DNA of 64,000 nt from positions 62,001 to 126,000 of the forward strand of contig JAGWMJ010000009.1 in NCBI GenBank assembly GCA_028871815.1, in the 5' to 3' direction. Positions 1 through 64,000 of the stretch are shown here, piece after piece. Both the position numbers and the translations under genes were made by a program. The notes under the pieces were generated by a model. The model was not told where the DNA came from and did no database searches. It was given only the letters and a program-made list of their open reading frames with translations. Each line of letters starts with the position of its first letter. The first letter of the stretch is position 1. The DNA comes from Armatimonadota bacterium. GTDB lineage: Bacteria; Armatimonadota; Chthonomonadetes; Chthonomonadales; Chthonomonadaceae.

Positions 1-1470
1 AGTGAACAACTGCCATTCGGAGTTGCCGATGACGAGTTTCAGGCATCTGCAGATGAAACGCTGCGCGTTCAGTACCGATACCTGGATCTGCGAAGGCCCG
101 ACATGTACCGCCGCTTGAAGTTGCGACACCAGGCCGTGAAGTACATCCGGGACTTCCTGGACGGTCACGGCTTCCTTGAAGTGGAAACACCGCTGTTTAC
201 CAAGAGTACTCCGGAGGGTGCGCGCGACTATCTGGTGCCGTATCGCCTGAATCCCGGCATGTTTTACGCCCTGCCACAATCGCCTCAGCAGTACAAGCAG
301 CTTCTCATGGTCGGCGGAGTAGAGCGGTACTTCCAGATTGCGCGATGTTTCCGGGATGAAGCCCAACGGGCGGACCGGCAGCCGGAGTTTACACAACTCG
401 ATCTGGAAATGTCGTTCATCGAGCAGGAAGATGTGCTCTCATTAATCGAGGAGCTGCACATCGGCCTGGTCAGGGCAATGAGCGGCAAAAGCATGCTCAC
501 GCCTTTCCCGCGATTCACCTACGACGAGGCAATGGACCTGTATGGCACCGACAAGCCGGACATCCGCTTCGGTCTGGAGGTTGTTCGGCTGAACGGGATC
601 GCGGCCCGATGTGACTTTGGCGTGTTTCGCTCAGCGGTCGATGCCGGAGGCGGCGTAGCCGCAGTCCGATACCCGGGTGGCAGTGCTCTCAGTCGCCGCG
701 AGGTGGATGAGCTTGGCGCGATGGCGAGGGAGGCCGGCGCCGGCGGATTGGCCACTATTGCCGTAACGGAGTTGAGCGCGGCGCACGTAAAGTCTGCTCT
801 GTCGCGCTACTTTGATGCGACGGAAATGGAGGCCATCCTCACCGCATGCCATGCCGAGCAGGGCGACCTGTTGTGCCTTGTCGCAGACGCCGAGCCGGAT
901 ACGGTGAATGTCGCAATTTCAAGACTGCGCCTGGAGATTGGCCGCCGACTGAATCTTCGATCACCGGACATGCTCTGCTTTTGCTGGATCACCGACTTCC
1001 CTCTGGTGAAGTGGGACGAAGCGAACGAGCGTTGGGACTCGGAACACCATCCGTTTACGATGCCGCACGAACAGGATCTGCCGAAGTTTGATACCGACCC
1101 GGCCGCAATCCGGGCTCATTGCTACGACCTGGTGTGCAACGGGCAGGAGAGCGGATCAGGCAGCATCCGGATCCACCGGGCCGATATTCAGGAGCGGGTC
1201 TTTGACCTGTTGGGCATCTCGCGGGAACGCCAGCAGGAGCGCTTCGGCCACATCCTCAAGGCATTCTCGTACGGTGCTCCACCTCACGGCGGTATCGCTA
1301 CAGGCATTGATCGGCTAATCATGAACCTGCTCGGTGAGGCAAACATTCGGGAAGTAATCGCGTTTCCTAAGACCGGCATGGGATATGATCCCCTGATGGA
1401 CTCGCCGTCGCGCGTGGATCAAGAGCAGCTCGACGAACTCGGTCTGGCTGTCAAACGGCAGAAGCAATAA
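1..1470 (+). CDS. aspS: Aspartyl-tRNA synthetase, C-terminal part (5' end outside window)
   Basis: Class II aspartate (or Asp/Asn) tRNA ligase, which charges tRNA-Asp in the cytoplasm. The frame is open from base 1 (reading SEQLPFGVADDE...), so about 489 residues are present and roughly 100 N-terminal residues, the OB-fold anticodon-binding domain, lie upstream. Visible are the family linker LRVQYRYLDLRRPDM, motif 2 (FRDEAQRADRQPEFTQLD), a bacterial GAD insertion in the middle, and motif 3 (GIATGIDRLIMNLLG) near the end. The Met at base 103 is internal to the domain and not a start. It converges with glnB, leaving about 150 bases without a gene. Whether the enzyme is discriminating or also charges tRNA-Asn cannot be decided from this part. 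Confidence 0.97.
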   Translation, partial: SEQLPFGVADDEFQASADETLRVQYRYLDLRRPDMYRRLKLRHQAVKYIRDFLDGHGFLEVETPLFTKSTPEGARDYLVPYRLNPGMFYALPQSPQQYKQLLMVGGVERYFQIARCFRDEAQRADRQPEFTQLDLEMSFIEQEDVLSLIEELHIGLVRAMSGKSMLTPFPRFTYDEAMDLYGTDKPDIRFGLEVVRLNGIAARCDFGVFRSAVDAGGGVAAVRYPGGSALSRREVDELGAMAREAGAGGLATIAVTELSAAHVKSALSRYFDATEMEAILTACHAEQGDLLCLVADAEPDTVNVAISRLRLEIGRRLNLRSPDMLCFCWITDFPLVKWDEANERWDSEHHPFTMPHEQDLPKFDTDPAAIRAHCYDLVCNGQESGSGSIRIHRADIQERVFDLLGISRERQQERFGHILKAFSYGAPPHGGIATGIDRLIMNLLGEANIREVIAFPKTGMGYDPLMDSPSRVDQEQLDELGLAVKRQKQ

Positions 1471-1617
1471 TCGCGGCGTCCTGCCGACCACAAATGCGGG
1501 AGATTGCTGATAGAAGCGGGAGCCTTGCGCGTGCGCAGGTGCAGCTATGCCGCAGCCGGCACGCCCAACAATCGCGCAGAAGCCGGCACAAGCAGATCCG
1601 GCGCAAAACCGGCCAGG

Positions 1618-1956
1618 CTACAAGGCTTCGTCGCCCTCGTCACCAGTTCGGATGCGTACCGCGCGCTCTACATCCGATATAAAGATTTTGCCATCACCCA
1701 CCTCGCCTGTGGCCGCGGCCGCGAGCGCAACTGCCAGCGCATCTTCGACATTTGCATCGGCAACGACCATTTCGACCTTCACTTTAGGAAGCAAGTTGAC
1801 GACATAGGTATTGCCGCGATACTTTTCGGTCCGTCCGCGCTGGTGGCCGAAGCCACGAACGTCGGTCACCGTCATACCCACGATGCCGATGTCGGCCAGC
1901 GCCTGTTTCACATCCTCAAGCTTGATCGGCCGGATTACACACTCAATCTTCTTCAT
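1618..1956 (-). CDS. glnB: Nitrogen regulatory protein PII
   Basis: A 112-residue PII signalling trimer subunit that senses 2-oxoglutarate, ATP/ADP and nitrogen status. It begins [10 protein letters not shown], keeps the T-loop [18 protein letters not shown] with Tyr51 (the uridylylation site) and Tyr46, and ends with the family signatures [10 protein letters not shown] and RIRTGDEG. Length is normal. The start lies 14 bases inside the 3' end of leuB in another frame, so the two are translationally coupled. No amtB or glnA is adjacent. The modifying enzyme GlnD is encoded elsewhere in this window (49184-51871), which supports classical uridylylation control. GlnB and GlnK cannot be told apart here. 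Confidence 0.96.
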
Positions 1957-3085
1957 GGCGCTCTCCCGGCCGGTTAGAAGTCTGTTCCTTGAGCCGCTGG
2001 AGAACAGCAGCCCCGATGGCGCGAGTACCTACGGAGCACTCTCCCGGCGCGGCAATATCCGCCGTGCGGCAGCCGGCTGTGAGCGCGGCATCCACGGCCG
2101 CCTCAATGGCGACGGCCGCAGGTTCGCAGTCCAGCGAATACCGGAACATAAGCGCTACTGAGAGGATAGCAGCCAACGGATTTGCCACGTCGCGGCCGGC
2201 AATGTCGGGCGCTGAGCCATGTGCCGGTTCAAACAACCCCCGCCGGTGTCCGGCCGGGCCGAAGTCGCTGCCCAGACTGGCCGAAGCCAGCATCCCAAGG
2301 CTGCCGGTAAGCATCGCCGCTTCATCGCTCAGGATATCTCCAAACATGTTTTCGGTCACGATCACGTCAAACTGCGCGGGATTTCGGATCAACTGCATGG
2401 CAGCGTTATCAACCAGCATGTGACTGAGTTCTAGATCCGGATACCGGCTCAAGCCCATCCCGGTCACGGTCTCCCGCCACAGCCGTGATGTCTCCAGGAC
2501 ATTTGCCTTGTCCACGCTGCACATGCGCCCACGCCGGCTTGCGGCGGCACGAAATCCTGTTTCTGCGATCCGCTCAATCTCGGCGCGCGAGTACACGCAT
2601 GTATCCACTGCGAATTCGCCGGTAGGATCGCGGTGCCTTGGCTGACCGAAATAGATCCCGCCCGTCAGTTCCCGGACGACCATCAGATCGACGTCGGGAT
2701 CCTCCAGCGCGCGACGCAACGGCGAGCTGCCACGCAGCGCAGCGTGCACGCGTACGGGCCGAAGATTGGCGTACAGGCCGAGTTCCTTCCGGATTGGCAG
2801 CAGCGCACCGGATTCAGGCCTCTTGGTCGCGGGCTGTATCGCGTCCCACTTCGGGCCTCCGACAGCCCCGAGGAGCACCGCGTCCGAGGCCCTGCAGAGC
2901 GCTCGTGTGGCCTCAGGCAGCGGCTCGCCGATCGCATCCAGCGCGGCTCCGCCAATCAGCGCATGCTCGATATCGAGAGAGACGCCATGCAGTTCGGCTG
3001 CGGCTGCCGCAACCAGCTCAGCTTGAAGCAGAATCTCCGGTCCGACACCGTCACCAGCCAGAACAGCGATACGGAATCCAGTCAT
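1943..3085 (-). CDS. leuB: 3-isopropylmalate dehydrogenase
   Basis: NAD-dependent oxidative decarboxylation of 3-isopropylmalate, the third step of leucine synthesis. The 380-residue protein begins [17 protein letters not shown] and has the family blocks [33 protein letters not shown] and the [15 protein letters not shown] substrate and metal segment, followed by [14 protein letters not shown] and [12 protein letters not shown]. The start is fixed by an ATGA overlap with the stop of the upstream GNAT gene; a longer frame to 3196 would run back over that gene with non-family sequence. Its 3' end overlaps glnB. No other leu gene is present in the window. Confidence 0.96.
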
Positions 3086-3606
3086 GCTTCTTGCTGTTCC
3101 GTTCCGCACCGGCTCAATTGCATCAGGTGCAGCACGGTTTCGAAAGCCTGTGCCCGCCAGAAGCCGACTGCGGCCGGGTTGGACGCAGCGGCACACAACT
3201 GAACGGTAGCTCCCTGCTTCAGCGAGAAATCACGTAGCAGTGCCCGGACCAGGTTACCAGCAACTCCGCGGCGGCGCCATTCCGGCGTCACGTACAGGTC
3301 GGCTATCCAGGCCTCGTTACCGGTGAACATGAATGGCGACGGTACGCGCGTGGACCCGGCAACAAATCCAAGAAGTGTGGTCGCCAACGGCTCCTCGGCG
3401 ACCCAGACGTGCCAGTCGCGTCCAGTCAGCAGGCGCCTTGCGTGCTCCAGGTGCAGCCTTGTGCCCGGCGGCACCCCCGGCAGCCGCCGATCAAGTTCGT
3501 GGTGCTCGTTCATCAACCGCAGCCAGAGTGCGGCAACCTGCTCAGCATCGCGCACTCCGGCGCGGCGAACCGTTGGTACGGGGAGTGCGTCTGTGGGCAA
3601 AGTCAT
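3082..3606 (-). CDS. GNAT-family N-acetyltransferase
   Basis: A 174-residue acetyl-CoA-dependent acetyltransferase of unknown substrate. The acetyl-CoA pyrophosphate loop (motif A) is visible as [20 protein letters not shown] at about residues 115-135, followed by an Asn/Phe-containing motif B ([16 protein letters not shown]). It is the first gene of a tight set with leuB and glnB and overlaps leuB by four bases. The ribosome-binding sequence GGAAGG directly abuts the ATG and is better spaced for a TTG two codons later, so the true start may be at 3600. Small-molecule or protein targets are equally possible. Confidence 0.85.
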
Positions 3607-3647
3607 CCTTCCTGCGGCGAACCCAAATGAACCGATCCGAGCACAGG

Positions 3648-3653
3648 ATTCTA
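3648..3653 (-). promoter_or_regulatory. Candidate -10 box for the GNAT-leuB-glnB operon
   Basis: The minus strand reads TAGAAT about 40 bases upstream of the GNAT start, in the only free space before that operon. No convincing -35 box sits at the right distance, so this is a weak call. Confidence 0.3.
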
Positions 3654-3681
3654 CCGTATTCGCCCGCTGCCAGGCACGTGG

Positions 3682-4185
3682 CTATGGCAGCGCCGGACCA
3701 TCAAGGCTTCGGAACCAGACGCGCGCGGAGGTTACCGTATTCCGGGTGGGAGCCACGATACGGAACGGCACAGATGCGCCCGCCGGCATTGTGGTATCAG
3801 TGGCAACCGCAGCTTGCGACGACAGGAGCCGGCCGCTGCGGTCAACGAGGCTCACTGCCGCCTCCAATCCGGTCAGCGCCCGGCCGCTGGTGTTGCGAAC
3901 CGAACCCGTCACGACCAGGAACCCGGGATGAGGCGCAACGTGAACTGCGCTCGCTTGCACAGCGCGATTCGAAAGGACGGCCACAGGCATCCGATGCGCC
4001 GCGGGGCTAACAAGGAACCATCCGGCCAGCGCCGCGAGCAGCGCAGCGATGCCCAGTGCAGTTTGAAGTGCGCGCCGTCGTGATGCGCCACGCGGATCGC
4101 CAGTTACCAGCCGGAGTTCGGGCTGCCCGTCCGGGCAGGCGGTTGACTTCGGAAGGCTGAACGCAGTTGCGTAGGAACGTGTCAT
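3682..4185 (-). CDS. Membrane-anchored FxLYD-like protein
   Basis: A 167-residue protein of unknown function. It has a short basic N-terminal region (SRRRALQT), one transmembrane segment at about residues 40-60 (LGIAALLAALAGWFLV), then an extracytoplasmic domain of about 90 residues. That domain has the pattern VTGSVRNTSGRALTGLEAAV...LVDRSGRLL...VPFRI, typical of the FxLYD/DUF3426 beta-sandwich fold. GGGGTAACTCC lies before the ATG. It lies between lon and the GNAT operon on the same strand, about 145 bases downstream of lon. The fold assignment is by pattern only. Confidence 0.7.
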   Translation of the reverse strand: MTRSYATAFSLPKSTACPDGQPELRLVTGDPRGASRRRALQTALGIAALLAALAGWFLVSPAAHRMPVAVLSNRAVQASAVHVAPHPGFLVVTGSVRNTSGRALTGLEAAVSLVDRSGRLLSSQAAVATDTTMPAGASVPFRIVAPTRNTVTSARVWFRSLDGPALP

Positions 4186-4330
4186 TGGAGTTACCCCTGG
4201 TGGATATACGTATCGGCGTCATAAATCAACGCCTGTTTGTCTACTATCCCGTCGGGAGTGAACCCGGAAGCAACATCACAATTCTGCCCGAAATCGTTAG
4301 AAATCGGTTGTGGGCGGCCGCGTACGCGGG

Positions 4331-6853
4331 CTAATGCGGGTGCGAGGGCACTGCCGGAACTGCGGCGGCCGGTGTCGCAGCGCGGCCGTTTGGAGCGCGC
4401 GTCGCCTTCTCTCTAGCGATATTCCGCGGCTCAAGTGCGCGACGCAATACATCGCTCACGTCATCCACAAACTCGATATCAATCGCCTCACGAACCGGCT
4501 CGGGTACTTCCTCCATCACGTCCTTTCGATTACGATCCGGCAAAAGGAGCGTGGTGATGCCGGCTCGGTGCGCACCAAGGACCTTATCTTTGATGCCGCC
4601 GACCGGCAGCACACGGCCCGAAAGCGTTACCTCACCCGTCATGGCCAACAGTGGTCGCACACGACGGCCACTGAAGAGCGACGCCAACGCCGTGGTCATG
4701 GTAATGCCGGCGGATGGTCCGTCTTTAGGTATTGCGCCAGCCGGAACGTGGATGTGGATATCGTGCGTCTCGTAGAAGTCGGACGGAGAGCCGATCTCCT
4801 CGGCGTGTCCGCGGACATACGACAGGGCTGCCTGTGCCGACTCGCGCATCACATCGCCCAGCTGCCCGGTAATCGTAAGCACACTCGGCCGGGACGCCGG
4901 CGCCGGCGTGGCGGCTGCCTCGATAAATATAATATCGCCCCCCATCGGCGTCCAGACCAGACCGGTGGCCACACCCGGCCGTTCCACTCGCTTCATGGCT
5001 TCTTCACTCTCGAAGCGAGCCGCCCCTAGGTACCGGCCAACCACCTCAGTTGTCACGCGGAGGTGGTCGCGGGTGCCCTCCGCAAACTGCCGCGTTGCCT
5101 TACGGCAAATCGCCGCTATCTCTCGCTCCAGGTTGCGCACACCGGCTTCACGCGTGTAGCCACGGATGATCAGGCGGATTGCGGGCGCCAGGAAGCTGAT
5201 TCTACCGGCGATACCATGTTCGGCCACCTGTTTGGGAACCAGGTGCCGCTTGGCGATGGCAAGCTTTTCCTCTTCGGTATAGCCAGAGATCTCGATCACT
5301 TCCATCCGGTCGCGGAGCGGCGGCAGAATGGTGTCCAGCACATTAGCTGTTGTTACAAACAGTACGTTGCTAAGATCGAACGGCACGTCCAGGTAGTGGT
5401 CTCGAAACGCGTTATTCTGCTCCGGGTCGAGAACCTCCAGCAATGCGCTGGATGGGTCCCCGCGAAAATCAGCCTGAACCTTGTCGATCTCATCGAGCAT
5501 GAATACCGGGTTGTTGGTTTCCGCGCGCTTTATGCCCTGGATGATCTGACCCGGCAGCGCGCCGATATACGTGCGCCGATGCCCGCGCACTTCTGCTTCA
5601 TCGCGCACCCCACCGAGCGATATCCGGACAAACTTACGATGGATCGCCCGCGCTATCGACTTGCCGAGCGACGTTTTGCCCACGCCGGGAGGCCCGACAA
5701 AACAGAGGATCGGTTGACGTGCCGATTCACTGGGGTTGAATTTGCGCACAGAGAGATACTCGAGAATCCGCTCTTTGACTTTGTCGAGCCCGTAATGGTC
5801 GCTATCCAGCACCTTTTTTACCGCGGCAATGTCGAGATTGTCCTTGCTGCTAACCTTCCATGGCAGCGAGACCATCCAGTCCAGATAGGTGCGCGCAACG
5901 TGATATTCGGGTGCGGCGGGGTTCATGCGCAAGAGGCGATCCAGCTCTCGATCGGCCTCTTTGCGCGCCTCTTCCGGCATACCGGCGCTGGCGATCTTTT
6001 CGCGGAGTTCGTCGGCATCTTGTGTTCTGTCGTCGCCCTCGCCCAGCTCCTTCTGGATCTGCCGCAACTGTTCGCGCAGGTAGTACTCGCGCTGGGTTTT
6101 ACCAAGTTCCTGAGCCACCTCGCTCTGCAGGCGGCTTCCGACTTCGAGCACCTGAACCTCGCGCGCCAGAAGCTGGAGCAGTCGCGTCATGCGCGGTTTC
6201 AGCTCAATCGCCTCGAGAATCTCCTGACGTTCCGAGAAGGTCAGGCGTGGCATCTGGGCCGCGATGAGATCGGTGAGGACGTTTGGTTCCTGAACGTTGT
6301 TAGGCAGGTTCTGGAGTTCATCCGGCAGATCGGGTGAGAGTTGAACAACCCGTGCGAACTGTTGGCCGATAGCGCGTGTGAGCGCCTCAACGTCCAGCTT
6401 GTCCTCTTCGTTGATTTCCGGTTCGGCGATCGGCTCGATCTTGACCCGCAGATAGGGCGTGGTTTGCACCGCCTCCAGTATGCGGATTCGCTGTATCCCT
6501 TGAACGATCAAGCGGATGCCATCGGCAACTTGCGCCATCATTCGGATAGCGACGATGCATCCGATACCGTACACATCCTCCATCGTCGGATCCTCGATGG
6601 CAGGATCCTTCTTGCACACGACACCGATCAGGCGGTTGCCGTCGACCACCGATTCGTTGACAAGTTTTATCGAATTCTCACGGCCAACGCCGAGTGGCGC
6701 TACGAGGACCGGAAAAATCACAACCTCGCGGAGCGGCAGCAGATTGACCACATCGGGTAAAGGCGTCCGAACGCCGCCCTCAGATGCTGCCTCGGGAGTT
6801 GATATGCTGCTATCGTGATGTTCCAGTATCTCTGTAAGGTTTTTGGGTTCCAT
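4331..6853 (-). CDS. lon: ATP-dependent protease Lon
   Basis: Cytoplasmic AAA+ serine protease that degrades misfolded and regulatory proteins. The 840-residue protein has an N-terminal substrate-binding domain starting LLPLREVVIFPVLVAPL, a coiled region, Walker A (GPPGVGKTSLGK), Walker B (VFMLDEIDKV), and a C-terminal S16 protease domain with the catalytic serine in PKDGPSAGITM and lysine in GGIKDKVLGAHRAGI. Residues after about 800 form a low-complexity Ala/Pro tail. The ATG at 6853 is preceded by GAGGA, whereas the upstream in-frame Met at 6889 has none. It follows hsp20 by 65 bases, giving a TPR-hsp20-lon proteostasis run. Confidence 0.97.
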   Translation of the reverse strand: MEPKNLTEILEHHDSSISTPEAASEGGVRTPLPDVVNLLPLREVVIFPVLVAPLGVGRENSIKLVNESVVDGNRLIGVVCKKDPAIEDPTMEDVYGIGCIVAIRMMAQVADGIRLIVQGIQRIRILEAVQTTPYLRVKIEPIAEPEINEEDKLDVEALTRAIGQQFARVVQLSPDLPDELQNLPNNVQEPNVLTDLIAAQMPRLTFSERQEILEAIELKPRMTRLLQLLAREVQVLEVGSRLQSEVAQELGKTQREYYLREQLRQIQKELGEGDDRTQDADELREKIASAGMPEEARKEADRELDRLLRMNPAAPEYHVARTYLDWMVSLPWKVSSKDNLDIAAVKKVLDSDHYGLDKVKERILEYLSVRKFNPSESARQPILCFVGPPGVGKTSLGKSIARAIHRKFVRISLGGVRDEAEVRGHRRTYIGALPGQIIQGIKRAETNNPVFMLDEIDKVQADFRGDPSSALLEVLDPEQNNAFRDHYLDVPFDLSNVLFVTTANVLDTILPPLRDRMEVIEISGYTEEEKLAIAKRHLVPKQVAEHGIAGRISFLAPAIRLIIRGYTREAGVRNLEREIAAICRKATRQFAEGTRDHLRVTTEVVGRYLGAARFESEEAMKRVERPGVATGLVWTPMGGDIIFIEAAATPAPASRPSVLTITGQLGDVMRESAQAALSYVRGHAEEIGSPSDFYETHDIHIHVPAGAIPKDGPSAGITMTTALASLFSGRRVRPLLAMTGEVTLSGRVLPVGGIKDKVLGAHRAGITTLLLPDRNRKDVMEEVPEPVREAIDIEFVDDVSDVLRRALEPRNIAREKATRAPNGRAATPAAAVPAVPSHPH

Positions 6854-6918
6854 TCGTCCTCGCAATCGCGGATCACTAAATCGGCGCAAGTCAGGGTCGT
6901 GACTGCGCGATGAGCCGG

Positions 6919-7365
6919 TCAGCTGTCGCCGTCAACTTCAATCACGCGCGCACGCCCGCCGGTGGGCTCTCGCTTTCGCAGGGTGACTTGCAGGAATCCA
7001 TCGCGATAGATCGCCCGGATTTGGTCCCGATCGATCCTGACTTCGGAAGGCAAGGGTATCTCCCGTTGAAACGGGCCGTAGTAGACCTCCAACTGAAAGC
7101 AGCGTGTCCGGTCGTGTCGTTCTTCATCCGGTTCGGTTCGTTCGCCAGAGATGAGGAGGTGCCGGTCATCACCGGAAAGCGTGATGTTCAGGTGCTCCGT
7201 ACGCACGCCGGCAAGCTCTACCTTGAGTACCAGCGCCTCATTGGTCTCGTACATGTCGACGCACGGTTGAAATCTTATCGCGCGCATGGCTTCCTGTGCC
7301 GTGTGCCGCATATCGGATTCGAGCTGCAGAAACACGTCCAGCGGCGACAATCGTCTGCCTGTCAT
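6919..7365 (-). CDS. Small heat-shock protein, Hsp20 family
   Basis: ATP-independent holdase chaperone. From the ATG at 7365 it has 148 residues: an N-terminal arm (LSPLDVFLQLESDMRHTAQE), an alpha-crystallin domain from about FQPCVDMYETNEALVLKVEL to GFLQVTLRKRE containing the GVRTEHLNITL and ISGERTEPDEERH strands, and a short tail with the RVIEVDG extension. A strong ribosome site (GGAAGGAGAAG) precedes this ATG and lies inside the end of the TPR gene, so the Met 11 codons further upstream is unlikely. Directly upstream of lon, consistent with shared heat or misfolding control; no CIRCE element was seen. Confidence 0.95.
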   Translation of the reverse strand: MTGRRLSPLDVFLQLESDMRHTAQEAMRAIRFQPCVDMYETNEALVLKVELAGVRTEHLNITLSGDDRHLLISGERTEPDEERHDRTRCFQLEVYYGPFQREIPLPSEVRIDRDQIRAIYRDGFLQVTLRKREPTGGRARVIEVDGDS

Positions 7366-7366
7366 T

Positions 7367-7984
7367 TCACTTCTCCTTCCCTGGTGACGGTTTGCCATGG
7401 CGTTCAGCCCGATTTAGCCCACGCAAACCCGACGCGTCGTTGGGAAAAACCTTCAGAAAGCGCTCCCATGCACTGTGTGCCGCACGCCAGCGGCCCTCAC
7501 GCTCAAACACCAGCGCCCATGCCATCCACGTTTGCCGATCTGTCGGGTCCAGCTGCCGTGCAATCCGGTAGTGCTGCTCCGCCAATGCATATTGACGATT
7601 CAGGAGGCAAGTTTGCGCCAGAAGCACCTCGTAGCGTTTGCGGTCTGCGGGCGCCACCTGCTCTCCGACCTCCAGCGTTTTCATGGCGTCTGCCGGGTCA
7701 CCAGCATTGTCGTACAGGTCTGCCAACGCTTCGCGGGCAGCAAAGTAGCCGGGCTTAAGCGCTACCGCCTTCTTCATCTCCGTAAGTGCGCGGTTCTCGT
7801 GCCCGTCTTCTTGAAGTTCGTCACCTAGATTGAACGCATGCACTGCCGAATAGTCCACCGATCTTGGCAGTGCAAACCGAATCGCCATCGCCACGGCCAA
7901 TACTGCCACGACCGCGGCGACAACAAACCGGCGCCGCCCATTTCGCGAGGGCTCGGTTACGTCGCCCGGATTGTTCGAGAGCAT
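7367..7984 (-). CDS. Membrane-anchored TPR protein
   Basis: A 205-residue protein with a cytoplasmic N-terminus, one transmembrane helix at about 21-38 (VVAAVVAVLAVAMAIRFAL), then three to four tetratricopeptide-like repeats, e.g. ALTEMKKAVALKPGYFAAREALADLYDN and ALAEQHYRIARQLDPTDRQTW. Such repeats mediate protein-protein contacts; no enzyme motif is present. The stop is one base before the hsp20 start and carries that gene's ribosome site. It starts only 27 bases after the upstream isomerase-like gene, so all four genes may be co-transcribed. A specific partner cannot be named. Confidence 0.8.
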   Translation of the reverse strand: MLSNNPGDVTEPSRNGRRRFVVAAVVAVLAVAMAIRFALPRSVDYSAVHAFNLGDELQEDGHENRALTEMKKAVALKPGYFAAREALADLYDNAGDPADAMKTLEVGEQVAPADRKRYEVLLAQTCLLNRQYALAEQHYRIARQLDPTDRQTWMAWALVFEREGRWRAAHSAWERFLKVFPNDASGLRGLNRAERHGKPSPGKEK

Positions 7985-8011
7985 AGGCTGGAAACTACGA
8001 TCGGCTGCAGC

Positions 8012-8764
8012 TTACACAGCACACGCATCGAATGCCTGCTGCATCGCCGCCCGGATGTCGCCTTCCGGTACCAACTCCTGCCCGATATACCCGGTATAAC
8101 CCGTCTCAGCAATAGCCTTGCTGATTCCCCTGTAGTTCAGTTCCTGTGTATCGTCCAGTTCGTGGCGCCCCGGGTTACCCGCGGTGTGATAGTGGCCGAT
8201 CCACTGCGCATTGTCGCGAATTGTTCGGATGACGTCGCCTTCCATGATCTGCATGTGGTAGATGTCATAGAGAAGCTTGACGGATGGTGAGTTGACCAAA
8301 CGGCACACCTCTACCCCCCATGACGTGTGATCGCACTGGTAGTCCGGGTGGTTCACTTTGCTGTTCAGCAGTTCCAGCGTGAGCACTACTCCCGCCGACT
8401 CGGCCGCGCGAGCCACGCGTGCCAGGCCTTCGGCGGTAACGTCCAGGCCCTCCGAATCGGAGATTCCATCGCGGTTGCCGCTGAACACAATCATAACCGG
8501 CACCCCCCACTCGCCGGCGATCACCAGGTTATCGTTTATTTCCCGCTCGATCCGATCATGGTTTTCGGCGCGGTTCAAGCCATTGGTCAGGGTTCCGTGG
8601 CCACCCATCGTGGCAATGGCCAGACCGGCGTCGCGCACCATTGCCCACGACTCGCGCGGGATCATCTCCACGCCGTGGTAGCCAATTCGCTTCGCATCGC
8701 GCAGCAGGCTAACTGGATCGTTTCCATCTCGGTGGAAGCACCACCATGCAAACGATTGTTTCAA
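8012..8764 (-). CDS. Hydroxypyruvate isomerase-like TIM-barrel protein
   Basis: Xylose-isomerase-like TIM barrel, 250 residues, probably a sugar or hydroxy-acid isomerase/epimerase. Metal-ligand positions of the Hyi family can be seen: Glu in VLTLELLNSK, Asp/His in LLYDIYHMQ, the HYHTAGNPGRHE strand, and a late Glu in GYIGQELVPEG. The TTG start is supported by AAAGGAG nine bases upstream. It heads a minus-strand run with the TPR, hsp20 and lon genes, although a metabolic link is not obvious. Hydroxypyruvate as substrate is not proven; related barrels act on tagatose, psicose or inosose. Confidence 0.82.
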   Translation of the reverse strand: MKQSFAWWCFHRDGNDPVSLLRDAKRIGYHGVEMIPRESWAMVRDAGLAIATMGGHGTLTNGLNRAENHDRIEREINDNLVIAGEWGVPVMIVFSGNRDGISDSEGLDVTAEGLARVARAAESAGVVLTLELLNSKVNHPDYQCDHTSWGVEVCRLVNSPSVKLLYDIYHMQIMEGDVIRTIRDNAQWIGHYHTAGNPGRHELDDTQELNYRGISKAIAETGYTGYIGQELVPEGDIRAAMQQAFDACAV

Positions 8765-9103
8765 TTTTGAATACTCCTTTCATTCAGCCACGGCAATTGC
8801 GCCTCACAATTCCTCACTTCAGATCGGCGCTCCTTCATCCGCACGGCGGTCGTGGTGCGTTCGCACAATTGCCGCTGCACGGGTTGACATGCCGCGCAGC
8901 GAGCAATATAATGACTGCGTTCAACACGGCGTCGGCAGCCGGGCATTTGTCCGACGGGCCGCCGGAGGCGATTATTGGCCCGTATGATCGGTAACCCGAC
9001 CCAAACGCGTGGCGTCCAATCGTTTGTTCAGCTGTACCGCTCCAGATTCGCATTAGCGGCTGGGCCACCCACGGCATCCGGCAAAACAGGCAGGGGGTTC
9101 TAC
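8765..9103. other. Divergent intergenic region with leader
   Basis: 339 bases without a gene separate the TTG of the isomerase-like gene and the ATG of the PQQ-propeller gene. It holds a consensus plus-strand promoter (8885-8913), a leader of about 185 bases, and two inverted nine-base sites CGGCAATTG (8791-8799) and CAATTGCCG (8866-8874). These could be operator half-sites for the divergent pair. No ORF with coding character was seen in it. Confidence 0.6.
8885..8913 (+). promoter_or_regulatory. Consensus sigma70 promoter for the PQQ-propeller gene
   Basis: TTGACA at 8885-8890, a spacer of exactly 17 bases, and TATAAT at 8908-8913: a perfect match in both boxes. Predicted transcription starts near 8920, leaving a leader of about 185 bases before the ATG at 9104. 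It points only to the exported propeller gene. Confidence 0.85.
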
Positions 9104-10747
9104 ATGATCAGGCTTCGGCCCGCGTCACCCATTTATCGAGCAGTTGCACCGCTCGCGTTACTCCCGTTGCTCGCGATTCTGGTTGGAACTGCGCGTTCCG
9201 CCGCGGCACAGGACGCTGCCATCCAGGCGCCGTTGAGTATCTATTGGCAGTTCACGAGCATTCCAACGCCGAACAATCCGGCGGCCGTCGTCGAAGACGG
9301 GAACACCGCCTACCTCGCCGCAGGCGCCCGCGTTTACGCAGTGAACCTTGCAGACGGCTCCGAGAAATGGCGTTATCCTCGGAGCGGCAATCTCCCCTCA
9401 ACGATTCAAGGGACGCCGGCGATCGCAGATGGAACGTTGTATCTCGCTACCGGCGAAGGCCTCGCAGCGCTCGATACCGCGACGGGTAAACCGGCATGGC
9501 CAACGTACCACGTTCGTGGCGGAGCGGCAACCGCACCGCGCGTCGTCGGGAGCGCCGTGTACTTCGCGGGCCAAAATGGATCGTTTTACGGCGTGGATGC
9601 TCATTCCGGTCTGTCGCTTGGCGGCGTATGGGATCAGAATGGCCGCATCGGAATCCCGTCCGGCGGTGACCTGGTCGGTGATTTTGACATCGCCAACGGC
9701 AGCCTGATCTATATCACGGCCGATCAGGCGATGCACTCCGTCAACATCGGTACCGGTGTTCAGGAGTGGGCGCGCAGGATGGATGCAGATGTTTCCAACG
9801 CTCACCTGGTGCTTGGCGGCGAAGTGATGTACGTTGCCGCGCAGAATACGCTCATGCAACTGCGCACGATGAACGGCGACCCGCGATGGACGATTCCTCT
9901 TCCGAGCTCGGCCGCAACACCGCCTGCGGTAGGGCCGGACGGCACCGTCTACCTGGTCTGCTCGAACCGGCGCGTCTACGCCATCAACGCGCAAGGGCAC
10001 GGCGCGTGGAAGGTGTTTCCAAAGTTGCCGTACGACGTTGCAGCGCAGCCGACGGTTGCCGGCGGTCTGGTGATCGTTCCCACGCTCGAAGGCGGCGTAT
10101 TTGCTCTGGATGCCGCCACCGGAACCCTGAAATGGAACTGCAAGATCGCCCCATCGGGACGCAACGCAACTGCGATCCCAACGGCGGCGAATGCGGTGCG
10201 TCGCGCGCTTGTGGCCAACGGAGCGCTGTATGTCTATACGGATGATGGCACGCTTACTTCGTTTCACAGCGGCGATGTTGCCGATGTGGCGCCGCGTGTC
10301 AAGCCAGTCGATCCGAAGTCCGGCGATTATCTGAACGGTGAGCCACCATTCCGGGTTGCCGCCACGATCACGGACGGGAGTTCTGGCCTCAATTTCGGAA
10401 CACTGAGCTTGATGCTCGATTCCGCGCGCATTCCGTTCAAGGGCACGCCCGATGATGCATCCGCGGATAAGCCGGGCTTTACATTTGATCCGGACACGAA
10501 CACGGTCGAGTTCTTCACCACCCAGACGGACGTTGGGCGATCCAACGCTCTCTCGGACGGACCGCATACAGCAACCGTGAGCGTCACGGATTGGTCCGGC
10601 GTCCAAACCGTCAAAACCTGGACATTTGTTGTGGATAACACACTGGCAAAGCGATCCGACACGAACAACAATCAACAGGGTCCCGGCAAGGGACTAGGCG
10701 GCAACGGAGGCAACGGTGGCAACGGCGGAGGGGGAGGCGGTGGCTAG
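9104..10747 (+). CDS. Exported PQQ-type beta-propeller protein with Ig-like domain
   Basis: Predicted secreted or periplasmic protein of 547 residues. A signal peptide covers about residues 1-36 (VAPLALLPLLAILVGTARSAAAQ). Seven or so PQQ/quinoprotein-like blades follow, seen as repeated patterns such as VYAVNLADGSEKWRYP, LAALDTATGKPAW, VYAINAQGHGAWKVF and VFALDAATGTLKWNC. An Ig-like domain follows (LMLDSARIPFKG... TATVSVTDWSGVQTVKTWTFVVD), then a Gly/Asn-rich tail. No dehydrogenase residues were identified, so this is more likely a BamB/WD-like scaffold or surface protein than an enzyme. The ATG follows CAGGGGG; an earlier in-frame start at 8975 would lack a signal peptide at the N-terminus. 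Confidence 0.8.
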   Translation: MIRLRPASPIYRAVAPLALLPLLAILVGTARSAAAQDAAIQAPLSIYWQFTSIPTPNNPAAVVEDGNTAYLAAGARVYAVNLADGSEKWRYPRSGNLPSTIQGTPAIADGTLYLATGEGLAALDTATGKPAWPTYHVRGGAATAPRVVGSAVYFAGQNGSFYGVDAHSGLSLGGVWDQNGRIGIPSGGDLVGDFDIANGSLIYITADQAMHSVNIGTGVQEWARRMDADVSNAHLVLGGEVMYVAAQNTLMQLRTMNGDPRWTIPLPSSAATPPAVGPDGTVYLVCSNRRVYAINAQGHGAWKVFPKLPYDVAAQPTVAGGLVIVPTLEGGVFALDAATGTLKWNCKIAPSGRNATAIPTAANAVRRALVANGALYVYTDDGTLTSFHSGDVADVAPRVKPVDPKSGDYLNGEPPFRVAATITDGSSGLNFGTLSLMLDSARIPFKGTPDDASADKPGFTFDPDTNTVEFFTTQTDVGRSNALSDGPHTATVSVTDWSGVQTVKTWTFVVDNTLAKRSDTNNNQQGPGKGLGGNGGNGGNGGGGGGG

Positions 10748-10800
10748 GTACTGCACAGGCCACCGGCTTTTGAGCCGCTGTGGCCGCCATCGTGCACTAC

Positions 10801-12021
10801 ATGCCCGCTAGCTCCGATACTCCCGCGGAGACGGTCGACGGTACTCAACCTGCTGCGACGGAGTCGAATGCGTCGTTCGCAGAAATGGAAGCCTGGCTGT
10901 GGCTCGCCAACGCTCAGCTGCCCGCACGCGCCGCCTCGGAGCTGCTGCGCCAGACATCGTGGGACCCGCTGACTGCTCTGCAAGCCACGGATGAGCAGCT
11001 TATCCAGGTTGCGGGGCTGCTTTCCCGCCATGCCGAGCGCCTCCGTGACCGGCAAAACCGGCCTCCGGCGCGGGTTGTGGACTGGGCATTGGCGCATCAC
11101 TTACAGGTGGTGCCTCAGTGCAGCGGCGCCTACCCGGCGGGACTCCGATCCATCGGTGATGCTCCGGCCGCGCTCTATGTGTTGGGCAATGTCGGTCTTC
11201 TAACCTCGCCGGGCCTCGCCATCGTTGGCACTCGCACTCCAACACCATACGGACGCGCCGTAGCCGAGAGGTTTGCCCGCGAGCTAGCGGCGCTGGGCGT
11301 TACGATTGTCAGCGGCGCCGCGCACGGTATCGATACGGCGGCACACCGCGCAGCGCTGGATGCCGGGGGTGGGACTACAGCGGTTATCGGATGCGGGCTG
11401 GACGTAGCATATCCACGCGAGAATCGCGAGCTACTTCAGCGGATAGCGCGATCCGGGGCACTTGTTTCTGAGTACGGCCTCGGCGCCAAGCCGGACTCGT
11501 GGCGATTCCCGCAGCGGAACCGCATTATAAGTGGCCTCTCCGACGGCGTATTGGTTGCGGAGGCTGCGGCGGTCTCAGGCGCGCTTCTTACAGCCCGGCT
11601 GGCAGCGGAGCAGGGCCGGGTTGTGCTGGCCGTACCCGGGAATATCGATCGGGCAAGCGCCGTCGGGTGCAATGAACTGATCAAATCCGGCGTCACGGTT
11701 GCAACGTGCAAAGAGGATGTGCTGGCCGCGCTTCGGTACTGGCCGGTGAAGGCGCCGGCCTCACCGGCTTCTCAGTTGACGTTTGACGAGGGCGAGCAGA
11801 ATCCGCCGGCAGCAACGGGATCTGCAGCGGTCCGGATGCCCGACTTACCGACATCACAGGCAGCGGTCTTGGCGGTTCTTTCGCTAGTCCCGCAGCACAT
11901 CGATACGGTTGCCGAACTGGTGCAGAGGCCGGTTGCCGACACCGCCGTGGAACTTACGATGCTTGAGCTCGCCACATTGGTCGCGCGGCTCCCGGGCAAT
12001 CTCTTTGTACGCACGTTCTAG
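10801..12021 (+). CDS. dprA: DNA processing protein DprA/Smf
   Basis: Loads RecA on incoming single-stranded DNA in natural transformation. About 406 residues: an N-terminal SAM/HhH-like region (AATESNASFAEMEAWLWLAN... LLSRHAERL), then the Rossmann-like DprA domain with the hallmark GTRTPTPYGRAVAERF, SGAAHGIDTAAHRAAL, GCGLDVAYPRENR, SEYGLGAKPDSWRFPQRNR and EAAAVSGALLTARLAAEQGR. After a linker, a C-terminal winged-helix (about AAVLAVLSLVPQHIDTVAEL) resembles DML1. No clear ribosome site was seen at 10801 or at the alternative GTG at 10780. No com genes are nearby. Confidence 0.94.
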   Translation: MPASSDTPAETVDGTQPAATESNASFAEMEAWLWLANAQLPARAASELLRQTSWDPLTALQATDEQLIQVAGLLSRHAERLRDRQNRPPARVVDWALAHHLQVVPQCSGAYPAGLRSIGDAPAALYVLGNVGLLTSPGLAIVGTRTPTPYGRAVAERFARELAALGVTIVSGAAHGIDTAAHRAALDAGGGTTAVIGCGLDVAYPRENRELLQRIARSGALVSEYGLGAKPDSWRFPQRNRIISGLSDGVLVAEAAAVSGALLTARLAAEQGRVVLAVPGNIDRASAVGCNELIKSGVTVATCKEDVLAALRYWPVKAPASPASQLTFDEGEQNPPAATGSAAVRMPDLPTSQAAVLAVLSLVPQHIDTVAELVQRPVADTAVELTMLELATLVARLPGNLFVRTF

Positions 12022-12036
12022 CCATCTGAAATCGCC

Positions 12037-12996
12037 TCAACTCAGAACGCACTCCACGCCAGTCGCTGTACGCAGGCGTGTACCGGGTTCCGCATGCTCA
12101 TGGCGGACAAAGCCGAGTGCTAGCGCACCACCGGCCCGACTGTCGGCAAAACTAGTGATTCGCCCAACTACGGCTGGCTTGTCTTCCTGCAGAAGTTCCT
12201 GGCCAACGAGCGATTCCTCGGCATTCCGCACCGTCAGGCGGCATAGCTTGCGATTCGTATGACCGCGAGCCTGGATGCGCGCCACTATCTCCTGCCCGAT
12301 GTAACATCCCTTCCGTGCGCTGATATGGGTGTCGTCAAGACCCAATTCAGGCGCTAACACCGCCTCGCCAAACTCCTGGGGCCATCGCGGAATCCCTGCT
12401 TCAATCCGGCAAAGCTCCCAATCGCTCAAACTGGCGCTCGGCATTGCCGCTTTCAGCCGAGCGACTAAGGGATGAACGGCAGACGCTGCTGTCACAACGT
12501 CAACTCCACCGGATCCGCATCTAGCATGAGTGACGAGCTGTGCGGCTTCGCCTTCACTCAGCGCACTTGCCGCTGCCTCTTCCGCCAGCGGGCCCTGAAT
12601 ACTTACGACCGATAACTTGTCAGCCGGAACACTTAACACCGCGTCTTCCGCGATTAGAAACTGATCCAACCAATTGACGACTGGACGTGCCGCGCCGTCC
12701 GGAACGATAAGCACGACGCAGGTATCCGGCGGCTCGGGATCGAGAACGGCTCGCAATTCGGGGCCAGGCAGCACCGTGCACGCCTCGAAACGGGCGTGTC
12801 CGGTTGCGTCCAGCAGCAGCGCGCGAACCGGGTAGTTCGGCTTCAGCTCGGCAAGGTCGTTCGAAACGAGGCCCTGCAGCCAGCTGATCGCGTCGGCGCC
12901 ATGACAGCATACGATCTCCCCACAGGGAATTGGCAGCAGGGCGGCGCCGGATCGGAGCGCGGCCAATGCGTCAGTGGTTGCGCTAGCCGGGGGCAC
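12037..12996 (-). CDS. ygfZ: YgfZ/GcvT-domain folate-binding protein
   Basis: Tetrahydrofolate-dependent helper in iron-sulfur cluster assembly or repair. The 319-residue protein shows the YgfZ signature KGCYIGQEIVARIQARGH with the redox-relevant Cys, preceded by ELGLDDTHISAR, and an N-terminal GcvT-like segment (CCHGADAISWLQGLVSNDL). Start is GTG and overlaps the SDR gene by 14 bases, so it is the third gene of a coupled minus-strand set. It converges with dprA with 15 bases between the stops. It is not the glycine-cleavage T protein, which is longer and lacks this motif. Confidence 0.9.
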   Translation of the reverse strand: MPPASATTDALAALRSGAALLPIPCGEIVCCHGADAISWLQGLVSNDLAELKPNYPVRALLLDATGHARFEACTVLPGPELRAVLDPEPPDTCVVLIVPDGAARPVVNWLDQFLIAEDAVLSVPADKLSVVSIQGPLAEEAAASALSEGEAAQLVTHARCGSGGVDVVTAASAVHPLVARLKAAMPSASLSDWELCRIEAGIPRWPQEFGEAVLAPELGLDDTHISARKGCYIGQEIVARIQARGHTNRKLCRLTVRNAEESLVGQELLQEDKPAVVGRITSFADSRAGGALALGFVRHEHAEPGTRLRTATGVECVLS

Positions 12997-13723
12997 GGTG
13001 CGCCAGAGTCACCGAGGCCTGGGCCAGCGGCTTGACCACGATCTCATCCACATTCACGTGTGCCGGCCGGGTTGCCGCCCAAACCACACAATCTGCAACA
13101 TCGCCGGCAGTAAGCGGCGTCAAGCCGGCGTAGACCTGTGCCGCCCGGGACTTGTCACCGCGAAAGCGCACCTCGCTGAACTCGGTCTCGACCATCCCGG
13201 GCACGATTTCCGTAACGCGCACCGGCTTGCCCAGAAGCTCCACGCGGAGCGCCCGGGTAATAGCTCGCACGCCGAACTTCATGGCGTTGTAGCCGGAACC
13301 ACCTGCGTATACCTCGCGTCCGGCGATACTACCGATGTTGATGACGTGTCCATCGCCAGACTGCTCCAGCCTGGGCAAGAGCTCGCGAGTCATTCGCATC
13401 AATCCGAGAACGTTGCTGTCGAACATCTGCTGCCAATCCTCGTCTGTGGCGTCTGAGACACGATCCAACCCCAGTGCTCCGCCGGCGTTATTCACCAGCA
13501 GGTTGATGTTAGGAACATGTTCGCAGAACGCCCGAACACTAGCTGCGTCGGCAACATCCAGCGGCCACGCATCACCACCCGCGGTGCGAGCAACCTGGTT
13601 CAAGCGCTCGACCCGGCGCGCACCGCAAACCACGTGGAAGCCGGCTGCAGAGAGTGCGCTGACGCAGGCCGCGCCGATTCCGCTGCTGGCGCCAGTTACT
13701 ACAGCTACCTTTGAATGCGTCAT
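12983..13723 (-). CDS. Short-chain dehydrogenase/reductase
   Basis: NAD(P)-dependent oxidoreductase of the classical SDR family, 246 residues. It has the cofactor loop TGASSGIG at about 10-17, LLVNNAGG near 75-82, the catalytic Ser in INIGSIAGREVY and the YNAMK (YxxxK) pair. An arginine pair after strand 2 (GARRVERL) suggests NADP preference. The closest general match is the YdfG-like group that acts on 3-hydroxy acids or serine. It sits between the NodB-like gene (16-base gap) and ygfZ (14-base overlap). The substrate is unknown. Confidence 0.88.
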   Translation of the reverse strand: MTHSKVAVVTGASSGIGAACVSALSAAGFHVVCGARRVERLNQVARTAGGDAWPLDVADAASVRAFCEHVPNINLLVNNAGGALGLDRVSDATDEDWQQMFDSNVLGLMRMTRELLPRLEQSGDGHVINIGSIAGREVYAGGSGYNAMKFGVRAITRALRVELLGKPVRVTEIVPGMVETEFSEVRFRGDKSRAAQVYAGLTPLTAGDVADCVVWAATRPAHVNVDEIVVKPLAQASVTLAHRAPG

Positions 13724-13739
13724 AAAAGAAAAGATACTC

Positions 13740-14456
13740 TCACGCTGCCGCCAGCTCGGTCACCAGCTGAGTCAGCGTCACAAACCTCGCGCCGCGCTTC
13801 TTCAAATAGTCGGCAACATTCCTTAAGTGGGCACCATTGTCTGCACAGTCGGTCATGCCCAGGCACAGCACCGACTGCGTTTGGCGTGAACTGTCGATGA
13901 TCGGCTTGAGCTTGTCCAGCCCAACGTCCACATAGCCACGCACTTCATCCAATCCCGCGACCGGTACCACCCAGAGTTTGGATGGCCCGGGCTCGTGCAC
14001 GTGATCGTACGCCGGGTGGTACGGCGACCGTGGTGCGCCCTCGGGTGGGTTGGAGCTGGATCCTGGCGTCGCATCGACCAATATGCCAACGTCCTCAAGC
14101 GCCTTCACATCGCCCGCCTGCAGATCGCCTTGCGCGGCTCGAAAAGCGGTGGGTTTGATGGAGTACTGCTTCAGTACATCCTTGCCCAAACGGATGAGAT
14201 CGCCGCGCTCCACGGTGCTGCCCGCGGTGGCATCAAATGTAAGGTAAAGTCCCAGTTCGTGCCAGGCGGGTATACGATGCAGATACTCCCGATGGTACAG
14301 GCTGGCGTTAGTCAGCGGGTCGTGCTCTTGAACGCCGATCAGCCAGGTGAGCGGTATAGCCTCCTGCTCGGCCGCCGACACAATGCTCGAAACGAAACAT
14401 TTGGATTGGGAGGCACAGGTGCAATCCACAGTGACCGCTACAGTTGTGTCCGACAT
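13740..14456 (-). CDS. Divergent NodB/polysaccharide-deacetylase-like protein
   Basis: A 238-residue protein whose layout resembles the NodB fold: VAVTVDCTCAS at the start, the helix after RIPAWHELGLYLTFDA, a RAAQGDLQAGDVKALEDVG segment as in NodB motif 3, and a late YLKKRGARFVTLTQLV as in motif 5. The metal-binding Asp-Asp of motif 1 and the HxxxH histidines of motif 2 are not visible, so catalytic deacetylation is doubtful. The ATG at 14456 is preceded by GGAGGTAGGAG. It is the first gene of a set with the SDR and ygfZ. It could be a pseudo-enzyme or a member of an uncharacterised branch. Confidence 0.6.
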   Translation of the reverse strand: MSDTTVAVTVDCTCASQSKCFVSSIVSAAEQEAIPLTWLIGVQEHDPLTNASLYHREYLHRIPAWHELGLYLTFDATAGSTVERGDLIRLGKDVLKQYSIKPTAFRAAQGDLQAGDVKALEDVGILVDATPGSSSNPPEGAPRSPYHPAYDHVHEPGPSKLWVVPVAGLDEVRGYVDVGLDKLKPIIDSSRQTQSVLCLGMTDCADNGAHLRNVADYLKKRGARFVTLTQLVTELAAA

Positions 14457-14563
14457 TCTCCTACCTCCCACCATCTGGATTCGCCAAACATGGGGCGGGT
14501 CGCCGTCCGCCGATCACCGCCTCGGTTCGCCCAACCGGCCGTCTAATCCTGCACCGTAGCGCG

Positions 14564-16741
14564 CTATCCGTTCTTCACGGGGCCAAGGATCGGGGCGTTT
14601 ATTGCCTGCACGTCGTCGGCCATGGTGCACGTGTAGACTGCCGTTCCGTCCCACGCCGGCGTGGAGAATATGTTGCCCGGGCCGAGATTATACGTCCACT
14701 GCAGCCGCCCAGTTGCGGTGCTGACCACAGCAACTTGACCGCGCACTCCCATGATGGCAAAGCTTGTGCCATCTGGCGACAGTGCAGGCGAGGAGTCGTA
14801 GATAGTCTGCCCGATTGCGCCCGTCCACAGCGGCGCGCCGGTCACGCGGTTGAATGCGTACACGTTGCCATTGGCGCCAAGGCCCCCAACGACGATCGCC
14901 TGGCCGGCAACCACCGGTGATGAGTAGCCCAGCGTGTCGCCGCCCGTTGGCGCCGACGTGGTCCATAGCTCCGCACCCGTGTCTACATTCATGGCATGCA
15001 GGTCACCGTCATCTGAACAGACGTATACGGCATCACCGGATACAGCAGGCGAAGAGATTGCCGGCGAAAAGTAAAAAAGCCGGCCGATGTGCCGAGTCCA
15101 GGCGATCGTGCCGGTCTGGCAATTCAGTGCGTAAAACGTGTTGTCCCATCCGCCCAGAAAGAAGAGCGTGCCGTTTGTTGCTGCGCGAGATTGAAAGAAG
15201 GCTCCAGCGGCTTGGCGCCATCGTAGCGTACCACGCTCCGCATCGAGTCCAATAATCTCGTGATCGCCGCCGATGCAGACCACACCCGCGGCTACGGCTG
15301 CCGAGCCAAACACTGGCGCACCCGCGTCGTATTTCCACTTCAAGCGGCCGTTTTGCGCGTGCAACGCATACACAAATCCATCGGTCGAACCGATATAGAG
15401 GCTGTCGCCCCTGATGACCGGCGAGCTCAAAACGGCACCTTTGGTGGCAAACACCCAAAGACGGCGTCCGGTTTTGGCATTGAACGCGTATACATGATGA
15501 TCGTTACTGGAGACGTAGAGAATGCCGTTATCCAGCGTGGGACTTGATTGAATGGCCCCGTCCAGATCGACCGCCCAGCGCCGGTTGGGCTCATTTACAT
15601 CGCGCTCAACCTCAAAAATCAATTCGTCCTCGAGAGTTATCTGATTGCTGGTGGTAAGGGCAATGTCACATGCGTGTATACCGATCTGCATACCGGCCGT
15701 AAGGAATTGGTCACGCCAAACGTTGCGCGCCGACCTGGTAAGCGGCTTCCAGGCGCCATCGTCGATCCGGTACTTGGCCGTCTCGTGGTCGGGTACGTCG
15801 GCGATTGCCCGCGGTTCGAGGCGAGCGGCGGGTCTCCGGCGCGCGAGGTAGGGTACATCCGGATCATCCCATGCTGCCTGCAGATGTGACGAGGATTCTC
15901 CCGGTGAGATTGGAATATCTGCGATGTGGACGGGCTTGTCAGGCTCTTCCTTTTCGACGCGGTCGATGCGCACAATGAGCGGACTGACACTTACCTGATA
16001 CCACGAGCCTTGATAGAGGCCGCGCGCCATCAGCGTGAGAATGCCGTTCGTTCGCCATACCAGGTCCTGATGTCCATGGCCGACGAAGATCGCCAGGACG
16101 TTGTGACCGGCCAGCGCGTGGTCCACATCAAACTCATTATCGATCATCCGTGTATCGGGTGGATCGCGCCCTATCCAGTGATGCATGAACACAAAGATCG
16201 GTGTCGTGCTGCGAACGTGCTTAAGGTCAGCCCGGAGCCAGTCGAGCTCGTGCCGATCCACGTGGCCGAAGTGCTCCAGCATCACGGTGGTATCCAGAAT
16301 GATAAAGTGGACGCCGTGATAGTCGAAGGACTGGTACAGCCTTCCGAACTGACGCACGAATCCCTGCTTTCCCTCCGGACACCAACGCACGTCATCGTTG
16401 CCGGGCGCGGCATAGAAAGCGATGCCGGCCTGCTGCAGGCCGTCAATGCCTTCTTTAAACCGGGCGTACTCCTCCGGCCGCCCCGACTCCGTGATATCGC
16501 CGCAATCCACGGCGAACGCCGGACGCGGATCCATGGCGAGAGCCGACGCAACAAGGTTCTTCAGCCCCTGATTGTCGCCGCTTGCCGTCTGGTGTGTGTC
16601 GCTAAAATCCAAGAAAGTAAACGAACGGTCGCCGGTGCCTTCCTGTGCTCGGCAGGGCTTCCCTCCGGCAATTTGGAGAGCCACCAGTAGCGATATGGTG
16701 ACCGGCAAAAGCGCGGCGCTGAAAAGCCTGGCAGCGGTCAC
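14564..16741 (-). CDS. Exported metallophosphoesterase fused to a PQQ-type propeller
   Basis: A 725-residue protein with a signal peptide (about 1-33), a calcineurin-like phosphoesterase domain (about 40-270), an Ig-like linker with APAxYRIDDGAWKPL-type sequence, and a C-terminal beta-propeller of repeated blades (YVSSNDHHVYAFNAKTGRRL, YIGSTDGFVYALHAQNGRLK, and others). Metal motifs are SDTH (47-50), GD (81-82), MHHW (186-189) and GHGH (221-224). The usual GNHD reads GNDD at 114-117, so the catalytic His is Asp. The GTG start overlaps the DUF6807 stop by four bases, giving a two-gene operon. The substrate is unknown; envelope or extracellular location is inferred. Confidence 0.85.
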   Translation of the reverse strand: MTAARLFSAALLPVTISLLVALQIAGGKPCRAQEGTGDRSFTFLDFSDTHQTASGDNQGLKNLVASALAMDPRPAFAVDCGDITESGRPEEYARFKEGIDGLQQAGIAFYAAPGNDDVRWCPEGKQGFVRQFGRLYQSFDYHGVHFIILDTTVMLEHFGHVDRHELDWLRADLKHVRSTTPIFVFMHHWIGRDPPDTRMIDNEFDVDHALAGHNVLAIFVGHGHQDLVWRTNGILTLMARGLYQGSWYQVSVSPLIVRIDRVEKEEPDKPVHIADIPISPGESSSHLQAAWDDPDVPYLARRRPAARLEPRAIADVPDHETAKYRIDDGAWKPLTRSARNVWRDQFLTAGMQIGIHACDIALTTSNQITLEDELIFEVERDVNEPNRRWAVDLDGAIQSSPTLDNGILYVSSNDHHVYAFNAKTGRRLWVFATKGAVLSSPVIRGDSLYIGSTDGFVYALHAQNGRLKWKYDAGAPVFGSAAVAAGVVCIGGDHEIIGLDAERGTLRWRQAAGAFFQSRAATNGTLFFLGGWDNTFYALNCQTGTIAWTRHIGRLFYFSPAISSPAVSGDAVYVCSDDGDLHAMNVDTGAELWTTSAPTGGDTLGYSSPVVAGQAIVVGGLGANGNVYAFNRVTGAPLWTGAIGQTIYDSSPALSPDGTSFAIMGVRGQVAVVSTATGRLQWTYNLGPGNIFSTPAWDGTAVYTCTMADDVQAINAPILGPVKNG

Positions 16742-17985
16742 CGATCTATTTCCAGGCGGGGTGGCGTGGCAAATGCAGCGTACTGAGCGTTGAGGTCCGC
16801 CATCGTGCGCTCGCCAGGATGGAACAGCAGCCGGTAGTGAAGATGGAGTGTCTCGCCGGGTGCAAGCGTAAAATCGCCCGCGCCTTTAGGCTGGTGCAAG
16901 AATTCGTGCAGCCCAAACGGATTGGCGGCAAACAGTCCATAATCACGAGCGTGCCAGGTCTCCGGGTGCCGAAGGTTGTGCGGTGCGTCCATCATGGTGA
17001 TTCCCCAAAGCTCCCCATGAACGGGACCTGTGTAGTCCACCCAGTCTTGACGGGTACCCCAAATCTGACCGTCAACCTTGCCGTCGGACGCCGTCATCCG
17101 CGCCTCCGGATCGCGTGATGGACAGAGTGTATCCGGTACCCGCATTCCAAAGGAGCCTTCCTTGGTATCGCCAAAAACGAGGGCCCGGGCAACTGGTGTC
17201 ACGGTTACGTCGAAATCCATCACGCGGGTACCATCGGAGAGTAGATAGACCGTCACGCCGCGCGTGTCATCGGCCACGTGCTGACCATCGGGCTGGATCC
17301 AGGCGGTTTGCGCGGTGAACCCGGCACAAACCGGTCCGCTGTACACTTGCGAGAATCCGGTATTGATCGTCCTGCCCGTATTGCGCCCTTCACTCCAATA
17401 GTCCACGCCGTTTACATCCCCATGGGTAAACCACAGGCCCCTGTGGTGCGGGTGGTCGTGCGACTCTCCAGGCACGTTCTCCATCGGGTAGTGGCGCGTG
17501 AGAGCATGCCCATCGCCATCCAGAATGGGATAGAAGAACGGCTTGTTCGGACCTCCATGGGTTTGGTAACGGGTGAATAGTGCCTGCCCAACACGAATGA
17601 ATACGTCACCGCCCTCTGTAGAAGCGGCGCAGATCGTCGGGGCGTCGGAGAGATGTTCCAGCAACGTATAAGTGCGCTTCTCCCCCTCATTCAGCGGCGC
17701 CATGATCAGCATGATCGACATTTGAGTGCCCACCGGCACAGCCTGGCAGTAACCACAGCCGGCATCGCTGGTGAACAGCCATGTACCGGCGGCCAGGTTC
17801 CATGGCGCCATAATACGGATCGCCGCCTCGGGGTAGGAGGAGTTTTCCGCGTGCAAGGTAAATCGGTGGTTCGCTTCGGCCCGTCCTGCCGCGCCCGCTG
17901 CAGCGACGGCAGCCATCAGAGCGGCGGAGGCGATCGCGGGCCTCACTCCCAACACTCGGAATAGAAACAGAAGGTGGTTGTGCAT
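16738..17985 (-). CDS. Exported DUF6807 (PmoA-like) protein
   Basis: Member of the DUF6807 family, often named PmoA by automatic annotation although no methane oxidation is implied. From the ATG at 17985 it has 415 residues with a signal peptide (LGVRPAIASAALMAAVAAAGAAGRAEA), a central block HDHPHHRGLWFTHG typical of the family, VDYWSEGR, and a C-terminal TLAPGETLHLHYRLLFHPGE. The fold is probably a galactose-mutarotase-like beta-sandwich, consistent with carbohydrate binding; this is inference. It is co-transcribed with the phosphoesterase gene (GTGA overlap). Its start codon overlaps that of the divergent ferredoxin gene, so any promoter must lie inside the ferredoxin coding region. Confidence 0.75.
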   Translation of the reverse strand: MHNHLLFLFRVLGVRPAIASAALMAAVAAAGAAGRAEANHRFTLHAENSSYPEAAIRIMAPWNLAAGTWLFTSDAGCGYCQAVPVGTQMSIMLIMAPLNEGEKRTYTLLEHLSDAPTICAASTEGGDVFIRVGQALFTRYQTHGGPNKPFFYPILDGDGHALTRHYPMENVPGESHDHPHHRGLWFTHGDVNGVDYWSEGRNTGRTINTGFSQVYSGPVCAGFTAQTAWIQPDGQHVADDTRGVTVYLLSDGTRVMDFDVTVTPVARALVFGDTKEGSFGMRVPDTLCPSRDPEARMTASDGKVDGQIWGTRQDWVDYTGPVHGELWGITMMDAPHNLRHPETWHARDYGLFAANPFGLHEFLHQPKGAGDFTLAPGETLHLHYRLLFHPGERTMADLNAQYAAFATPPRLEIDR

Positions 17986-18304
17986 GCCGGTTGTGACAGT
18001 TGATGGAGAAACGAAGGTTGAATGTGAATGGGGTAAAAAGCTCGTGCTGTGCCTTGAGGATGGCGGCATTGACATCCTCCATCGATGCGGTGGTTTAGCC
18101 CGCTGTACCACATGCCGGGTCGTGGTTCTGGATGGCTCCGTTCCGCCTATGAGCATCCGCGAGCAAGCCGCGCTGGCTGATCCTGAGTTAATCGCCACAT
18201 ACCGGCTATCCTGCCAGTTGCGAGTCGAGGGAGATCTTGTTGTAAGCGTGGTCAACCGCGCAACGGCTTGCGGTCTCAGTCCGGGCCCTCGTCCAGCGCC
18301 GTAG
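17984..18304 (+). CDS. [2Fe-2S] ferredoxin
   Basis: A 106-residue soluble electron carrier with four cluster cysteines: Cys35, Cys41 and Cys44 in HRCGGLARCTTCRV plus Cys77 in YRLSCQL. The CX5CX2C spacing is that of adrenodoxin/Isc-type rather than plant-type ferredoxins. AAGGTGG precedes the ATG; a TTG two codons earlier (17978) is also possible. The redox partner is not next to it. Its 3' end overlaps the convergent RNase HI gene by 29 bases and its start shares bases with the divergent DUF6807 gene. Confidence 0.9.
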   Translation: MPVVTVDGETKVECEWGKKLVLCLEDGGIDILHRCGGLARCTTCRVVVLDGSVPPMSIREQAALADPELIATYRLSCQLRVEGDLVVSVVNRATACGLSPGPRPAP

Positions 18305-18722
18305 GTCCACGACCGGCCCTCCCCTCACCAATATCTGCTCCGCGGTTCGACAGGGCATCGGCTTTGCGATTCTGCTCGCGCGGAATGTGGCGAATTGCAG
18401 CTTCATCGAAGGTCGCCATCAAGGCTAATGCCCGAGCGTGGAGTTGAGAAAGGTGTGCGGCGCGAACCTTGTAAATGCCCATCACCTGGCGTGCCATCAG
18501 CTCACTGTCGGTACGAACCTGAACACGCGTGGCGCCCAACTCCGCAGCCTTCTGCAGTCCCCGGATGAGCGCCGTGTATTCGGCCACGTTGTTAGTGGTT
18601 GGCGCCAGCGGCTCCGCCAGCTCTGCAAGCTGCTCGCCGGACCTTCCCTCAATATAGACTCCGATGCCGGCCGGACCGGGGTTGCCGCGGGCAGCGCCAT
18701 CCACGTACACGATCACATCCAT
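18276..18722 (-). CDS. rnhA: Ribonuclease HI-type protein
   Basis: Cleaves RNA in RNA-DNA hybrids. The 148 residues include the start YVDGAARGNPGPAGIGVYI (Asp8), NNVAEYTALIRGL (Glu48), RTDSELMARQVMG (Asp72) and EQNRKADALSN (Asp122), so the four carboxylates are present. This plant/archaeal-like RnhA subtype without the basic handle is common in Gram-positive and related phyla. The last about 20 residues are disordered and overlap the ferredoxin gene. It follows the zinc-ribbon gene by 47 bases, a frequent bacterial neighbourhood. Confidence 0.93.
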   Translation of the reverse strand: MDVIVYVDGAARGNPGPAGIGVYIEGRSGEQLAELAEPLAPTTNNVAEYTALIRGLQKAAELGATRVQVRTDSELMARQVMGIYKVRAAHLSQLHARALALMATFDEAAIRHIPREQNRKADALSNRGADIGEGRAGRGPTALDEGPD

Positions 18723-18769
18723 GTGGTCAGCCGCCGGACCGCCGCACGTGTTCCGCTAAATGGGACGTT

Positions 18770-19504
18770 CTACGCACGACGCTGCGGTGGCGGCGAACAG
18801 AGGAACCGACCGCAATTGTTGCACATTGGCAGGCCGCGCCCAGCCAGAACGTCACGGATCACCGAATCGGCAACTGCCATTCGGCATGACCCACAGTTGT
18901 GACCATCCAGCAACGGGGCCACAGCCACACCGCTTTTGGACGCACGAACGGCATTGTATTGTTGCAAACGCGCCGGCGAAAGACGGGATGCCGCCGTGGA
19001 GCGAGCGGCCTTCATCTCAACAGCCTCGGCCTGCAGACGATCCGCACTATGTTTCAAACCTGCACGGACCTCCGCCAGCCCTTTGGCCGCAACGTCTACT
19101 GCGGCGCGACGCGCGTCGCACTCGGTAGCCTGGGCATCGGAGGCTTCGGCAGCAGCGACGGCACGCGTCAGTAACAGGTCGCGCTGACGCGCCAGAGCCG
19201 CGACCTCGTCCTGCATCGCCTGGAGTTCCTTTGGGATCGTTACCGTGCCGGAGTATAGCTTCCTTTCGTAATCAACGCGCTTTTGCTCGACGCCGCGCGC
19301 TTCAATTTCCAGGTCCTTCGCCGCAGCGCGCTTCGCGTGAAGCTCCTGCTCCGCCACGGCCAGTGCCGCCTCGGCGTCTTGCAGCGCCGACTTTTGAGCG
19401 TCGCCGCGATTCAGATTTGCCCATGCATGGGTAATCGCTGCAATGCGATTGTCCACCAGTTGTAGTTCGTAAAGGTCCTGCATGATGTGAGTGGTTGTAT
19501 TCAT
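18770..19504 (-). CDS. Coiled-coil protein with C4 zinc ribbon (CT398/HP0958-like)
   Basis: A 244-residue protein: a long alpha-helical hairpin (about 5-180, rich in Ala/Glu/Lys/Arg heptads) followed by a small C-terminal zinc ribbon with CGSC...CNNC (HNCGSCRMAVADSVIRDVL... MCNNCGRFL). This layout matches the C4-type zinc-ribbon family often encoded beside RNase H and Nif3-like proteins; some members bind RNA or flagellar components. Here it lies upstream of rnhA on the same strand. The exact role is unknown. Confidence 0.85.
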   Translation of the reverse strand: MNTTTHIMQDLYELQLVDNRIAAITHAWANLNRGDAQKSALQDAEAALAVAEQELHAKRAAAKDLEIEARGVEQKRVDYERKLYSGTVTIPKELQAMQDEVAALARQRDLLLTRAVAAAEASDAQATECDARRAAVDVAAKGLAEVRAGLKHSADRLQAEAVEMKAARSTAASRLSPARLQQYNAVRASKSGVAVAPLLDGHNCGSCRMAVADSVIRDVLAGRGLPMCNNCGRFLCSPPPQRRA

Positions 19505-19565
19505 CGAAAATGCAGCGGCGCCGTTGCCTTACACCGTTTCGGTCGCACCGCTCGTTGCGGGTGCT

Positions 19566-19829
19566 TCAGTCCTCGTTTGAGACGCGGCTCTGTACCGCCA
19601 GCACAAATTGCATCTGCTCTTTCTCGTACCCGAAATCCTGCGGATCGTCATCCGGCGGCCTGAGGTAGCCCTGCTCGGCGATCAGCTGATGCAGTAGTCC
19701 CCGCACGACAGCGGATGCCGATACGCCATCCCAGTGCGCCTTCCTGCGCAGCCACTCCACCTCCTCCGTGGTTAGGCGAACGGTCGTGATATGGGGGCGC
19801 GACACTGCGGCACTCCGTAACCGATACAT
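19566..19829 (-). CDS. Small ribbon-helix-helix-like protein
   Basis: An 87-residue protein. Residues about 13-52 read ITTVRLTTEEVEWLRRKAHWDG followed by VSASAVVRGLLHQLIAEQ, a beta strand and two helices as in CopG/Arc-type DNA-binding proteins. The remainder is acidic. It starts about 15 bases after a predicted transcription start, with an inverted repeat overlapping that site, which suggests autoregulation. No toxin gene is adjacent. No ribosome site is evident, so the mRNA may be nearly leaderless. Confidence 0.65.
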   Translation of the reverse strand: MYRLRSAAVSRPHITTVRLTTEEVEWLRRKAHWDGVSASAVVRGLLHQLIAEQGYLRPPDDDPQDFGYEKEQMQFVLAVQSRVSNED

Positions 19830-19836
19830 AACATCT

Positions 19837-19856
19837 GTTTAACCGTAAACATTATA
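19837..19856 (-). promoter_or_regulatory. -10 box with adjacent inverted repeat upstream of the RHH gene
   Basis: The minus strand reads TATAAT (19856-19851), immediately followed by GTTTA-CGGT-TAAAC (19850-19837), an inverted repeat covering the expected transcription start. The -35 region is poor. The arrangement fits repression by a small dimeric regulator such as the RHH protein encoded just downstream. Confidence 0.5.
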
Positions 19857-19921
19857 CCGCCGCCGGTGCCTACCGACTGATTTCGTCCTCGTTATGGTCG
19901 GTTTGCGTGCGCCGATTTATG

Positions 19922-19949
19922 ATGACGCGCATGCCTTCCTGCGCTATAC
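19922..19949 (+). promoter_or_regulatory. Candidate promoter of the exopolysaccharide cluster
   Basis: ATGACG (19922-19927, four of six matching TTGACA), 16 bases, then TATACT (19944-19949). It is the best plus-strand promoter-like pair in the space before the Wza-like gene. The predicted leader is about 235 bases. Confidence 0.45.
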
Positions 19950-20192
19950 TTACGCCATCAAATGTTCTCTGGCCCCTCCCAGGTATTGGGTGTCGGCCGC
20001 AGTGGTTGATGAGGCTCCATTTCACTCTCGACCAGTCTCGCGGTATGGACGCGGCCGGATCGCACCTGCAGGGTTAGCACACCAATCGAGCAGCGTGAAG
20101 CGGTGAGGCTGGCTTGCCGCTTGTTTGCAAATGGTCGAGTTAATCGGTTGGCAACCAACCGCAGTGTCGTCGTGTGGAGAGGTCCGCATCCT

Positions 20193-23100
20193 ATGCCGTC
20201 AAACACCAGAGCCGACCATCACGTGCCAACGGCACGGACACGCACTCGCAGCGTTAGCGCAGTGACAATTACCATTCTGTTTGCTCTGGTTGGCGCAGGC
20301 GTCATGGCTCAACAAGCTGGGCCCGGCCAGCCGGCGCCACCGGGTCCGGGCTCAGGCGCCAAGCCTCCGACGGGAAAATCGCAGGTTCACCCGCAGCCCC
20401 CGGTCGCGACGCCGAACAATCCTCTCGTCACGCCGCTAACGCCGCAACCGGCCACACTCATCCCACCCACTGCAAACTATGCCGGGCCGTTTCACGATTA
20501 TCGCTTCGAGGGCACCGGCGTGCCGGAGGCCGTGTCCTCGACGAGCCTTCCGATTCTGGGTTACGACTTCTTTGCTCCCGCGCGAGAGTTAATTCGATTG
20601 CGGGCGAAAGCGCTGCAGCAGAAGTACTCGAACGCCAACTCGGTGCCGACCATAACCGGCGCGCCACAGCAAACTCCTGCCGTAGGCGCCGGTGGCGCGC
20701 CACCGGCCGGCACTGCGGCCACTGGCGATGCCCAGCAACCGGGCACCGGTCCGGCAACGGGGGCCGGTGTCACCACCGGCGGAACCTCCGGCACAACCGG
20801 CGCTGAACTGCAGGCACCGATCCAGGGTCCCCCGGGCCAGATCGGCCAGCCGTTTATGGACACCTCCGGCAGCCAGGCAGCAAATGGATATCAGGGCATT
20901 CTCGACCCGATGACCTTGATGTACGGCAACTATGCCGCCACTCCCCCACCCAACTACCGTTTGCAGCCGGGCGACACCATCGTGATTCGCTACTGGTCGC
21001 CCACGATGAACGCGCGGGAAGAGACCTTGACATTGGACACGCGCGGCGATGCGGCTCCCGCCGGAACCGGGCCGATCGCATTACGCGGGGTCACGACGCA
21101 AGAGGCAGACCGGATCCTGACGCAAAAGCTTCGCGGGTACTACCGCGATGTTGAGGTTACGGTTACTATGGGCCGGCTGAGGACCATTGCTGTGACGGTC
21201 AATGGTCAGGTACAGGAGCCGGGCACGTACCTGGTGCCGGCCGGCACAACGGCGTTCAATCTGCTGGCTGCCGCCGGAGGTCCCAGGTCGACAGGCACCA
21301 TGCGCGACATCGAACTTCGCCGGAACACTCGGGTTGTTGCCCACCTGGATATGTACAAGTTTCTGCTGGACGGCCTCGCACAGGGCGACGTCCGTCTGGA
21401 CCCGGGTGACATGCTCTATATCGCGCCGCGGCGCGCACAGGTCTCGGTGAATGGAGATGTGCGGAGCCCGGCGCTGGTCGAGATGCTTAGCGGCGAGACG
21501 CTCAAGGATGCGCTGCGCTACGCCGGTGGTATTAAGCCCTCCGGTGTGGCGCAAGAGGTGCAGATCACTACGCTGGTTCCCGGCGAAAAACGCGTACTGC
21601 GCAACGTGAACGTAACGGCGCCGGCTAGTGCCGGCCAGGTTGAGTTGTTTGACGGTGACCAGGTGAACGTATTCTCGGTAAGAAACCGGTTGGATAACCC
21701 CGTAATCGTGGAGGGGCCCGTTCAACAGCCCGGCGACTACGCCATGGCGCCCGGTATGCGCGTCTCCGATTTGGTAGCCCGTGCTCAGGGCCTTCTACCG
21801 GAGGCTTACCTGCAGCGGGCCGAACTGTTCCGTTGGAATCCGGACAACACCACCACGCTGGTGCCGGTCAATCTAGCTCAGGCTATGACGGGTGACGCCG
21901 CTCAGGATCCGGTTCTCGCACGTTGGGACCGCCTCCATATCTACACGCAGGACGAGATTGCCTGGACGAGCTTCCATCGCGTGACGATAAAAGGCGCGGT
22001 GAAGAACCCAGGCATCTACACCCGCAGCGATGGCATGCTGCTGAGCGACCTGGTGCGGATGGCCGGCGGGTTAACGCCAAATGCATCATTGGGTCTCGCG
22101 TGGGTGCTTCATCGGCACGGAGATGGCACAGCCAAATACAGCAACGTTCAGCTGGAAGCCGCTCTCAACGGCGACCCCACTCAGGACGTGGTGCTTCAAG
22201 ACCGCGACACGGTTGCGATCTATACAGCGGATGAAGCGCGCTACATGCCGGAACATGTAGTCACGATCCGTGGTGAAGTCGTGTCACAGGGTTCGTATCC
22301 GCGCGGTGAAGGAATGAAGCTCAGTGACCTGATCCGGCTCGCCGGCGGCCTCAAGCCCTCGGCAGGGTCCACGGTCGTCGTGGCGCATGCGCGAAAGGTA
22401 GTCGATTCGCCCGGCTCGCAGCCGGTTGACATCACCGTGCACAGCGATTCGCACGGGAACTTCCGGCCCGACGACAATGTGCTGCTGAAGGATGGCGATG
22501 TCGTTACGGTGCAGGGCACCGGCGGCTTCATCGACCATGTTCAGATCGTAACGGTGGAGGGCGCGGTCGCACATCCCGGGCCTATTGTGATCAATACGAA
22601 AAAGATGCGGCTCAGCGACGCCATCCGACTGGCCGGCGGCCTTCGGCCCGAGGCCTATCCAACCGGCGCAGAGCTGACGCGTGATCCGAAGCAACTTGGC
22701 ACCACTGGCCAGCGTGCGATTGCAGAGAAGATAGCGCAGTTGAACGACCTGCTGAATACGAGCGAATATGGGCGTGAGGAAGCCCGCGCCAACGTTGCGC
22801 AAACGCAGGCGCTGGAGTCGGCTGTTACCGGCGGGACTTCCGCGTTCGGAGGCGCCGCGCCGGCGGCGCCGGTTGGCCTGACCACGGTAACTGCCAGCAA
22901 GCTCGTTTCCCCGGCGCGCGAGCTCACAGATCAGCAGCTTCAACCTACCGGCAATGTGGCTATCAACCTACCGGACGCACTGCTCGATCCGGGTGGATCG
23001 CATGACATCCTGCTAGCCGACGGCGATAGCATCACGGTGCCCGAGCAGCCGACGACCGTCCAGGTTATCGGTGCGGTTTTCAATGCTCGCGGCGTTGTGT

Positions 23101-23375
23101 TCAAACGTGGTGCGAACTTGCATTACTACATCGATCAGGCAGGAGGCTTCGCGCCCGATGCGGCAACAAAACGCATCGAAGTCATCCACATGGGCGGAGG
23201 CTTGATACCGGCGAGAAGGGTGAGATCACTGTCGGCGGGTGACTTCATACTGGTTCCCACCAAGGTGCTCGCGGCACGAATCAGCAACAACCAGAACCTC
23301 TTCGACTCGTTCTTTCGGTCACTAACCAGCGCGGCGCTTGTGTACAAGGTGGCCACAAGCGTGTTCGGCCTGTAG
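20193..23375 (+). CDS. Wza-like polysaccharide export protein with seven SLBB domains
   Basis: Outer-membrane/periplasmic export protein of the Poly_export family, 1060 residues against about 380 for Wza. After a signal-like segment (VTITILFALVGAGVMAQQ) comes a Pro/Gly/Thr-rich linker to about 230, the export domain starting YRLQPGDTIVIRYWSP near residue 253, then seven SLBB domains. These are recognised by repeated VxGxVxxPGxY...LxDLIRLAGG patterns (e.g. VNGQVQEPGTYLVPAGTTA, IKGAVKNPGIYTRSDGM, IRGEVVSQGSYPRGEGMKL, VIGAVFNARGVVFKRG). The ATG follows GGAGAGG. No lipobox was seen. It opens the exopolysaccharide cluster and ends five bases before the Wzz gene. Confidence 0.92.
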   Translation: MPSNTRADHHVPTARTRTRSVSAVTITILFALVGAGVMAQQAGPGQPAPPGPGSGAKPPTGKSQVHPQPPVATPNNPLVTPLTPQPATLIPPTANYAGPFHDYRFEGTGVPEAVSSTSLPILGYDFFAPARELIRLRAKALQQKYSNANSVPTITGAPQQTPAVGAGGAPPAGTAATGDAQQPGTGPATGAGVTTGGTSGTTGAELQAPIQGPPGQIGQPFMDTSGSQAANGYQGILDPMTLMYGNYAATPPPNYRLQPGDTIVIRYWSPTMNAREETLTLDTRGDAAPAGTGPIALRGVTTQEADRILTQKLRGYYRDVEVTVTMGRLRTIAVTVNGQVQEPGTYLVPAGTTAFNLLAAAGGPRSTGTMRDIELRRNTRVVAHLDMYKFLLDGLAQGDVRLDPGDMLYIAPRRAQVSVNGDVRSPALVEMLSGETLKDALRYAGGIKPSGVAQEVQITTLVPGEKRVLRNVNVTAPASAGQVELFDGDQVNVFSVRNRLDNPVIVEGPVQQPGDYAMAPGMRVSDLVARAQGLLPEAYLQRAELFRWNPDNTTTLVPVNLAQAMTGDAAQDPVLARWDRLHIYTQDEIAWTSFHRVTIKGAVKNPGIYTRSDGMLLSDLVRMAGGLTPNASLGLAWVLHRHGDGTAKYSNVQLEAALNGDPTQDVVLQDRDTVAIYTADEARYMPEHVVTIRGEVVSQGSYPRGEGMKLSDLIRLAGGLKPSAGSTVVVAHARKVVDSPGSQPVDITVHSDSHGNFRPDDNVLLKDGDVVTVQGTGGFIDHVQIVTVEGAVAHPGPIVINTKKMRLSDAIRLAGGLRPEAYPTGAELTRDPKQLGTTGQRAIAEKIAQLNDLLNTSEYGREEARANVAQTQALESAVTGGTSAFGGAAPAAPVGLTTVTASKLVSPARELTDQQLQPTGNVAINLPDALLDPGGSHDILLADGDSITVPEQPTTVQVIGAVFNARGVVFKRGANLHYYIDQAGGFAPDAATKRIEVIHMGGGLIPARRVRSLSAGDFILVPTKVLAARISNNQNLFDSFFRSLTSAALVYKVATSVFGL

Positions 23376-23380
23376 CGCGT

Positions 23381-24808
23381 ATGCCGATCAACAGCGATGG
23401 TGACAGTGATGGCGCGACCGCCTCGGGTGGCGCGGTGCCGGAGGCAGCCGTGCTGCGCGAGATGCTGCGGGTGCGGCCGCGGCAGTGGCTGCGCGCCTGG
23501 CTGATTGCATTCGTTGTGCTAACGCTTCTTGGCCTGTTTGCCCTTCCGCAGACGTACACATCCACGCTCTCGCTTTCGCTGCAGCAGCCCGGACCCAGCA
23601 TCTCGGGAAGTGGTCTCGGCGCTCTTGTTGGCCTTGGAGGTGGCGCCAAGACCTATACCGGAGTGCTGCGCAGTCGACGATTTGCAACCGCCGCGGAGGC
23701 CGTGGGCCACCTGCAGCAACTGGAGCACCTCCGTTCTCACGCCGACGCCGTAGACGAGATTCTGAAAGACGTGCACATCGACGATAATGTGCTGGACGGC
23801 CTGGTGTACGTGAGTGTCTCCCTCAAGGGTCCGCCGCTTCTCTCCTTCGCCGGCGCGACGCGTGAGCGAGTTCGACGGACGGCAGAAGCGCTGTGCAATT
23901 CGTACGCCACGTCGCTGCGCAACTATCTGGTTTACAACGACACCGATCGCGACTCAATTCTCCGCCGCCACGCTATTGAGCAGCTCGATCAGGTCAACTC
24001 TGATTTCAACGCCAGTTTCGCCAGCTACGCCGCATTTGTTCGCAGGTCGAACGCCCGGAATATGGAGGCCGTAGCAACCGCGAACGCGATTCAAGCAGTT
24101 CCCATACCGGGCTCATCTGCCGCCACTGGCGCTCCAGTGGGTACGGTAGAGTTGCAGGCGCAGCTTCGCGGCATACAGGCAGAGATTAGCTCCCTGCAAT
24201 CCGCACAGGACGTAACCCGTCAGATGCTGACCGCGCCCGGCGGAGATATCGCATCCGTTTCGATTGAGGATCCGGTTCTTCTGCAGGAGCGCAAGGCCTA
24301 TCTGGAGGCACAAGCGACGTACGAGGGGCTCGCGCAACAGTTCGGCCCCAAGTACCCGGCACTAGTCCGTGCGCGCCAGGTGCGTGACGTGACTCGCACG
24401 CAGCTGCAAAAGCAGATCCACTCCGTACTGAGCGGTAAGACAAGCGACGCCGTCAAGCTCAAGGCTCTGCAAACGGAGTATGTCACGGTGGCCGACCAGT
24501 TGACGGATGCCGATCGCAACTTCAAGGCGGGGCGGGAGCTGGCAACCCGACTGCAATTGAAGGCCGACCGGGTGGCCATCAATCTCGAGAAGTTGAAGGC
24601 CGCTGAGACCAAATACCAGGAATTAACGATGGATACGGTCTCGGCACAGAGCCGCATGACCGTGGTCGATCCGGGTCGGGCGCCGCGTCGCGGGGATCCG
24701 CACTTTGGCGTGCTCCTGGCCTTGTGCGCCGTTCTGAGTGCGATGGCCGTCGGCGCCTGGGCGGGTTGGGAATATGTGAGCCGCTCCTACACCATGGCGG
24801 CGCGCTAA
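23381..24808 (+). CDS. Wzz-family polysaccharide chain-length/co-polymerase protein
   Basis: Inner-membrane polysaccharide co-polymerase of 475 residues. It has an N-terminal transmembrane segment (WLIAFVVLTLLGLFALP, about 37-55), a long periplasmic part with coiled coils (e.g. VELQAQLRGIQAEISSLQSAQ and QLKADRVAINLEKLKAAETKYQEL), a proline/glycine motif VVDPGRAPRRGDPHF before the second transmembrane segment (VLLALCAVLSAMAVGAWAG), and a very short cytoplasmic tail. The C-terminal tyrosine kinase domain found in Wzc is absent. Its position between the export protein and the flippase supports the call. Confidence 0.88.
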   Translation: MPINSDGDSDGATASGGAVPEAAVLREMLRVRPRQWLRAWLIAFVVLTLLGLFALPQTYTSTLSLSLQQPGPSISGSGLGALVGLGGGAKTYTGVLRSRRFATAAEAVGHLQQLEHLRSHADAVDEILKDVHIDDNVLDGLVYVSVSLKGPPLLSFAGATRERVRRTAEALCNSYATSLRNYLVYNDTDRDSILRRHAIEQLDQVNSDFNASFASYAAFVRRSNARNMEAVATANAIQAVPIPGSSAATGAPVGTVELQAQLRGIQAEISSLQSAQDVTRQMLTAPGGDIASVSIEDPVLLQERKAYLEAQATYEGLAQQFGPKYPALVRARQVRDVTRTQLQKQIHSVLSGKTSDAVKLKALQTEYVTVADQLTDADRNFKAGRELATRLQLKADRVAINLEKLKAAETKYQELTMDTVSAQSRMTVVDPGRAPRRGDPHFGVLLALCAVLSAMAVGAWAGWEYVSRSYTMAAR

Positions 24809-26158
24809 GTGACGGAGGAGCCTGGCACAGGCCGTGGCGCCGCGCATGACCGCTCCGACTACATCGGCGCTGCGGCTGCTGGCCTGAGCTACAACGCCGT
24901 CAACGTGGTGTCGCAGTTGGCGGTTGTTCCTATCTATTTGCACGCGATCGGGAGCTACGCTTTTGGGGTGCTTGCGATTCTGATGCAGGTGACCATGTAT
25001 GCACCGATCGCGGTGAAGTGGATGTCTGGTTCATCGGAGCGCCTGCTTGGCGAAGCGTTTGTCCGTGGCGATTGGCAAGGGTTTGGCGAGGTGCTCCGCG
25101 TTACGCGGTTGATCTATGTTGGACACGCGGTCGTGGTGGCCGCAGGTATGGTGTTGTTTGCATACGTCGGCGTCGCCGGCGGCATGGTCCCACTTGCCAG
25201 GTTGGCAGATCGGCATGATATCGCTCTGGCGCTCACTTTTACTGGCGCTTACTATGTTTTGCTCTACGACCTGCACGTCATCCGCATTGCTCTCAACATG
25301 TGCAAGCGGCAAGCCGTGGGTAACGGTCTTCAGATACTGATGGTTGCGCTTTTCACCTGTCTTGTGATTCCGTGGCTGCACCTCGAGCCACACCTTTGGG
25401 TGATAATGGCCAGTTGGACGGCAGCCGTTGGCATCACTCGCATCGCCGCCGACATTTGCGTACGCCGGTCCGGGCTGGTTTTTCAAAGCGGTCTGCCTGG
25501 CCGCGCCTGCCGACCTGTTTTCGCCAGGTTGCTTGGCCCGATGGGTTGGGGATATATGCTCTACGGCTTGCTGCTGCTGACGCTGCAATCGGATACGCTT
25601 ATTGTCGGCTGGCTGGGAGGCGCGCTGGCCGCGGCCGCGTTTGTAATGGTATGGAAGGTCGCCGACAATGTCGTGCAGATTCTCTGGCGCCTTGCCGACT
25701 ACCTCGCGCCCTACCTGATGCACATGGATGCCGCCGATTCTACGGACCGCATGCGCCATTTGGTCGCGCGGGCGCGGCGCTGGTTGATTCCATTTGCGAT
25801 CGTCTCGGGCGCTGCATACGCCGCTTTTGGACGTACCATTGTTCGGCTGTGGCTGGGCAACCGTGCGCCGGTCAATCCGGTCGGTTACTGGCTGGCAGGG
25901 GCCGCAGTCTTCTGGCTGGTAGCCGCGCGTCTGCCTGCAGTGGTTGCTTTTTCCACCGTCCGGCTCCGGCCATTGAACCTGGTGGCCGGCGCTGAGGTAG
26001 GCGGAAAACTCCTGCTCACGGTGCTGCTGTTCAAATCCATCGGTTATCTGGCGCCACTCGCGGCGCTCTCCATTGTGCATATCTGCGGCGTTGCGTTTGC
26101 CTACCAGCGGCTGACGGCCCAGACAGCACAGCAATCGGGTGGAATGGCGCCGGCATGA
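24809..26158 (+). CDS. Polysaccharide flippase, Wzx/MATE-like
   Basis: An integral membrane protein of 449 residues with about 12 hydrophobic segments, beginning GLSYNAVNVVSQLAVVPIYLHAIGSYAFG as in PST-family polysaccharide transporters. It is predicted to flip undecaprenyl-linked repeat units to the periplasmic face. The GTG start directly follows the Wzz stop codon (TAA-GTG). The stop overlaps the next gene as ATGA. It could also transport another lipid-linked oligosaccharide, but the cluster context favours Wzx. Confidence 0.85.
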   Translation: MTEEPGTGRGAAHDRSDYIGAAAAGLSYNAVNVVSQLAVVPIYLHAIGSYAFGVLAILMQVTMYAPIAVKWMSGSSERLLGEAFVRGDWQGFGEVLRVTRLIYVGHAVVVAAGMVLFAYVGVAGGMVPLARLADRHDIALALTFTGAYYVLLYDLHVIRIALNMCKRQAVGNGLQILMVALFTCLVIPWLHLEPHLWVIMASWTAAVGITRIAADICVRRSGLVFQSGLPGRACRPVFARLLGPMGWGYMLYGLLLLTLQSDTLIVGWLGGALAAAAFVMVWKVADNVVQILWRLADYLAPYLMHMDAADSTDRMRHLVARARRWLIPFAIVSGAAYAAFGRTIVRLWLGNRAPVNPVGYWLAGAAVFWLVAARLPAVVAFSTVRLRPLNLVAGAEVGGKLLLTVLLFKSIGYLAPLAALSIVHICGVAFAYQRLTAQTAQQSGGMAPA

Positions 26159-27564
26159 CGCCCACCGTAACGCTCTTCCTTACAGTTACGCTAGCCTCGC
26201 TGCCAATTATCGCATATGCTGCGGTCAGTATCCGTCGCCTCGGCGTGGGAGCATGGCTCTTCACGCCTCAGCCTACTTTTTATTTCTCGTACTTGCTTAA
26301 CTTTCTGGTTCGCCCCATCCTGTTTTTCACGTTCAACTTTGGCTACGGTCTCTCGCCGTTCGATCCACGAGTATTCATTGAGTCGCAGATATTGGGCACC
26401 GCTGGTTGTTGGGCGTTCATGGCGGGCTACGCTCTGCTCCGCGAGAAAAACCTCAGGGCGCGCATCGGCTGCGATGTTGGAAAGCCGCCGATGCCGGCCG
26501 ATAGCCGTCGACAGACTTGCGCCCGGCAGCTTGCGGCCGGCCTGCTCGCGCTGTGCTGCATGCTGATCTACGCGGCCTTCGTTGCCAAAGCTGGGGCTCT
26601 GACGCTGAACATCGGCGAGAACCGCAAGCTGTTTCTGGCTGCCGTCATCGGCGGCGGGTACCTGCTGATGCTGAACACGATGTCGGTCGTGTTCATTACG
26701 GTATCGGTGGTTTGTGCGCTCTATACCGGCCGTATGGACAAGCCGGGTATGGCCGCCTTAGCGCTCTACGTGATCGTGAATTCGTTGGTTTCCACACGAC
26801 ACTACGTCACATCGGTAATCTATATCACCGTCTTTGTGCTTTACATACAGCGCCTTCGAATGGGTAGGGTTATTCGCACATCCCGGATAGTCGCCGGGCT
26901 TGCAGCGATTCTGGTACTTGGAGTGGGATTGGGGCTGCTGCGCGGCGGTACACAACAGAAGGGCGCGTTCCTGCTTCCACTTGCATACCTGACCGAAACG
27001 TTTGACATGTCGGAGATGCTGCAGGAGACGATCAAGGCCCGGTTGCCGCTGGAGTGGGGACGCTCCTGGGTTGAGGACGTGGCATACAGCTTCATTCCGC
27101 GGCAGCTTTTTCCAAACAAGCCAACCGTGTTTGGGACTACACGACTGGAACTTGAGGTTGCGCCGGGCCTTGCGCCGTTGCGGACGCTGGTATTCCGGGC
27201 TGTCTTTCCCATCGGTATCTATGGGGAGGCCTATGTCAACTTTGGCATTCCCGGCATCGTGCTCCTGATGTTTGGCATGGGCCTCTTTTTGCGGTTTGCA
27301 AGCAACTGCTGTCTGGATCTTGCTTACAGCAACGTTCCGCGCATGCGCCATGTGTTCTATCTGGTAATCTTCGGCACGCTCTGTGCAGATACCCTGGGAT
27401 ATATGCGGACTTTCGGCCAGTTTTTAGCAACGATCGGGTTTGATACCCTGCTGTTTGCAGTCTGCTGTCTCGTCGTTGCTGTTGGTCGCGACTTCGTACT
27501 CATTCTGACGCCAAAAGCCACGCCACCGGCGGAAACTTCGAGGAGCCTGGATGCGATCCGTTGA
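26155..27564 (+). CDS. Wzy-like polysaccharide polymerase
   Basis: A 469-residue membrane protein with roughly ten to twelve hydrophobic segments and a larger loop containing FPNKPTVFGTTRLELEV near residues 320-335, typical of the O-antigen polymerase group. It would join repeat units in the periplasm. The start overlaps the flippase stop by ATGA. Wzy sequences are poorly conserved, so the call rests mainly on topology, on the position beside Wzx, and on general similarity to oligosaccharide repeat-unit polymerases. Confidence 0.75.
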   Translation: MTPTVTLFLTVTLASLPIIAYAAVSIRRLGVGAWLFTPQPTFYFSYLLNFLVRPILFFTFNFGYGLSPFDPRVFIESQILGTAGCWAFMAGYALLREKNLRARIGCDVGKPPMPADSRRQTCARQLAAGLLALCCMLIYAAFVAKAGALTLNIGENRKLFLAAVIGGGYLLMLNTMSVVFITVSVVCALYTGRMDKPGMAALALYVIVNSLVSTRHYVTSVIYITVFVLYIQRLRMGRVIRTSRIVAGLAAILVLGVGLGLLRGGTQQKGAFLLPLAYLTETFDMSEMLQETIKARLPLEWGRSWVEDVAYSFIPRQLFPNKPTVFGTTRLELEVAPGLAPLRTLVFRAVFPIGIYGEAYVNFGIPGIVLLMFGMGLFLRFASNCCLDLAYSNVPRMRHVFYLVIFGTLCADTLGYMRTFGQFLATIGFDTLLFAVCCLVVAVGRDFVLILTPKATPPAETSRSLDAIR

Positions 27565-27647
27565 CGGCAACTACATTCCCGTCGCCGCAATTACTGCGCT
27601 CAACGTGGCGTCCATTCGGCGTGCATACTGCTCGCTGGGTACCTCTC

Positions 27648-28424
27648 ATGTATAAAGAGTTTCGCACCAAAGCGAGTACACCGGAGGTATGGACCTCTAA
27701 CTTCGTGGGTGATCGAAGCTTTACGCTGAGTAAGCTCAACCGAAGCTTGTTCAGCCTCAACCGGCGCCTGTTCGACCCACGATGGCGCGAGATCGCCGCA
27801 GCAACACATTCCGGCCAGGAGATACTCGATGCCGGATGTGGCATGGGGCAATGGGTGCAGTTTTTGAACGCGCAAGGTTACGTTGCCGCCGGCCTGGACT
27901 ACTCCGACCCAATGATTGGTCTGCTGAAGCAGGCATACCCGGCAACCGCCTGGCATGAGGGCGAAATTCAGGCGATACCACTGCCACCCGCCAGCATGGA
28001 TGCGGTGATATCGTGGGGTGTTATCGAGCACGATGAGGCAGGACCGGAAGCCGCCTTGAAGGAGTTCCATCGGATATTGCGTCCTGGCGGCAAGCTGTTC
28101 GTAACGGTACCGATCGACAGCGCCGCCACGCGACGTCTTTCGCTGATCACAGAAGGTCCGCCAGATCGCGATACTGCGACGTTCTACCAGTACTTCTTCA
28201 CACCGGAGGAGCTGGCCGAGCACGTTGCCGCGGCCGGCTTCACGGTCGATCGCGCGTTTCCATGCACGCGCCACTATATGGTCGCGGCGCCCGGTGTGTA
28301 CAGGCGCCTTCGCGGATCTCGCCACGTGGTGGAGGCAATGTTGGCCCTGCTGCTTCGCCCCTGGCTAGCAATGCACAAGGATAGCTACCTGATGACCATG
28401 GCTGTGGCAACCCGGCATGGCTGA
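27648..28424 (+). CDS. SAM-dependent class I methyltransferase
   Basis: About 258 residues. The SAM-binding motif I is EILDAGCGMGQWVQFL, then GLDYSDPMIGLLKQAYP, an acidic post-I Asp, SWGVIEHDEAG and the LRPGGKLFVTVP strand, as in Methyltransf_11 proteins. It probably decorates a sugar or lipid of the exopolysaccharide, by context. The ATG at 27648 is preferred because the in-frame stretch from the TTG at 27561 has mixed third positions unlike the coding bias; the TTG would overlap the polymerase stop and remains possible. The 3' end overlaps the glycosyltransferase by eight bases. Confidence 0.82.
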   Translation: MYKEFRTKASTPEVWTSNFVGDRSFTLSKLNRSLFSLNRRLFDPRWREIAAATHSGQEILDAGCGMGQWVQFLNAQGYVAAGLDYSDPMIGLLKQAYPATAWHEGEIQAIPLPPASMDAVISWGVIEHDEAGPEAALKEFHRILRPGGKLFVTVPIDSAATRRLSLITEGPPDRDTATFYQYFFTPEELAEHVAAAGFTVDRAFPCTRHYMVAAPGVYRRLRGSRHVVEAMLALLLRPWLAMHKDSYLMTMAVATRHG

Positions 28425-29628
28425 CCGTGAGGCGCTGCAACCAGACAGGCGCCGTACCGTGGTGCACATCATTGCGCGGCTCAACGTCGGTGGCCCGGCC
28501 ATCAACGTGATCTTGCTTACCGCGCGCCTGGATCCTGCGCGGTACCACTCTCTGCTTACCGCGGGAACTGTCTCTAAAAGCGAAGGCGACATGGCCTATC
28601 TTGCCGAGCTTGCCGGAGTTGAACCGATCATTGTTACCGGACTTGGACGGGAGCTCTCGCTGACGCGCGACTCCGCCACTCTGATTCGACTCGCACGGCT
28701 TCTCCGTGTACTGCGACCGGATGTTGTTCACACGCACACTGCTAAGGCCGGAACGCTAGGTCGGATTGCTGCCCGGATGGTACTTCCACGGAGCACGCGC
28801 GTGATCCACACCTTTCACGGGCACGTGTTTCACAGCTACTTCGGGAGGAATAAGACGCGCATCTTCCTTGCGATCGAACGTTGGCTGGCGAAGCGGACCG
28901 ACCTGCTGATCGCGGTGAGCGAGACGACCCGCCGCGAGTTGATCGAACTGCGGGTGGCGCCACCCGAACGCATCTGCACGGTAGAGCTGGGGATCGACCT
29001 TGCCCCCCTCCAGGCGTGTTCCTCGCTAAAGGGCCAGTTGAAGGCGGAGTTAAAACTACCCGCCGATTCCGTGCTGGTTGGTCTCGTCTGCCGGCTGGTC
29101 CCGGTGAAAGCCGTGGATATCTTTATCCGTGCTGCGGCGGAGCTCAGGGATCAGTGGCCGCAGGTATACTTCGCCGTGATCGGCGATGGCGAATTGCGCG
29201 CGCCGTTGGAGGCTCTGGCAAGCAGCCTGGGACTGGACGGACGCTTGCTGTTTACCGGGTTTCGGCGTGATCTTCCACGGGTTTATGCCGATTTGGACAT
29301 CGTTGCGCTCACGTCGCGCAATGAGGGGCTGCCGACCAGCCTCGTCGAAGCGATGGCGGCAGGCTGCATTGTGGTGGCGACGCGGGTAGGCGGCGTGCCC
29401 GACCTCATCGAAGATGGCGTTACCGGTTACCTGGTGGAACCCGGGGACTATGCCCGGTACGCCGAGCGCATGGCGCAGTCGCTGCAAGAGCAGGCAAAGT
29501 GGCCGGCAATGCGGGCCGGCGCGCGAAAATGCGCCTCAGCACGCTTCGGTTTGGAGCGCCTGCTGCGGCAAATGGCCGGCATCTATGACGGAACGGACGA
29601 CGGCGCCGCCGGCGCAGGCGCCGGATAA
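28417..29628 (+). CDS. GT4-family glycosyltransferase
   Basis: A GT-B fold retaining glycosyltransferase of 403 residues. The N-terminal half has HIIARLNVGGPAINV and the DVVHTHTAKAGTLGRIAAR block. The C-terminal half has VCRLVPVKAVDIFIRAAAEL (nucleotide-sugar binding), VIGDGELRAPLEALASSL and the EX7E-type region SRNEGLPTSLVEAMAAG. It acts on the cytoplasmic side, adding a sugar to a lipid-linked acceptor. It is the only clear glycosyltransferase in the cluster apart from the priming enzyme. It ends in an Ala/Gly-rich tail. The sugar is unknown. Confidence 0.92.
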   Translation: MADREALQPDRRRTVVHIIARLNVGGPAINVILLTARLDPARYHSLLTAGTVSKSEGDMAYLAELAGVEPIIVTGLGRELSLTRDSATLIRLARLLRVLRPDVVHTHTAKAGTLGRIAARMVLPRSTRVIHTFHGHVFHSYFGRNKTRIFLAIERWLAKRTDLLIAVSETTRRELIELRVAPPERICTVELGIDLAPLQACSSLKGQLKAELKLPADSVLVGLVCRLVPVKAVDIFIRAAAELRDQWPQVYFAVIGDGELRAPLEALASSLGLDGRLLFTGFRRDLPRVYADLDIVALTSRNEGLPTSLVEAMAAGCIVVATRVGGVPDLIEDGVTGYLVEPGDYARYAERMAQSLQEQAKWPAMRAGARKCASARFGLERLLRQMAGIYDGTDDGAAGAGAG

Positions 29629-29640
29629 GGAACTCCAACA

Positions 29641-30663
29641 GTGAATATCCTCGTGACGGGCGGCGCTGGATTCATCGGATCGCATCTGGTGGATTACCTC
29701 ACCGAGAACGGTGCCGAGGTCTATGCCATTGATGACCTGAGTACCGGCCGGCGTGAGAATGTCGCGCACCTGCTGGCACATCCCCGATTCCATCTGGTAA
29801 CCGAGTCGTGCCTTCAAGAAGCCGTGATGAACGAACTGATCCACCGCGTGGATCAGGTGTATCACCTGGCGGCGGTGGTTGGTGTGCGGCTGGTGGTGGA
29901 GAGCCCGGTTCGCACTCTGGAAGTGAACCTCAAGAGCACGGAGCTTGTCTTCAAGCTGGCGCACCAATTCAACAAGAAGGTGCTGATGGCCTCAACGTCG
30001 GAGGTTTATGGACGGCATGCGGCCAACAACCCTCTAAAGGAGTCCGACGACCGGGTATACGGACCAACCACGGTAGGTCGGTGGAGTTATGCCGGGGCGA
30101 AGGCAATCGATGAGTTTCTCGCGCTCGCGTACCATCGAGAGCGAGGACTTGACGTGGTGGTCGCCCGATTCTTCAACACAGTGGGACCGCGCCAGACCGG
30201 TGAATATGGGATGGTGATTCCCCGATTTGTTCAAGCGGCACTTGCCGGTGATCCGATTGTGGTCTATGGTGATGGCGAGCAATCTCGGTCGTTCACGTAT
30301 GTTGGCGACGCCGTTTGGGCCGTTACGCACCTCATGCAGTGCCCTTCGGCCGTTGGCGAGGTCTTCAACATTGGAAATGGTCAGGAGGTCACCATCAATG
30401 CGCTTGCCCAGCGCGTGAAGGAGCTCGCAAATTCGCGCAGCGAAATACGGCACGTTGGGTATGAGGAGGTTTACGGCAAGCAGTTTGAGGATATGGCGTT
30501 TCGCACTCCAGACATCAGCAAGCTGGCAACCTTCACCGGATACGAACCGACCGTTGACTTGGACGGGATTCTGAAGCGAGTGATACTGTTCGAGGAAGAG
30601 CAGATGAGAATTCGCGATAAAGAACATGGCGCGCGACGCTCCGTACGCGGAAGCGCAGCATAA
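29641..30663 (+). CDS. NAD-dependent sugar-nucleotide epimerase/dehydratase
   Basis: Extended SDR enzyme of 340 residues acting on a UDP-, GDP- or dTDP-sugar. It has GGAGFIGSHLVDYL at the N-terminus, DDLSTGRRENVAHL, the active-site Ser/Thr region MASTSEVYG, the YAGAK (YxxxK) pair, FFNTVGPRQTGEYGMVIPRF, and the substrate-binding YGDGEQSRSFTYVGDAV. The long insertion between strands resembles UDP-glucuronate decarboxylase or UDP-glucose epimerase groups. The GTG start has AAGGA upstream. It supplies an activated sugar for the cluster. The exact reaction cannot be assigned. Confidence 0.9.
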   Translation: MNILVTGGAGFIGSHLVDYLTENGAEVYAIDDLSTGRRENVAHLLAHPRFHLVTESCLQEAVMNELIHRVDQVYHLAAVVGVRLVVESPVRTLEVNLKSTELVFKLAHQFNKKVLMASTSEVYGRHAANNPLKESDDRVYGPTTVGRWSYAGAKAIDEFLALAYHRERGLDVVVARFFNTVGPRQTGEYGMVIPRFVQAALAGDPIVVYGDGEQSRSFTYVGDAVWAVTHLMQCPSAVGEVFNIGNGQEVTINALAQRVKELANSRSEIRHVGYEEVYGKQFEDMAFRTPDISKLATFTGYEPTVDLDGILKRVILFEEEQMRIRDKEHGARRSVRGSAA

Positions 30664-31732
30664 CCAGGTGAGACCTGCTCCGGTTGTTGCAGCGTTTGCA
30701 GTCACACTGCTCATCAGCAGCGTCCTAACACGACTCATGATCCGAATCGCTCACTCGCGAGGATGGCTGAGCGAGCCGACGGAGGACCGATGGGGCAAGT
30801 CGAGAACCGCGCTATACGGCGGCGTAGCCATGGTATCGGCGTATTTTGCCGGAGCTGCAATCCTGCTGCGGCCACTGATTGTGGGAGCACATTGGGACCT
30901 TGTCGGTCTGCTAATCGGTGGGCTGTTGATCGGTATTCTGGGCCTTCGCGATGACATCCGTGCCCTGGACCCACAGGTCAAGATGCTGGGACAGGTAATG
31001 TGCGTCACGCCGTTCCTCGTTGGCATTGGCCTTACCGACCCATCGCCCGTGTTCCTTTTCAGCATGCCGGTCGTACTGTTCTGGATGGTATCGCACAGCA
31101 ACCTCTTTAACCTGATCGATAATATGGATGGTCTTTCCGGGGGCACGGCCGCGATTGTTGGACTGGTGCTCGCTGCCTACTGTTACGTGAGCCATACCAG
31201 CGGATCGCGTGTCGGTCTCCCCGGAGACCTCGGGCTGCTGGTGTCGGCGACGGCGCTCGGCTTCCTCATCTTCAACTTCCGGCCAAGACGCCCCGCGGCG
31301 ATATGGATGGGCGACAGCGGCAGCATGTTTCTCGGCTACATGCTCGGTGGCGTCGTGGTTGAGGGAGTGAGCGCAACAGCGCACGACTATGTTGGCGCAA
31401 TCGTGCTGCCGCTGATCATTATGGCTCTCCCAATATTCGACGGTGCGCTTGTAATAGTTACGCGAAAGCGCGCACACCGCAGAATCTCGCAGGGCGGGCG
31501 TGACCATTCCTCGCATCGCATGGTTTACGCCGGGCTCACCGAAAAGCAGGCCGTTCTGACCTCTTACGCCATCAGCATGTTGGCCGGTGGATCTGCGGTA
31601 GCGCTGCAACTGCTCCACTCTCCGCACACCACCGTGGTAGTTGCCGGTCTTATCGCGGTTCTGCTCTGCTGGTTTGGTGTGTTCCTCAGCCGCGTGAGGC
31701 TGCCGGCTGCCGTGACTGCCCCCGGCAGCTAG
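30626..31732 (+). CDS. WecA/MraY-family undecaprenyl-phosphate sugar-1-phosphate transferase
   Basis: A polytopic membrane protein of 368 residues that starts the lipid-linked repeat unit by moving a sugar-1-phosphate (probably GlcNAc-1-P) onto undecaprenyl phosphate. Family motifs are clear: GLRDDIRALDPQVKMLGQ, NLFNLIDNMDGLSGG, IWMGDSGSMFLGYMLGG and RDHSSHRMVYAGLT. Ten or so transmembrane segments are visible. The ATG overlaps the epimerase by 38 bases; a GTG at 30668, after the epimerase stop, is an alternative start. It closes the exopolysaccharide cluster, and a hairpin follows. Confidence 0.9.
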   Translation: MARDAPYAEAQHNQVRPAPVVAAFAVTLLISSVLTRLMIRIAHSRGWLSEPTEDRWGKSRTALYGGVAMVSAYFAGAAILLRPLIVGAHWDLVGLLIGGLLIGILGLRDDIRALDPQVKMLGQVMCVTPFLVGIGLTDPSPVFLFSMPVVLFWMVSHSNLFNLIDNMDGLSGGTAAIVGLVLAAYCYVSHTSGSRVGLPGDLGLLVSATALGFLIFNFRPRRPAAIWMGDSGSMFLGYMLGGVVVEGVSATAHDYVGAIVLPLIIMALPIFDGALVIVTRKRAHRRISQGGRDHSSHRMVYAGLTEKQAVLTSYAISMLAGGSAVALQLLHSPHTTVVVAGLIAVLLCWFGVFLSRVRLPAAVTAPGS

Positions 31733-31760
31733 AGGGGCACCTGGCTGGCCGGACACACAA

Positions 31761-31792
31761 AAGCGGCCGACGGCATTTGCCGCCGACCGCTT
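31761..31792. terminator. Hairpin between the priming transferase gene and tRNA-Pro
   Basis: A 14-base stem with two mismatches (31761-31774 with 31779-31792) and an ATTT loop. On the minus strand it is followed by TTTTGTG, after the tRNA-Pro(CGG). On the plus strand it follows the exopolysaccharide cluster but has only a weak T run. It could stop transcription in both directions. Confidence 0.6.
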
Positions 31793-31798
31793 CTACAA

Positions 31799-31872
31799 TC
31801 GGGGTGACTGGATTCGAACCAGCGACCTCACGGTCCCGAACCGTGTGCTCTACCATGCTGAGCCACACCCCG
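31799..31872 (-). tRNA. tRNA-Pro (anticodon CGG)
   Basis: A complete cloverleaf. The acceptor arms CGGGGTG and CACCCCG pair, with discriminator A. The D arm is CTCA..GAGC, the anticodon stem CACGG/CCGTG encloses the loop TTCGGGA with anticodon CGG, and the T arm is CTGG TTCGAAT CCAG. The CCA end is not encoded. It reads codon CCG, which is frequent in this GC-rich window. It has its own promoter (31889-31917). Confidence 0.97.
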
Positions 31873-31888
31873 TTGGACCACGCCGTGG

Positions 31889-31917
31889 AGTATAGCACGG
31901 GCTGAGTAACTTTTCAA
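31889..31917 (-). promoter_or_regulatory. Promoter of tRNA-Pro(CGG)
   Basis: The minus strand reads TTGAAA (31917-31912), a 17-base spacer, and TATACT (31894-31889). The expected start is about ten bases before the mature tRNA 5' end. Confidence 0.75.
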
Positions 31918-31939
31918 CGGGCGGGGCGCGTCGAGTGGC

Positions 31940-31969
31940 TTGACTTGCACGCCTTGCCGGGCGCATAAT
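31940..31969 (+). promoter_or_regulatory. Promoter of tRNA-Pro(UGG)
   Basis: TTGACT (31940-31945), an 18-base spacer, and CATAAT (31964-31969), ending 16 bases before the tRNA. It lies back to back with the promoter of the divergent tRNA-Pro gene. Confidence 0.7.
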
Positions 31970-31985
31970 CAACCGGCTGCTGCGT

Positions 31986-32058
31986 CGGGGTGTAGCTCAG
32001 CTGGTAGAGTGCATGGTTTGGGACCATGATGTCGCAGGTTCAAGTCCTGTCACCCCGA
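31986..32058 (+). tRNA. tRNA-Pro (anticodon TGG)
   Basis: Acceptor CGGGGTG pairs with CACCCCG, with discriminator A. The D arm is CTCA..GAGT, the anticodon stem CATGG/CCATG carries the loop TTTGGGA with anticodon TGG, and the T arm is GCAGG TTCAAGT CCTGT. No CCA is encoded. It reads CCA and, with wobble modification, other proline codons. It is divergent from the CGG isoacceptor 113 bases away. Confidence 0.97.
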
Positions 32059-32143
32059 CTTACCGCGGCGTCGCTAATTACGCCACGGCCATCCGCTTAA
32101 TCGCGCCGTACCGCGTACTCGCCGCGGCACATCGATATGCCTT

Positions 32144-33982
32144 ATGCTGTACCGCAGCAGACTTCACCGACTTGAGCGCCTGACCTCACCACACACAACA
32201 CCTTGCGCCGCAGCGGTTGCAGTTGCCGCGGCGTTCATGGTTCTGATCGGTAGCCGATGCCTGGCCCAACCCTCGGGGCAAGGGGCGCCGCCCGTACTGG
32301 TAAAAATCGCAGCGATACCGCTCGCCGCCGGTGTCGAGTTCGCACAGTACAGGCTTGGACAGCCACTACCGCTGCTGGTAAATGAACTCCGCGTCGATCT
32401 CTCGGCTCCAGGCGTAACCGTTGGTGTGGGCCAGGCCAACGGCGCCGTGGTTACAACGGGCCATTGGCAAGGCCGGCAGCCTCTCAGTACCATCGTGAAG
32501 CGGGCCGGTGCGATCGCCGGAGTCAACGCCAACTTTTTTCCATTCACCGGTATGCCGATTGGGCTGGCGATACGGAATGGCGAAATCTATCACGACTCGA
32601 CCGGATACCGCATGTGCGTAGGCTTTGATGGAGCCGCCGTTCACATTGGCGCTCTGGTTTTTCGCGGATTGGTTAGCTTTGACGGCGGCCGCTCGATCGC
32701 AATTGGGGGTATCAATCGCGCGCCTCTGCCGGGTGAAACGGTTCTCGTCACCTCCGCCTCGGCCAGTCCGCTCAAACTCCCGCGTGATGCGCAGGTTATC
32801 GTACTCTCGGAGTTTGACCAGCCCGTGCAATTGGGGCATACGCTCACTGCGAAGGTGGAGGAGACCGACACTGCACCAGCCGGGACGCCAATTCTGCCGC
32901 CGCCACCAACATTCGCCACTCTGATAACCCTTGCAGGACCCGCGCAACCGCCGACTCCGCCCGCAAATGGCGTAAGCGCAGCGGTTACTCTGGGTCTTTA
33001 TCATCCTCCGCCGGCTGCGCGTGGAGATCTGCCCTCACGCGGGGCCGCGCCGGAACTGGCGGAATCGTGGCAGCGCGTCGCCACTGCCGTAGAAGGCGGT
33101 CCGTGGCTGGTCCGGAATGGGCAGATCAGCATCGACGCTACCGCGGAACACCTCGCCGGCGGCTTTACGACCGGACGGCACGCGCGAACCGGCATCGGCG
33201 TCCTGCCGTCGGGTGAACTCATTCTCGTAACGGTGGATGACTACGCGGGCATCAGTATCGGGGCCACTCTGCCCGAGTTCGCGGCGATTATGCAGCAGTT
33301 AGGTGCGCGCAATGCGGTCAATATGGATGGCGGCGGATCGACCAGCATGGTGGTCGCCGGCGCCGTTGTCAACGGCCCTGCCGATGGTGCGGAGCGCCCG
33401 CTGGCAGATGCTCTTGTCGTGTATGCGTCACCGTCGTCAAAAGGTGGATCCGGCAATGCGATTCCCACGATGAAGATTGTGGCTGCAAGCTCTTCGCCCA
33501 CCCAGGTTCCAGCGGGAACACCCACCCGCTTGCAGCTGGTGGATGCACAGGCGGGTTCCCCGCAATCGGCAGGTCTGCTATGGGGCACGGCGGATGGCGA
33601 CGCATTGATCACCCAGGACGGCACGATCACCGGTGTAAGAAGTGGACCCTGTACGGTGGTCTGCCGCTATCAGGGCGCCGAATACACGCAGCAGATCAAC
33701 GTCATGCCGGGCGCGCCGGCAGAGCTTTCCGGTACCATGACGCCGGCGCCGAACAATCCGCCGGACCGGAACGAAGTGGTAATTGCGCTTCGCGATCGGT
33801 ATGGCAACGGCATTCAGAATACTGCGGTGCAGGCAACTGTATCGGGCGGGCAACTCCTCGAGCCACTGCAGACCGATGTTCACGGCAAAGCGACTGCTGA
33901 GGTAGTATGGGACGCCAACCCGGGCTCGCGGTCGATAACGCTGCACTCCACAGGCGTGCGCGACCTGAGCCTTCACGGTTAG
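32144..33982 (+). CDS. Exported phosphodiester glycosidase (NAGPA-like) with Ig-like tail
   Basis: A 612-residue protein with an N-terminal signal peptide (AAAVAVAAAFMVLIGSRCLAQ). The NAGPA/phosphodiester glycosidase domain spans about 75-430: INELRVDLSAPGV-like start, GVNANFFPFTGMPIG, HARTGIGVLPSGELILVTVDD and the signature ARNAVNMDGGGSTSMV. It would remove a sugar from a phosphodiester in the envelope or outside the cell. An Ig-like region follows (about 440-612, with PTRLQLVDAQAG and GTMTPAPNNPPDRNEVVIALRDRYGN, like bacterial Ig-like domain 1). An insertion of about 100 Pro-rich residues splits the middle of the catalytic domain. It is a single gene, 15 bases before moaA. Confidence 0.87.
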   Translation: MLYRSRLHRLERLTSPHTTPCAAAVAVAAAFMVLIGSRCLAQPSGQGAPPVLVKIAAIPLAAGVEFAQYRLGQPLPLLVNELRVDLSAPGVTVGVGQANGAVVTTGHWQGRQPLSTIVKRAGAIAGVNANFFPFTGMPIGLAIRNGEIYHDSTGYRMCVGFDGAAVHIGALVFRGLVSFDGGRSIAIGGINRAPLPGETVLVTSASASPLKLPRDAQVIVLSEFDQPVQLGHTLTAKVEETDTAPAGTPILPPPPTFATLITLAGPAQPPTPPANGVSAAVTLGLYHPPPAARGDLPSRGAAPELAESWQRVATAVEGGPWLVRNGQISIDATAEHLAGGFTTGRHARTGIGVLPSGELILVTVDDYAGISIGATLPEFAAIMQQLGARNAVNMDGGGSTSMVVAGAVVNGPADGAERPLADALVVYASPSSKGGSGNAIPTMKIVAASSSPTQVPAGTPTRLQLVDAQAGSPQSAGLLWGTADGDALITQDGTITGVRSGPCTVVCRYQGAEYTQQINVMPGAPAELSGTMTPAPNNPPDRNEVVIALRDRYGNGIQNTAVQATVSGGQLLEPLQTDVHGKATAEVVWDANPGSRSITLHSTGVRDLSLHG

Positions 33983-33997
33983 CCCGACTCTTGCCAA

Positions 33998-35137
33998 ATG
34001 CCACTAATCGACTCGTACAACCGGTGCATTGATTACCTCCGCGTAAGCGTCACCGATCGGTGCAATTTCCGCTGCGTGTACTGCATGCCGCTGGAGGGTG
34101 CGGAAACGGCCCCCCGGGACGAAATCCTGACCTGCGGCGAAATTGTACGGTTGGTTCGAATTGCGGCTCGGCTGGGTATGCACCGGATCCGCCTTACCGG
34201 CGGTGAACCGTTGGTCCGGCCAGATATCATTGAACTTACGGCAGGCGTTGCCGCTACGCCAGGCCTCAAGGACTTTTCGCTCACCACGAACGGGTTCCTG
34301 TTGGCCCGACATGCCGCGGCGCTGGCCGCTGCAGGGCTGAATCGAGTGAACATCAGTCTCGATACGCTCCGCTCGGACCGATTTGAGGCCATCGCACGAA
34401 AGGGCAAACTTGAGCCGGTACTGCAAGGAATTGCAGCCGCCATCGCCAACGGCCTGACGCCGATCAAGCTCAACTGCGTGGTAATGCGAGGATGGAACGA
34501 CGATGAGGTCGTTGCGTTTGCAGCTCGAACGCTCTCCGAACCGCTTAACGTTCGCTTCATCGAATTAATGCCGATCAACTGGTCGCGCGGCGACGACAGC
34601 ATTCAAGATTGGGCCGCTGGTCCGCTTCCGACGCCGCGACGCGGAGACGGGACAAGTCAGATTACGCTGTTCGCCAGCGCTGAGGCGGCATCGTTCCGCA
34701 AAGCGTTCGTGATGCAGGAGAGCAGCGAGCGGATGCTGGATGGTGAGGCGCTGCGGCGCGCCTGGGTCTCGAGCAGCGAGTCGCAGGCGAGAATTGAGGC
34801 GGAGTTCGGTCCGCTCGAGCCGGCTGAGTTGCTCACAAACGGACCCGCGCGAACCTACCGGATCCCTGGAGCTGCGGGAACGGTTGGCTTTATCAGCCAG
34901 ATCAGTAACGACCTGTGTGAACGGTGCAACCGGCTGCGGCTCACGGCGGACGGATTCCTTCGGCCCTGCCTGATGGCGGACGGTGAAGTGAACCTGCGAG
35001 TGCTGCTTCGAAACGGTGCGAGTGACCACGACCTGGCTGAGCAGTTCATTACCACCGTGCGGCACAAGCCGAAAGAGCACCGCATTGAGGACGGCCTGAT
35101 GCCATCCAGCCGCAGTATGAGTCAGATTGGCGGCTAG
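33998..35137 (+). CDS. moaA: GTP 3',8-cyclase MoaA
   Basis: Radical SAM enzyme for the first step of molybdenum cofactor synthesis (GTP to 3',8-cyclo-7,8-dihydro-GTP). The N-terminal cluster is Cys22-X3-Cys26-X2-Cys29 (DRCNFRCVYCM), followed by RLTGGEPLVR and ISLDTL. The C-terminal cluster cysteines lie in DLCERCNRLRLTADGFLRPCL. The essential terminal Gly-Gly is present (SQIGG). At 379 residues it is about 40 longer than usual because of an insertion between ELMPINW and the second cluster. No other molybdenum-cofactor gene is in the window. It overlaps the possible start of queA. Confidence 0.95.
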   Translation: MPLIDSYNRCIDYLRVSVTDRCNFRCVYCMPLEGAETAPRDEILTCGEIVRLVRIAARLGMHRIRLTGGEPLVRPDIIELTAGVAATPGLKDFSLTTNGFLLARHAAALAAAGLNRVNISLDTLRSDRFEAIARKGKLEPVLQGIAAAIANGLTPIKLNCVVMRGWNDDEVVAFAARTLSEPLNVRFIELMPINWSRGDDSIQDWAAGPLPTPRRGDGTSQITLFASAEAASFRKAFVMQESSERMLDGEALRRAWVSSSESQARIEAEFGPLEPAELLTNGPARTYRIPGAAGTVGFISQISNDLCERCNRLRLTADGFLRPCLMADGEVNLRVLLRNGASDHDLAEQFITTVRHKPKEHRIEDGLMPSSRSMSQIGG

Positions 35138-36254
35138 TCCGGTCAGCGGAAGCTCGCCTGCAGAGTTGGTGAGCCATCGGTGCGGGCCGGCTGCCGAGCT
35201 TGCCCCGGTAACCACGAGTGAGTTTGACTACACACTGCCGGAGCAGTTGATTGCTCAAACTCCGCGGCGACGCGGCGCGGCGCGATTGCTCGTCGTCGAA
35301 CGCAAAGCGGGCACGGTTCGCCATGCCCGCTTTGCCGATCTGCCCCAGTTTCTAACGTGCGGTGACACGCTCGTTTTGAATAACTCGAGGGTGACCGCGC
35401 GGCGGCTAACTGCGGTGGCGCCGAATGGCGTTACGCGCAATGCACTGCTATTGCGCCGCATCGGCGAGAAACAGTGGTCGTGCCTTCTGCCGGGCTCACG
35501 GAGCATCCGCATCGGCGGCTCCCTGCGCCTTCTGGAAACGGACGATCCAGGTGCGCGTTCTGTTCAGGCGGAGGTATCCGCCATACTTCCGGCCGGAGAA
35601 CGGCTTCTCCAGTTCCGATCGATTACCGACGCGGCAGCGCTGGAGAGGTGGGGAACCTCGCCGCTGCCCCCGTATATTCGTCGCACACTTTCTCGCCGAC
35701 AGGAGGAGCGCTATCAAACCGTATACGGTACTCAGCCCGGCTCTGCCGCAGCTCCGACCGCCGGCCTCCATCTAACGCGTAGAATGCTGGCGGAGCTCCA
35801 CTCCATCGGCGTTGGCGCAGCGCGCGTTACACTCCATGTTGATATCGACACCTTCCGGCCGGTGCGGAGCGAACTCGCGGCCGAGCACGTGATGCACGGC
35901 GAACAGATGGTGGTGTCGCAACGAGCCGCCCTGGCAATCAACGCGACCGTTGGCCGAGTCATTGCCGTGGGCACTACCAGCGTGCGAGCACTGGAAACGG
36001 CCGGCGCGCATACCGGCCCGGGAACGACCGGCCGTATAGCGCCATGCGACGTGACGACAAGGCTCTTCATCACGCCGGGTTATCGTTTCCAGTGTGTTGA
36101 CGCGCTTATCACAAACTTCCACCAGCCAAAATCCACACTGTTGATGCTCGTTTGCGCGTTTGGCGGCCGTGACCTGGTGATGCGGGCATACCAGGAGGCA
36201 ATACGGGAACGATACCGCTTCTTCAGCTTCGGCGATGCGATGCTGATCTTGTAG
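35127..36254 (+). CDS. queA: S-adenosylmethionine:tRNA ribosyltransferase-isomerase QueA
   Basis: Makes epoxyqueuosine in tRNA. Core blocks: FDYTLPEQLIAQTPRRRGAARLL, VLNNSRVTARRL, the PTAGLHLTRRMLAEL motif, VTLHVDIDTFRPV, GTTSVRALETA, LFITPGYRFQCVDALITNFH and STLLMLVCAFGG, with a normal C-terminus. The TTG at 35127 overlaps moaA. It adds about 28 residues before the FDYxLP start of the family and has no ribosome site, so a GTG at 35169 is equally plausible. tgt and the other que genes are not in the window. Confidence 0.93.
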   Translation: MAASPVSGSSPAELVSHRCGPAAELAPVTTSEFDYTLPEQLIAQTPRRRGAARLLVVERKAGTVRHARFADLPQFLTCGDTLVLNNSRVTARRLTAVAPNGVTRNALLLRRIGEKQWSCLLPGSRSIRIGGSLRLLETDDPGARSVQAEVSAILPAGERLLQFRSITDAAALERWGTSPLPPYIRRTLSRRQEERYQTVYGTQPGSAAAPTAGLHLTRRMLAELHSIGVGAARVTLHVDIDTFRPVRSELAAEHVMHGEQMVVSQRAALAINATVGRVIAVGTTSVRALETAGAHTGPGTTGRIAPCDVTTRLFITPGYRFQCVDALITNFHQPKSTLLMLVCAFGGRDLVMRAYQEAIRERYRFFSFGDAMLIL

Positions 36255-36295
36255 ACCACCGGAACCTGGCCAACCACACCGGAACGGGAGAAAAC

Positions 36296-36940
36296 TTGGA
36301 ACATCTGCTGGGCGCGCTGTCCAACTGGATCAAATCGGTGATCGCCACGGGCGGATACCCGGGCATCATTGCGCTGATGGCCATCGAAAGTGCGTGCGTG
36401 CCACTGCCGAGCGAGTTGATCATGCCGTTTGCCGGCGCGCTGACCGTAGCGGCCATTGCGGGAACACACGCACCGCTCAATCTGAACGCCGTTGCTTTTG
36501 CCGGCGCCTTCGGCTGCGCGATCGGCTCAGCCCTGGCCTGGGCGGTCGGAGCTACCGGCGGACGGGAAGCGGCGCTTACCTACGGTAAGTATCTCTTCGT
36601 TCGGCCCTCGGACATTGCCTCCGGTGAGCGCTGGTTCACCCGATGGGGATCGTCGGTGGTATTCGTAGCCCGGCTGTTACCCATTGTACGAACGTTTATC
36701 TCACTGCCGGCGGGCATTGTCCGGATGCCGTTCGTGCGGTTTATTGCACTATCGTTTCTCGGATCGCTGCCATGGTGCTACTTGCTGGCATGGCTGGGCA
36801 TTTTGTTTGCGCGCAACCTCGATGCCCTCAAGCCGTGGTTCCACCGCGCCGACGCGCTCATTATTGCTGCGGCAATAGCAGGCGCGGCCCTCTGGTACTG
36901 GCGGCATTCGCGGCGCTCCGGTGGCGACGCAAGCTTGTAA
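36296..36940 (+). CDS. DedA-family membrane protein
   Basis: A 214-residue inner-membrane protein. The hallmark is ESACVPLPSELIMPFAG (like ExxGxPLPxE of the family) with a second amphipathic half containing FVARLLPIVRTFISLPAGIVRMPFVRF, plus four to five membrane segments. DedA proteins act as lipid flippases or in proton-driven envelope homeostasis; the undecaprenyl-phosphate flippase role (UptA-like) is a family-level possibility. The TTG start is preceded by GGGAGA eight bases away. It converges with the S53 peptidase gene. Confidence 0.9.
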   Translation: MEHLLGALSNWIKSVIATGGYPGIIALMAIESACVPLPSELIMPFAGALTVAAIAGTHAPLNLNAVAFAGAFGCAIGSALAWAVGATGGREAALTYGKYLFVRPSDIASGERWFTRWGSSVVFVARLLPIVRTFISLPAGIVRMPFVRFIALSFLGSLPWCYLLAWLGILFARNLDALKPWFHRADALIIAAAIAGAALWYWRHSRRSGGDASL

Positions 36941-37026
36941 GCCAGTGAAAAGCCGGCGCGAGTTACAGCCCGTGCTCGGAGTCGGGCCGACCGGCGCCAT
37001 CAATCTCCGCCGCGTTTCAGCCGCGT

Positions 37027-39477
37027 TTAGTGCAGACCAACGATCTGCCACACCGGATGGTTGTTCGTGGTGATGGACCCACCGCCGATCTTCGTGACGC
37101 CCTGCATCAACCAGTAGGCCACATCGCCAGTGGTCTGGTTTTGCCAGATCAGGTCCGGATAACCATCGAGATTGAGGTCTTCCTGTCCGACCACGCGCCA
37201 CGCAGGGTCGTTTCCCGTGGCCACAACACCGGTCGATACGATATGGACGCCGTTCAACAGCCAGTAGACCACGTCGCCGGTCTGCGTGTTTTGCCACAAC
37301 AGGTCGGGATGGCCGTCGCCGTTCAAGTCTGGCGTACCGACAATGGTCCATGCGGAACTCACACCGGTGTAGAGCGTTCCACCGCCCGCATAGTGGGTAC
37401 CCACCATGTACCAGTACGCCACGGTGCCCGTCACGGAGTTAAGCCAGAGGATGTCCGGATGCCCGTCGCCGTTGAGGTCCGGCGTGCCAACTATTCGCCA
37501 GCCTGGCGAGTTGCCCGTTACGAGCGTTCCACTGGAGACGCGCTGTGCGCCGTTCATGATCCAGTAGACAACGTCGCCAGTTTGCGTGTTCTCCCACAAC
37601 AGGTCCGGCCGGCCGTTGCCGGTGAGATCCGGAGTGCCCACGATCTGCCACGCCGGCGAGACGCCGCTGGCGAGCGTGCCGCCACTCACTTTCTGCGCTC
37701 CTGCCATCAGCCAGTAGACAACATTGCCCGTCTGCGTGTTCTGGAAAAGCAGATCCATCTCACCATCATCGTTGAAATCGAACCCGTCGCTGACGATGGC
37801 GTGCATCAGGCCTGTAAAGTTGGCGCTGCCCCACCCGGTCACATAGTCCCATCCCGGCGTGCAAGTGAAGACACCGTTGTTGCCGGAAACTATATCGTGG
37901 AACTGATTGCGGGGCAGGGATGCCAGCTTATAGATCTCGGCATTCAGATTGCCGGGACGCAGTTTGCCGGCCTGGTTGATCAAGAGTTCAATGGATGCCC
38001 ACAACGGCGCAGAAGCGCTCGTGCCGCCAATCAGCTCCCACGAGCCGCCGGCGTAGATGCTGTAGCCCGGATTACCGGCAGTGGCCGCAACATCAGGAAC
38101 CTGGCGCATGCCATTGCTGTTTGCATTGTGCACACCGGGACCGGTTTGCCAGGCAGATTCGGGGAACAAAACCGAGAGGCCACCCGTGCTGCCTTGAACC
38201 GGGTTCGATCCGCCGGGCGGATTATAGGGCCAAGCGATCTCCGACTGCCAGTTACCACTGCCATCAAGACCCAGTTGTGTGCCACCGACGCCGGTAACCC
38301 ACTGGCTGGAGGAGGGCATACTCACGGTAACCGTACCGTTTGCGTCGGTTGCGCCGGAATCTCCACTCGCCGCGTAGAGTGCTTCACCCTGCGTGTACAT
38401 CTGGGCCAGTATCGTATTCCATGCGGCTGCCAGGCTCTGTTGTTGGTTCTGCGCCACAATGTCGGACTCGTTGATGCTCCAGCTTGTGCTGACGGCCGGC
38501 GGATTGTCCGCAGCCATGGCGTTAAACTCGTCCAGCAGGTTGTTCTCCGGGCCCTCGTACATCACCAGCGTGCAGTGCGGCGCCTGACCGACAATGACTT
38601 CGGTATCGAGCGCCGGTTCGGTGGCATCAATTAGCGTCGTCGGTCCCCCATCCACCATCACCTCCTGCAGCGTGTAACCTGAGATTCCGTATGTAGCGGT
38701 AAAGTGCGATAGGTCTGACGAATGCCACTGTGTAGGACTGTAGATTCCGATCTTGAACCCATCGCCGTTCAGCCCGGCGTTGTGCAGGCCGGCCACGTTG
38801 TAGATCCGGGACACGTCGGATGGCGCGAACCCACCCGGCGCCTGGAAGAACAAAAACGGTGACAATGCCGGCTGGAGCTTTCCGTGCTGCGCCATTGGCA
38901 CAAGCAGGTTGTCCAGCCCGAAAACGTTCTTGATTGCGGCGGCGGCGGACGTCGGCACTTGCGGCGTAGCAGATGGCCCGTAAACCATCGGCACAGTGTT
39001 AGCGGCACGATCGGTCGTCGGGCGCTGGTACCGGCGAATGGCAACATGAAACGCCGCCTGAGCCGCCGCCACGGTGGCATCGGCTGAAACGAAGAGGTGA
39101 TTGGGCCAGACATGGATCCTGCTAAAGGCGGCGCCGGCGGCGAACCGGGTTACCGCTCCGATCGCAGCGGCTGTAGCGCCGAACTTCGCGCCAAACTGGT
39201 CCGGCGTTAGCCACTTGTGGTAGAGCGGCGACGCAGGGTCTTGCTGACCGCGCGCATAAGCGGCAATCTGTGCGGCGCCGGCTCCGTTCAATTGGAAGGT
39301 GATGTGCAGCACATGCGTTGGCGCAAAGGCGGGCGCAGGAACGGCTGTGTACGATGCCGGCAGCGGTCGGCTACCATCAACTGTCGAATAGCGAGCAGCT
39401 GTCTGCGCGATTGAGATGGCCGGCGCCAGCATAAGCGGCGCTGCCGCAACGAAACCAAAGATACGTCGAGGGTTCAA
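37027..39477 (-). CDS. Secreted S53 (sedolisin/kumamolisin) peptidase with five C-terminal repeats
   Basis: A serine-carboxyl peptidase of 816 residues. It has a signal peptide (FGFVAAAPLMLAPAISIAQ), an activation propeptide (LHITFQLNGAGAAQIAAYA... YHKWLTPDQFGAKFG), and a catalytic domain with the Glu/Asp pair in TEPALDTEVIVGQAP, the oxyanion Asp in AASGDSGATDA, the Ser in GGTSASAPLWAS, and a Ca2+-site-like FHDIVSGNNG...WDYVTGWG. The tail has five 50-residue FG-GAP/VCBS-like repeats of the type IVGTPDLNGDGHPDLLW. TTG at 39477 is chosen because AGGAGGT lies six bases upstream. The ATG at 39495 places that motif inside the gene. It acts outside the cell, probably on proteins at acidic pH. Confidence 0.9.
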   Translation of the reverse strand: MNPRRIFGFVAAAPLMLAPAISIAQTAARYSTVDGSRPLPASYTAVPAPAFAPTHVLHITFQLNGAGAAQIAAYARGQQDPASPLYHKWLTPDQFGAKFGATAAAIGAVTRFAAGAAFSRIHVWPNHLFVSADATVAAAQAAFHVAIRRYQRPTTDRAANTVPMVYGPSATPQVPTSAAAAIKNVFGLDNLLVPMAQHGKLQPALSPFLFFQAPGGFAPSDVSRIYNVAGLHNAGLNGDGFKIGIYSPTQWHSSDLSHFTATYGISGYTLQEVMVDGGPTTLIDATEPALDTEVIVGQAPHCTLVMYEGPENNLLDEFNAMAADNPPAVSTSWSINESDIVAQNQQQSLAAAWNTILAQMYTQGEALYAASGDSGATDANGTVTVSMPSSSQWVTGVGGTQLGLDGSGNWQSEIAWPYNPPGGSNPVQGSTGGLSVLFPESAWQTGPGVHNANSNGMRQVPDVAATAGNPGYSIYAGGSWELIGGTSASAPLWASIELLINQAGKLRPGNLNAEIYKLASLPRNQFHDIVSGNNGVFTCTPGWDYVTGWGSANFTGLMHAIVSDGFDFNDDGEMDLLFQNTQTGNVVYWLMAGAQKVSGGTLASGVSPAWQIVGTPDLTGNGRPDLLWENTQTGDVVYWIMNGAQRVSSGTLVTGNSPGWRIVGTPDLNGDGHPDILWLNSVTGTVAYWYMVGTHYAGGGTLYTGVSSAWTIVGTPDLNGDGHPDLLWQNTQTGDVVYWLLNGVHIVSTGVVATGNDPAWRVVGQEDLNLDGYPDLIWQNQTTGDVAYWLMQGVTKIGGGSITTNNHPVWQIVGLH
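37045..37795 (-). repeat. Five tandem 150-base repeats encoding FG-GAP-like units
   Basis: Repeat boundaries run every 150 bases (37045, 37195, 37345, 37495, 37645). Each unit encodes the pattern xxVGTPDLNGDGxPDLLWxNTQTGDVVYW. The copies are close but not identical. The Asp-rich DxNxDGxxD loop is the calcium-binding part of VCBS/FG-GAP blades. Five units alone are fewer than a full seven-blade propeller. Confidence 0.85.
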
Positions 39478-39602
39478 CGAGACCTCCTGATTCATGGTGA
39501 ACGGCGCCGATGCAGCATCCCGCCGTGGGGGTGTGTCGGCGCCGATATCCGTTCGTAAGTTTGACAGAAATGCCCGCGGATTGTTCCGGGCTTACCGATA
39601 TT

Positions 39603-39643
39603 CACGCGATACGCCCCGGCGCTCTGCCGGGGCGTATCGCGTG
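39603..39643 (-). terminator. Perfect 18-base inverted repeat (strong hairpin)
   Basis: Arms 39603-39620 and 39626-39643 are exactly complementary over 18 bases with the loop GCTCT. It lies 41 bases after the stop of the FecR/DUF6600 gene on the minus strand and upstream of the peptidase gene. No T run follows, so it may be a hairpin-only terminator or a processing/insulator structure. Confidence 0.65.
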
Positions 39644-39683
39644 AGACGAACCAGTCACCTATCCGTGTATGCAGTTCGGGAAC

Positions 39684-42158
39684 TTACTTCCCATGCTTGC
39701 CGCCGCCATGTGAACCGCCGCCGCCCCTCGATCCGCCACCACCGCTGAAGTGAACCGGCGGTGCGTGATAGGTAGGCCGCGATGGCTGGTACCGTGGCTG
39801 CTGCGGGCGAAACTGCGGCTGCGACGGCCGGTACACCGGTGGCCTATACGACGGCTGTGAGGGCTGCCATACCGGCGGCCGGTATGAAGGCTGGGACGGC
39901 CGGTATACCGGCGGTCGGTACGCTGGCTGGGACGGTTGGTACCGCGGCACGAACGGATTGCTCCGATAGGTCGGCTGCTGCCGCCCGCTGCCCCCAAACG
40001 GCTGGCTCGGAGCCGTGCCGAAACCGCTTCTGCCGGTTCCGGCGTTTCCACCGGTAAACGGAGAGCGCGGCGCGCTGCCCGAGTGGCTGGACCAATCGGC
40101 AGGTGGACCGCCGAAGTGACCCTGCCACTGTGGCGGGCTATTGCGGCCCACGCTACCACCGGAGGAACCATTAAGGCCGAAGGCCGCCCGAGCACGCGCC
40201 ACACGATCTGCTACGCTGCCAGACTGCCCGCCGAACGATGGCGGCCGCGAGAACGAACCCGTCGAGCCGGAGCGGCCGGCGAAGCCGGGCGGTGCTACGG
40301 AAGTACCGGGTCGCGGCGCGGCAGGCTGCGACCGGAACGAACCGAACGGCGAAGGATTCTGGCCACCGCGCTGCGTCTGGCGAGGCGCGGAACCACCGAA
40401 GCCGAACGAACCCCTTCCACTTGCCGGGTTGCCAACGCGCCGCGGGGCCGTGGCAGGCTGCCCGAAGTTCGATCCAACAGAACCAGACCGACTACCGCGA
40501 ACGACGGGCGCCGCGAAGTTGGATGACCGGGAGGTACGGACCACCTTGACGGCGCCGGCAGCAGGAGCGAAGCTCCGCACGGCTTGCGGCAACCGGGCGC
40601 CGATCACCGGGCGGTTGAGCACCAGCGGGCCGGGACCAAAGCCGGGATTCGAGAATCCGCCGCCACCGTTGAAGCTGTCGCTTCCCGGCTGGACCGAGGA
40701 CGGACCCGAGAAAGGATTGCCGCTCGCACCCGGCGCCGGTATTTTGCCGCGCTGGAAGTAGCCGACGTCGCCCTTCGGAAGCCGTGTGAAGCTGCCGCCG
40801 CCGCGGAAGGAACTTGCAGTAGCGAACGTGGCCCCTGGAGCACGCAGCGCATTGCGCGGTACGAAGTTGACGCCGTGCATGAACACGGGATTTCCCGGCA
40901 GGTTCGAGCCGCCGCGGAATCCTGCATCCGTAACGCCACTGAAGCGACGCCGATTCAGGAAGCCGTTGTTCCATGGCGAGGGATTGCAGTAACCGCCGTA
41001 GCCCGGATAGTAGACGCCCGCGCCGCCGATCGAGAAGAACGCGCCCCAATCACCTCCACCGAAGCCGATGGAGAGGCTGACCGGGTAGCGCACCTCCCAC
41101 GGGCTGAGGGGAGCCCAGGCCACGCCGCCGTCGCATACGCTGAAGCCGACGACTGCTGGGGACCAGTACTGCGTTTCGGGTCCAGGGCACCATGCCCAGC
41201 CGTATGGCTCATCGATCCACGTTCCGTAGTGGTACGGAGCCCAGCCCCATGGCTCGTTGGATACCCACGTCCAACCGAACGGGTCGACCCACGCCCAGTG
41301 GCCATCGCTGTAGGGCCGCCAGTCGCGTCGTCCGACGCGCGGCACCCAGACATGACCCCACTGCGAGTCCTCCTGCCAAACCCCGTAGTCACCCAGGTTG
41401 CCGGCGACAAGCGCGACATCCGGCGGGAGATAGGAGTCACCCTGATTCGGAGCATACAACTGCTCATCGCGCTGAGCGTTCCAGGTATCGAAGGAGTCTT
41501 GCGCGGGAAGCGGTGAGACTTCAAACTGAGATGAAGCATCCTGGATGTATAGATACTGGCTGGCGTCTACCCACGAGGTGCCTTGCTGCCCTTGTACCTG
41601 GGCACGCCCGGAGTATACGGCGACGCCGACCGCCTGCCCGGCGTTCACACGAAATCCAACCGGACCATCGGCCTTCACGGAAGCCAGCGGCGAGTCGACC
41701 TGATAGATCGAGTGCTGGTGAGAAACATGAAGCTCTGCAGACCCATTCTGCAGACTAAGCTCCGTAAACTCGCCTTGCGAATCGGAGTAGAGCGTCTGCA
41801 GAGTGATTACGGCGCCGTTACCGAGCCGCAGTGCGGAGCCGTCGTCAAACTGGACTTCGGCGCGGGCCGAGCCGCTCACCCAAATCTGTGAGCCCTGCCG
41901 CAGCGGCTGGTTTATGGAAGCGTCGGACCACGACTGGCCGGCGTCGGGCCGCCACGACACCTGACCGTCGATCGCCGAGAACCGCGCGAGGCGTACGGGC
42001 CCCTGCGAGGTAGTATCCGACGCACCGATACTGGCATCGGTGCCGGCGGCGCTCGGGTCGTAGGCTGTTTGAGCAGAGACGGCGGTTGCGGAGAGAGAGG
42101 CCGCGCCCAGAAGCGCGGCGAGCAGACCAATTCGGCCAAATTGAACACGACGTTTCAT
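39684..42158 (-). CDS. FecR-domain/DUF6600 exported protein with low-complexity tail
   Basis: An 824-residue exported protein. It has a signal peptide (LLAALLGAASLSATAVSAQ), a FecR-like domain (about 45-190; VSWRPDAGQSWSDASINQPLRQGSQ, GSALRLGNGAVITLQTL), then DUF6600 with the Trp-rich motif DGHWAWVDPFGWTWV and PWGWAPYHYGTW. After about residue 400 it is Gly/Ser/Arg/Pro-rich, ending in repeats of YRPPVYRPSQPS-type and a GGGGS run. The ATG at 42158 has GGAGGT upstream; the longer frame to 42407 runs across tRNA-Lys and is rejected. DUF6600 proteins are envelope or surface proteins of unknown role. The tail suggests a cell-wall-spanning or surface-exposed spacer. Confidence 0.8.
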   Translation of the reverse strand: MKRRVQFGRIGLLAALLGAASLSATAVSAQTAYDPSAAGTDASIGASDTTSQGPVRLARFSAIDGQVSWRPDAGQSWSDASINQPLRQGSQIWVSGSARAEVQFDDGSALRLGNGAVITLQTLYSDSQGEFTELSLQNGSAELHVSHQHSIYQVDSPLASVKADGPVGFRVNAGQAVGVAVYSGRAQVQGQQGTSWVDASQYLYIQDASSQFEVSPLPAQDSFDTWNAQRDEQLYAPNQGDSYLPPDVALVAGNLGDYGVWQEDSQWGHVWVPRVGRRDWRPYSDGHWAWVDPFGWTWVSNEPWGWAPYHYGTWIDEPYGWAWCPGPETQYWSPAVVGFSVCDGGVAWAPLSPWEVRYPVSLSIGFGGGDWGAFFSIGGAGVYYPGYGGYCNPSPWNNGFLNRRRFSGVTDAGFRGGSNLPGNPVFMHGVNFVPRNALRAPGATFATASSFRGGGSFTRLPKGDVGYFQRGKIPAPGASGNPFSGPSSVQPGSDSFNGGGGFSNPGFGPGPLVLNRPVIGARLPQAVRSFAPAAGAVKVVRTSRSSNFAAPVVRGSRSGSVGSNFGQPATAPRRVGNPASGRGSFGFGGSAPRQTQRGGQNPSPFGSFRSQPAAPRPGTSVAPPGFAGRSGSTGSFSRPPSFGGQSGSVADRVARARAAFGLNGSSGGSVGRNSPPQWQGHFGGPPADWSSHSGSAPRSPFTGGNAGTGRSGFGTAPSQPFGGSGRQQPTYRSNPFVPRYQPSQPAYRPPVYRPSQPSYRPPVWQPSQPSYRPPVYRPSQPQFRPQQPRYQPSRPTYHAPPVHFSGGGGSRGGGGSHGGGKHGK

Positions 42159-42349
42159 GCCGTGACCTCCTCGGCAAGCCAGAACGTTTAGCGAGGGCGC
42201 TGGAGAGCGAGCGGGCTTGCTGCGCGGCTCCTGCATGGAACTACGGATTTCGGGGCGTCGTGTGACGCGGCGTATCTGAGAGTTTACTACGAATTTCAAG
42301 CCGGTCTTCGCGCCCAGTTGCCGATGGGCGACATCCCCGCGACGGAGTG

Positions 42350-42422
42350 TGAGAGCACTGGGACTCGAACCCAGGGCCCACGCCTTAAAAGGGCGTTGCT
42401 CTACCAACTGAGCTATGCTCTC
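42350..42422 (-). tRNA. tRNA-Lys (anticodon TTT)
   Basis: Acceptor GAGAGCA pairs with TGCTCTC, with discriminator A. The D arm is GCTC..GAGC, the anticodon stem ACGCC/GGCGT carries the loop CTTTTAA with anticodon TTT, and the T arm is CTGGG TTCGAGT CCCAG. The 3' CCA is not encoded. It sits downstream of purA on the same strand and has its own promoter. Confidence 0.97.
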
Positions 42423-42431
42423 AACGGGCCG

Positions 42432-42460
42432 ATGGTACCAGAACGCATGTCTGGTGTCAA
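42432..42460 (-). promoter_or_regulatory. Promoter of tRNA-Lys with a dyad in the spacer
   Basis: The minus strand reads TTGACA (42460-42455), 17 bases, and TACCAT (42437-42432), ten bases before the tRNA 5' end. The spacer carries the inverted repeat ACCAGA..TCTGGT (42437-42442 with 42450-42455). Confidence 0.65.
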
Positions 42461-42478
42461 CGACCGCGTATTGCCCGC

Positions 42479-43768
42479 TTACGCCAGCGGATCGCTCAGC
42501 GTGATCGTCTGGTCGCGAGACGGGCCGACAGAAACGGTTGCAACCGGCACACCCGTCAGTTCGGAGATACGGTGCACGAGTTTCCGGGCGCTCAGCGGAA
42601 GCTCCGAAAACCGCCGAACCTCCGTCACGGGCTCATCCCATCCCGGCAGCTCCTCATAGACGGGACGTATGCCATCCGCTTGGAGGATAGACGAGGATGC
42701 GCATTCTGTCACGGTTCCATCCGGAAGCACATACGACGTGCACAACTTCACCGGACCAAGGCCCGAGAATACATCGAGGTGTCCCAGCGCCAAACTGGCC
42801 AGGCCGTTGATACGCACCGCATACCGCAGTACCGGAACATCCAGCCAACCGCACTTTCGCGGTCGCCCGGTGGTGGTTCCGTACTCGTTGCCACGCGCGC
42901 GAATCGCGTCACCCGTCGCATCCTCGAGGATCGTTGGAAACGCCCCTTCGCCAACGCGTGTCGCATAGACCTTGGAAACGCCGACGACCGAATGGATGGA
43001 TGTTGGCCCGGCTCCGGTACCGATACATGCGCCGCCAGCTACGGTATGCGATGACGTGACGTAAGGATAGGTGCCGGAGTCGATATCGAGCAGGGTTCCC
43101 TGGGCGCCCTCGAAGAGCACCCCACCGCCGGCAACAGCCCGTGAAACCAGCACCGACGTATCGCACACGTGTGGTGCGAGCTCTCGCGCGGCCTCCGCGT
43201 ATTCCGTCACGATGTCGGCAGCCGAGATACGTGCGTCTGGATCCTGCGATGCGAGTTCCGCGTTCTTGACCTTCAATGCCGCTTCCGTGGCCACAAGGAA
43301 ACGGTCGGTTCGGATGAGGTCCGCCATGCGCACACCTAATCTCGCATACTTGTCGCGATAGGCTGGGCCAATTCCCCGGCCGGTGGTCCCGAGCTTGCCG
43401 GAGCCGCGGTTTAACTCCTCCAACGCATCCAGCCGCAGATGATACGGCATCACCACATGTGCTTCATCACTGATGAAGAGCCGATCCAATGACACACCGC
43501 GGTCCCGCAGATCGGCGATCTCGCGCGATAGGACGAGTGGATCGATGACTACTCCGGCAGCAATGATGCAGTCGACATGGGAGTGCAGAATCCCCGCCGG
43601 CATCAGGTGAAACTTCCAGGTGTCGCCGTTTGCGGTCACCGTGTGGCCCGCATTGGCGCCGCCTCCGTAGCGCACCACCATGCGCATGCGGCCGGCCAAC
43701 ATGTCCACAACCTTGCCCTTGGCCTCGTCGCCCCATTGGGCGCCGACAATCACAATGTTCTTATTCAT
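42479..43768 (-). CDS. purA: Adenylosuccinate synthetase
   Basis: Converts IMP, aspartate and GTP to adenylosuccinate on the way to AMP. The 429-residue protein begins with the active-site GAQWGDEAKGKVVDML loop, then RYGGGANAGHTV, TTGRGIGPAYRDKYARLGVR (IMP contacts), FEGAQGTLLDIDSGTYPYVTSS, TTTGRPRKCGWLD and the GTP-site region SVGPSRDQTI. Length is normal. GGAGGTTTCGC precedes the ATG. It stands upstream of tRNA-Lys and downstream of anmK with about 150 bases between. Confidence 0.97.
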   Translation of the reverse strand: MNKNIVIVGAQWGDEAKGKVVDMLAGRMRMVVRYGGGANAGHTVTANGDTWKFHLMPAGILHSHVDCIIAAGVVIDPLVLSREIADLRDRGVSLDRLFISDEAHVVMPYHLRLDALEELNRGSGKLGTTGRGIGPAYRDKYARLGVRMADLIRTDRFLVATEAALKVKNAELASQDPDARISAADIVTEYAEAARELAPHVCDTSVLVSRAVAGGGVLFEGAQGTLLDIDSGTYPYVTSSHTVAGGACIGTGAGPTSIHSVVGVSKVYATRVGEGAFPTILEDATGDAIRARGNEYGTTTGRPRKCGWLDVPVLRYAVRINGLASLALGHLDVFSGLGPVKLCTSYVLPDGTVTECASSSILQADGIRPVYEELPGWDEPVTEVRRFSELPLSARKLVHRISELTGVPVATVSVGPSRDQTITLSDPLA

Positions 43769-43920
43769 GCGAAACCTCCTCGTGCAGACGGTGGAGAACC
43801 GCCATAATCGGTCCTCCCTTTTCCCTCATCTGCAGTCCACAAGGGGATTCGGAGGCGCTGCACCATGCGAGCAGCAGTACGCAACTCGCCGAACCGCCAA
43901 AACCGTGCAGCAAGCTGCGA

Positions 43921-45180
43921 TTATGCCCCCAGCGGGGCCAGCTTGTCAACCAGGCGCCGCAGAGCCAGTCCGTCAGCCGGAGGTACCGAAAAAACGCCGC
44001 CGATGCTGCTGCTCGCAGCGCCGGTGACGCGTGGCAGAGCTGTCGGCAATCCACGCACGGCGCGCAGCCCCAGCATTGCAAAGGCCAGCGCCTCCTTAGC
44101 GTCACTGCTCACTCCGTATGCTTCGTGCGGCGACACCAGGGCGGGAGCCAGCGCCTGTTTCAGGCCATCCATCAGCGCGGGGTTGTGTACGCCTCCGCCA
44201 CATACGATCACTTCCGAAACCGGCACGGCCGTGACCACAAAACTTGCAAAAGCATCGGAAACCGCGCCTACCGTGATGGCCGCAGCAGTCGCCATCGTGT
44301 CGGCCGAAGAGAGGTGCCGTCGACCGCAAGCATCGAGAAACCTCTCGCACCAACAATTGCCAAAGAGCTCGCGACCCGTAGACTTCGGCGGAGCCTTCCT
44401 GAACCATGCCGCGTCCAGTTCGGCTGCGACGGTCTCCGCGTCCGCGCGTCCTGCCAGCGCCAGGTGTCCGTCCTTATCGCAACGCAACTCACCACTTGTA
44501 AATCGCTCCGCCAGCCAATCCAGCACCATGTTGGCGGGTCCGATGTCGAACGCGACGACCTCATCTACGTTCGCTCCAGCTGGAATTACCGTAACGTTGG
44601 CGATACCACCCAGGTTAAGCACCGCACGCGTACAGCTATCGGATGCGAACAGTTCGTAGTCCACAACCGGAGCCAGCGGAGCGCCCTGCCCTCCCAGAGC
44701 CACGTCGGCCGTACGAAAGTTGGATATAGCCGGCCTGCCGGTCCGAGCGGCAATTACGGCCGGCTCGCCAATCTGGAGCGTGCCGGCGGCAGTGTTGCCG
44801 GCGAATTCATGCGCCGTCGGCTGATGCCAGATCGTGTGCCCATGCGAGGCAATAAAATCGATGTCCGAAATCTCCAGGCCGGCCGCGTTCGCCACGGTAA
44901 ACGCCGCCTCAGCGAACTTTTCGCCGAGAACGACGCCAGCCAGGAGCGCCTCCGAAATCGGCGCCGCCGGTTGACAGAGGTTTAACAAAGCGCTCCGCAT
45001 CGCGGCTTCATACGGAAAGCACTCAAATGCGCGCACGTGCCACTCCACGCCGCGATCAAGAATAGCGAACGAAGCGGCGACGGCATCCACGCCGTCGCAA
45101 GAGGTTCCGGACATAAGGCCGATCGCCGTGCCGCGAATAGCCCTGCTTGAAGACCTGATCTGGTATCCCGCTCCCGGCAT
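43921..45180 (-). CDS. anmK: Anhydro-N-acetylmuramic acid kinase
   Basis: Phosphorylates and opens 1,6-anhydro-MurNAc in peptidoglycan recycling. The ASKHA-fold protein of 419 residues has IGLMSGTSCDGVDAV, IASHGHTIWHQP, GGQGAPLAPVVDYELF, LNLGGIANVTVIP, FDIGPANMVLDWL and CGGGVHNPALMDGL. The ATG at 45180 is preceded by GGAGGCGAGAAG; a Met eight codons earlier is less likely. It is divergent from the fmdB-like gene. Other recycling genes (murQ, nagZ) are absent from the window. Confidence 0.95.
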   Translation of the reverse strand: MPGAGYQIRSSSRAIRGTAIGLMSGTSCDGVDAVAASFAILDRGVEWHVRAFECFPYEAAMRSALLNLCQPAAPISEALLAGVVLGEKFAEAAFTVANAAGLEISDIDFIASHGHTIWHQPTAHEFAGNTAAGTLQIGEPAVIAARTGRPAISNFRTADVALGGQGAPLAPVVDYELFASDSCTRAVLNLGGIANVTVIPAGANVDEVVAFDIGPANMVLDWLAERFTSGELRCDKDGHLALAGRADAETVAAELDAAWFRKAPPKSTGRELFGNCWCERFLDACGRRHLSSADTMATAAAITVGAVSDAFASFVVTAVPVSEVIVCGGGVHNPALMDGLKQALAPALVSPHEAYGVSSDAKEALAFAMLGLRAVRGLPTALPRVTGAASSSIGGVFSVPPADGLALRRLVDKLAPLGA

Positions 45181-45274
45181 CTTCTCGCCTCCGACGCCAA
45201 CCAACAGCTATAATAGTGCCTGGCGGCCGTTTGGCTTCAACCCGAAACGGTGCGCGTCACGCTGAGGAGTCCAC

Positions 45275-45649
45275 TTGCCAACTTACGCTTATCGTTGTAC
45301 CGCCTGCCGCCGGGAGTTTACGACTGTCCAGAAGATGAGCGATGATCCGCTTAAGGTATGCCCGGACTGTGGCGGCCCGGTCGTAAGGTTGCTGGCGCCG
45401 GTCGGGATCGTCTTCAAGGGGTCGGGCTGGTACGTCAACGACAGTCGTGCACCGGATACCTCCGAACTCCCTCCGAAAGCAGATGCTGCCCCGGCTAAGG
45501 ACGGCCAGGCTGGAGCAGAGGCAGGGTCTGCGGAGAGCGCAAAGGCGCCTTCGGCGGCGCCGGCCGGCAAGGCCGGCAAGGCCGAGAAAACGACGCCGGC
45601 CGCGTCGACCGCGGCCACGCCGGATCACAAGACGAAACCGCACGAATAA
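45275..45649 (+). CDS. FmdB-type zinc-ribbon protein
   Basis: A 124-residue protein: an N-terminal zinc ribbon of the FmdB group (PTYAYRCTACRREFTTVQKMSDDP... CPDCGGPVVRLL) with CX2C...CX2C, the family block GIVFKGSGWYVND, and an Ala/Lys/Pro-rich disordered tail. The TTG start has GAGGAG seven bases upstream. FmdB proteins are putative regulators; the actual role is unknown. It stands divergent from anmK and convergent with the SDH protease gene. Confidence 0.9.
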   Translation: MPTYAYRCTACRREFTTVQKMSDDPLKVCPDCGGPVVRLLAPVGIVFKGSGWYVNDSRAPDTSELPPKADAAPAKDGQAGAEAGSAESAKAPSAAPAGKAGKAEKTTPAASTAATPDHKTKPHE

Positions 45650-45685
45650 CGCCGCCTAAAGAACTGCTGTTCACAGCGGCCGGCG

Positions 45686-46684
45686 TTAGTTCGAATCAGC
45701 TTCTGCTTCGGCTTCTGCTTTTGCTCCCGCCTGTTCGGGCGTCTCGACCATCTCCGCATCGGCCATCACGCGCACAAGGTTATCGTCGTTCTCCAGTGCG
45801 TCCGAGCATGCCATATTCACGAGGTGCCAGTACGGATGTTCTTCAGCAGCACGGATCGGCAAGCCAAGATCGTGTGCCTCGTTGCGGCTGATCACAAACT
45901 CATGTGTCGAGTACATCTCGATCAGGAGCTTACATATCCGTTGAATATCCTCTTCGCTCGTGGCTGAACATACATCCTCATTGCGCGCGTGCATCATCCG
46001 CACGGCATAGTCACCCGCCACGCGCAGCTGCTGGGCGGCGCGGTGCATCAGGTGTGGATCGAGCTTGGCGACAATCGGCTGCATGAATGCATCGATAAAG
46101 CGTGAGCTTTCACGAAGGCCCAGCTGTCGTGAGATGGCGGTATCGTTGACAAACGCGTTTGCGCCGCGAAGGACAAGCCGAACGCAAGTGTCTGCCAGAT
46201 ATTCGAGGCAGTAACGGGCATCAAGTCCCGATATCGTCTCCCCGTCGCGGTCCGGATGTGGAATCTGTACGTCCAGCGGTCCCAATTCGGCGCATGGTCC
46301 CATCCATATCTTGTCCATACCCAATACCAGAAGAGTCGCCGCACTTTTGGCATAGTCAGGTATTATAGCTTCAAGCACCATACACCTTGACCGCAAATCG
46401 AGAAACATTTTGTAGGTGGCATGCGCATCTCCGCCTAGCGATTGCAGCACAACGCAGATCTCGGTCTGCTCGGGCGGCGTCGAGATCGCCGCTTCCAACT
46501 GCTGATGAACGTGCCACTGAAGGTCGCGATCCATCGCCTCGTCAAGCCTTTGTACCAGGAAGAGCGTATAGCGCGTCAAAGCCACCTCGGTCGGTGGTGC
46601 CGATTTGGAGCGTGCGCCATTGCGACTCCTCGACGGTGCGGTGCGATGCGCAGTGGTTCGGCGAGGTTTTGCCGTTGATCTCAT
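45686..46684 (-). CDS. SDH/ClpP-fold serine protease-like protein
   Basis: A 332-residue protein of the serine dehydrogenase proteinase (SDH_sah) group in the ClpP/crotonase fold. After a basic N-terminus (about 1-45) come the LQSLGGDAHATYKMFLDLRS strand and the active-site segment IPDYAKSAATLLVLGMDKIWMG, where Ser follows Lys as in the family. GPCAELGPLDVQIPHPD follows. GGGAGAAAACT precedes the ATG at 46684; an upstream Met at 46732 is less likely. It has an acidic tail. Possible functions include membrane-protein or quality-control proteolysis. No partner is adjacent. Confidence 0.85.
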   Translation of the reverse strand: MRSTAKPRRTTAHRTAPSRSRNGARSKSAPPTEVALTRYTLFLVQRLDEAMDRDLQWHVHQQLEAAISTPPEQTEICVVLQSLGGDAHATYKMFLDLRSRCMVLEAIIPDYAKSAATLLVLGMDKIWMGPCAELGPLDVQIPHPDRDGETISGLDARYCLEYLADTCVRLVLRGANAFVNDTAISRQLGLRESSRFIDAFMQPIVAKLDPHLMHRAAQQLRVAGDYAVRMMHARNEDVCSATSEEDIQRICKLLIEMYSTHEFVISRNEAHDLGLPIRAAEEHPYWHLVNMACSDALENDDNLVRVMADAEMVETPEQAGAKAEAEAEADSN

Positions 46685-46742
46685 AGTTTTCTCCCGGTGC
46701 AAGACTTCCGGCGAGCAGAGCGTCGGACCCACTGACGCGAAA

Positions 46743-46776
46743 ACATCCGGCCTCGCCTATGCGCGGGGCCGGATGT
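46743..46776 (-). terminator. Intrinsic-terminator-like hairpin after the Ig/amine-oxidase-like gene
   Basis: Ten-base arms ACATCCGGCC (46743-46752) and GGCCGGATGT (46767-46776) pair perfectly around a 14-base loop. On the minus strand the stem is followed by TTTTCG. It lies between the gene ending at 46804 and the SDH-type gene starting at 46684. Confidence 0.7.
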
Positions 46777-46803
46777 ATTCCGAGAGCGGTTCCGGTCCGC
46801 GCG

Positions 46804-48351
46804 CTATTTCCTGTTTTCGAGTAGCAGGTGCCCGGTAACCGGGTCATAGCTGACGGTGACGTTCAGCGCCTCACGCACAAAAGAGACGGGAACGATCGCA
46901 CGGCCCGAATCGATGAAGGGCGCCTGCTCCAGGGTCAGTGCCCGATCGTTGACGCGAGCGCCGCGCGCTCCGATCTTGAACTGGATGCTGGTGACGCTGT
47001 TCTTCGCCACGACCTGCTTGGAGCGGCTGAGCCACTGCAGGCTGCCACCTGTGTACTCGAAGATCTGGCGGAACGGCGCCAGTGGCACGCCATGTACCAC
47101 GCGGGGCAGTACGTCGAAGTTCAGTTCAGTACCGTTGAAGTCGAGCCCGTACGGTCCGTTTGGCGCGAGAAAGTCGAGCCCATGCACTCCTGCGCCGGCC
47201 GGTACCAGCGCCAACGCCGGCGCCGTATGTGTAGGCGAGGCCGCGTGGTCGGAGCCCAGAGACGGCCTGGCAGCGATGTTGCCGCCTGGCTGCGGGCGCG
47301 CTGAAAGCCGCGCGAGGTGAATTGGTGCCGGTGCGACGGAAGGCACCATATCCACGAAGGCGTTGCTGTTGGAGAGTATGCCGCCGAATGCCGATGAGGC
47401 GTGCGGCGCGGGTGCTGCGCCATGCGGCGCCGGTGCGCTAACAGCTGGCGCTGGTACGTTGGCGAACGGCGCGGCCGGCCGCATGGAGTTACCATACCTG
47501 CCCGCGCCGGTGAGATGAGCCAGGTTCTCAACCGCTGCGATAGGCGCGAGCTTTGCTGGTGCAGCAACCGGTGCCAGCGCCGCTGCGATGCCGTGAACCA
47601 CCGGAGCAGCTGCTGCGCCGCCAGCAGCGGTTCGGCGGGATAGGTCGGGCATTGTTGTTAGGCGCGATGTGAATCCGCCGGGATTGTTGACGCGCACCCG
47701 GAAAGAGAGGGTGCTGATTGCGGCGGCCGAAGCGCCGTCGAACACCTGCACCGACAAGAGGTGCGGGCCGTTCGGTACGGTCGTTGAATCCCAGTTGTAG
47801 GTGAAAGGCGCGTAATTGCCCAACGCCTGCCACTGATTGTCGACCAGGAAACTTACATAGGGGTTCTGAATCCCGGCATCTACACGAACCTGGATCGGAA
47901 CAACGCCCTGAACCACCGAATTCTGAAATGGGGACGTCACGCGGGCGATAGCGTCACCGATCGATGCCCCGCCCACCATCATCCTGGCCGTGGCCTGGGC
48001 AGTGCCGCCGCGAACATCCCATGCCTTTATCTGGAGCTGGTGCTCTCCAGGTGAGAGGACGGTGGGATCGAGTTCAAACCTGATAATACCGTGGCCATCG
48101 TGCGTCTGGACCGCTTGATCCTTGATCAAAACGCCATCCAACAACAACTCCACCTTCTGGAGGTTGGCGCCATTGAATGAAACGGAAAGCGGAACCGTGG
48201 TGTCGCCGGTTACGTTCCCCGGCGCGACGATGTTGAGCTGCAGCCCGTTGATTCGCACCGGACCCAACACCGGTGACAGGGGCGAGGCGCCGGCAGCGGG
48301 CACAAGCCCTGCCCCGGCGACTATAGCGAACACGCAAGCCGACTGTTTCAT
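46804..48351 (-). CDS. Exported protein with two Ig-like domains and a copper-amine-oxidase-N-like domain
   Basis: A 515-residue secreted protein. A signal peptide (about 1-22, FAIVAGAGLVPAAGA) precedes two Ig-like beta-sandwiches (VPLSVSFNGANLQKVELLLDG... and VPIQVRVDAGIQNPYVSFLVDN...), a Pro/Ala-rich linker (about 230-400), and a C-terminal domain of about 110 residues resembling the copper amine oxidase N-terminal (stalk) domain: RQIFEYTGGSLQWLSRSKQVV, APFIDSGRAIVPVSFVREALN. This domain often occurs in surface and cell-wall proteins and binds no copper by itself. A terminator hairpin follows. Confidence 0.75.
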   Translation of the reverse strand: MKQSACVFAIVAGAGLVPAAGASPLSPVLGPVRINGLQLNIVAPGNVTGDTTVPLSVSFNGANLQKVELLLDGVLIKDQAVQTHDGHGIIRFELDPTVLSPGEHQLQIKAWDVRGGTAQATARMMVGGASIGDAIARVTSPFQNSVVQGVVPIQVRVDAGIQNPYVSFLVDNQWQALGNYAPFTYNWDSTTVPNGPHLLSVQVFDGASAAAISTLSFRVRVNNPGGFTSRLTTMPDLSRRTAAGGAAAAPVVHGIAAALAPVAAPAKLAPIAAVENLAHLTGAGRYGNSMRPAAPFANVPAPAVSAPAPHGAAPAPHASSAFGGILSNSNAFVDMVPSVAPAPIHLARLSARPQPGGNIAARPSLGSDHAASPTHTAPALALVPAGAGVHGLDFLAPNGPYGLDFNGTELNFDVLPRVVHGVPLAPFRQIFEYTGGSLQWLSRSKQVVAKNSVTSIQFKIGARGARVNDRALTLEQAPFIDSGRAIVPVSFVREALNVTVSYDPVTGHLLLENRK

Positions 48352-48606
48352 GATCTGCTCAGTTGCTCCATTTCCCGTGGCGGCGCTCCACGGCGTTCGG
48401 CCGGCCCGTTTGCGGCAGCGTTGTCACAGTGGTCTGCGACCGGCCGCGAACGGGTCTGTTCACTGCATTCAGCGAACGAGCGACGTACTATTCACCACCG
48501 CATGCGGCGGCTCCTCCTGCATAGACGAGCCGGCGCAAATAAATGGCAGATAATTCTGCCGGAGGGCTTATGGGGAGCTGACGGGAGGCTGGTCTGTACC
48601 GTGCCG
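48352..48606. other. Intergenic region upstream of the Ig-like protein gene
   Basis: 255 bases between two minus-strand genes, holding the hairpin at 48545-48560 and a near-perfect 11-base inverted repeat (48405-48415 with 48444-48454) about 55 bases before the ATG of the Ig-like protein. No coding ORF was recognised. Confidence 0.5.
48545..48560 (-). terminator. Short hairpin with T-rich follow-up
   Basis: GGCAGA-TAAT-TCTGCC forms a six-base stem. On the minus strand ATTTATTTG follows. It is a weak intrinsic-terminator candidate 46 bases after the stop of the small anchored protein gene. Confidence 0.4.
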
Positions 48607-49089
48607 TTAGTGGATGGCTGCCGGATTTGGATTAATGGGCGGCGGACTTCCGGGCGACGTTGCGACCGGCGACAGCACAGACGGATGCGCCGTCTGGTCC
48701 GGGTGGATCCGCTTCTGGTATGCCATCCAGGCTTTCTGCGCCTTCTTCATGCGGGCATCATCGGTCTTCTCGCCGGCGGCGCCCATCGGCGTATTCAACC
48801 AATACGCAGGCGTCACCTGAGCGGCCACAGGATCTACAGGTGGCTTGACATAGGGAGCTTTTGGTCCCGGCGCCAGCTTTTTTTCGCTCCTCATAGTCTG
48901 CGCCATCTGGCCCATCTGCTTGACTCTGGCGATTTCAGCCTGATGCGGGTCGAGATTGGCCACCGCCTTCGGCGCGGGCGGCGGTGGGCCCGGCGGCGCC
49001 GGCGTTACAACACGGCCGACCCCATATATGGCGCCGATCAGCACAACCATCAGAACAACGGTGGTTATCGTTATTTTTCCGCTATGCAT
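48607..49089 (-). CDS. Small membrane-anchored proline-rich protein
   Basis: A 160-residue hypothetical protein: an N-terminal transmembrane segment (ITTVVLMVVLIGAIYGVGRVV, about 8-28), a Pro-rich stretch (APPGPPPPAP), a charged helical region (ARVKQMGQMAQTMRSEKK) and a second Pro-rich segment to the end. No known domain was recognised. It has its own promoter with a palindrome inside the spacer (49148-49177), downstream of glnD. GGAAGG lies about 12 bases before the ATG. Confidence 0.7.
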   Translation of the reverse strand: MHSGKITITTVVLMVVLIGAIYGVGRVVTPAPPGPPPPAPKAVANLDPHQAEIARVKQMGQMAQTMRSEKKLAPGPKAPYVKPPVDPVAAQVTPAYWLNTPMGAAGEKTDDARMKKAQKAWMAYQKRIHPDQTAHPSVLSPVATSPGSPPPINPNPAAIH

Positions 49090-49147
49090 TGCTTTGACAA
49101 GCCTTCCGCGATTACAAGTGCCGCACTCGCTGCGCGCGTGCCGCCGC

Positions 49148-49177
49148 AGTATACGGGCAGAGCTCCTGCCCTGTCAA
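49148..49177 (-). promoter_or_regulatory. Promoter with palindrome in the spacer, upstream of the small anchored protein
   Basis: The minus strand reads TTGACA (49177-49172), an 18-base spacer and TATACT (49153-49148). The spacer contains the inverted repeat GGGCAG-GAGCT-CTGCCC (49171-49155), which fills the gap between the two boxes. The position is ideal for a repressor, or for a MerR-like activator that tolerates long spacers. It begins seven bases after the glnD stop. The same hairpin could also end glnD transcription. Confidence 0.7.
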
Positions 49178-49183
49178 CGAAGG

Positions 49184-51871
49184 TTACGCGGAATCGCCGT
49201 CCAGATGTTCCGCGCGGGACAATTCGCGGGAGAACTCAACGCCGGCGTCGGGGGCCTTAACCGGCACCGGAGTATTCAGGTAAAGCGCCGCATTCGCGGT
49301 GTCCTGCCAACTGGAGACACGCGCACTCACGATGTGCCAACCCAATCGCGCTGCAGCGCCCGCCATTTGGTAGAGCATCGACTGGGCGTCTGTGCCAACC
49401 GCCTCCACAATGACTAAACCACTGGCGCTTTCACCGTGCGAACCGGTCACCACAGGTGGCTGCGCCTTCACGATCGCCGACTTCCGTGCCGGAACGGTAG
49501 CGAGAACCGCATCAGCCGAGAGCTCACCCGACAGCAACCGTCGCAGCGCAGTGCTCACCTCTCTGCGTTTAGATGGCAGAATCGGTCGGCGCTTGTAATC
49601 AACCAGGAGCGTATCCATCGCGATTCTGTCGTCGGCGTCCTGGCGGGTCACAACCTGGGCGCTGTGCACATGCAGATCGCAAACGTACAAGCCGGCCGCG
49701 ATACGCGCTAAGAGACCTGGCTTCGGATCGTCGAGCGCGTAGATCGCTATCTCGGTGCAGGCCGCATCGAAATTGTCTCGAAAATCGATGACAGGTTCTC
49801 CGGCGAGGACCGACCGGATGCAGCCGATGTCGAACGCTATCCGGTTCAATGGTCGGTTCAAGAGGTAGCTGGATGGGACGGCGGCAACGTGATGGCGCAC
49901 CTCGGCCTCGGGGAGCTTTTCGAGCGCCAGGTCACGCGTGAGGCGGCTCCGAACGCGGCGGATCGCTGCGTCATCCCATCCCAGGGGCTCCTCATCGGTT
50001 AGAACTGCCGATGCGCGCCGCCACAGGTCGGAGAGGTATTGGCCAAATACACCGCTCCAGATTCCAGCGCCTACCGCGTGTACGTCGGCCCATGTCAACA
50101 GGTAGAGCATGTCCAGCCGCTCCACGTCGACCACCACACCGGTAAAGTCGCGGATTGTGGCGTCAACCTCCACATCGCGGAGCCGCGCCGTCTCCGACAT
50201 CAGCAGGTGGTGACGCACGAGGAAGCAGACCGCATCCGCGGCTGCGGCGTCCCATCCCAGCCGGGCACAGACCTCGGCCACAATCTCCGCTCCGCGTTCC
50301 GCATGCCCGGATTCACCCATCGGCTTGGCGCAATCGTGGAGCAGCGCCGCAAGATGCAGCTGCTCGGGATGCGGCAGCCCACCGTACAACCGCTTCAGCT
50401 CCTCCTTGACCTCACTCGCGGGATCGTTGAGCGAATCCAACTTGCATAGGAGTTGAAGCGAATGCCAGCCCACGGTGAACTGGTGCGCACCGTCTCCTGG
50501 AACCTGCGTCATCGTCGGGCCAAGCTCCGGGATCATCCAGCGCAGCAGACCGAGCTGCGACATGGCGCGGACTGCAAACCAGACGCGAGTGCGGCCCGCC
50601 AGGATTCTTGTGAAAACTTCCGCGCAGGCTGCCGGCGGCGGCTCGTCACCTGCGGAGCCGGTGGCGGCGCAGATCCGGTCGCGGACGGCTCGTCCCAGTT
50701 GGAGGTCATACCGTTGAGCAAACTCGCATGCCCAGAACGCCCATGCAGGATCGCCGGCCGGCTCGCCACTGCTTGCCGGAACGATGACTCCGCCAACGCA
50801 ATCCAGGCTGAGACTCAGGATCAGCCGCGAGTTGAGCAGCCTTTCCCATGCATCATCGGCTGCTCGGAAAATGGTCTCCATTGAGCCGTAAAGCTCTGTC
50901 ATAAAGGCTTGCATAGCCTTAGGATCCGAAACATCCCAGCCAAGTGCGGTCGCCGTCTCCTCGTGCCGCGTGGCAACCAGTTGATTGCGGTCCGCGCCCG
51001 AAAGCGCCTGCAATGTATTCCGTATCGCCATAACCGAGAGGCGTGCTTCCGTCAGCTCCCGCGTGCCGTCACTGTGGTAATCGAGCCAGGCAGCCAGCCG
51101 ATGGACACCACGCTCGCCACGGGCGCGGGCCGCATGAGTTTGTTCGGCAGCCTGCGCCATCCAGACGGCGAACTGGAGGTCGCGCAAGCCGCCGGCGCCC
51201 TCCTTCAGGTTCGGCTCAACCAGCCAGGGTGCTGTGCCGTAACGGTCGCGTGCCGTCGCGCGCTCCAGCTTCTTGGCAAAAGCAAACTCAGCCACATTGA
51301 AGGTTGACCAACAGGCTTCTTCAAAACTGAGAAACAGTCGCTGCGAGCCTGCGAGCAGCCGCGCGTCCATATAACCCGTCAGTGTGTGGTGATGCAGATC
51401 ACCGAAGTCGCTGAGCAGCCGATATGCGTATCCGACTTCGATGCCGGCCCGTGCCATGAAGCTGTGCATGACCAGGCTGAACATCGAGCGAACTAATGCA
51501 TCAACGGCCAGGTTGCCATCGCGTGCAGCGATAAACGTAAGATCGATATCGGACCATGGCGCCAGCTCCTCACGACCGTATCCGCCGGTAGCCACAATAG
51601 CGATAGGCGAGCGGTCCGGAGCGGTGCCGGTCTCAGCGCAGGCGGCGGCGAAGAGCTCCTTGATCGCGGTATCGGCGGCGGCCGTCAGCTCACGCGATGC
51701 GGCGGCGGCCTGAACGCGGCGACCCGACTCGCTCGCCGCACCGTCGCCTTCCGCGCCACGCAACCTGTCGAGAATCGCGATACGCGTCTGAATCAGGCGG
51801 TCCGCCACACCATCGCCGCGATCCGCGGCGCCACTCTGGTCGCCCGAAACCGAGTCGGGGCCCTCAGTCAC
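49184..51871 (-). CDS. glnD: PII uridylyltransferase/uridylyl-removing enzyme
   Basis: Bifunctional sensor that adds or removes UMP on PII Tyr51 in response to glutamine. The 895-residue protein has the nucleotidyltransferase motif GGYGREELAPWSDIDL (about 96-111, with Asp108 and Asp110), the GlnD-specific region PNLKEGAGGLRDLQFAVW, an HD domain (LAALLHDCAKPMGESGHAERG, about 510) for UMP removal, and two C-terminal ACT domains (YALDDPKPGLLARIAAGLYV and VEAVGTDAQSMLYQMAGAAARL). The GTG start is 27 bases after clpS. It is the last gene of an operon with the ABC genes and clpS. The PII partner is encoded at 1618-1956. Confidence 0.95.
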   Translation of the reverse strand: MTEGPDSVSGDQSGAADRGDGVADRLIQTRIAILDRLRGAEGDGAASESGRRVQAAAASRELTAAADTAIKELFAAACAETGTAPDRSPIAIVATGGYGREELAPWSDIDLTFIAARDGNLAVDALVRSMFSLVMHSFMARAGIEVGYAYRLLSDFGDLHHHTLTGYMDARLLAGSQRLFLSFEEACWSTFNVAEFAFAKKLERATARDRYGTAPWLVEPNLKEGAGGLRDLQFAVWMAQAAEQTHAARARGERGVHRLAAWLDYHSDGTRELTEARLSVMAIRNTLQALSGADRNQLVATRHEETATALGWDVSDPKAMQAFMTELYGSMETIFRAADDAWERLLNSRLILSLSLDCVGGVIVPASSGEPAGDPAWAFWACEFAQRYDLQLGRAVRDRICAATGSAGDEPPPAACAEVFTRILAGRTRVWFAVRAMSQLGLLRWMIPELGPTMTQVPGDGAHQFTVGWHSLQLLCKLDSLNDPASEVKEELKRLYGGLPHPEQLHLAALLHDCAKPMGESGHAERGAEIVAEVCARLGWDAAAADAVCFLVRHHLLMSETARLRDVEVDATIRDFTGVVVDVERLDMLYLLTWADVHAVGAGIWSGVFGQYLSDLWRRASAVLTDEEPLGWDDAAIRRVRSRLTRDLALEKLPEAEVRHHVAAVPSSYLLNRPLNRIAFDIGCIRSVLAGEPVIDFRDNFDAACTEIAIYALDDPKPGLLARIAAGLYVCDLHVHSAQVVTRQDADDRIAMDTLLVDYKRRPILPSKRREVSTALRRLLSGELSADAVLATVPARKSAIVKAQPPVVTGSHGESASGLVIVEAVGTDAQSMLYQMAGAAARLGWHIVSARVSSWQDTANAALYLNTPVPVKAPDAGVEFSRELSRAEHLDGDSA

Positions 51872-51898
51872 ACTCGCAGCCGATCGTACCGGAGTCGC

Positions 51899-52246
51899 CT
51901 AACCCTCACGAATCTCCACCACGAGGCCAATAGAGCGCAAAATCCTGGCCACACGCTCGCATTCCGGTAGATCGGCGTAGTGCACGGCGGCCTTCCCCAG
52001 GTGGTGTATCTCCCATGTCTCCATCGCGGCCTCTTCCAAACAGCAACCCGTAGCTTTCTGCAGAATTGCAATCACGGCGTCAAATGTGTTGTAATCGTTG
52101 TTGAAGACCACAACCACATGGTCCCAGTCGCGCTGATGATCGCTGGTGCTCTTGGGGTCCTTGATGATCTCCGGTACCGCGATTTCACCGGTGCTTGCTG
52201 CTGCCGCGTGCCATCGACTCTTCTGCGGCGGGGTCGTGTTCGGCAT
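51899..52246 (-). CDS. clpS: Clp protease adaptor ClpS
   Basis: A 115-residue N-end-rule adaptor that hands substrates to ClpAP/ClpCP. The core runs DHVVVVFNNDYNTFDAVIAIL, ATGCCLEEAAMETWEIHHLGK and ECERVARILRSIGLVVEI. Compared with E. coli ClpS, Asn34 and His66 are kept (FNNDY, EIHHLGK) but Asp35 reads Asn and Met40 reads Phe. The ATG at 52246 lies inside the end of the ATPase gene (62-base overlap); the longer frame to 52426 has non-family sequence. It may share an operon with glnD. No clpA or clpC is nearby. Confidence 0.85.
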   Translation of the reverse strand: MPNTTPPQKSRWHAAAASTGEIAVPEIIKDPKSTSDHQRDWDHVVVVFNNDYNTFDAVIAILQKATGCCLEEAAMETWEIHHLGKAAVHYADLPECERVARILRSIGLVVEIREG

Positions 52247-53156
52247 GGACCAATCGGACAAACAGATCCTCCAGCGTTGAAGCCGCCCGCCCCACGAAAT
52301 GCACGCGCAAGCCGGCATGCACCGCCGCGGCGGCAGCGTCGGCTGCTTCATCCTCGGTGCCAAGGTTCGCGATTGCTCGGTCATCATCCTGTTTGAATAC
52401 GCCGCCAGGCGCGCAAAATGCAGCAATTGCCGGTACAGCGCCTCGGACGCAGACCTGGTACGGCGCTGATTGTCGCAGCATCGTCTCCAATGAACCGGCG
52501 GCGACTACACGGCCGTGATCCAGTATCGCGACCTCGTCGCAAGTCTGCTCGACCTCCGAGAGAATGTGTGAATTGAGGAACACAGTAGTTCCACTCTCCT
52601 TCAGCGTCCGGATAACGCCACGGAGGTCGCGGCGGCCAATGGGGTCCAGCGCCGAAGCCGGTTCATCCAGAATGACGACGTCCGGCCGGTGCAAAACCGC
52701 TTGCGCCAGACCAACACGCTGCTGCATTCCCTTTGAGAACTCGCCAACGCGCGTGTCGGCGCGCCCAGCCAGGCCTACCAACTCGAGTGTTGGCGCGATA
52801 CGCAGCCGGAGTTCGGCCTCGCTCATGCCCTGTAGGCTCCCGTGGAGGCGAAGCAGCTCCGTTGCGGTGAGAAACGGATGAAACTGAAACTTCTCCGGTA
52901 GAAAGCCCACGCGCCGCCGCGCCGCCCAATGGCCGACACTCTCGCCAAGCATGCGGGCTTCGCCGCATGTTGGATGCAGGCTGCCGAGCAGTGTGAGGAT
53001 AGTGGTGGTTTTGCCTGCGCCGTTCGGGCCAAGGAATCCGAACACAACGCCGCGCTGCACCGATATGTTGAGGTCGCGAATTGCCCAGGTCCGACGGAAG
53101 CGCTTGCCAAGCTCTAAAGTCTCTATGGCCGGCGCACTCGCGCCCGAAGCGGTCAC
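52185..53156 (-). CDS. ABC transporter ATP-binding protein
   Basis: A 323-residue ATPase of the CcmA/drug-export-like group. Walker A is GPNGAGKT (43-50), the signature is FSKGMQQRVGLAQAVL (LSGGQ-like), and Walker B is DVVILDEPASALDP, with the D-loop and H-loop (LNSHILSEVEQTCDEVA) following. The C-terminal about 100 residues are a variable accessory domain. The GTG start overlaps the permease stop as GTGA. Together with the permease it forms an ABC-2-type exporter. The substrate is unknown; the Gln/Asp-poor permease suggests a lipid, drug or antibiotic rather than sugar uptake. Confidence 0.92.
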   Translation of the reverse strand: MTASGASAPAIETLELGKRFRRTWAIRDLNISVQRGVVFGFLGPNGAGKTTTILTLLGSLHPTCGEARMLGESVGHWAARRRVGFLPEKFQFHPFLTATELLRLHGSLQGMSEAELRLRIAPTLELVGLAGRADTRVGEFSKGMQQRVGLAQAVLHRPDVVILDEPASALDPIGRRDLRGVIRTLKESGTTVFLNSHILSEVEQTCDEVAILDHGRVVAAGSLETMLRQSAPYQVCVRGAVPAIAAFCAPGGVFKQDDDRAIANLGTEDEAADAAAAAVHAGLRVHFVGRAASTLEDLFVRLVHAEHDPAAEESMARGSSKHR

Positions 53157-54007
53157 GCGTGGATATCCCGGTGCTGAAAAACGATCAGAGCGACGATGGC
53201 GGCTGCGATTGTCCAGGCTGCCACATACCAGATGCCTCCGGCTGGCGGGCCTATCTTAACCGGCGGATTGAAGAAGTTGGGATCGACGGCGCGCGGTGAC
53301 AGGGTTCCGAGGCTGCGTTCCACCATCACCTCCACGTGATTCAGCGGGGTGAGATACCTGAGGATGGTTCCAGCCAACACGAGGGCACGCACGTGAAACT
53401 GCATTCCCATGATGCGGATTAGCAGGTGTGGCCATGCCGCGGCGCCGCAGACGAGCGCGAAGCTGGCAGCAAGGGCCGTTGTGCAGAACGTGGAGAACAT
53501 TAGCGTGAGCGTGCTGAACATGACCGGGTAGAGCATGCTGACTGCGCCGGCGAGGAACAGTGTTGGAAAGGATTGATGCGTCTGCACAAGAAGCGAAACC
53601 CAGAGAAGCGTGGTCCAAAACAACAGGTTCAGGGCCATCACGCAGTTGATGCCGAGCCATTTGCCCGCTAACACATGCCAGCGCGGCATCGGTTTGGCAA
53701 GTATACAGACCAGGATGCCGCGCTCGATCTCACTCGATACCGCGCCGCATGAAAGGCCGATCACCTCGATAGCGCTGAAGAACTTCAGCATCGGCACACC
53801 CATGAACACCACCATGAGCACGGCTACGCTTTGCCACCGGCCGGTTGTCGGTATCGGAACGTCGTGCTTGCCGAAGAACAGCGGCATCAAGGATATCAAG
53901 AAAAAGAAGAATGCAATCACCACCGAGATCAGGTAGAGCCTGTTCCGCATGGTCTCACGGACCGTCAATCTGGTAATGATAACGATATTGCGCAACGACG
54001 GCTCCAT
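53153..54007 (-). CDS. ABC-2-type transporter permease
   Basis: A 284-residue inner-membrane subunit with about six hydrophobic segments: NRLYLISVVIAFFFFLISLMPLFF, VAVLMVVFMGVPMLKFFSAIEVIG, WTTLLWVSLLVQ, LYPVMFSTLTLMFSTFCTTALAASFALV, and a last one near IWYVAAWTIAAAIVALIVF. The SEIERGILVCILAKPMPRWHVLAGKWLG loop is typical of ABC-2 permeases. The ATG at 54007 is chosen because a promoter lies just upstream; the Met at 54103 would place that promoter inside the gene. First of four coupled genes ending with glnD. Confidence 0.85.
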   Translation of the reverse strand: MEPSLRNIVIITRLTVRETMRNRLYLISVVIAFFFFLISLMPLFFGKHDVPIPTTGRWQSVAVLMVVFMGVPMLKFFSAIEVIGLSCGAVSSEIERGILVCILAKPMPRWHVLAGKWLGINCVMALNLLFWTTLLWVSLLVQTHQSFPTLFLAGAVSMLYPVMFSTLTLMFSTFCTTALAASFALVCGAAAWPHLLIRIMGMQFHVRALVLAGTILRYLTPLNHVEVMVERSLGTLSPRAVDPNFFNPPVKIGPPAGGIWYVAAWTIAAAIVALIVFQHRDIHA

Positions 54008-54059
54008 CCCAAGCTGCCGAAGCGACCGAATGGCCAAAAACGGCAAGCCCCAGACCGCC

Positions 54060-54088
54060 ATTCTGGAACTGTTGGTCGGCATTGTCAA
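54060..54088 (-). promoter_or_regulatory. Promoter of the ABC-clpS-glnD operon
   Basis: The minus strand reads TTGACA (54088-54083), 17 bases, then CAGAAT (54065-54060, four of six matches to TATAAT). It lies about 53 bases before the permease ATG and supports that start. Confidence 0.6.
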
Positions 54089-54208
54089 GCGCTCGTGCTG
54101 CATGCGGCACGGTTTGAGACGAGCGATTCTCCGCGGTCGAATCCTTGTGGTACGTCAAACCACGGCCGATATGCCCTCTCAATGTGGGTTAGCCGGACGA
54201 GGCTGGGT

Positions 54209-54214
54209 ATAATC
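54209..54214 (+). promoter_or_regulatory. -10 box of the menaquinone operon
   Basis: TATAAT in the divergent space between the ABC permease and the UbiD-like gene, preceded by TGGG. No good -35 box was seen. The start of transcription would be about 28 bases before the ATG at 54249. Confidence 0.5.
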
Positions 54215-54248
54215 CCCATCATTGGGCCCGGACGCCGCCCCTCTCAAC

Positions 54249-55706
54249 ATGGCCTTTGCGCACTTTCAGGAGTTTTTGCAGCAGCTGGAGCAGGCCGGTG
54301 AGCTTAAACGCGTCACCGAGCCGGTCGATCCGTACCTGGAGATCACCGAAATTGCCGATCGCGTGATGAAGTCGCCCGGCGGCGGTTCCGCTCTGCTGTT
54401 CGAGCATCCCAAGGGCAGCGACATTCCGGTAGCGATCAACTGCTTCGGCTCCCGCGCCCGCATGAGTCTGGCGCTGGGCGCGGCTGACCTGGATGATATT
54501 GCGGATGAGTTAGCCGCGCTGCTGAAGCCCGAGATGCCGGCGGGAGTCCTTAACAAGGCGCGAGCCGCCTGGCCTCGCCTCAAAACGTTGATGACGCTGC
54601 CGCCACGCCGCGCGAGCGGCCCCGGACGCTGCCAGGAGGTTGTCAATCTTGGCGCGGATGTCGACCTGACCAAGCTGCCGGTCCTGACCTGCTGGCCACA
54701 GGATGGTGGCCCGTACATCACCTTGCCGCTGGTCTTCACGCACGACCCACTGACCGGCAGCCGCAACGTGGGTATGTACCGGATCCAGGTGTTTGATGCC
54801 CGAACGGTGGCGATGCACTGGCAGATGCACAAGGTCGGCGCCGAACACGCGCGACGGCGCGCGGAACAAGGCGGCAAGATCCAGGTTGCCGTGGCGCTCG
54901 GTGGAGACCCGGCCTTGACCTACGCAGCAACCGCGCCCCTGCCGCCCGGAATCGACGAGATGCTGTTCGCCGGGTTTTTGCGCCATAAGCCCGTATCGCT
55001 GGTTCGGGCCAAGACGGTGGAGATCGATGTGCCGGCCGACGCGGAGATTGTAATCGAAGGGGAGATCGACCCGGCGGAGACCCGAATGGAGGGGCCGTTT
55101 GGCGATCATACGGGGTACTACTCACTGGCCGACCTCTATCCCGTGCTGCATGTATCTGCGATTACAATGTGCCGGGCTCCCGTGTATCCCGCAACGATTG
55201 TGGGGCGTCCGCCGATGGAAGATGCCTGGTTGGGCAAAGCCACGGAGCGCATCTTTCTGCCGCTGCTGCGACTCACACTGCCCGAAGTAGTGGATATGAA
55301 TCTGCCGCCCGAAGGTATCTTCCACAATATCGTGCTCGTCTCAATCCGAAAGCGATATCCCGGGCACGCTTTCAAAGTGATGTACGCCCTGTGGGGGCTT
55401 GGCCAGGCGATGCTCTCAAAAATGATCTTCGTCTTCGATGCCGAGGTCGACGTTCAAAACGTGCAGGAGTGCCTGTGGCGGCTGGGCAACAACATCGATC
55501 CGGAGCGCGACACAGTGATTGTTCGCGGTCCCATCGATGTTCTCGATCACAGTTCGCGGGCGCTCGGCTTCGGAAGCAAAATAGGCTTTGATTGTACAAA
55601 GAAGCTTCCCGCCGAGGGCTTCGATCGCGAGTGGCCGGATGTTATCGAGATGTCGCCTGAGATTAAGACGCGCGTCGACAGGCTCTGGCCCAAACTGAAG
55701 CTGTAA
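54249..55706 (+). CDS. UbiD-family decarboxylase, menaquinone (futalosine) pathway
   Basis: A 485-residue prenylated-FMN-dependent decarboxylase. Family motifs are RMSLALGAADLDDIADELAALL, the NVGMYRIQVFDARTVAMHW strand, DPAETRMEGPFGDHTGYYS (the Glu-x-Pro-x-Gly catalytic loop with Arg/Glu), and the C-terminal LDHSSRALGFGSKIGFDCTKK. In the futalosine route this paralogue (MqnL-type) decarboxylates 6-carboxy-1,4-naphthoquinol intermediates with the prFMN from UbiX. The operon with ubiX, ubiA and mqnA supports this. The ATG at 54249 is preferred to a TTG at 54222, nine codons earlier, which would begin inside the -10/leader region. Confidence 0.93.
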   Translation: MAFAHFQEFLQQLEQAGELKRVTEPVDPYLEITEIADRVMKSPGGGSALLFEHPKGSDIPVAINCFGSRARMSLALGAADLDDIADELAALLKPEMPAGVLNKARAAWPRLKTLMTLPPRRASGPGRCQEVVNLGADVDLTKLPVLTCWPQDGGPYITLPLVFTHDPLTGSRNVGMYRIQVFDARTVAMHWQMHKVGAEHARRRAEQGGKIQVAVALGGDPALTYAATAPLPPGIDEMLFAGFLRHKPVSLVRAKTVEIDVPADAEIVIEGEIDPAETRMEGPFGDHTGYYSLADLYPVLHVSAITMCRAPVYPATIVGRPPMEDAWLGKATERIFLPLLRLTLPEVVDMNLPPEGIFHNIVLVSIRKRYPGHAFKVMYALWGLGQAMLSKMIFVFDAEVDVQNVQECLWRLGNNIDPERDTVIVRGPIDVLDHSSRALGFGSKIGFDCTKKLPAEGFDREWPDVIEMSPEIKTRVDRLWPKLKL

Positions 55707-55770
55707 GAGCCGGCAGGTAGCTTTGCCGGCTGCCACAAGCGGGAATTGAACGGAGACTGAATAGCTCTAT

Positions 55771-57210
55771 ATGCCCAAAGAAACGATAACTCCGCGAGCA
55801 GCCGACTACTCGCAATGGTACCTGGACATTGTGCGGGCGGCCGACCTGTCGGAAAACTCCGGTGTGCGCGGCTGTATGATTATCAAGCCGTACGGCTTCG
55901 CCATCTGGGAGCTTGTTCGCGATGCGCTGGATGCGCGGATTAAAGCCACGGGGCACGTGAACGCCTATTTTCCCCTTCTCATACCGATGAGCTATTTGAC
56001 GAAGGAGGCGGAGCACGTGGCCGGCTTCGCTCCGGAGGCCTGGGAGGTCACGCGAGGAGGTGGCGAACCGCTTCCGGAGACCTATGTGATTCGACCCACT
56101 TCGGAAACGATCATCGGCGAGGCCTTTTCGCGCTGGATCAAGTCGTGGCGCGATCTGCCGATGCTGGTCAATCAGTGGGCCAACGTCATGCGCTGGGAGA
56201 TGCGGACGCGGCCGTTTCTGCGCACTTCGGAGTTCCTCTGGCAGGAGGGCCATACGGCGCATGTAACCGAGGAGGAGGCAGAGCGGGAAACGCTGATGGT
56301 CCTCAATGACGTGTACGCCGAGACTGTTGAGAACGTGATGGCGCTTCCGGTATTGAAGGGCATGAAGACCGAGAAGGAGAAGTTTGCCGGCGCGGTTCGG
56401 ACCTACACGATTGAGGCGATGATGCAGGATGGCAAGGCGCTGCAATCGGGCACCAGCCACAACCTGGGGCAGAACTTTGCGCGCTCGTTTGACATGAAAT
56501 ACCTCTCTTCAGCAAATACCGAGGAGTATTGCTGGACGACTTCATGGGGCGTATCAACGCGGCTGATCGGCGCCCTCATCATGGCCCACAGCGACGACGA
56601 GGGTTTGGTGCTTCCGCCGGCTGTGGCGCCTATCCAGGTTGTGATCGTCCCATTGTGGCGAAGTGACGCGGAGCGCGAACAGACGGTCGCGGCTGCGCGC
56701 CGACTTGGAGGTGATGCGGGGAATCGCTTCCGGTGGCATGTCGACGACCGCGAAAACCTGTCACCCGGCTTCAAATACAATGAGTGGGAGGTCAAGGGAG
56801 TACCGGTACGCGTGGAACTGGGTCCGCGCGACCTGGCATCCGGGAGCGTCATGGTCGCCCGACGTGACCTACCCGGTCGCGACGGCAAGCAGCCATTTCC
56901 GCTGGAGACGGCGACCGAGCGCATTGAGGCGCTGTTGACCGATATCCAGGCCAGCATCTACAAGCGCGCGCTCGATTTCCGAACCTCGCACACGTTTGAG
57001 GTCGAAACGCTTTCCGAATTCTCCGACGCAATCGAGAGCGGTTTTGCCGCCTGCTGGTTTGACGGCGATAGCGGGGCGGAGGATGAAATCCAAACGCGCT
57101 GGAAGGCGACGGTTCGCCTCTTGCCGCTGGAGCCGCCTCAAGGCCAAGGAGCTTGCTTCTATACCGGACGGAGAACCACACGGCGGGCCGTCTTCGCGAG
57201 GTCGTATTAG
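55771..57210 (+). CDS. proS: Prolyl-tRNA synthetase, archaeal/eukaryotic-like type
   Basis: A 479-residue class II enzyme. Features are motif 1 (GCMIIKPYGFAIWELVRDAL), motif 2 (LRTSEFLWQEGHTAH), motif 3 region (MAHSDDEGLVLPPAVAPIQV), and the C-terminal domain ending ARSY, the terminal Tyr of the ThrS-like ProRS type. The zinc-type cysteines in that domain are mostly gone (CWFDGDSGAEDE... ACFYTGRRTTRR; two Cys remain). It is encoded inside the menaquinone operon and is translationally coupled to ubiX (TAG followed directly by GTG). Proline tRNA genes are also in this window. Confidence 0.96.
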   Translation: MPKETITPRAADYSQWYLDIVRAADLSENSGVRGCMIIKPYGFAIWELVRDALDARIKATGHVNAYFPLLIPMSYLTKEAEHVAGFAPEAWEVTRGGGEPLPETYVIRPTSETIIGEAFSRWIKSWRDLPMLVNQWANVMRWEMRTRPFLRTSEFLWQEGHTAHVTEEEAERETLMVLNDVYAETVENVMALPVLKGMKTEKEKFAGAVRTYTIEAMMQDGKALQSGTSHNLGQNFARSFDMKYLSSANTEEYCWTTSWGVSTRLIGALIMAHSDDEGLVLPPAVAPIQVVIVPLWRSDAEREQTVAAARRLGGDAGNRFRWHVDDRENLSPGFKYNEWEVKGVPVRVELGPRDLASGSVMVARRDLPGRDGKQPFPLETATERIEALLTDIQASIYKRALDFRTSHTFEVETLSEFSDAIESGFAACWFDGDSGAEDEIQTRWKATVRLLPLEPPQGQGACFYTGRRTTRRAVFARSY

Positions 57211-57831
57211 GTGGTTGAGTCTGCCGGTGTCACAGACAAGCGCCTGGTGGTTGCAATCACCGGCGCGAGTGGCGCCGCCTACGCGCGCCGGCTGCTTCAG
57301 GTCACAGCCGAACTCTACTCCGAAGTGTACGTTACCATGACCGCGCAGGCGGTTCAAGTAGCCCAGCAGGAACTGCTCGTTCAGCTGGACGCTGACACGC
57401 CGGATATGGAACTGCTCCTGGGCGCGCCCTGCCCCAATGTGATCCCGGTCGCCGGCAGAGACTACTTTTCACCGCCGGCAAGTGGCTCGTTCCGGCACGA
57501 CGGCATGGTGGTGGTACCTTGCTCGATGGGCACACTGGGACGCATCGCCAACGGCATCAGCAACGACCTGATTACGCGCGCAGCCGACGTGTGCCTGAAG
57601 GAGCGGCGTAAACTCATCCTGGTACCGCGGGAATCGCCGGTCAATCTCGTCCAGCTTCGCAATATGACGGCGGTGACCGAAGCCGGCGCAGTGGTGCTTC
57701 CGGCTTCCCCGGGCTTTTACAATCGACCCACCTCGGTCGATGATCTGGTCGATCACGTGGTCGACCGGATTCTGATGCAGTTGGGCGTTTCCCGCCGGCT
57801 TTCTCCAGAATGGCAACATCCCAACAACTAG
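57211..57831 (+). CDS. ubiX: Flavin prenyltransferase UbiX
   Basis: Makes prenylated FMN from FMN and dimethylallyl phosphate, the cofactor of UbiD-family enzymes. The 206-residue protein has the start VAITGASGAAYARRLL (FMN phosphate site), PASGSFRHDGMVVVPCSMGTLGRIANGISNDLI, RRKLILVPRESPVN and ASPGFYNRP. GTG start, immediately after the proS stop. The next gene overlaps it by 22 bases. Probably the cofactor supplier for the UbiD-like gene upstream. Confidence 0.95.
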   Translation: MVESAGVTDKRLVVAITGASGAAYARRLLQVTAELYSEVYVTMTAQAVQVAQQELLVQLDADTPDMELLLGAPCPNVIPVAGRDYFSPPASGSFRHDGMVVVPCSMGTLGRIANGISNDLITRAADVCLKERRKLILVPRESPVNLVQLRNMTAVTEAGAVVLPASPGFYNRPTSVDDLVDHVVDRILMQLGVSRRLSPEWQHPNN

Positions 57832-58715
57832 GCGTTGCGCCACTGCGCCGTATGCGGCAGCTGCTGGAGCTGGTAAAGTTTGAGCATACGGTCTTCGCAC
57901 TTCCTTTTGCATTGATTGCCTTTGACCTTGCGTGGCGGCTGCCACATCCACAGCGCCCCATCACCGCGGCTTTGCTCTGGATTGTGACAGCGATGGCTGC
58001 AGCTAGAACCGGTGCAATGGCGTTCAACCGCCTGGCGGATTCACGGCTGGATGCCCGTAATCCCCGTACAGCCGGCCGTCACCTGCCAGCCGGAATACTG
58101 ACGGCTCCGCAGGTCTGGCTGCTTTTCACGCTGGCGGTGGCCATGTTTGAAGGTGCCGCATGGCAGCTCAATTGGCTCTGTCTGGAACTATCGCCGATCG
58201 CCTGGATCCTGCTGCTCGGTTACTCCTACAGCAAGCGGTTCACCTGGTTGTGCCACTTCTGGTTAGGCGCCGCGATCGGGCTCGCGCCCTCGGCCGTATG
58301 GATCGCCGTGACCGGGTCTGTAGCGCTCACACCGTTGCTGCTGTCGGCCACAGTGATGCTCTGGATCGGTGGATTCGATATTCTCTACTCCCTTCAGGAT
58401 TTAGAGCATGATCGGAACGCTCCAGTCTACTCGCTGCCGAAGCAATTTGGTCCGGCGCGAGCGCTGGCTGTATCGCGCACGATGCACGCGATGATGGTTC
58501 TGCTTTTGGTATGGCTGGGCTGGGCCGCGCACCTGCACCTGATTTACGCCGTAGGTGTCGTGGTGACGGCCGGATTGGTGTTCTACGAGCAACTGCTGGT
58601 GAAGGCAGACGACTTTAGCCGATTGAACCTGGCCTTCTTCACTCTCAACGGTTGGGTCAGCGTTTGCCTGCTGGTATTCGTTTGGCTGGATACCCTCGTA
58701 AAGCTGCCGAGGTGA
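57810..58715 (+). CDS. UbiA-family prenyltransferase (MqnP-like)
   Basis: A 301-residue integral membrane enzyme that adds a polyprenyl chain to an aromatic acid. It has two Asp-rich motifs: NRLADSRLDARNPRTAGRH (motif 1) and DILYSLQDLEHDRNAPVY (motif 2), within about eight hydrophobic segments. In the futalosine pathway this step is MqnP; gene order next to ubiD, ubiX and mqnA argues for that over ubiquinone or heme-O roles. The ATG lies inside the end of ubiX (22-base overlap). It is followed by mqnA after four bases. Confidence 0.92.
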   Translation: MATSQQLGVAPLRRMRQLLELVKFEHTVFALPFALIAFDLAWRLPHPQRPITAALLWIVTAMAAARTGAMAFNRLADSRLDARNPRTAGRHLPAGILTAPQVWLLFTLAVAMFEGAAWQLNWLCLELSPIAWILLLGYSYSKRFTWLCHFWLGAAIGLAPSAVWIAVTGSVALTPLLLSATVMLWIGGFDILYSLQDLEHDRNAPVYSLPKQFGPARALAVSRTMHAMMVLLLVWLGWAAHLHLIYAVGVVVTAGLVFYEQLLVKADDFSRLNLAFFTLNGWVSVCLLVFVWLDTLVKLPR

Positions 58716-58719
58716 CACT

Positions 58720-59550
58720 GTGACTCTGCGAATCGGCTGTGTTCCGTATCTCAACGCCCGGCCACTGGTCGACTACTTCGATGGGCCCGAATCTCCACAA
58801 GGATGCGAGTTGATAACCGCGCCACCTTCGCAGCTGGCATTGATGCTGCGAGCGGGATTTCTGGACGTCGCGAACGTCTCCACATTTGAGGCGCTCCGCC
58901 TGCCTGGCCTTCGGATCGTACCGGGCATATCGGTCTCTGCCGATGGACCGGTGAAAAGCGTACGCCTTTTTCACCGTCGGCCCCTACCGGACCTGGAAAC
59001 CGTTGCGCTCGACTCCAGTTCGCTGACCTCGGCAGCATTGATCCGCCTGTTGTTGAGCGATATGTACGGCTGCAATCCGGCGTACCGGAGTGCCGAGCCA
59101 GACTTGCCACGAATGCTGGCAGCACACGACGCAGCGTTACTGATTGGCGACCTCCAGCTATTTCACAACCTTTCCGGCGTCGGTGTATTCGACCTTGGCG
59201 CGGGATGGAAGCAGATGACCGGCCTTCCGTTTGTCTATGCGCTCTGGTTGGCGCGCGAGGAGGCAGCGACATCCGGATTGACAACGCTTCTCCAGGCATC
59301 ACGTGACTGGGGCTGCACGCACCTGGATGCCATCGCCGACCGCTGGTCGTGCCGGCTCGGTTTGCCACCTGAGCAAGTGCACGACTATTTCGACCACGTC
59401 ATGCACTACGGGCTTGGTCCGGAGCGCGCTGCCGCCATTCTGGAGTACCAGCAGCGCCTGCACCGTGCCGGCCTCATTGCCCGCTGCGACCCGCTGAAGT
59501 TCGCACCCGAGGCTGCATCGGTACCGGGAGTTGCTGCCACGGCTCGCTAA
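58720..59550 (+). CDS. mqnA: Chorismate dehydratase MqnA
   Basis: First enzyme of the futalosine route, turning chorismate into 3-enolpyruvyl-benzoate. The 276-residue periplasmic-binding-fold protein starts IGCVPYLNARPLVDYFDG, then VSTFEALRLPGLRIVPGISVSADGPVKSV and the SSLTSAALIRLLLSDMYG, DAALLIGDLQLFH and TGLPFVYALWLA blocks, all typical. Its GTG start is four bases after ubiA. Presence of MqnA fixes the pathway of the operon as futalosine rather than the Men pathway; mqnB, mqnC, mqnD and mqnE are not in the window. Confidence 0.94.
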   Translation: MTLRIGCVPYLNARPLVDYFDGPESPQGCELITAPPSQLALMLRAGFLDVANVSTFEALRLPGLRIVPGISVSADGPVKSVRLFHRRPLPDLETVALDSSSLTSAALIRLLLSDMYGCNPAYRSAEPDLPRMLAAHDAALLIGDLQLFHNLSGVGVFDLGAGWKQMTGLPFVYALWLAREEAATSGLTTLLQASRDWGCTHLDAIADRWSCRLGLPPEQVHDYFDHVMHYGLGPERAAAILEYQQRLHRAGLIARCDPLKFAPEAASVPGVAATAR

Positions 59551-59664
59551 CACCGCTGAGTGGGCTGCCGCGATGCATCCTCCTGCGCAGGAAGTCGGAC
59601 GAGCGGCGGTGAAAGGAGTGGCCTACACCGTGGGGATTGGGCTTGCAGGAGTGGTTTTGCACGC

Positions 59665-60693
59665 ATGATGATTTTGATGGCCGCCGAAGCAAGCGCGGCT
59701 GAGATATCGCAGGTTATTGAGCGCATTCAAGCCCACCAGCTGAACGCTCTGCGTCTGCCGGGCGACGTCCATGTGGCGATTGGTATCTCGAGTGCGATTC
59801 CGCCGGAGCTGCGCGAGCCCCTCACCGGCATCCTTCAGGCTCTGCCGGGCGTTGAGTCGGTTATTCAGATCAGTCGGCCGTACAAGCTGGCCTCGCGCGA
59901 GTTTCGGCAGGCCGATACCATAGCTGCGATTCGCGACGTGCGAATCGGGGGCAGCCGGTGTGTTGTGATTGCCGGTCCATGCTCGGTGGAGTCGCACGAG
60001 CAGATATTCGGCGCAGCCGAGGCAGTGAAGGCTGCCGGCGCTGTTATGCTGCGCGGCGGCGCCTACAAGCCGCGCACCTCTCCGTATGCGTTTCAGGGTC
60101 TGGGTAAGGAGGGGTTGGAGTTGCTTCAGGCCGCCGGCGAGAGGTACGGCCTGGCAACCGTAACCGAGGTGATGTCTCCCGAAGACGTCGGCCTCGTGGC
60201 GGACCATGCCGATATGCTGCAAATCGGCGCTCGCAACATGCAGAACTATGCGCTGCTGGTCGCCGTCGGTAAGCGTGGGCATCCCACGCTGCTGAAGCGT
60301 GGGCCCAGCGCATCGCTCGACGAGTTCCTCCTGGCCGCCGAGTATCTGCTCCACCACGGCTGCACCAATGTGGTCCTATGCGAGCGAGGAATCCACCCGC
60401 TGGACCGAACACATACCCGCAACACGCTCGATCTGAACGCCGTACCGGTTCTGAAGCAGCTGACCCATCTGCCGGTACTCGTGGACCCGTCGCACGGCAC
60501 TGGCATCAGCCGTCTGGTGTCGCCGATGGCACGGGCTGCGATCGCCGCCGGCGCCGACGGTCTGATCGTGGAAGTCCACCCGAGCCCGCGCGAGGCGCTG
60601 TCCGACGGAGCGCAGTCGCTTGCTCCTGCGCAGTTCAAGGAGCTGATGACACAGGTTGCACGCGTGGCGCAAGCCATCGACCGCAGCCTTTAG
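59665..60693 (+). CDS. aroF: 3-deoxy-7-phosphoheptulonate synthase (DAHP synthase), type I beta
   Basis: First committed step of the shikimate route, from erythrose-4-phosphate and PEP. The 342-residue protein has an N-terminal ferredoxin-like/ACT-type regulatory domain (about 1-70, LMAAEASAAEISQVIERI), then the barrel with IAGPCSVESHEQIF, LRGGAYKPRTSPYAFQGLG, LQIGARNMQN, LLKRGPSAS, CERGIHPLDR and VDPSHGTG, with Cys/His/Glu metal ligands. The start is the ATG at 59665 (or 59668); the frame upstream has no coding character. It stands 115 bases after mqnA and may feed chorismate to menaquinone synthesis. Confidence 0.94.
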   Translation: MMILMAAEASAAEISQVIERIQAHQLNALRLPGDVHVAIGISSAIPPELREPLTGILQALPGVESVIQISRPYKLASREFRQADTIAAIRDVRIGGSRCVVIAGPCSVESHEQIFGAAEAVKAAGAVMLRGGAYKPRTSPYAFQGLGKEGLELLQAAGERYGLATVTEVMSPEDVGLVADHADMLQIGARNMQNYALLVAVGKRGHPTLLKRGPSASLDEFLLAAEYLLHHGCTNVVLCERGIHPLDRTHTRNTLDLNAVPVLKQLTHLPVLVDPSHGTGISRLVSPMARAAIAAGADGLIVEVHPSPREALSDGAQSLAPAQFKELMTQVARVAQAIDRSL

Positions 60694-60732
60694 TCCGGGC
60701 ACACGCCGGGATGAGGAATCCGGGCTTTGGTT

Positions 60733-60738
60733 TATAAT
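60733..60738 (+). promoter_or_regulatory. -10 box of the sugar ABC transporter
   Basis: TATAAT about 68 bases before the TTG start of the binding protein, in a 112-base space after the DAHP synthase. No clear -35 box was seen. Confidence 0.5.
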
Positions 60739-60805
60739 ATGTTCGCTTGCCGCAAATGCGGACGGCTGCCGGCGGCATCGGCCCCGACGGAGGAGGAGAC
60801 TGGCG

Positions 60806-62149
60806 TTGAGCAAATCGAGACTAATCGGCGTTGTTGCCGCGACGGCGACCGTGTTTGTCGCTGGCTGTCACTCCGGCGGCGGTTCGGGCAGTAGCAGCTC
60901 TGCCGGCGGTACTACCCTTCACATCGCCTGGGCACAGTGGAAGCCGTCGGACTACCTTCAGACTGTTGCGAACGAATACACCAAGCAGACCGGTGTGAAG
61001 GTGGTGGTCGACCAGATTCCGTGGTCTCAATACCAGGACAAGATCACCACGGCATGGTCGGCCCACAGTTCTGCATACGACCTGATCGTGGGTGACAGCC
61101 AGTGGCTGGGTCTTGGAGCGACGCAGGGCCATTACGTGGACCTGACCGATTGGGCAAAAACACATGTGGACATGGCCGGAATGTCTCCGGCTGCGTTAAG
61201 CAAGTACGGTGAGTACCCGCCGGGCAGCGGGAAGTATTACGGCATGCCGTGCGAGAGTGACGGCATTGGATTCGCCTACCGGAAGGACCTCTTCGAGAAT
61301 CCAGCGGAGAAGGCGGCATTCCTGGCCAAATACCACTATCCTCTGGCGCCGCCTACAACCTGGGCGCAGTTCCGGGATATCGCCGAGTTCTTCACTCGGC
61401 CACAGCAGAAGTTGTACGGCTGCTCACTCTTTTACTCCAAGGAGTACGATGCGGTAACGATGGGTTTTGATCAGGTGCTTTGGTGCTATGGCGGCCACCT
61501 GAAAGATGCCAACGGGGTGGTGCAAGGAGTTATCAATTCGCCGACGGCCGTGAACGCACTCAAGTTCTATGCGCAGGATCTCAAGAAGTTCACTCCGCCC
61601 GGCTCATCCACCTACTACTTTAACGAAGATCTTGAGGCATTTGCCAGTGGCCAGACTGCTATGGTCGAAGACTGGTTTTCATTCATGCCGGGCTTTACCG
61701 ATCCGAACGGCAAAAACAAGAACTACCTGAGCAAAACCGGCTACTTTATCTCCCCGGCAGGGCCGGGCGGCCACTACATTCAGCTTGGCGGCCAGGGCCT
61801 CTCAATCTCCTCGTACTCCAATCAAATCCCGGAGGCCGAGAAGTTCCTGGAGTGGTTCGAAAAACCGGAGCAGCAGCAGAAATGGGCGCAGCTGGGCGGC
61901 CTGACGGCAACGCTGAAGGTGCTGAACTCACCGGCTTTCGATACCTACGCGCCGTATAACAAGGTCTTCTCCGAAAGTCAGAAGTACTTCCGCGACTTCT
62001 ACAACAATCCTGCGTACGCTGCTCTGTTGGATAGCTGCCAGAAGCACTGGAACGCAGTGGCATCCGGACTCGAAACGCCGCAGCAATCGCTGGATGCAGT
62101 GGCTCAGGAACACACGCAGATACTAAAGAGCGCGGGTCTGTTGAAATAG
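60806..62149 (+). CDS. Carbohydrate ABC transporter substrate-binding lipoprotein
   Basis: A 447-residue solute-binding protein. The lipobox is VAGC with Cys21 as the lipid anchor after a hydrophobic stretch (GVVAATATVFVAG), followed by a Gly/Ser linker and the typical LHIAWAQWKPSDYLQTVANEYTKQTGVKVVV start of MalE/UgpB-like proteins, then IVGDSQWLGLGATQG, PPTTWAQFRDIAEFF, VEDWFSF and the C-terminal EAEKFLEWFEKPEQQQKWAQLGG. The TTG is preceded by GAGGAGGAG and chosen over an earlier frame without family sequence. It is followed after 163 bases by the fused permease. The sugar is unknown. Confidence 0.93.
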   Translation: MSKSRLIGVVAATATVFVAGCHSGGGSGSSSSAGGTTLHIAWAQWKPSDYLQTVANEYTKQTGVKVVVDQIPWSQYQDKITTAWSAHSSAYDLIVGDSQWLGLGATQGHYVDLTDWAKTHVDMAGMSPAALSKYGEYPPGSGKYYGMPCESDGIGFAYRKDLFENPAEKAAFLAKYHYPLAPPTTWAQFRDIAEFFTRPQQKLYGCSLFYSKEYDAVTMGFDQVLWCYGGHLKDANGVVQGVINSPTAVNALKFYAQDLKKFTPPGSSTYYFNEDLEAFASGQTAMVEDWFSFMPGFTDPNGKNKNYLSKTGYFISPAGPGGHYIQLGGQGLSISSYSNQIPEAEKFLEWFEKPEQQQKWAQLGGLTATLKVLNSPAFDTYAPYNKVFSESQKYFRDFYNNPAYAALLDSCQKHWNAVASGLETPQQSLDAVAQEHTQILKSAGLLK

Positions 62150-62312
62150 CCGCCCGGCGCATCCCTGTGCGGATCCGCGTGCGGGCGTTGGCGCCTGCCG
62201 CAGCGGTTTCAACAAAGGCCGCAACAGCTGGAGGCGTGCGCGCCCGCTGTGCTCGCCTGCCCGTTATACTGCCTGAACTGTCTGTACGATCCCCTCGGGC
62301 GATTCCATCAAG

Positions 62313-64000
62313 ATGACCGACGGCGACACCGAAGCATCAACGACCGCGCGCCGCCGGCTGCCGGCTCTCTCAGACAGGTCTGTCGCCAACCTGTTCCTGC
62401 TGCCGACTATCCTTCTGCTGGTCGCAATGAATGTGTTTCCCCTTGTCTGGTCCCTGTACCTGGCATTTTGCCGTTACAGCACTATTTCCAACAATGGGCC
62501 GGTGTGGGTGGGCGGCGCAAACTTCTCCGCGCTCCTGACCGATCCGTCCGCGCATCAGAAGTTCACGGTAACCGCGACGTTCACGCTCTGCGCCGTCGGA
62601 ATCGAGATGGCAGCGGGCTTCTGCCTGGCGCTGCTTCTACACCGGGCATTCCGCGCCAAGGCGCTGATTACCACACTGCTGCTCTTGCCGATGATGCTTT
62701 CGCCCGTGGTGGTGGGCCTGTTCTGGCGCCTGATGTTCGACTCCACGACGGGTCTCGTCAACTTTCTCCTCCAGGCTGCCCACCTTCAGAACCCGCTTCA
62801 CCCGGTCAGCTGGCTTGGGCGGCCAGGCTACGCGATGGCGGCGCTGGTAATTACGGATGCGTGGATGTGGACCCCATTCGTAATGCTGATCTCATTGGCG
62901 GGCCTCAGCGCAGTGCCACCACACCTGTATGAGGCCGCCGAGGTCGACCGCGCATCCGTCTGGTTCAAGTTCCGGCACATCACGCTGCCTATGACGGCGC
63001 CGCTACTGATGGTTGCGCTCCTGTTCCGGACGATGGACTGCTTTAAGCTTTTCGACACCGTATTTGTCCTGACGTCCGGCGGACCCGGTTCCACCACGGA
63101 AACCGTCTCTTACAGCCTGTACAAACAGGCCTTCCAGTTTCACAACACCGGCGCCGCATGCGCGCTGGCGTATGTCATCCTGCTTGTAATCATCGGCCTT
63201 TCCAACATCTACATGAAGTGGCTGGCCCACATCCGCGGCGAAGGTACGGCAGATGACAGTTCACTGTGGTCCTCCACCGTTCAGCGCATCGCGCGTGGTA
63301 CCAGGCTGCGCAAGCTTGCCGAACGCCCCGACGCATTTGCAATCGGACTGGCCGCAGCGCTGATGCTTGTTCTGGGTGGTGGCCGGTGGCTTGTGCAGAA
63401 CGCTGCGGTCGCTGGTTGGTGCACCGGCGCCGTAGCATCGGTTGTCGCGCTGGTGTGGGTCGGTCAGTTGCTGCTGGCGCGCGCGCCAGCTTTGGTCCGC
63501 TCCGTGGTCCTCAACACACTGCTTCTTGGCGCCCTGGCGGCTTTTCTACTGCCGATCTACTGGATCACGGTCACCAGTTTGAAACCGCCGGTGCTGATCG
63601 ACAGCCTGACGCCACGCTTCATCTTCCATCCGACACTGGTCAACTACGGTTCACTGCTGTTTCACCACCTCAACGACGACCCGTCGGCAAGAATCACAGG
63701 ACTTTCGGCATTCCCAGTAAAGCTGTTCAACAGCCTGCTGATCGGTTTGGCTGCGACGGCGCTGGCCCTGCTTCTGGGCACTACCGCAGCCTATTCTCTG
63801 GCACGATTTCGGATCAAGGGAAAGTCAGACGCGCTGTTCTTCATCCTGAGCACGCGTATGCTGCCGCCCATCGTGGTCGTGATACCCATTTTTTTGATGT
63901 ACCGATTTCTCGGACTGCTGGATACGCGCCTGGGGCTCGTTATTCTGTACACGATGACCAACGTATCGTTTGCGGCATACCTGATGAAGGGCTTTTTCGA
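62313..64000 (+). CDS. Fused MalF-MalG-type sugar permease (3' end outside window)
   Basis: One open frame of at least 562 codons without a stop to the end of the window. The first half (about 1-320) is a MalF/UgpA-like permease: NLFLLPTILLLVAMNVFPLVW, PMMLSPVVVGLFWRLMFD, and the EAA motif EAAEVDRASVWFKFRHITLP (207-226). After a bridge with two extra hydrophobic segments (about 335-395), a MalG-like half begins: TLLLGALAAFLLPIYWITVTSLKPPVL, FIFHPTLVNYGSLLF, then LLGTTAAYSLARFRIKGKSD and LSTRMLPPIVVVIPIFLMYR. The second EAA motif would lie just beyond the window. The ATG lacks a good ribosome site. Normally these are two genes. Confidence 0.88.
   Translation, partial: MTDGDTEASTTARRRLPALSDRSVANLFLLPTILLLVAMNVFPLVWSLYLAFCRYSTISNNGPVWVGGANFSALLTDPSAHQKFTVTATFTLCAVGIEMAAGFCLALLLHRAFRAKALITTLLLLPMMLSPVVVGLFWRLMFDSTTGLVNFLLQAAHLQNPLHPVSWLGRPGYAMAALVITDAWMWTPFVMLISLAGLSAVPPHLYEAAEVDRASVWFKFRHITLPMTAPLLMVALLFRTMDCFKLFDTVFVLTSGGPGSTTETVSYSLYKQAFQFHNTGAACALAYVILLVIIGLSNIYMKWLAHIRGEGTADDSSLWSSTVQRIARGTRLRKLAERPDAFAIGLAAALMLVLGGGRWLVQNAAVAGWCTGAVASVVALVWVGQLLLARAPALVRSVVLNTLLLGALAAFLLPIYWITVTSLKPPVLIDSLTPRFIFHPTLVNYGSLLFHHLNDDPSARITGLSAFPVKLFNSLLIGLAATALALLLGTTAAYSLARFRIKGKSDALFFILSTRMLPPIVVVIPIFLMYRFLGLLDTRLGLVILYTMTNVSFAAYLMKGFF

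Follow-up and report, generated by a model that had tools for sequence, protein, structure and literature searches.

The permeases of CUT1 importers usually come as two separate polypeptides, an arrangement that is customary but not essential to the family. In Escherichia coli MalFGK2, two separate chains, MalF and MalG, carry the EAA loops and are served by a MalK-type ATPase with OB and TOBE domains; E. coli MalF also bears additional helices at its N terminus and a large P2 loop. In known structures, the C terminus of MalF and the N terminus of MalG are both cytoplasmic. The mycobacterial trehalose importer LpqY-SugABC, another CUT1 system, has one substrate-binding protein (SBP), and its permeases SugA and SugB are made as separate chains that no bridge connects. 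Two permease halves within one chain are found in FbpB (Thermus thermophilus, 9j4r), ThiP, and PhnU2. The glycerol-type importers encoded by glpSTPQUV in Rhizobium and Cupriavidus comprise an SBP, two separate permeases, a small membrane protein, and two ATPases (PMC7912956).

We analyzed a 64,000-nucleotide stretch of an Armatimonadota genome (the window, G000:C9:62001-126000), at the end of which a first-pass annotation had proposed that a MalF-type and a MalG-type permease half, joined by a bridge with two membrane helices and paired with one upstream lipoprotein, are encoded in a single open frame (62313-64000). Translation revealed no stop codon in this interval. The window end at position 64000 cuts the gene, and when the frame was extended into the adjoining genome sequence, a stop codon was found at window positions 64341-64343, completing a 676-codon open reading frame without internal stops (G000:C9:124313-126343, window 62313-64343). 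The extension also yielded a second EAA-type motif, and over the full-length protein Pfam matched BPD_transp_1 in two stretches. The proposed fusion, with its bridge and its upstream SBP, was thus upheld by the reading frame, the Pfam matches, the hydropathy profile, and the SBP lipobox (Table 1).

Table 1. Features of the fused permease gene and its operon partners, in window coordinates
Feature	Position	Strand	Evidence
SBP with lipoprotein-type signal and VFVAGC lipobox	60806..62149	+	Pfam SBP_bac_1/SBP_bac_8
MalF-type half, residues 1-310	62313..63242	+	Translation; BPD_transp_1; SugA match; six hydrophobic peaks
EAA motif of MalF half, EAAEVDRASVWFKFRHITLP	62931..62990	+	Alignment; Arg replaces the Gly of most CUT1 permeases
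Bridge, residues 311-395, in frame	63243..63497	+	Hydropathy; pN/pS; model helices
Bridge hairpin helices (predicted)	63339-63395 and 63420-63476	+	Hydropathy
MalG-type half, residues 396-676	63498..64000, running on to the stop at 64341-64343	+	Genome extension; SugB and MalG matches
MalK-type ATPase gene	64344-65435 (outside the window)	+	ABC_tran, OB_MalK, TOBE_2
Small protein with two transmembrane segments (2-TM), 96 aa	65435-65725 (outside the window; L009:5436-5726)	+	Two predicted helices; no Pfam match

Among solved structures, the closest matches by sequence were SugA (residues 19-304) and SugB (residues 398-675), followed by MalF and MalG. The MalF half is 32-34% identical to SugA over 277-285 residues, and the MalG half, which also matched MalG, is 32-33% identical to SugB. 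With the window-cut protein, the best NCBIfam scores for the first half were those of UgpA, MalF, and GlcT, and those for the second were of GlcU and MalG, all of them below cut-off. The models of the families in which fusion is familiar fell far short of their cut-offs: ThiP and PhnU2 scored 26-48 bits against 593-821, which places the protein outside the iron, thiamine, and phosphonate families. The EAA motif of the MalF half lies at residues 207-226, as annotated. In an alignment of fused proteins, E207, A208, and A209 are invariant in this half, as are E568, A572, A573, and D576 in the second motif. The protein therefore combines the MalF-type and MalG-type domains, BPD_transp_1 matches, and paired EAA motifs of CUT1 permeases in one polypeptide. 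The first-pass annotation had called the resulting channel pseudo-homodimeric. The single-chain part of this description stands; the homodimer part is loose, because the halves are clearly of MalF type and MalG type, and by its sequence the protein is a putative covalent pseudo-heterodimer.

We searched 291 genomes of this phylum for relatives and found fused permeases in 18 of them, in two clades. Clade A comprises full-length, uninterrupted fusions in ten genomes from three families (G000, G005, G008, G042, G066, G070, G072, G073, G075, and G195), with both permease halves in one chain (49-61% identity); an additional copy, in G069, is truncated where its contig ends and is not counted among the ten. 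Clade B (G258, G259, G260, G261, G262, G263, G289, and G290, the copy in G262 being cut and that in G260 matched only in part) is also fused and ∼30% identical. Within the phylum, the split genes closest to clade A are those of G083, G192, and G193, with more distant ones in G040. In G192 and G193, malF and malG share a frame and abut without a bridge, one stop codon apart. For clade B, close relatives with split genes were found in families f22, f11, and f42. In a motif survey, Arg took the place of the usual EAA-motif Gly in the MalF half, both in clade A and in the split relatives close to it; in families f15, f23, and f29, the MalG half too has Arg at this position.

Outside the phylum, the closest relatives among the matches listed were from Chloroflexota, Poribacteria, Proteobacteria, and Latescibacterota, with 41-64% identity per half. 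In a scan of named genomes covering at least 80 loci, none of the 79 two-permease loci among the matches listed was fused (0/79, against 18/291 within the phylum). Judged from these loci, of which there are at least 79, a fusion of this kind looks unusual for the CUT1 group, as the first-pass annotation had supposed. No earlier report of a natural MalF-MalG fusion was found in the largely open-access literature searched. Two poribacterial MalG relatives (L073 5896-7074 and L074 5880-7220) carry a long hydrophobic insertion that separates the first helix from the remainder of the domain, suggesting that this lineage has gained extra helices repeatedly.

Fusion arose at least twice in the phylum. 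A tree of the joined halves (66 rows) required two changes between the fused and split states, and its starred branches force two. When all fused rows were held as one clade, the log-likelihood fell by 603 (AU p 1e-10), and a single origin was rejected. In the tree of the MalF half, a single branch sets off each fused clade; resolution is lower in the tree of the MalG half. From the nesting of the fused clades among split genes, we infer that the change ran from split to fused.

The bridge has two hydrophobic peaks, at residues 343-361 and 370-388, in agreement with the two membrane helices originally predicted, and most fused proteins show a 6 + 2 + 6 arrangement of segments by hydropathy. 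With a slightly lowered hydropathy threshold, a two-segment hairpin was detected in 15 of the 16 fused proteins examined, with bridges of ∼60-95 residues. The exception is the clade B protein of G261 (L162), in which a charged soluble linker takes the place of the membrane hairpin. Because both natural termini are expected to be cytoplasmic, a MalF-MalG fusion needs either no extra helices or an even number of them, and both solutions occur. The suggestion that the bridge keeps the topology of the halves compatible therefore holds in that two helices leave the topology unchanged; the soluble linker of G261 indicates that a hairpin is unnecessary for this. In the close ortholog pair G066/G042, pN was 0.104 and pS 0.604 in the bridge (pN/pS about 0.17), compared with 0.016-0.019 and 0.46-0.49 in the halves, indicating that the bridge is translated and constrained, although less so than the halves. 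Profiles of the clade A and clade B bridges did not match beyond a short LPR-like end, so a common origin of the two bridges was dropped; the lack of a match is in line with separate origins. The idea that the bridge is an N-terminal extension of MalG was also dropped, as the profile comparison was empty and no such extension was present in the split MalG sisters examined. MalG proteins extended by extra helices do occur elsewhere in the same genome (L011 and L012).

An AlphaFold model of the whole protein had a mean pLDDT of 77.8 and a pTM of 0.78. It contained bridge helices at residues 339-353 and 364-390, the first at low confidence, with pLDDT below 50 across most of residues 338-372; across the models computed, the bridge has two helices of low confidence. 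The model aligned with FbpB (9j4r_A) over 473 residues along positions 38-668 (Z 31.3, rmsd 3.0), and its halves aligned with SugA (Z 24.6), MalF (21.9), SugB (21.1), and MalG (19.1). These alignments support a predicted pseudo-heterodimer inside one chain, with the two-halves-in-one-chain fold of the FbpB/ThiP type. FbpB differs in belonging to another sequence family and in having a shorter chain (490 residues, compared with 676 for the fusion, whose halves are CUT1). The fusion in turn differs from E. coli MalFGK2 in its two additional helices between the halves and in the absence of the N-terminal helices and P2 loop of MalF. Sequence and model thus describe a putative single-chain CUT1 permease with an FbpB-like architecture; its mechanism would be that of an ordinary importer, and the surprise lies in the repeated fusion with membrane hairpins.

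The gene order SBP, fusion, ATPase, small protein is found in G000, G005, G008, and G195. The SBP gene has a TTG start and a strong ribosome-binding site (start context GGAGGAGG), and the orthologs that precede the fused permease gene of G005, G008, and G195 are 54-57% identical. The TAA of the fusion directly abuts the ATG of the ATPase gene. The partners encoded here, a sugar-type SBP (SBP_bac_1) and a MalK-type ATPase (OB_MalK, TOBE_2), are those of a CUT1 importer. A sugar or polyol is a reasonable guess at the substrate class. In G042 (family f15), neither the ATPase nor the SBP gene adjoins the fusion, whose partners there are accordingly presumptive. The small 2-TM protein is homologous to a hairpin protein, mostly of 60-80 aa, encoded 3′ of malG in at least 14 proteobacterial loci. 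Within the phylum, it occurs in ten of the 291 genomes, nine with a clade A fusion plus the split relative G193, and its gene adjoins that of the ATPase even where the fusion lies elsewhere (G042, G072, and G075). Loci of the rhizobial relatives contain an SBP, two permeases, a small protein, and two ATPases, and so resemble glpSTPQUV, by gene make-up only (PMC7912956). The fusion system differs from the latter in having joined permeases and one ATPase gene rather than two.

The single frame could in principle be an artifact, if an assembly or sequencing error had merged two ordinary genes by erasing a stop codon or a frame boundary, as might be imagined from the two-gene state of the close relatives in G083, G192, G193, and G040. 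We give this explanation almost no weight and reject it, since ten genomes from three families carry complete copies of the same uninterrupted frame, the 60-95 codons of the bridge change in the manner of coding sequence, and no bridge lies between the abutting split genes of G192 and G193. An open frame might still give rise to two proteins, through internal initiation at the bridge or posttranslational cleavage within it; conservation within the protein is lowest in the bridge, and several in-frame ATG, GTG, and TTG codons lie at residues 351-398. We consider this unlikely. No Shine-Dalgarno sequence precedes any in-frame start codon around the bridge, on which ground an internal start for MalG was rejected; by eye, the alignment of fused proteins shows no evidently conserved start residue ahead of the MalG half; and the bridge is under purifying selection.

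A different question is whether the hairpin in the bridge represents the subfamily's small accessory membrane protein, captured between the permeases at fusion. Both are two-helix hairpins, and in alphaproteobacterial relatives a small hairpin gene lies directly 3′ of malG. However, the separate gene persists beside the ATPase gene in G000 and other fused genomes, and a comparison of the bridge with the small-protein profile was no better than controls; capture was accordingly rejected as highly improbable.

The fusion is very probably a single-chain CUT1 transmembrane domain that works with one SBP and a homodimer of the ATPase. MalF-type and MalG-type halves in one polypeptide of ∼14 predicted helices (6 + 2 + 6) would fold on each other as MalF and MalG do, creating a single translocation path. 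Each half would offer one EAA coupling helix to one ATPase of the homodimer encoded next door, and the upstream lipoprotein SBP would deliver the substrate. The fusion probably originated from neighboring malF and malG genes that nearly abutted, and a membrane hairpin lies at the junction. It is conceivable, if rather doubtful, that hairpins were gained independently at the two fusions for a function, namely to pin or regulate the single-chain channel, possibly in concert with the small 2-TM protein that co-occurs with it; in that case these proteins would constitute a distinct single-chain class of CUT1 importers.

Other unusual permease genes were encountered. On another contig of G000 (L012:4148-6655, minus strand, G000:C3), an SBP and a MalF-type permease share one 836-aa open reading frame (SBP_bac_1 plus BPD_transp_1); the MalG that comes next has several additional helices at its N terminus. 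Further SBP-MalF fusions in the phylum are suggested by long open frames that match MalF, and L125 (Omnitrophota) resembles such a fusion. Just upstream of the window (L011:5184-6335, plus strand, G000:C9) lies a gene for a 383-aa MalG-type protein that has one additional helix at its N terminus; no MalF was found among the open reading frames listed in the surrounding stretch.

Single-chain CUT1 permeases would allow the non-equivalent halves of the channel to be studied at a fixed 1:1 stoichiometry in one expressed protein. With two separate fusions in one phylum and split relatives that are a single in-frame stop codon away, the path from two genes to one is directly testable.
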